Positions 1 through 10,739 of a DNA stretch of 10,739 nucleotides are shown piece after piece. The notes below the pieces were generated by a model, which saw only the letters and a list, made by a program, of their open reading frames with translations, did no database searches and was not told the DNA's origin. The position numbers were made by a program, and so were the translations under genes. Origin of the DNA: Nitrospirota bacterium (GTDB taxonomy: Bacteria; Nitrospirota; UBA9217); the NCBI GenBank assembly GCA_021788515.1, contig JAJYKN010000011.1, positions 1-10,739 of the forward strand. Direction: 5' to 3'. Within the stretch, counting starts at the first letter, position 1. Each line of letters begins with the position of its first letter.

Positions 1-50
1 CTGAAATTCCTTTCAAATGCCGCATCAAAAGAAATATATTTTGGTTTCAT
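1..50 (-). CDS. 5' end of a probable toxin gene, cut by the window edge
   Basis: An ATG at 50-48 on the minus strand opens a frame that runs off the window after 16 codons, reading MKPKYISFDAAFERNF. It begins 7 bases after the stop of the small upstream gene at 58-243. A tiny lysine/glutamate-rich gene followed a few bases later by a second gene is the usual antitoxin-toxin layout, and this N-terminus would suit a RelE/YafQ/HigB-like mRNA interferase. Too little is visible to assign a family; the toxin call rests mainly on position. No strong ribosome binding site precedes the ATG, so translation may be coupled to the upstream gene. Confidence 0.45.
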   Translation of the reverse strand, partial: MKPKYISFDAAFERNF

Positions 51-57
51 GTGATGG

Positions 58-243
58 TCAGATGCTGCCGATAAAGTCCTTAAGTGAAACCTTCTTGATC
101 TTGCCCGTTTTCAGATTTTTCTCCGACTCCTCGAGACGGAACAAAAAATTCTGGCGCTTTACGGTCTTATATAACTCCTTCAATATTTTGTACTCCTCTT
201 TGGGGAGCATTACCATATCTCTTTCCGCAATGGTCTTAGTCAT
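58..243 (-). CDS. small antitoxin-like protein (61 aa)
   Basis: This 61-residue charged protein has no membrane segment. It begins MTKTIAERDMVMLPKEEYKI, continues into a predicted helical KELYKTVKRQN segment, and ends in a KKVSLKDFIGSI tail. The MLPKEEY strand-then-helix start and the short C-terminal tail resemble small antitoxins that wrap a RelE-type partner. I do not recognise a specific family. The start is well supported by GGAGGG seven bases before the ATG. It lies only 21 bases after the stop of the large oxidoreductase gene, so it may share that transcript, and 7 bases before a second gene that leaves the window. The antitoxin role is inferred from size, composition and the paired layout. 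Confidence 0.5.
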   Translation of the reverse strand: MTKTIAERDMVMLPKEEYKILKELYKTVKRQNFLFRLEESEKNLKTGKIKKVSLKDFIGSI

Positions 244-264
244 ATGTTTACCCTCCAGCCTGAT

Positions 265-2355
265 CTACTTCGTCCTTAATCCGATCTTTTTAACCCTCTC
301 CGAAAAATCAGCGCACACCGCTACGTAGGGATTTCCGCCATTGTTCGATGCTGCGGAAAGAATTTCGAGGCGATTGGACTCGATCTTCAGCATCCCCAGC
401 AAATCCTGGACCCGCTTTACCCGCGCATTCACCCGGGGCTCGATGTCCCGGTACTTGCAGGTCCCGCTGCCACATCGAATGATCGCCACGCCGTCAGCGC
501 CGGACTCGAATGCTTTCAGCATATCAAGGATGTCGATACGGCTGGTGCAGTGAACCGGAATGGCCTTCACATTATTCGGCACACCGATGACCTTTGCATG
601 ATGATTGCACATGAGCGCCACAATGACCGGTTCCTGTCGGTCAGCGTCGACCTTGCCGATGATGGTCGGAAGCGTGTTCCTGATCTCGCGTACGTCGTAG
701 CTCACCATGCTGATGGCCTGGGCCGGACATTCAGGCGCGCAAAGACCGCAGGCCTGGCAATACTCGGGCCTGATCTCGGAGACCGACGTAACCACGGGAG
801 CGCCGTACGGACAGACACGCATACACGTGAGACAGGCCATGCACTTCTTCTGGTCCACAACAGCGCCGCCGCCGCAGCCGCGGCAGCGACCTGCTTCCTC
901 AAGCGCCTCTGCCTCGCTGTAGCCCATCTCGAAGTGGTCCATGGTCTTCACCCGGACCTCGGGAGCGAGATGTTTGATCTTCATGCGAGGCTGCTTGCTG
1001 ATCTTTTCAACAACTTCTGAGGGCATCTGCGCGATCTTTTCCTTCTCTTGCGCAGGAAGCCTGCCTTCGATGGTCTCACCTTGCATATAGAGATGCATTG
1101 CCAGGGCGGCCCGCCGTCCGTTCGCAACAGCAGCGATCGCCGAGCCGGGGCCGGTCACAACCTCGCCCGCGACAAAGACGTTCTTGGCGCTGCTCATCTG
1201 GGTCGCCGGGTTCCACTCAACGCGTCCGCGCTCGTCAACTTTAACCGGACTATCTTTAAGGAACGCCAGGTTCGACATCTGGCCGATCGTGATGATGATC
1301 GTGTCGGCTTCGAGCAGCGTGGTCACCTTATTATCAAAGGTCGGAGCAAAGCGCTTGTTCGCGTCAAAGACGGACAGAACTTTCGTTACTTCGAGACCCA
1401 GGACCTTGCCGTTCTCCCGCTTGACTGCCTTGGGTCCCCAGCGGTAATTGATCTTGATCGCCTCTTCAACAGCCTCGTCCACTTCCCATTTCCAGGCCGG
1501 TATCTCCTGCTCGTTCTCGAGACAGACCATCTCGACCTTCTCGACGCCGAGCCTGCGCGCCGAACGCGCCACGTCCATGGCAACGTTGCCGCCGCCGATC
1601 ACGAGCACGCTCTTGCCGAGATCGGGCTTCCTGCCGAATGCGACATCTTCCAGGTAGGGGATCGCGAGCAGCACACCGGGACCTTCCACGCCGGGAATAT
1701 TCAGCGACCGGCTCAGGGACAGGCCGATGGCCACGAGCACTGCATCGTGCTTCTTCGCAAGATCATCGAGCTTCGTGTCTTTGCCGATCTCGAAGTTCGT
1801 CTTGACCTCGACGCCTTTGGAAATAATGTCATCGATATCTTCTTTCAACACTTCCCTGGGCAGACGGTAGGGAGGTATTGCTGCGGCCAGCATACCGCCG
1901 AGGACCGGATGCTTCTCATAGAGGGTCACGCTATAGCCGAGATCGGCGAGATCCCGCGCCGCGGTCAGGCCTGAAGGGCCGGAGCCGATAATGCCGACGC
2001 TCCTGCCCTTCGTTTTCTTAACGAGCTTACGCTTGGCGCGGCGGTAGTCTTTGGATTTCTCGATGGCGAAGCGCTTCAAATGCCGGACAGCCAGGGGCTC
2101 GTCAACGCCGCAGCGCCTGCAGGACTGCTCGCAGGGATGGTGACAGATCATGGAGCAGACCGAAGCGATGGGGTTTACCGAGGTAATGACTTCGAACGCC
2201 TCGGTATACTTGCCCTGGGCGATCAGGCCCACATAGGCCTGCACATCGGTATGCGCCGGGCATGCCGCGCGGCAGGGTGAATAGGGTCTCGTTTCCTTGA
2301 TCTCAGCCCCGTAAGGGCGGTAGGGTTCAGCGGTACAGGTATCCTCTGGTGCCAT
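265..2355 (-). CDS. GltD-like FAD oxidoreductase fused to ferredoxin and MvhD-like domains (696 aa)
   Basis: Predicted cytoplasmic flavoprotein that passes electrons between NAD(P)H and iron-sulfur partners. Residues 28-82 carry the N-terminal Fe-S cysteines of the GltD/DPYD family (C28, C32, C67, C71, C75, C79, C82). The FAD-binding Rossmann motif GIIGSGPSGL is at 121-130, the NAD(P) motif VIGGGNVAMD at 252-261, and the family's FVAGEVVTGPGSA at 394-406. Residues 491-543 hold a C491-x2-C494 pair and two [4Fe-4S] motifs (C505, C508, C511, C515; C533, C536, C539, C543). Residues 575-690 match the MvhD/FlpD hydrogenase iron-sulfur subunit fold, including ALMCNHH, VHCTSRID and RCGSGTCKY; C583, C603, C628 and C633 remain, while other cysteines usual in MvhD are replaced. 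AGGAGAG six bases before the ATG supports the start. The architecture suits a HdrA/methylene-THF reductase-type electron circuit, but the physiological partner is not visible. Confidence 0.85.
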   Translation of the reverse strand: MAPEDTCTAEPYRPYGAEIKETRPYSPCRAACPAHTDVQAYVGLIAQGKYTEAFEVITSVNPIASVCSMICHHPCEQSCRRCGVDEPLAVRHLKRFAIEKSKDYRRAKRKLVKKTKGRSVGIIGSGPSGLTAARDLADLGYSVTLYEKHPVLGGMLAAAIPPYRLPREVLKEDIDDIISKGVEVKTNFEIGKDTKLDDLAKKHDAVLVAIGLSLSRSLNIPGVEGPGVLLAIPYLEDVAFGRKPDLGKSVLVIGGGNVAMDVARSARRLGVEKVEMVCLENEQEIPAWKWEVDEAVEEAIKINYRWGPKAVKRENGKVLGLEVTKVLSVFDANKRFAPTFDNKVTTLLEADTIIITIGQMSNLAFLKDSPVKVDERGRVEWNPATQMSSAKNVFVAGEVVTGPGSAIAAVANGRRAALAMHLYMQGETIEGRLPAQEKEKIAQMPSEVVEKISKQPRMKIKHLAPEVRVKTMDHFEMGYSEAEALEEAGRCRGCGGGAVVDQKKCMACLTCMRVCPYGAPVVTSVSEIRPEYCQACGLCAPECPAQAISMVSYDVREIRNTLPTIIGKVDADRQEPVIVALMCNHHAKVIGVPNNVKAIPVHCTSRIDILDMLKAFESGADGVAIIRCGSGTCKYRDIEPRVNARVKRVQDLLGMLKIESNRLEILSAASNNGGNPYVAVCADFSERVKKIGLRTK

Positions 2356-2477
2356 AAATCTCTCCTGCGTGGATTAGTTGAACTTTATATTATCGAACTT
2401 TGGATGGAAAATTGAAATAAAAATTGTTTCTTGATCGAGCCTGAATTTCTTTGACGTGGTACTTTCGGGCTTGTCCG
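2356..2477. other. intergenic leader of the oxidoreductase gene with a GAACTTT direct repeat
   Basis: AT-rich 122-base gap between the folE stop and the oxidoreductase start. It contains GAACTTT twice (2380-2386 and 2395-2401), 15 bases apart, flanking TATATTAT. On the minus strand the TAATAT/AATATAAAG stretch could be a -10 region, but I see no convincing -35 at the right spacing. A separate promoter here is possible but unproven. Confidence 0.3.
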
Positions 2478-3040
2478 CTATTCCCGCTTCGTCAGCAGCT
2501 CAAGCATTTCCATGCGCGTGGATTCCTTGCTGCGGAAACTGCCCCGCACGGCGGAGGTGACGACGCGAGCGCCCGGTTTTTTCACGCCGCGCATGCTCAT
2601 GCAGAGATGTTCGGCGTCGATGACCACCATGGCGCCTTTGGGCTTGAGGCGCTGCACGATCAGGTCGATGAACTGGGCCGTAAGCCGTTCCTGCACCTGC
2701 GGCCGCTTCGCGAACACTTCAAGGGCCTTTGCCAGGCTGCTGATGCCCACGATCTTTCCCGCGCCCGGAATGTAAGCGATATGCGCCTTGCCGAAAAACG
2801 GAAGGAGGTGATGTTCGCACACGGAATAGAACGGAAGGTCGCGGATCATCACCATCTCATCGTGGCTTTCCCCTGCCATGGGCGTCAGGAGCTTCTGCGT
2901 GTCCATCGAGATGCCGGAGAAGATCTCGCCGTACATCTCGGCCACTCGCGACGGCGTGTCATGAGGCCCGGTCGATCGGGATCTTCCCCGATGCCCTCGA
3001 TGATCATGCGAACGCCTTTTTCAATTTTTTTAATGTCCAT
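2478..3040 (-). CDS. folE: GTP cyclohydrolase I, interrupted by a one-base frameshift
   Basis: GTP cyclohydrolase I converts GTP to 7,8-dihydroneopterin triphosphate, the first step of pterin and folate synthesis. The ATG at 3040 gives [20 protein letters not shown] then PDRPGL; the family sequence resumes one frame over as [17 protein letters not shown]. The shift lies at about 2963-2966, where CTCAT stands for an expected CTCCAT. With one base restored the product is 187 residues, the normal family length, with zinc ligands C75 and H78 (in [10 protein letters not shown]) and C147 (in EHLCMSMRG). Without repair, the 3040 frame stops soon after the break and the remaining 155 codons could start only at a GTG (2945) inside the gene. 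All else is intact, so this may be a sequence error or a very recent mutation. It lies between the folate gene at 3128 and the oxidoreductase. Confidence 0.85.
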
Positions 3041-3127
3041 AAAAATAATCCGCACAGGGCATGGCGCATGGGGGAAACCATAGTCCCTTGTCCTTTGTGC
3101 TCAACTCCACGCCCTATGCTCCATGCT
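3041..3127. repeat. degenerate GCATGG/GCATAG-type inverted repeat between folE and the cyclo-ligase gene
   Basis: The left arm GGGCATGGCGCATGGGGG (about 3057-3074) is an imperfect reverse complement of the right arm CCCTATGCTCCATGCTCTATG (about 3111-3132). The right arm is three near-copies of ATGCTC(C/T) and overlaps the cyclo-ligase stop codon. Similar low-complexity strings of CATGCTC/TATGCTC occur between genes of many environmental bacteria. This may be a dispersed repeat or a transcript-end hairpin, but it lacks a T-tract. Confidence 0.4.
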
Positions 3128-3691
3128 CTATGCGCTTTTCTCCTGCGCGGTTATGGTTCTCTTCTCCGTCACGATCATCGACACGGGCACATCATGGCGG
3201 TCAGCGGGAACCTGGGGAACAATCTGCGCCTCGAAGGCCAGCGCAATGGTCGTTTTTCTGAACGCAGGGAGAAGCTTGTCGTAGAACCCGGCGCCATACC
3301 CCACCCGGTTGCCGCTCTCGTCAAAAGCAGCGCCCGGCATGATTACCAGATCGATGTCGCCAAGCTGTGCAGTCGTTGCAACTGCCGGTTCCGGTATTCC
3401 CCATGCCCCAGGGGTGACATCCCGGTCAAAGTCATGGATCTCGTACAACGCGAGTTCTTTCCCGCGAACTTTTGGAAGGATGACCCGTTTGCCGGAGGCC
3501 AATGCCCGTCGGATCATTGGTCCGGTTTCCACTTCGCTCCGGAAGGAGGCGAAAAACATCACAACGTGAGCTGCCTTGAATTCCGGAAGAGAAAAAAGCC
3601 GCTCTTCGATCTCCCGGCTTTTCGCTGTTCGCTGTTCCGGCAACAGGCCATCTCGCGCAGCCAGGACTTGTTTTCTCAGAGTCTTTTTCAA
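3128..3691 (-). CDS. 5-formyltetrahydrofolate cyclo-ligase
   Basis: Methenyltetrahydrofolate synthetase family: ATP-dependent conversion of 5-formyl-THF to 5,10-methenyl-THF, returning a storage or inhibitory folate to the active one-carbon pool in the cytoplasm. From the TTG at 3691 the protein is 187 residues, normal for the family, and starts LKKTLRKQVLAARDGL, the basic N-terminal helix. Other family landmarks are VMFFASFRSEVET (two-strand substrate region), VIMPGAAFDESGNRVGYGAG followed by FYDKLLP (the Gly-rich ATP/phosphate loop) and a C-terminal DVPVSMIVTE. The frame stays open to 3760, but that extension reads through the repeat at 3696-3780 and is unlike the family, so I prefer the TTG although no good ribosome site precedes it. 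It lies between folE and cooC, consistent with one-carbon metabolism. Confidence 0.85.
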   Translation of the reverse strand: MKKTLRKQVLAARDGLLPEQRTAKSREIEERLFSLPEFKAAHVVMFFASFRSEVETGPMIRRALASGKRVILPKVRGKELALYEIHDFDRDVTPGAWGIPEPAVATTAQLGDIDLVIMPGAAFDESGNRVGYGAGFYDKLLPAFRKTTIALAFEAQIVPQVPADRHDVPVSMIVTEKRTITAQEKSA

Positions 3692-3695
3692 TGGG

Positions 3696-3780
3696 TAACC
3701 ACGGATGAACACGGATGAACACAGATTGAAAAACGATTCATAATTCTTCCCCGTGTCCATCTGTGTTTATCTGCGATTTC
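3696..3780. repeat. imperfect inverted repeat with ACGGATGAAC direct repeats
   Basis: The left arm contains ACGGATGAAC twice in tandem (3701-3710, 3711-3720), then ACAGATTG. The right arm CCATCTGTGTTTATCTGCG (about 3756-3774) is a near reverse complement of CGGATGAACACAGATTG. The arms are about 30 bases apart and fill the gap between cooC and the cyclo-ligase gene. The wording matches a repeat I recall from intergenic regions of many environmental bacteria (CCACGGATGAACACGGAT and its complement). It could form a hairpin in the mRNA joining the two genes. Confidence 0.65.
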
Positions 3781-3785
3781 AAATC

Positions 3786-4565
3786 TTACTGCTTCATCAA
3801 CTGGTCCAGTGCGGTTTTGATGACCTTCGCTTCTTCCACGGCGCGCGGCGACGCATCGTAAGGCGACAGGCCGTCCAGGTCCGCCTTGACCGTATCGTCG
3901 GCATAACTCATGAACCCGAGGACCTGCATGCCCGCCAGGTGTTTCGAGATGAACTCCTTGTCCGATTTCTGCTTGATCTTGTTGCCGACGACAAAAACTG
4001 CCTTAATGCCGAGGCCCTTTGCAAGGTTCTCCACGTGGCGAGCGGTCTGCAGACTCCGCTGGCCCGGCTCAACAACCACGATAAACGCATTCACGCCGCT
4101 CGCCGTGCCGCGGGTCAGGTGTTCGATTCCGGCCTCCATGTCGAGAATGACCACCTCGTCCCGGCGCAGAATAAGGTGGCTCACCAGGCGCCGCAGGAGC
4201 ACATGCTCCGGGCAGTAGCACCCGGCCGCGGCTTCCTTCGATTTTCCCATGACGAGAAGCCGGACACCCTCATGCTGGATGCCGTAGGCCTCAGGGATAT
4301 CGTCCACCTTGGGATTGATGCTGAACATGCCGCCGGGAGCGCCGGGACGGGACCCTGTCCGTTCCTCGATCATATCCGACTGTTCAGCAAGAGGCAAGGC
4401 CCGCGCGGCCGCCTCGGGAGAAATGCCGAGCGCCGACGCCAGATTCGCATCAGGATCAGCGTCCACGGCAAGGACCTTTTTGCCCTCAGCTGCATAGAGC
4501 CGCGCCAAAAGGCCGGCCAGTGTTGTTTTTCCTACGCCGCCCTTGCCGGTAATAGCGATTTTCAA
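3786..4565 (-). CDS. cooC: carbon monoxide dehydrogenase maturation ATPase (CooC-type)
   Basis: P-loop ATPase of the SIMIBI/MinD class that helps load nickel into the C-cluster of carbon monoxide dehydrogenase. From a TTG at 4565 it is 259 residues and begins MKIAITGKGGVGKTTLAG, the deviant Walker A at residues 7-15. VDADPDANLASALG follows, then GCYCPEH with C116 and C118, equivalent to the C-x-C that binds metal at the CooC dimer interface, and the switch II region DMEAGIEHLTRGT. GCAGGAG ends 6 bases before the TTG, whereas the ATG at 4571 directly abuts it, so TTG is favoured. A longer reading from 4622 would start inside the promoter's -35 box. No CODH gene is in the window, so the cognate enzyme must be elsewhere. 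Confidence 0.9.
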   Translation of the reverse strand: MKIAITGKGGVGKTTLAGLLARLYAAEGKKVLAVDADPDANLASALGISPEAAARALPLAEQSDMIEERTGSRPGAPGGMFSINPKVDDIPEAYGIQHEGVRLLVMGKSKEAAAGCYCPEHVLLRRLVSHLILRRDEVVILDMEAGIEHLTRGTASGVNAFIVVVEPGQRSLQTARHVENLAKGLGIKAVFVVGNKIKQKSDKEFISKHLAGMQVLGFMSYADDTVKADLDGLSPYDASPRAVEEAKVIKTALDQLMKQ

Positions 4566-4592
4566 GCCCATCTCCTGCAAAAATGATGAAAT

Positions 4593-4622
4593 AAAATAAC
4601 ATCTATGTAGCGAAAGTGTCAA
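4593..4622 (-). promoter_or_regulatory. sigma70-type promoter of cooC
   Basis: On the minus strand a perfect TTGACA (4622-4617) is followed after 18 bases by TATTTT (4598-4593), preceded by TG as in an extended -10. Transcription would begin near 4586, leaving a leader of about 20 bases that holds the GCAGGAG ribosome site. This is the best promoter match in the left half and probably drives cooC and perhaps the folate genes behind it. Confidence 0.6.
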
Positions 4623-4910
4623 GGTTTTTTTGACGCGAACAGAAGGCTACGAATGGTAACGTTTTGTTTTTTGTCGACTTATGAACTCTTCTCGGCGCAA
4701 GACAGCGCGCAATAGCGACTGGCCTTAGATGAAAGATGAGGGCTGATATGCGGGAGAAAAAATGACCTAGGTGATCATTTTTTCAATTTGTTTCCTGTGC
4801 GGGCTGGGAAGAGCAAAGGCGGGAAGAGGTCGCGAAAAAGCAGGCAGTCGGACAGGACGCTGAGCCGGCACCAGCGGACGAAACGGCCTGAACACTTGGG
4901 AGCCGGCCGG
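4623..4910. other. 288-base intergenic region without a recognisable gene
   Basis: Lies between the cooC promoter and the end of the first response-regulator gene. No open frame here is both long and protein-like, and I could not fold any part into a tRNA. It holds the palindrome at 4756-4784 and, close to the regulator's stop, the 12-base palindrome AGCCGGCCGGCT. The purine-rich stretch at about 4800-4870 is unexplained and could be a non-coding RNA or decayed sequence. Confidence 0.4.
4756..4784. repeat. perfect 10-bp inverted repeat around CCTAGG
   Basis: GAAAAAATGA (4756-4765) and TCATTTTTTC (4775-4784) are exact reverse complements separated by nine bases, CCTAGGTGA. The centre also contains the near-palindrome TGACCTAGGTGA. 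Either strand gives a hairpin whose 3' arm is T-rich, so it could act as a weak bidirectional terminator between the regulator operon and cooC, or as an operator. Confidence 0.45.
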
Positions 4911-5288
4911 CTATTTATTTGAAGGGAAGAGCTTCTCGATCAGCGTATGGAGATCGCTTGGTTGAAAGGGTTTTTTCACATATCCCTTTGCTCCCAGGGA
5001 AAGACCGCGCATGGTGTCCTCCTCTTTCCCCTCGGTGCTCACAATAATGATCGGAATATGGTCGTACGTGCCAAGCCCCTTGACTTTCTTGATGAATTCG
5101 AGGCCGTTCATGAGGGGCATATTGATGTCGAGAAGGATCATGTCTGTATCGGGATTTTTCGCAAGCTTGTCGAGTCCGTCTTGGCCGTTCAGCGCATCAA
5201 CAATATCGCATTTATAACGCATAAGCACCATCTTATACATCTGGTGAATCAGCGCGGAATCATCAATCACCAGAACCTTTTTCAGCAT
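4911..5288 (-). CDS. stand-alone CheY-like response regulator receiver (125 aa)
   Basis: A single receiver domain with no output domain, acting in the cytoplasm as a phospho-switch for a histidine kinase not in this window. It has the acidic pocket D9-D10 (VLVIDDSA), phospho-acceptor D54 (ILLDINMPLMNG), T85 in VSTEG, aromatic Y103 and the invariant lysine K106 before P107 (KKPF). The IDDS-to-KKPF layout is CheY-like, as in chemotaxis or gliding regulators, but no chemotaxis genes are adjacent. GGAGGGG seven bases before the ATG supports the start. It follows a second receiver gene after 49 bases on the same strand, so the two are probably co-transcribed. Confidence 0.9.
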   Translation of the reverse strand: MLKKVLVIDDSALIHQMYKMVLMRYKCDIVDALNGQDGLDKLAKNPDTDMILLDINMPLMNGLEFIKKVKGLGTYDHIPIIIVSTEGKEEDTMRGLSLGAKGYVKKPFQPSDLHTLIEKLFPSNK

Positions 5289-5337
5289 TGCTCATCCCCT
5301 CCAGCTGCACCCCTGTTGTGACTGTCGCAGGGCCGTG

Positions 5338-5733
5338 TCACTGCTTGACCGGTATCCCCATGTCACTCACCCGGCGCATGAGATCGCCGATATCGATGGG
5401 CTTCGTATAGTAGTAGAGCGCACCCCGCTGGTATGCCTCTTGTTTTATTTCTTCCGATCCATAGGCGGTCATGATAATGACTGCGGTCTTCGGCCACCGT
5501 CTTTTTATATAACTGAGCAGTTCGAGCCCCTCAATCCCGAGAATGCCGGACATCCGGATGTCGACGATGACCAGGTCAAAGGAATAGCGGCTCAGCGCTT
5601 CCTCCGCCGGTTCGAGTCTGCTTGCTGTTATAACCTCTACGTCTTTCGACCTCAAGGTATAGGACAGCGTAAGCAATATCGTCGGCTCATTGTCGACGAT
5701 GAGTATTCTTTTTGTTTCTGTTTTTACCGGCAT
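5338..5733 (-). CDS. response regulator receiver (131 aa) with an atypical loop
   Basis: Single receiver domain: acidic pocket D14-N15-E16 (ILIVDNEP), phospho-acceptor D58 (LVIVDIRMSG), T89 (IIMTAYGS) and conserved K111 (YTKPID). The NtrC/AtoC-like DIRM and MTAYG motifs suggest ancestry in sigma54-type regulators, but there is no AAA or DNA-binding domain. The loop after D58 reads RMSGILGIEGLELL, about three residues longer than the common RMPGMDGLELL. The ATG at 5733 has GGAG about five bases before it. The frame stays open upstream to 6078, but that part is not receiver-like and runs antisense into rlmN. It is probably the first gene of a two-gene operon with the receiver at 4911-5288. Confidence 0.85.
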   Translation of the reverse strand: MPVKTETKRILIVDNEPTILLTLSYTLRSKDVEVITASRLEPAEEALSRYSFDLVIVDIRMSGILGIEGLELLSYIKRRWPKTAVIIMTAYGSEEIKQEAYQRGALYYYTKPIDIGDLMRRVSDMGIPVKQ

Positions 5734-5809
5734 GGCATCTCCTGCAGCAGCGGGGGTACTCCGATCCTGTTTTATTGCAAATATCATACTTCGTTCGCCG
5801 ACAGACAGG

Positions 5810-5815
5810 ATTATA
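5810..5815 (-). promoter_or_regulatory. candidate -10 box for the response-regulator operon
   Basis: A perfect TATAAT lies on the minus strand about 75 bases before the regulator's ATG. The expected -35 position holds only a T-run, so activation by another factor or a false match are both possible. Confidence 0.3.
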
Positions 5816-5861
5816 GGAAAAACAATGGCATATAAAAAATTCCAAACACAAGATGTGTCCG

Positions 5862-5884
5862 GAAAAACGACAGCTTCGTTTTTC
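5862..5884. repeat. perfect 9-bp inverted repeat in the divergent intergenic region
   Basis: GAAAAACGA (5862-5870) and TCGTTTTTC (5876-5884) pair exactly around a five-base loop, CAGCT. It lies in the 222-base gap between rlmN and the regulator operon, which are transcribed away from each other. A terminator would be out of place there, so an operator or leader hairpin is more likely. Confidence 0.45.
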
Positions 5885-5955
5885 AGACCGTCATATTTTG
5901 TCAACTTGATTTTACTTAATAAAGATGTTAGATTTCCGAAGATGGTTGTAACTCT

Positions 5956-7005
5956 ATGACAATATCCCCCCTCAATATTAAGTCGCTGGTGCATGAAGAG
6001 TTGCAAGCCAGGATCGTCGAACTTGGCTTGAAAAAATACCGCGCCAACCAGATTCTTACCTGGATTTACACGCACCATGCCCGGTCATTCGACGAAATGA
6101 CGAACATCGCAAAAAAAGAGCGCGAGCTGCTGTCTTCGTTTTTTTTCATTTCCAGCCCGAAGATCGTCGGGACAGAAGTATCTTCCGACGGTACGAGAAA
6201 ATTTCTTTTTGAGCTTGAGGACAGGCATACCATTGAGAGCGTTTTGATTCCCGATGAGGAGCGGCAGACGCTCTGCATCTCTTCTCAGGTGGGCTGCCAG
6301 CAGGCCTGCCGGTTCTGTCTTACCGGACGAGGAGGGTTTGCGAGAAACCTCAAGGCCTATGAGATCTGGGATCAGGTCAAGGAAGTCTCAAACATCTTGC
6401 AGCAGGAAGGTTTGCGCGGCATTACCAATATTGTGCTCATGGGCATGGGTGAGCCGCTCGCAAACTTTGAGGAAGTGGTGAAAGCATTACAGGTGATTAC
6501 CCGGGAACCGGGGCTCGGATTTTCGCCTCGCCGCGTGACAATCTCGACCGACGGGCTCGTTCCGGAAATAGAACGGCTGGGGAAGTCCGGACTGAAAGTG
6601 AACCTGGCTGTATCGTTAAACGCCACGACCGACGAAGTGCGGGACAGGATCATGCCGGTGAACAAGCGCTATCCGATCAAGGAGCTTTTGTCTGCGTGCA
6701 AACGTTTCCCGCTCGAACCGAGGAGGCGGATCACCTTTGAATACGTCCTGTTGCGGGGTGTCAACGACAGGGAGGAGGATGCGTTCCGGCTCGCGAATCT
6801 GCTCCGGGGCATCAAGAGCAAGGTGAACCTCATCCCCTTCAATCCCTTTCCGGGAAGCGTGTTCCAGCGGCCCGATGATGCAGCGGTCCGGCGTTTTCAG
6901 AAAATCCTGCTGGACAACCACTACACCGCCCCGGTGCGCGAGTCGCGCGGACAAGACATTTCCGCGGCCTGCGGGCAACTCCGGGAAAAGGCAAGGGCGC
7001 TCTAG
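5956..7005 (+). CDS. rlmN: 23S rRNA (adenine2503-C2)-methyltransferase, radical SAM
   Basis: RlmN uses a radical-SAM mechanism to methylate C2 of A2503 in 23S rRNA and of A37 in some tRNAs. The 349-residue protein has normal length. The [4Fe-4S] cysteines are C114, C118 and C121 (VGCQQACRFCLTG, a Cx3Cx2C motif). C107 in QTLCISS matches the E. coli C118 that resolves the intermediate, and C339 in ISAACGQL matches the methyl-carrying C355. MGMGEPLANF (162-171) and ISTDGL are the SAM-binding GEP and later strand motifs. The N-terminal helical domain (KKYRANQILTWIYTH) is present. The ATG at 5956 fits this N-terminus; no strong Shine-Dalgarno is visible. It is transcribed divergently from the receiver operon and appears monocistronic. 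Confidence 0.95.
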   Translation: MTISPLNIKSLVHEELQARIVELGLKKYRANQILTWIYTHHARSFDEMTNIAKKERELLSSFFFISSPKIVGTEVSSDGTRKFLFELEDRHTIESVLIPDEERQTLCISSQVGCQQACRFCLTGRGGFARNLKAYEIWDQVKEVSNILQQEGLRGITNIVLMGMGEPLANFEEVVKALQVITREPGLGFSPRRVTISTDGLVPEIERLGKSGLKVNLAVSLNATTDEVRDRIMPVNKRYPIKELLSACKRFPLEPRRRITFEYVLLRGVNDREEDAFRLANLLRGIKSKVNLIPFNPFPGSVFQRPDDAAVRRFQKILLDNHYTAPVRESRGQDISAACGQLREKARAL

Positions 7006-7021
7006 TTCTACTGCTGTCCTT

Positions 7022-7043
7022 GATCGTACATGGATCGTACATG
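7022..7043. repeat. exact 11-bp tandem duplication
   Basis: GATCGTACATG occurs twice head to tail (7022-7032 and 7033-7043), starting 17 bases after the rlmN stop and near the left boundary of the restriction-modification island. Each unit contains GATC and GTAC. It may be a replication-slippage scar, a duplication left by recombination, or a paired protein-binding site. Confidence 0.5.
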
Positions 7044-7074
7044 CTATCTTAGGCTTGTCGTGAAGAACCCGGGA

Positions 7075-7821
7075 TTACATCGCGGCTTCCACAGCGATAT
7101 GTCCGGCAAGAGTTGTGACAAACGACTTAAGGCCCGTATCTTCGCCCATTTCAAAATATTCACCCGATTTGGATGCACGGCGAGGCGAGAGAATAACGGC
7201 GGCGGATGTATATAATCCTTCTCGCATCAGCTTCACACACAGGGTATTGAAACGATTTGCATACGAGGTGTTCCGAAACTCGGGGAATATGGGGAAATAA
7301 GGTGAAACGTCCGTGACCTGGCAGCGGAAAGATAGCGCGTCTTCGAGCAAGACAAGATAACCGACAAATGGCTGTCTGGTTCCTCTAAAAATATTCCCCC
7401 TGCACGCAGCACGCAACTCCATCGCCATGCTGAGAACTTCCTTGCGGCCCATGCCGACATGATTGGCGAGCAACTCACCTGGAACTGAATCTAATTTCAT
7501 GGCCGCGATCAGCCGCCCCTCATTTACTACCACGAGATCCCATGATTGGGCTGGTGAGAAATGCCCCGGAAGCGATACAGGTCGCCCCTGCTGCAAGACA
7601 TTCGCTCTCGTCAGTCCGTTGGCATAAACGATATCGGTAATAAGATCGGTGAACCCCTCCATACTACCGACCATCGGCTTCTTAGTGCCGGATTTCTTCC
7701 ATGTGCTCCAGAACTGCTTGACAGCGGAGCGGGCTTTAGTCTCATAACCAGCGAGATCAAGCAGCGTCTTCCGCTTTTTTATCATCGACTTCGATTTCGC
7801 TAGTTTTAGATTAATTGCCAT
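7075..7821 (-). CDS. PaeR7I/XhoI-family type II restriction endonuclease, active site apparently degenerate
   Basis: Belongs to the family that cuts CTCGAG. Landmarks I recognise are AVKQFW (33-38), MEGFTDLI (54-61), LPGHFSPAQSWDLVVVNEGR (84-103), RQPFVGYLVLLEDA (149-162), DVSPYFPIFPEF (171-182), SPRRASKSGEY (212-222) and SFVTTLAGHIAVEAA at the C-terminus; 248 residues is family length. In active members the WDL strand is followed by A-A-x-E-F-K-S-Q; here residues 107-112 read A-M-K-L-D-S, so the catalytic Glu and Lys are Lys109 and Asp111. The Asn-rich loop that normally follows is also replaced. The frame is intact, suggesting a protein retained without nuclease activity. GAGG lies about 10 bases before the ATG, and the previous small frame stops 5 bases upstream. 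No intact cognate methyltransferase is present. Confidence 0.85.
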   Translation of the reverse strand: MAINLKLAKSKSMIKKRKTLLDLAGYETKARSAVKQFWSTWKKSGTKKPMVGSMEGFTDLITDIVYANGLTRANVLQQGRPVSLPGHFSPAQSWDLVVVNEGRLIAAMKLDSVPGELLANHVGMGRKEVLSMAMELRAACRGNIFRGTRQPFVGYLVLLEDALSFRCQVTDVSPYFPIFPEFRNTSYANRFNTLCVKLMREGLYTSAAVILSPRRASKSGEYFEMGEDTGLKSFVTTLAGHIAVEAAM

Positions 7822-7826
7822 TATGT

Positions 7827-7952
7827 CTAATCCTCATAGGGACCCAGACTCGGCAAAAACTTGAGTTCCTTGCCATTCGACAGCATAACCGGAAACCGTT
7901 GCATCTTACGCTCTTTGCCAGAGCGCTTTTCCAATGCTTTTACGGTTTGCAT
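7827..7952 (-). CDS. 41-codon small ORF or gene remnant upstream of the PaeR7I-like nuclease
   Basis: From the ATG at 7952 it reads MQTVKALEKRSGKERKMQRF, then PVMLSNGKELKFLPSLGPYED and a TAG. The frame is open upstream to 7973. The segment looks like real protein (alternating strand pattern after a basic helix), and its stop lies 5 bases before the nuclease start, with GAGG of its last codons serving as that gene's ribosome site. It could be the surviving 3' end of the lost methyltransferase gene, a piece of a BsuBI/PstI-type endonuclease (a faint resemblance in FPVMLSNGKEL), or a small leader gene. No good ribosome site precedes its ATG. I cannot choose between these. Confidence 0.4.
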   Translation of the reverse strand: MQTVKALEKRSGKERKMQRFPVMLSNGKELKFLPSLGPYED

Positions 7953-8016
7953 ACGCGTGCTTTCATCGATTCTCTAAAATGAAGCCCGTTCCTTTTCCAA
8001 ATATTCGCTATGTCGC

Positions 8017-8044
8017 TTGACACAAAACCGGAATCTGATAGAAT
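8017..8044 (+). promoter_or_regulatory. strong sigma70-type promoter of the PD-(D/E)xK nuclease gene
   Basis: TTGACA (8017-8022), a 16-base spacer and TAGAAT (8039-8044, five of six consensus bases). Transcription should start near 8051, giving a leader of about 56 bases before the ATG at 8107. This is a nearly consensus promoter for a nuclease gene, so repression by a partner protein would be expected. Confidence 0.65.
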
Positions 8045-8066
8045 CCCCCGTGTGATCCTTAACTTC

Positions 8067-8074
8067 TCACGTGA
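8067..8074. promoter_or_regulatory. palindrome TCACGTGA in the nuclease leader
   Basis: A perfect 8-base palindrome about 16 bases downstream of the predicted start of transcription and 33 bases before the start codon. It is well placed as an operator for the small HTH protein of the cassette or another repressor, but a single 8-base palindrome can occur by chance. Confidence 0.25.
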
Positions 8075-8106
8075 TCTCCATATTGTTCAATCAAAGAGGA
8101 GAAGAT

Positions 8107-8706
8107 ATGTCGCCAGATGAACGTAAAAGCATTCTGAAACGATGGGACCTGACTGAGCAGGAGCTTACAGAAATCATCCAGCAGAACCCGAGCATGCGTG
8201 GCCTCATGCTCGGTTATATCGCTGAATACAAACTGAGAAAGATGCACTTTTCCAGTCCGCGCTATGAGAATGTTCACAAGGCCGACGACCATGACCGAAG
8301 CCGAAAAAGCGATCTCATCGTCACGTACAAAGGCAAGAACTTTACAGTAGAGTGCAAGTCCCTCCAAACGAACAGCATTAAAACGACGGAAGCCGGATAC
8401 ATCGGCAAGTATCAATGCGACGCCAGCGACCGGCGCAAGATCAAGGTTGGGAGCAAGACTGTCGAGACCACCTGCCTGCTGGTAGGCGAATTCGACATCA
8501 TCGCCGTGAACCTTTTCTCGTTCGAGGAGAAGTGGCGTTTCGCTTTCGCGCTGAACGACGACCTCCCGCGCAGCACGTTCCGGAACTACCCTCCCGCCAT
8601 TCGGCGGAAGCTTCTCGCAACACTAATGCCGGTGTCGTGGCCTTTGCAACCTCCGTATATTGCAAGTCCAGTTCCCCTTCTCGAACATCTGTTAAATCGC
8701 GCATGA
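8107..8706 (+). CDS. PD-(D/E)xK restriction endonuclease-like protein (199 aa)
   Basis: Predicted Mg2+-dependent DNA nuclease. The core is KSDLIVTYKGKNFTVECKSL: D69, then E82-C-K84, a textbook D...ExK. An N-terminal helix with GYIAEYKL (36-43) could supply a further acidic residue (E40). Further conserved-looking blocks are HKADDHDRSRKSD, KYQCDASDRRKIK, TTCLLVGEFDIIAVNLF and EKWRFAFALNDDLPRS. I recall related proteins beside DNA methylases, but cannot name a prototype enzyme or recognition site. The ATG at 8107 is chosen because AGAGGAG ends five bases before it and a strong promoter lies upstream; the GTG at 8071 is poorer. It faces the methyltransferase, and the two reading frames overlap by about 209 bases at their 3' ends. 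Product: a probable type II restriction enzyme paired with that methylase. Confidence 0.75.
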   Translation: MSPDERKSILKRWDLTEQELTEIIQQNPSMRGLMLGYIAEYKLRKMHFSSPRYENVHKADDHDRSRKSDLIVTYKGKNFTVECKSLQTNSIKTTEAGYIGKYQCDASDRRKIKVGSKTVETTCLLVGEFDIIAVNLFSFEEKWRFAFALNDDLPRSTFRNYPPAIRRKLLATLMPVSWPLQPPYIASPVPLLEHLLNRA

Positions 8707-9406
8707 TGTTGATCGAGTTCAGCTTGGACTTTGTCGCGCCGAGCTGGCAAACCAAAAAGTACGAGTGGTTCTTTCTCGCGTGCAATTGTTTGATCACTCT
8801 TGTTACGCCCGGCTTGTTACGCCGTATCATGACGAAAATATCCTTCGCATAGAACCCCAGGCGCATGAAGTTCAGAATGATCTCGATGTGGGTCATGCGC
8901 TGGATCCCCGCGCTCACTTCGTCCTGACACTTCACGATCAAGACCCCGTGACGTTTCAGAACCCGTTTGGCCTCGATGGCCGCCTGCACGTAAAGCTCAA
9001 GTACCGCGTCATGCCATTTATTAGCGAGCGCGGACGGCCTGTCGCCATTCGAGTAATGGTCGCGGAACGAGGAATGCGTCCCGTTGCCAGCAAAGGAATT
9101 ATCGCTTCGGAAAAGACCCTCCATGTAGGGTGGGTCGAGCACAACGCAGTCGAGCTCGCCGTCGCCATAGGGCAAATGTCGGCAATCGACCCCTGACTTC
9201 AAATCAGATGGCAGCAGCTTGTATTCAGTCGCTGGGATGCTCTTCCAGAACACGCCCTTACCGTAGGTCACGTCCGCGACTTTAGAGCCTGAGGGAACAT
9301 GGAGCCGCAGCACGTGCGGGAACACCTCGCTGTTGTCGCCGTTGTACGCGGAAAACACGAGTTCCGTCGTTGCCCTGCCAGCCGGTGATTTTCTCTTCAT
9401 TTTCAT
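8498..9406 (-). CDS. DNA methyltransferase (amino-type, DPPY), with an unusual C-terminal tail
   Basis: SAM-dependent adenine-N6 or cytosine-N4 methyltransferase. SAM motif I is VADVTYGKGVFW (43-54) and catalytic motif IV DPPY (91-94), about 45 residues apart and in the order I-IV. There is then a helix-rich segment (LYVQAAIEAKRVLKRHGVLI, 138-157) and a terminal strand HSYFLVCQ (214-221), where such folds normally end. Only a small insert is available for target recognition, so the domain is compact. The frame continues 81 more residues, from about residue 234 antisense to the opposing nuclease gene; the end is Arg/Ser/Gly-rich (GGRRSARKRN) and looks uncoded by selection. The ATG at 9406 (or 9400) has no ribosome site but sits at the predicted transcription start. 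The HTH gene lies 36 bases upstream. It is the likely protector against the opposing nuclease. Confidence 0.85.
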   Translation of the reverse strand: MKMKRKSPAGRATTELVFSAYNGDNSEVFPHVLRLHVPSGSKVADVTYGKGVFWKSIPATEYKLLPSDLKSGVDCRHLPYGDGELDCVVLDPPYMEGLFRSDNSFAGNGTHSSFRDHYSNGDRPSALANKWHDAVLELYVQAAIEAKRVLKRHGVLIVKCQDEVSAGIQRMTHIEIILNFMRLGFYAKDIFVMIRRNKPGVTRVIKQLHARKNHSYFLVCQLGATKSKLNSINIMRDLTDVREGELDLQYTEVAKATTPALVLREASAEWREGSSGTCCAGGRRSARKRNATSPRTRKGSRR

Positions 9407-9412
9407 GTGCGG

Positions 9413-9441
9413 ATTATACTAAATTACTAGCGCAAACGCAA
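9413..9441 (-). promoter_or_regulatory. promoter predicted to give a leaderless methyltransferase mRNA
   Basis: On the minus strand TTGCGT (9441-9436), a 17-base spacer and a perfect TATAAT (9418-9413). The start of transcription would fall at about 9406, the A of the methyltransferase ATG, and no Shine-Dalgarno is present. The promoter overlaps the gap and the very end of the HTH gene, so the methylase could be made independently of it. Confidence 0.5.
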
Positions 9442-9442
9442 G

Positions 9443-9634
9443 TTATTTTTTAGGGGGTCTGCCCGCCTTCTTTTTACCGCTCGATGCGTATTGCTTCAAC
9501 TCGCTCTCGGGTATAAGGTGGTCCCGCCCGAACTTCTCCGACTTGATGCGCTTTTCAATTATCAGTTGACGGACCCTTCCCGCCGTCACCTTGAGATACG
9601 CCGCTGCGCTTTCAGTTGTATGAAGTTTGGACAT
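9443..9634 (-). CDS. excisionase/MerR-like helix-turn-helix protein (63 aa)
   Basis: Small predicted DNA-binding regulator. From the ATG at 9634 it reads MSKLHTTESAAAYLKVTAGR, then VRQLIIEKRIKSEKFGRDHL with IPESELKQY. This is the helix-turn-helix and wing of the excisionase/AlpA-like family that reads x-TTESAAAYL-x-V-x(2)-GRVRQLI. The tail KKKAGRPPKK is AT-hook-like. The start lies one base after the stop of the truncated methyltransferase frame (TAATATG), with no proper ribosome site, so its translation may be coupled to that fragment. It precedes the methyltransferase by 36 bases. In such cassettes a small HTH protein typically controls the timing of methylase and nuclease expression; that role is inferred here. 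An alternative is an excisionase left from an integrated element. Confidence 0.8.
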   Translation of the reverse strand: MSKLHTTESAAAYLKVTAGRVRQLIIEKRIKSEKFGRDHLIPESELKQYASSGKKKAGRPPKK

Positions 9635-9635
9635 A

Positions 9636-9839
9636 TTACGACGCAAACAGAACCCCCACCCCGGCCCCGGGATCGAGAATCCGTACCTCAAGCCCCATGT
9701 GTTGAAACAACGATGCCATATACTGCGCGATCAAGGCAGGCGTGAAGAACAGCCCGATCTTCGATCGTTCGCTACGGTCGGTAGTGCCGTTCAACGATTT
9801 GCGGCCACCATCTAAGGTATTTGTCAGTTTCACAGTCAT
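9636..9839 (-). pseudogene. 5' fragment of a PaeR7I/XhoI-class N6-adenine DNA methyltransferase
   Basis: The 67 codons hold the start of a gamma-class (Eco57I-like) N6-adenine methyltransferase: KIGLFFTPALIAQYMASLF (27-45, motif X, normally GQFFTP/GQFMTP) and RILDPGAGVG (53-62, SAM motif I). Full enzymes of this class exceed 400 residues and carry an NPPY motif, absent here. The coding match ends at VGVLFAS and a TAA, one base before the HTH gene. M.PaeR7I and M.XhoI belong to this class, and the XhoI-type nuclease lies on the same strand at 7075, so this is likely the front of its lost methylase. It cannot methylate as it stands, but its transcription and translation may still feed the HTH gene. 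Confidence 0.75.
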
Positions 9840-9866
9840 AGCAATTATTTGGCCTTAAAGCACGAT

Positions 9867-10043
9867 TCAAGACGCGACCCTATAGGCTCTTGTCCCGCTC
9901 GGAAGCAATTCTCGAAGATCAGCCTCGGCAATATTCATCCGCTTGGCAATGATTTCCCTCGCCTCTTTCATGGGATGCTCTTTGCCGTCAGCGGCCACGT
10001 CCAGCAAAGGCTTGAAGAAAGACTGGAAATCAGGAACTGCCAT
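9867..10043 (-). pseudogene. N-terminal fragment of an Mrr-type restriction protein (58 codons)
   Basis: From the ATG at 10043, with AAGGAG seven bases upstream, the frame reads MAVPDFQSFFKPLLDVAADG, then KEHPMKEAREIIAKRMNIAE and ADLRELLPSGTRAYRVAS before TGA. The first 50 residues match the Mrr N-terminal winged-helix domain (MxVPDFQxFxLPLL, A.DG.EHx..EA...IA, L.ELLPSG). A complete domain continues through a NRVxWAxxYLxxAGL block to a PD-(D/E)xK catalytic domain near 300 residues in all; neither is present. It is therefore a truncated remnant, though the ribosome site is intact and a 58-residue DNA-binding peptide could still be made. It lies between the hicAB terminator and the methyltransferase fragment. 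Confidence 0.75.
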
Positions 10044-10094
10044 GATCGATCTCCTTAATTGCTTATTGCATTACATATCAGTTGGATTTCTGCG

Positions 10095-10140
10095 AAAAGA
10101 AAAAGCCGGTCAAAAAGGAATTAACTCATTCCCAACCGGC
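10095..10140 (-). terminator. intrinsic terminator downstream of hicAB
   Basis: Reading the minus strand, GCCGGT (10140-10135) pairs with ACCGGC (10110-10105), an inner GGAAT/ATTCC stem strengthens the hairpin, and TTTTTCTTTT (10104-10095) follows directly. It is correctly placed to end the hicAB transcript, 33 bases after hicB. Confidence 0.65.
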
Positions 10141-10173
10141 CTTGCGGTATTCTCTCCATGGCAGATCCCGCTT

Positions 10174-10386
10174 TCACGCATACATCAGGCGCTGTCCTCT
10201 CGGCGTTGGAACGATATCTCCGAATTCGCGCGCAGTCTCGATCCACAGCCGGATGGCCTCTTTGGCATTAGCCAGGGCCAGTTCCTGCGTATCTCCATGT
10301 GCCATACACCCCGGCAACTCAGGCACCTCGACGATAAAAATCTTGTCTTCCTCGCTCCAGTAAAGAATGATTTCATATTTATCCAT
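10174..10386 (-). CDS. hicB: HicB-family antitoxin (70 aa)
   Basis: Antitoxin of a type II HicAB module; it binds and blocks the HicA RNase. From the ATG at 10386 it reads MDKYEIILYWSEEDKIFIVE, then VPELPGCMAHGDTQELALAN and a helix AKEAIRLWIETAREFG. This is the partial RNase H fold of HicB (E-x-D-x-F-x-V-E-V-P-E-L-P-G-C-x-A-x-G-D-T). At 70 residues it lacks the C-terminal DNA-binding domain of longer HicB proteins, so it may not autoregulate alone. GAGGTGAG lies before the ATG, and the gene overlaps the end of hicA by 8 bases (ATGGATAA). The frame could start at 10395, but the ribosome site supports 10386. Confidence 0.9.
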   Translation of the reverse strand: MDKYEIILYWSEEDKIFIVEVPELPGCMAHGDTQELALANAKEAIRLWIETAREFGDIVPTPRGQRLMYA

Positions 10387-10639
10387 GGGTCTCACCTCGT
10401 AGCTTATACCGCAGGATCATGGCTCGCACCTGGCGGACTTGATACACTTTCGCCTTGCCGCCGTCCCGTTGAAGGTTAATCCGCTCTTCCACACCTTGTT
10501 TTCTGAAGATATGGTGACTTCCCCGCACGCGCATATCGAATCCCATCTGGACCAGAAGCCGGCACAATTCGTCAAAATCGATGTTCGCATCGGAACTGCC
10601 CAGCAGTATTTGCTCCAACAGTTTTTCGTATTTGCCCAT
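10379..10639 (-). CDS. hicA: HicA-family toxin (86 aa)
   Basis: mRNA interferase of the HicAB toxin-antitoxin family with a double-stranded-RNA-binding-like fold. Landmarks are the DFDELCRLLVQMGFDMR helix, RGSHHIFRKQG with the catalytic histidine region, and KVYQVRQVRAMI. At 86 residues it is typical length, with an N-terminal helix (KYEKLLEQILLGSSD) somewhat longer than in the shortest members. It precedes hicB and overlaps it by 8 bases, the classical toxin-first order. The ribosome site before the ATG at 10639 is weak (GAG two bases away), which would keep toxin production low. No residue that I would consider essential is missing, so the module is probably functional. Confidence 0.9.
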   Translation of the reverse strand: MGKYEKLLEQILLGSSDANIDFDELCRLLVQMGFDMRVRGSHHIFRKQGVEERINLQRDGGKAKVYQVRQVRAMILRYKLRGETHG

Positions 10640-10739
10640 GCTCGTTAATCAGCACTCTATAAGTTAAACTATCATATTTGGCTTATCAATTCAAGCGGTT
10701 CATTGGCACTTCTAATATCCGACTACAGCGAATCGAGGA
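10640..10739. other. upstream region of hicAB
   Basis: 100 AT-rich bases at the right edge without a gene. Weak -10-like strings (TATGAT, TTATAGAG) occur on the minus strand, but no -35/-10 pair at normal spacing convinces me. Confidence 0.25.

Follow-up and report, generated by a model that had tools for sequence, protein, structure and literature searches.

A restriction–modification unit of the NruI/Sbo13I family very probably replaced the middle of an older BsuBI/PstI-type operon in a Nitrospirota bacterium

The window analysed here is a stretch of 10,739 nucleotides that represents one contig of a draft Nitrospirota genome (74% complete), whose junctions are known from the assembly alone. 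From position 10639 downwards, the minus strand carries hicA, hicB, a fragment of an mrr gene, a fragment of a methylase gene, a gene for a helix-turn-helix (HTH) protein, the DPPY methylase gene M2 and, later, a gene of the XhoI endonuclease family. The nuclease gene R2 lies on the plus strand, convergent with M2, and overlaps it by 209 nt (Table 1). The first-pass annotation had correctly recognised the XhoI-family gene, the HTH and methylase genes upstream of it, and the plus-strand nuclease gene with its own promoter-like site. It had not noted the remnant of a BsuBI/PstI-type endonuclease, the truncated Mrr or the changes in the XhoI homologue's active site. The window was also scanned for Rfam families and tRNAs, with zero matches.

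Table 1. Features of the restriction locus, with positions in the window. G004 and G011 are related genomes introduced in the text.
Feature	Position	Strand	Evidence
Truncated Mrr-like endonuclease, 58-aa frame with Mrr_N only; remnant	9867..10043	-	Pfam Mrr_N, E 1e-12
BsuBI/PstI-type methylase N-terminus, 67 codons; remnant	9636..9839	-	Homology to the G011 methylase; tblastn
Cassette gene 1, HTH_17/excisionase-like protein, 63 aa	9443..9634	-	HTH_17, E 5e-7; TIGR01764
Cassette gene 2 (M2), DPPY methylase, NruI/Sbo13I family	8498..9406	-	M2 profile
Cassette gene 3 (R2), PD-(D/E)xK nuclease, NruI/Sbo13I family	8107..8706	+	R2 profile
R2 promoter-like site, TTGACA-16-TAGAAT	8017..8044	+	Present in G004 too; near the right cassette edge
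BsuBI/PstI-type endonuclease remnant	7827..7973	-	hmmsearch, E 9e-6
XhoI/PaeR7I-family endonuclease homologue, altered active site	7075..7821	-	PF04555, E 2e-45

By homology, the 67-codon frame represents the N-terminal part of a BsuBI/PstI-type methylase, with 79% identity to residues 1–67 of the 506-aa methylase of the relative G011. Its stop codon is followed, after a single base, by the start codon of the HTH gene (TAA-T-ATG). A tblastn search found the fragment in nine of ten BsuBI-type loci (E 4e-31 to 7e-9), L167 included; the one locus without a match, L177, is a broken copy. A phmmer search of nine loci that hold a BsuBI/PstI endonuclease, limited to frames of 350 aa or longer, matched the fragment in eight (E 1e-31 to 1e-8); the ninth, L167, escaped this search since its methylase is divided between two frames. 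Six XhoI/PaeR7I-type methylases either gave E values above 4 in the phmmer comparison or were not among the matches listed. The two best PADLOC models, PDLC03227 and PDLC03359, were the same for the fragment and for the full BsuBI-type methylase, and PDLC03313 ranked first for all seven XhoI-type methylases (L036 and six more, among them L196 from an annotated plasmid pair). True XhoI-type methylases are about 555–590 aa long, lie directly before their endonuclease gene and are proteins distinct from the fragment's family. An XhoI/PaeR7I origin of the fragment, as proposed in the first-pass annotation, was rejected on these counts and on the disagreeing PADLOC ranks, although the coordinates of the frame hold.

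The endonuclease of the same type has probably left a trace as well. A profile built from 11 BsuBI/PstI endonuclease pieces of ten loci gave a single match inside the inclusion threshold among 359 window fragments, on the expected strand between R2 and the XhoI-family gene. The match is short, with 34 residues aligned to profile positions 133–166 of 311, and corresponds to a position in or near the linker between both BsuBI_PstI_RE Pfam domains as placed in G011. Its pairwise score against the G011 endonuclease was 71. Scores averaged 30 for 500 shuffles (at most 61) and 32 for 140 other stretches of the window (at most 46). The frame of the remnant terminates in LGPYED and the G011 enzyme in LGPYDD. 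In G004, the corresponding stretch scored 33, which is background, and no such remnant is present. The endonuclease gene is internally deleted and mrr is likewise truncated, its fragment matching the intact 313-aa Mrr of G011 at 89% over 53 aa. Both genes of one BsuBI/PstI-type system thus appear to survive only as remnants, on either side of the cassette.

The intact order is preserved in G011, where mrr (313 aa) is followed by the methylase gene (506 aa), the BsuBI/PstI endonuclease gene (325 aa) and an XhoI homologue; other neighbours are present too. The window's methylase fragment and endonuclease remnant are of the same type and in the same order as this restriction–modification (R-M) system (PF06616/PF17728) with its mrr gene, but the system is intact in G011, whereas both window genes are remnants.

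Two genomes of the window's own genus provide the flanks. G001 and the window have 6.7 kb in common (94.5%), ending where rlmN ends; past rlmN follow about 210 bp and then a gene that in G002 is found beyond hicA, and the island is absent. Read from its translation, this gene would encode a CheY-like response regulator. G002 shares hicAB and the start of mrr with the window (97.4% over 848 bp), and its contig ends inside mrr, of which at least 156 aa are kept. Together, G001 and G002 anchor the two ends of the window contig to a single chromosomal locus, and this speaks against gross chimerism of the contig. Among the genomes examined in the genus, none has the same flanks with an intact Mrr-M-R order, the G002 contig stopping inside mrr. 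In a comparison of window positions 9892–10739 with the G002 locus (L166), hicAB was nearly identical and the adjoining mrr fragment far more divergent; in G002, a 46-bp piece around the mrr start recurs beyond hicA. The contrast in divergence and the repeat are signs of a recombination mosaic.

Judged by its proteins, the cassette between the remnants combines an R-M unit of the NruI/Sbo13I family with an HTH gene. In a search of six proteins, the methylase of the Shigella boydii plasmid pSB13 matched the M2 profile with 392 bits (E 5e-121) and the pSB13 endonuclease matched the R2 profile with 302 bits; the plasmid methylase is 59% identical over residues 1–219 of the window M2. According to the available text of PMC2890505, Sbo13I is encoded by a 5.4-kb plasmid of S. 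boydii C13 and cuts TCG^CGA, with its R and M genes in opposite directions and a controller gene before R. From its size (5424 bp) and name, pSB13 would be the Sbo13I plasmid. The cassette resembles NruI/Sbo13I in its homologous methylase and nuclease, in the DPPY motif IV and in the opposite directions of the two genes described in that text. Whereas the Sbo13I controller gene (HTH_3) precedes R, the cassette has a different HTH gene (HTH_17) before M. The cassette would be predicted to be active and specific for TCGCGA. Among the sequences of solved structures, none matched M2 or the XhoI homologue and one matched R2 (E 0.5), and Foldseek against the PDB with both models returned nothing at E 0.001 or better.

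The HTH-M-R unit also occurs elsewhere. The core is found in G004, of the same family as the window's genome (85.1% DNA identity over HTH-M2-R2), and in G018, of another family (84.5%), and M2 is 90–91% identical to both counterparts. On the left, the homology with G004 starts 1 nt ahead of the HTH start codon and that with G018 starts 6 nt into the HTH gene, and the left flanks of the three units all differ. The window and G018 units start on truncated genes, in G018 on a 208-aa frame that overlaps the HTH start; the G004 unit starts 74 nt behind a 29-codon Mrr fragment. Relatives of the 208-aa frame are mostly about 300–310 aa long, roughly 100 residues longer (best 120 of 1362), and one of them, P0242, matched a PADLOC type II restriction model (E 1e-9). 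A Pfam scan of PF27126-family proteins gave no clear family. On the right, the cassette edge is poorly defined because, beyond the R2 start, the window and G004 have no more than 34 bp around the R2 promoter in common, and because the G018 contig ends about 75 nt past that start. As the first-pass annotation had stated, no direct repeats were found at the cassette edges, nor was a target-site duplication. Thirteen short repeat families (10–21 nt) occur within positions 7060–10739, and the two members of the longest pair (21 nt, 76%) fall within the endonuclease and Mrr remnants, away from these edges.

Of the 85 stretches scanned, those with the three close units alone contain the HTH gene; the G018 unit is represented there by L030 and L045 and the G004 unit by L029 and L046. 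Its protein matches positions 1–63 of the 365-long PADLOC methylase model PDLC03252. M2 at 90% identity or more is likewise confined to these three units among the 15 genomes with any M2 relative, out of 395 searched in the phylum. Relatives of M2 are encoded by 174 loci, and 80 of these were kept for the comparison. Seventy of the 80, which by record title come from many phyla, also have R2; the two genes lie no more than 300 nt apart in 69 and are convergent in 65, on the same strand in four and divergent in one; ten kept loci have no R2, some because the stretch ends there. The dN/dS values of M2 and R2 are 0.05–0.08, although they are not independent because the genes overlap. The last ~75 codons of M2 (8498–8706) run antisense through the end of R2, an arrangement kept in G004 and G018, and lie beyond the homology common to two distant family members that were aligned.

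Methylases of the M2 family, 59–60% identical, also occur in six mycobacteriophage records. Beside gene 62 of mycobacteriophage Wheeler (L227), no R2-like gene is annotated, and an endonuclease VII gene is close by. The phage methylases perhaps serve in self-protection against NruI-type restriction.

The XhoI-family gene downstream of the cassette probably has a history of its own. Its product is homologous to PaeR7I/XhoI endonucleases (from the L196 plasmid and from G003, G004, G010 and G011), with about 42–56% identity and homology at the level of fold and family, but the D...E-x-K site, which is presumably catalytic as in the PD-(D/E)xK family, is altered. The D is kept, E-x-K has become K-x-D, and the DQGERSAVTAG loop is missing. 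The protein belongs to a clade of 44 rows (support 100/99), in which E-x-K is mostly K-x-D/E and a conserved 14-residue loop is mostly lost. No XhoI-type methylase adjoins the clade gene in the five carrier genomes seen, and none was found in the window's genome (G000, 74% complete). Two of the five carriers also encode E-x-K-bearing PaeR7I-type enzymes. A search with the window protein gave no match in phages and 110 records in plasmids, all below 60% identity, and none of 35 pattern matches to the clade in viral contigs was confirmed. From its residues, the homologue is probably a non-cleaving derivative, and it looks kept by selection.

Elsewhere, a clade gene lies near a Panacea/SocA-like antitoxin gene in G008 (L034, 6826–9713), where another nearby gene matches NOV_C weakly, under the cut-off. 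In G006 (L041, 6332–7054), a broken clade copy lies beside a nucleotidyltransferase-like gene.

As a partner of the cassette, the XhoI gene was rejected, a homologue being near M2 in only one of the 80 kept loci, L046 (same contig as G004:C98), whose left flank differs from that of the window. Conservation of the order fragment-HTH-M-R-XhoI across numerous distant genomes had been named as evidence against a displacement; no such conservation was seen among these loci. Nor is the XhoI homologue the partner of the displaced methylase, as had been supposed, since the BsuBI-type endonuclease remnant and the gene order of G011 point elsewhere; it is a separate extra gene downstream of the displaced system.

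It is thus very likely that an NruI/Sbo13I-family unit replaced the middle of an older operon consisting of mrr and a BsuBI/PstI-type R-M system. This is supported by the remnants on both sides, by the intact operon of G011, by the occurrence of the cassette core in other settings (G004 and G018, about 85% DNA identity) and, further, by the empty site in G001 of the same genus. Of the earlier proposal that a second R-M system had replaced part of a first, the displacement stands, and the XhoI type of the victim does not. The incoming unit measures about 1.6 kb, with the HTH and methylase genes on one strand and the nuclease gene on the other. Codons 1–67 of the old methylase are still present on one side of it, and pieces of the old endonuclease on the other. 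The M2 half starts directly behind the stop of the truncated methylase; because of this TAA-T-ATG junction, it is probably expressed from the leader of the old gene, perhaps with translational coupling, and R2 has its own promoter-like site. The XhoI-family gene, a solitary derivative whose active site has degenerated, is separate and was probably there before. The replacement may have occurred in one step or as an insertion followed by a deletion.

A possible but clearly less probable course is that the NruI-type unit landed beside an already broken BsuBI-type operon and that later deletions joined the two, the newcomer having displaced nothing. Such decay would fit the truncation of Mrr, the internal deletion of the endonuclease gene, hicAB and the other rearrangements around, and the broken XhoI-like piece of G006. 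However, a single nucleotide separates the junction from the HTH start, and the G018 unit likewise begins atop a truncated gene; the sequence alone leaves the order of events undecided. It is quite unlikely that the 67-aa frame has been kept as a functional leader peptide of an HTH-M2 operon, as an evolved regulatory fusion. The single base between stop and start and the overlap of the truncated G018 frame with the HTH start would suit this idea, but the upstream frame of G004 is a different one that stops before the HTH gene, and the methylase fragment has no counterpart in the G004 and G018 units. It is hardly credible that the cassette displaced the middle part of a methylase of the PaeR7I/XhoI type, with the downstream XhoI-family gene encoding the partner endonuclease: such a gene does sit there, and true PaeR7I-type pairs do consist of M and directly R (L035–L038, L042, L043; plasmid record), but the fragment matches nine of ten BsuBI-type loci and none of six XhoI-type methylases, a BsuBI-type endonuclease remnant separates the cassette from the XhoI gene, and M and R in the M-R-XhoI homologue order of G011 are BsuBI-type.

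The replacement of the BsuBI/PstI-type system by the NruI/Sbo13I-family unit has precedents. An R-M system inserted into another is described for Campylobacter upsaliensis and suggested for Helicobacter pylori in the available text of PMC2630997. These cases likewise place one R-M complex inside another but concern other families, and the host system in the window is largely deleted. With R-M inside R-M already reported there, it is rather the XhoI-derived clade that comes as a surprise.

A more far-reaching reading, regarded as rather doubtful, takes the members of this clade as neofunctionalised pseudo-endonucleases that lost cleavage with the E-x-K change, which probably took place in one ancestor, and were retained by selection as DNA-binding guards or as regulators of restriction islands, and has the HTH-NruI unit repeatedly capturing the leaders of restriction genes. 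A guard, if there is one, could for example mask CTCGAG sites against the E-x-K-bearing PaeR7I-type enzymes.

The locus offers a readable case in which one R-M system stands where another once was and pieces of both old genes survive. These pieces and the empty site in the same genus make the idea of competition between R-M systems testable on a natural junction. The conserved XhoI-like clade, probably without cleavage, raises the question of what use a non-cutting restriction enzyme has.
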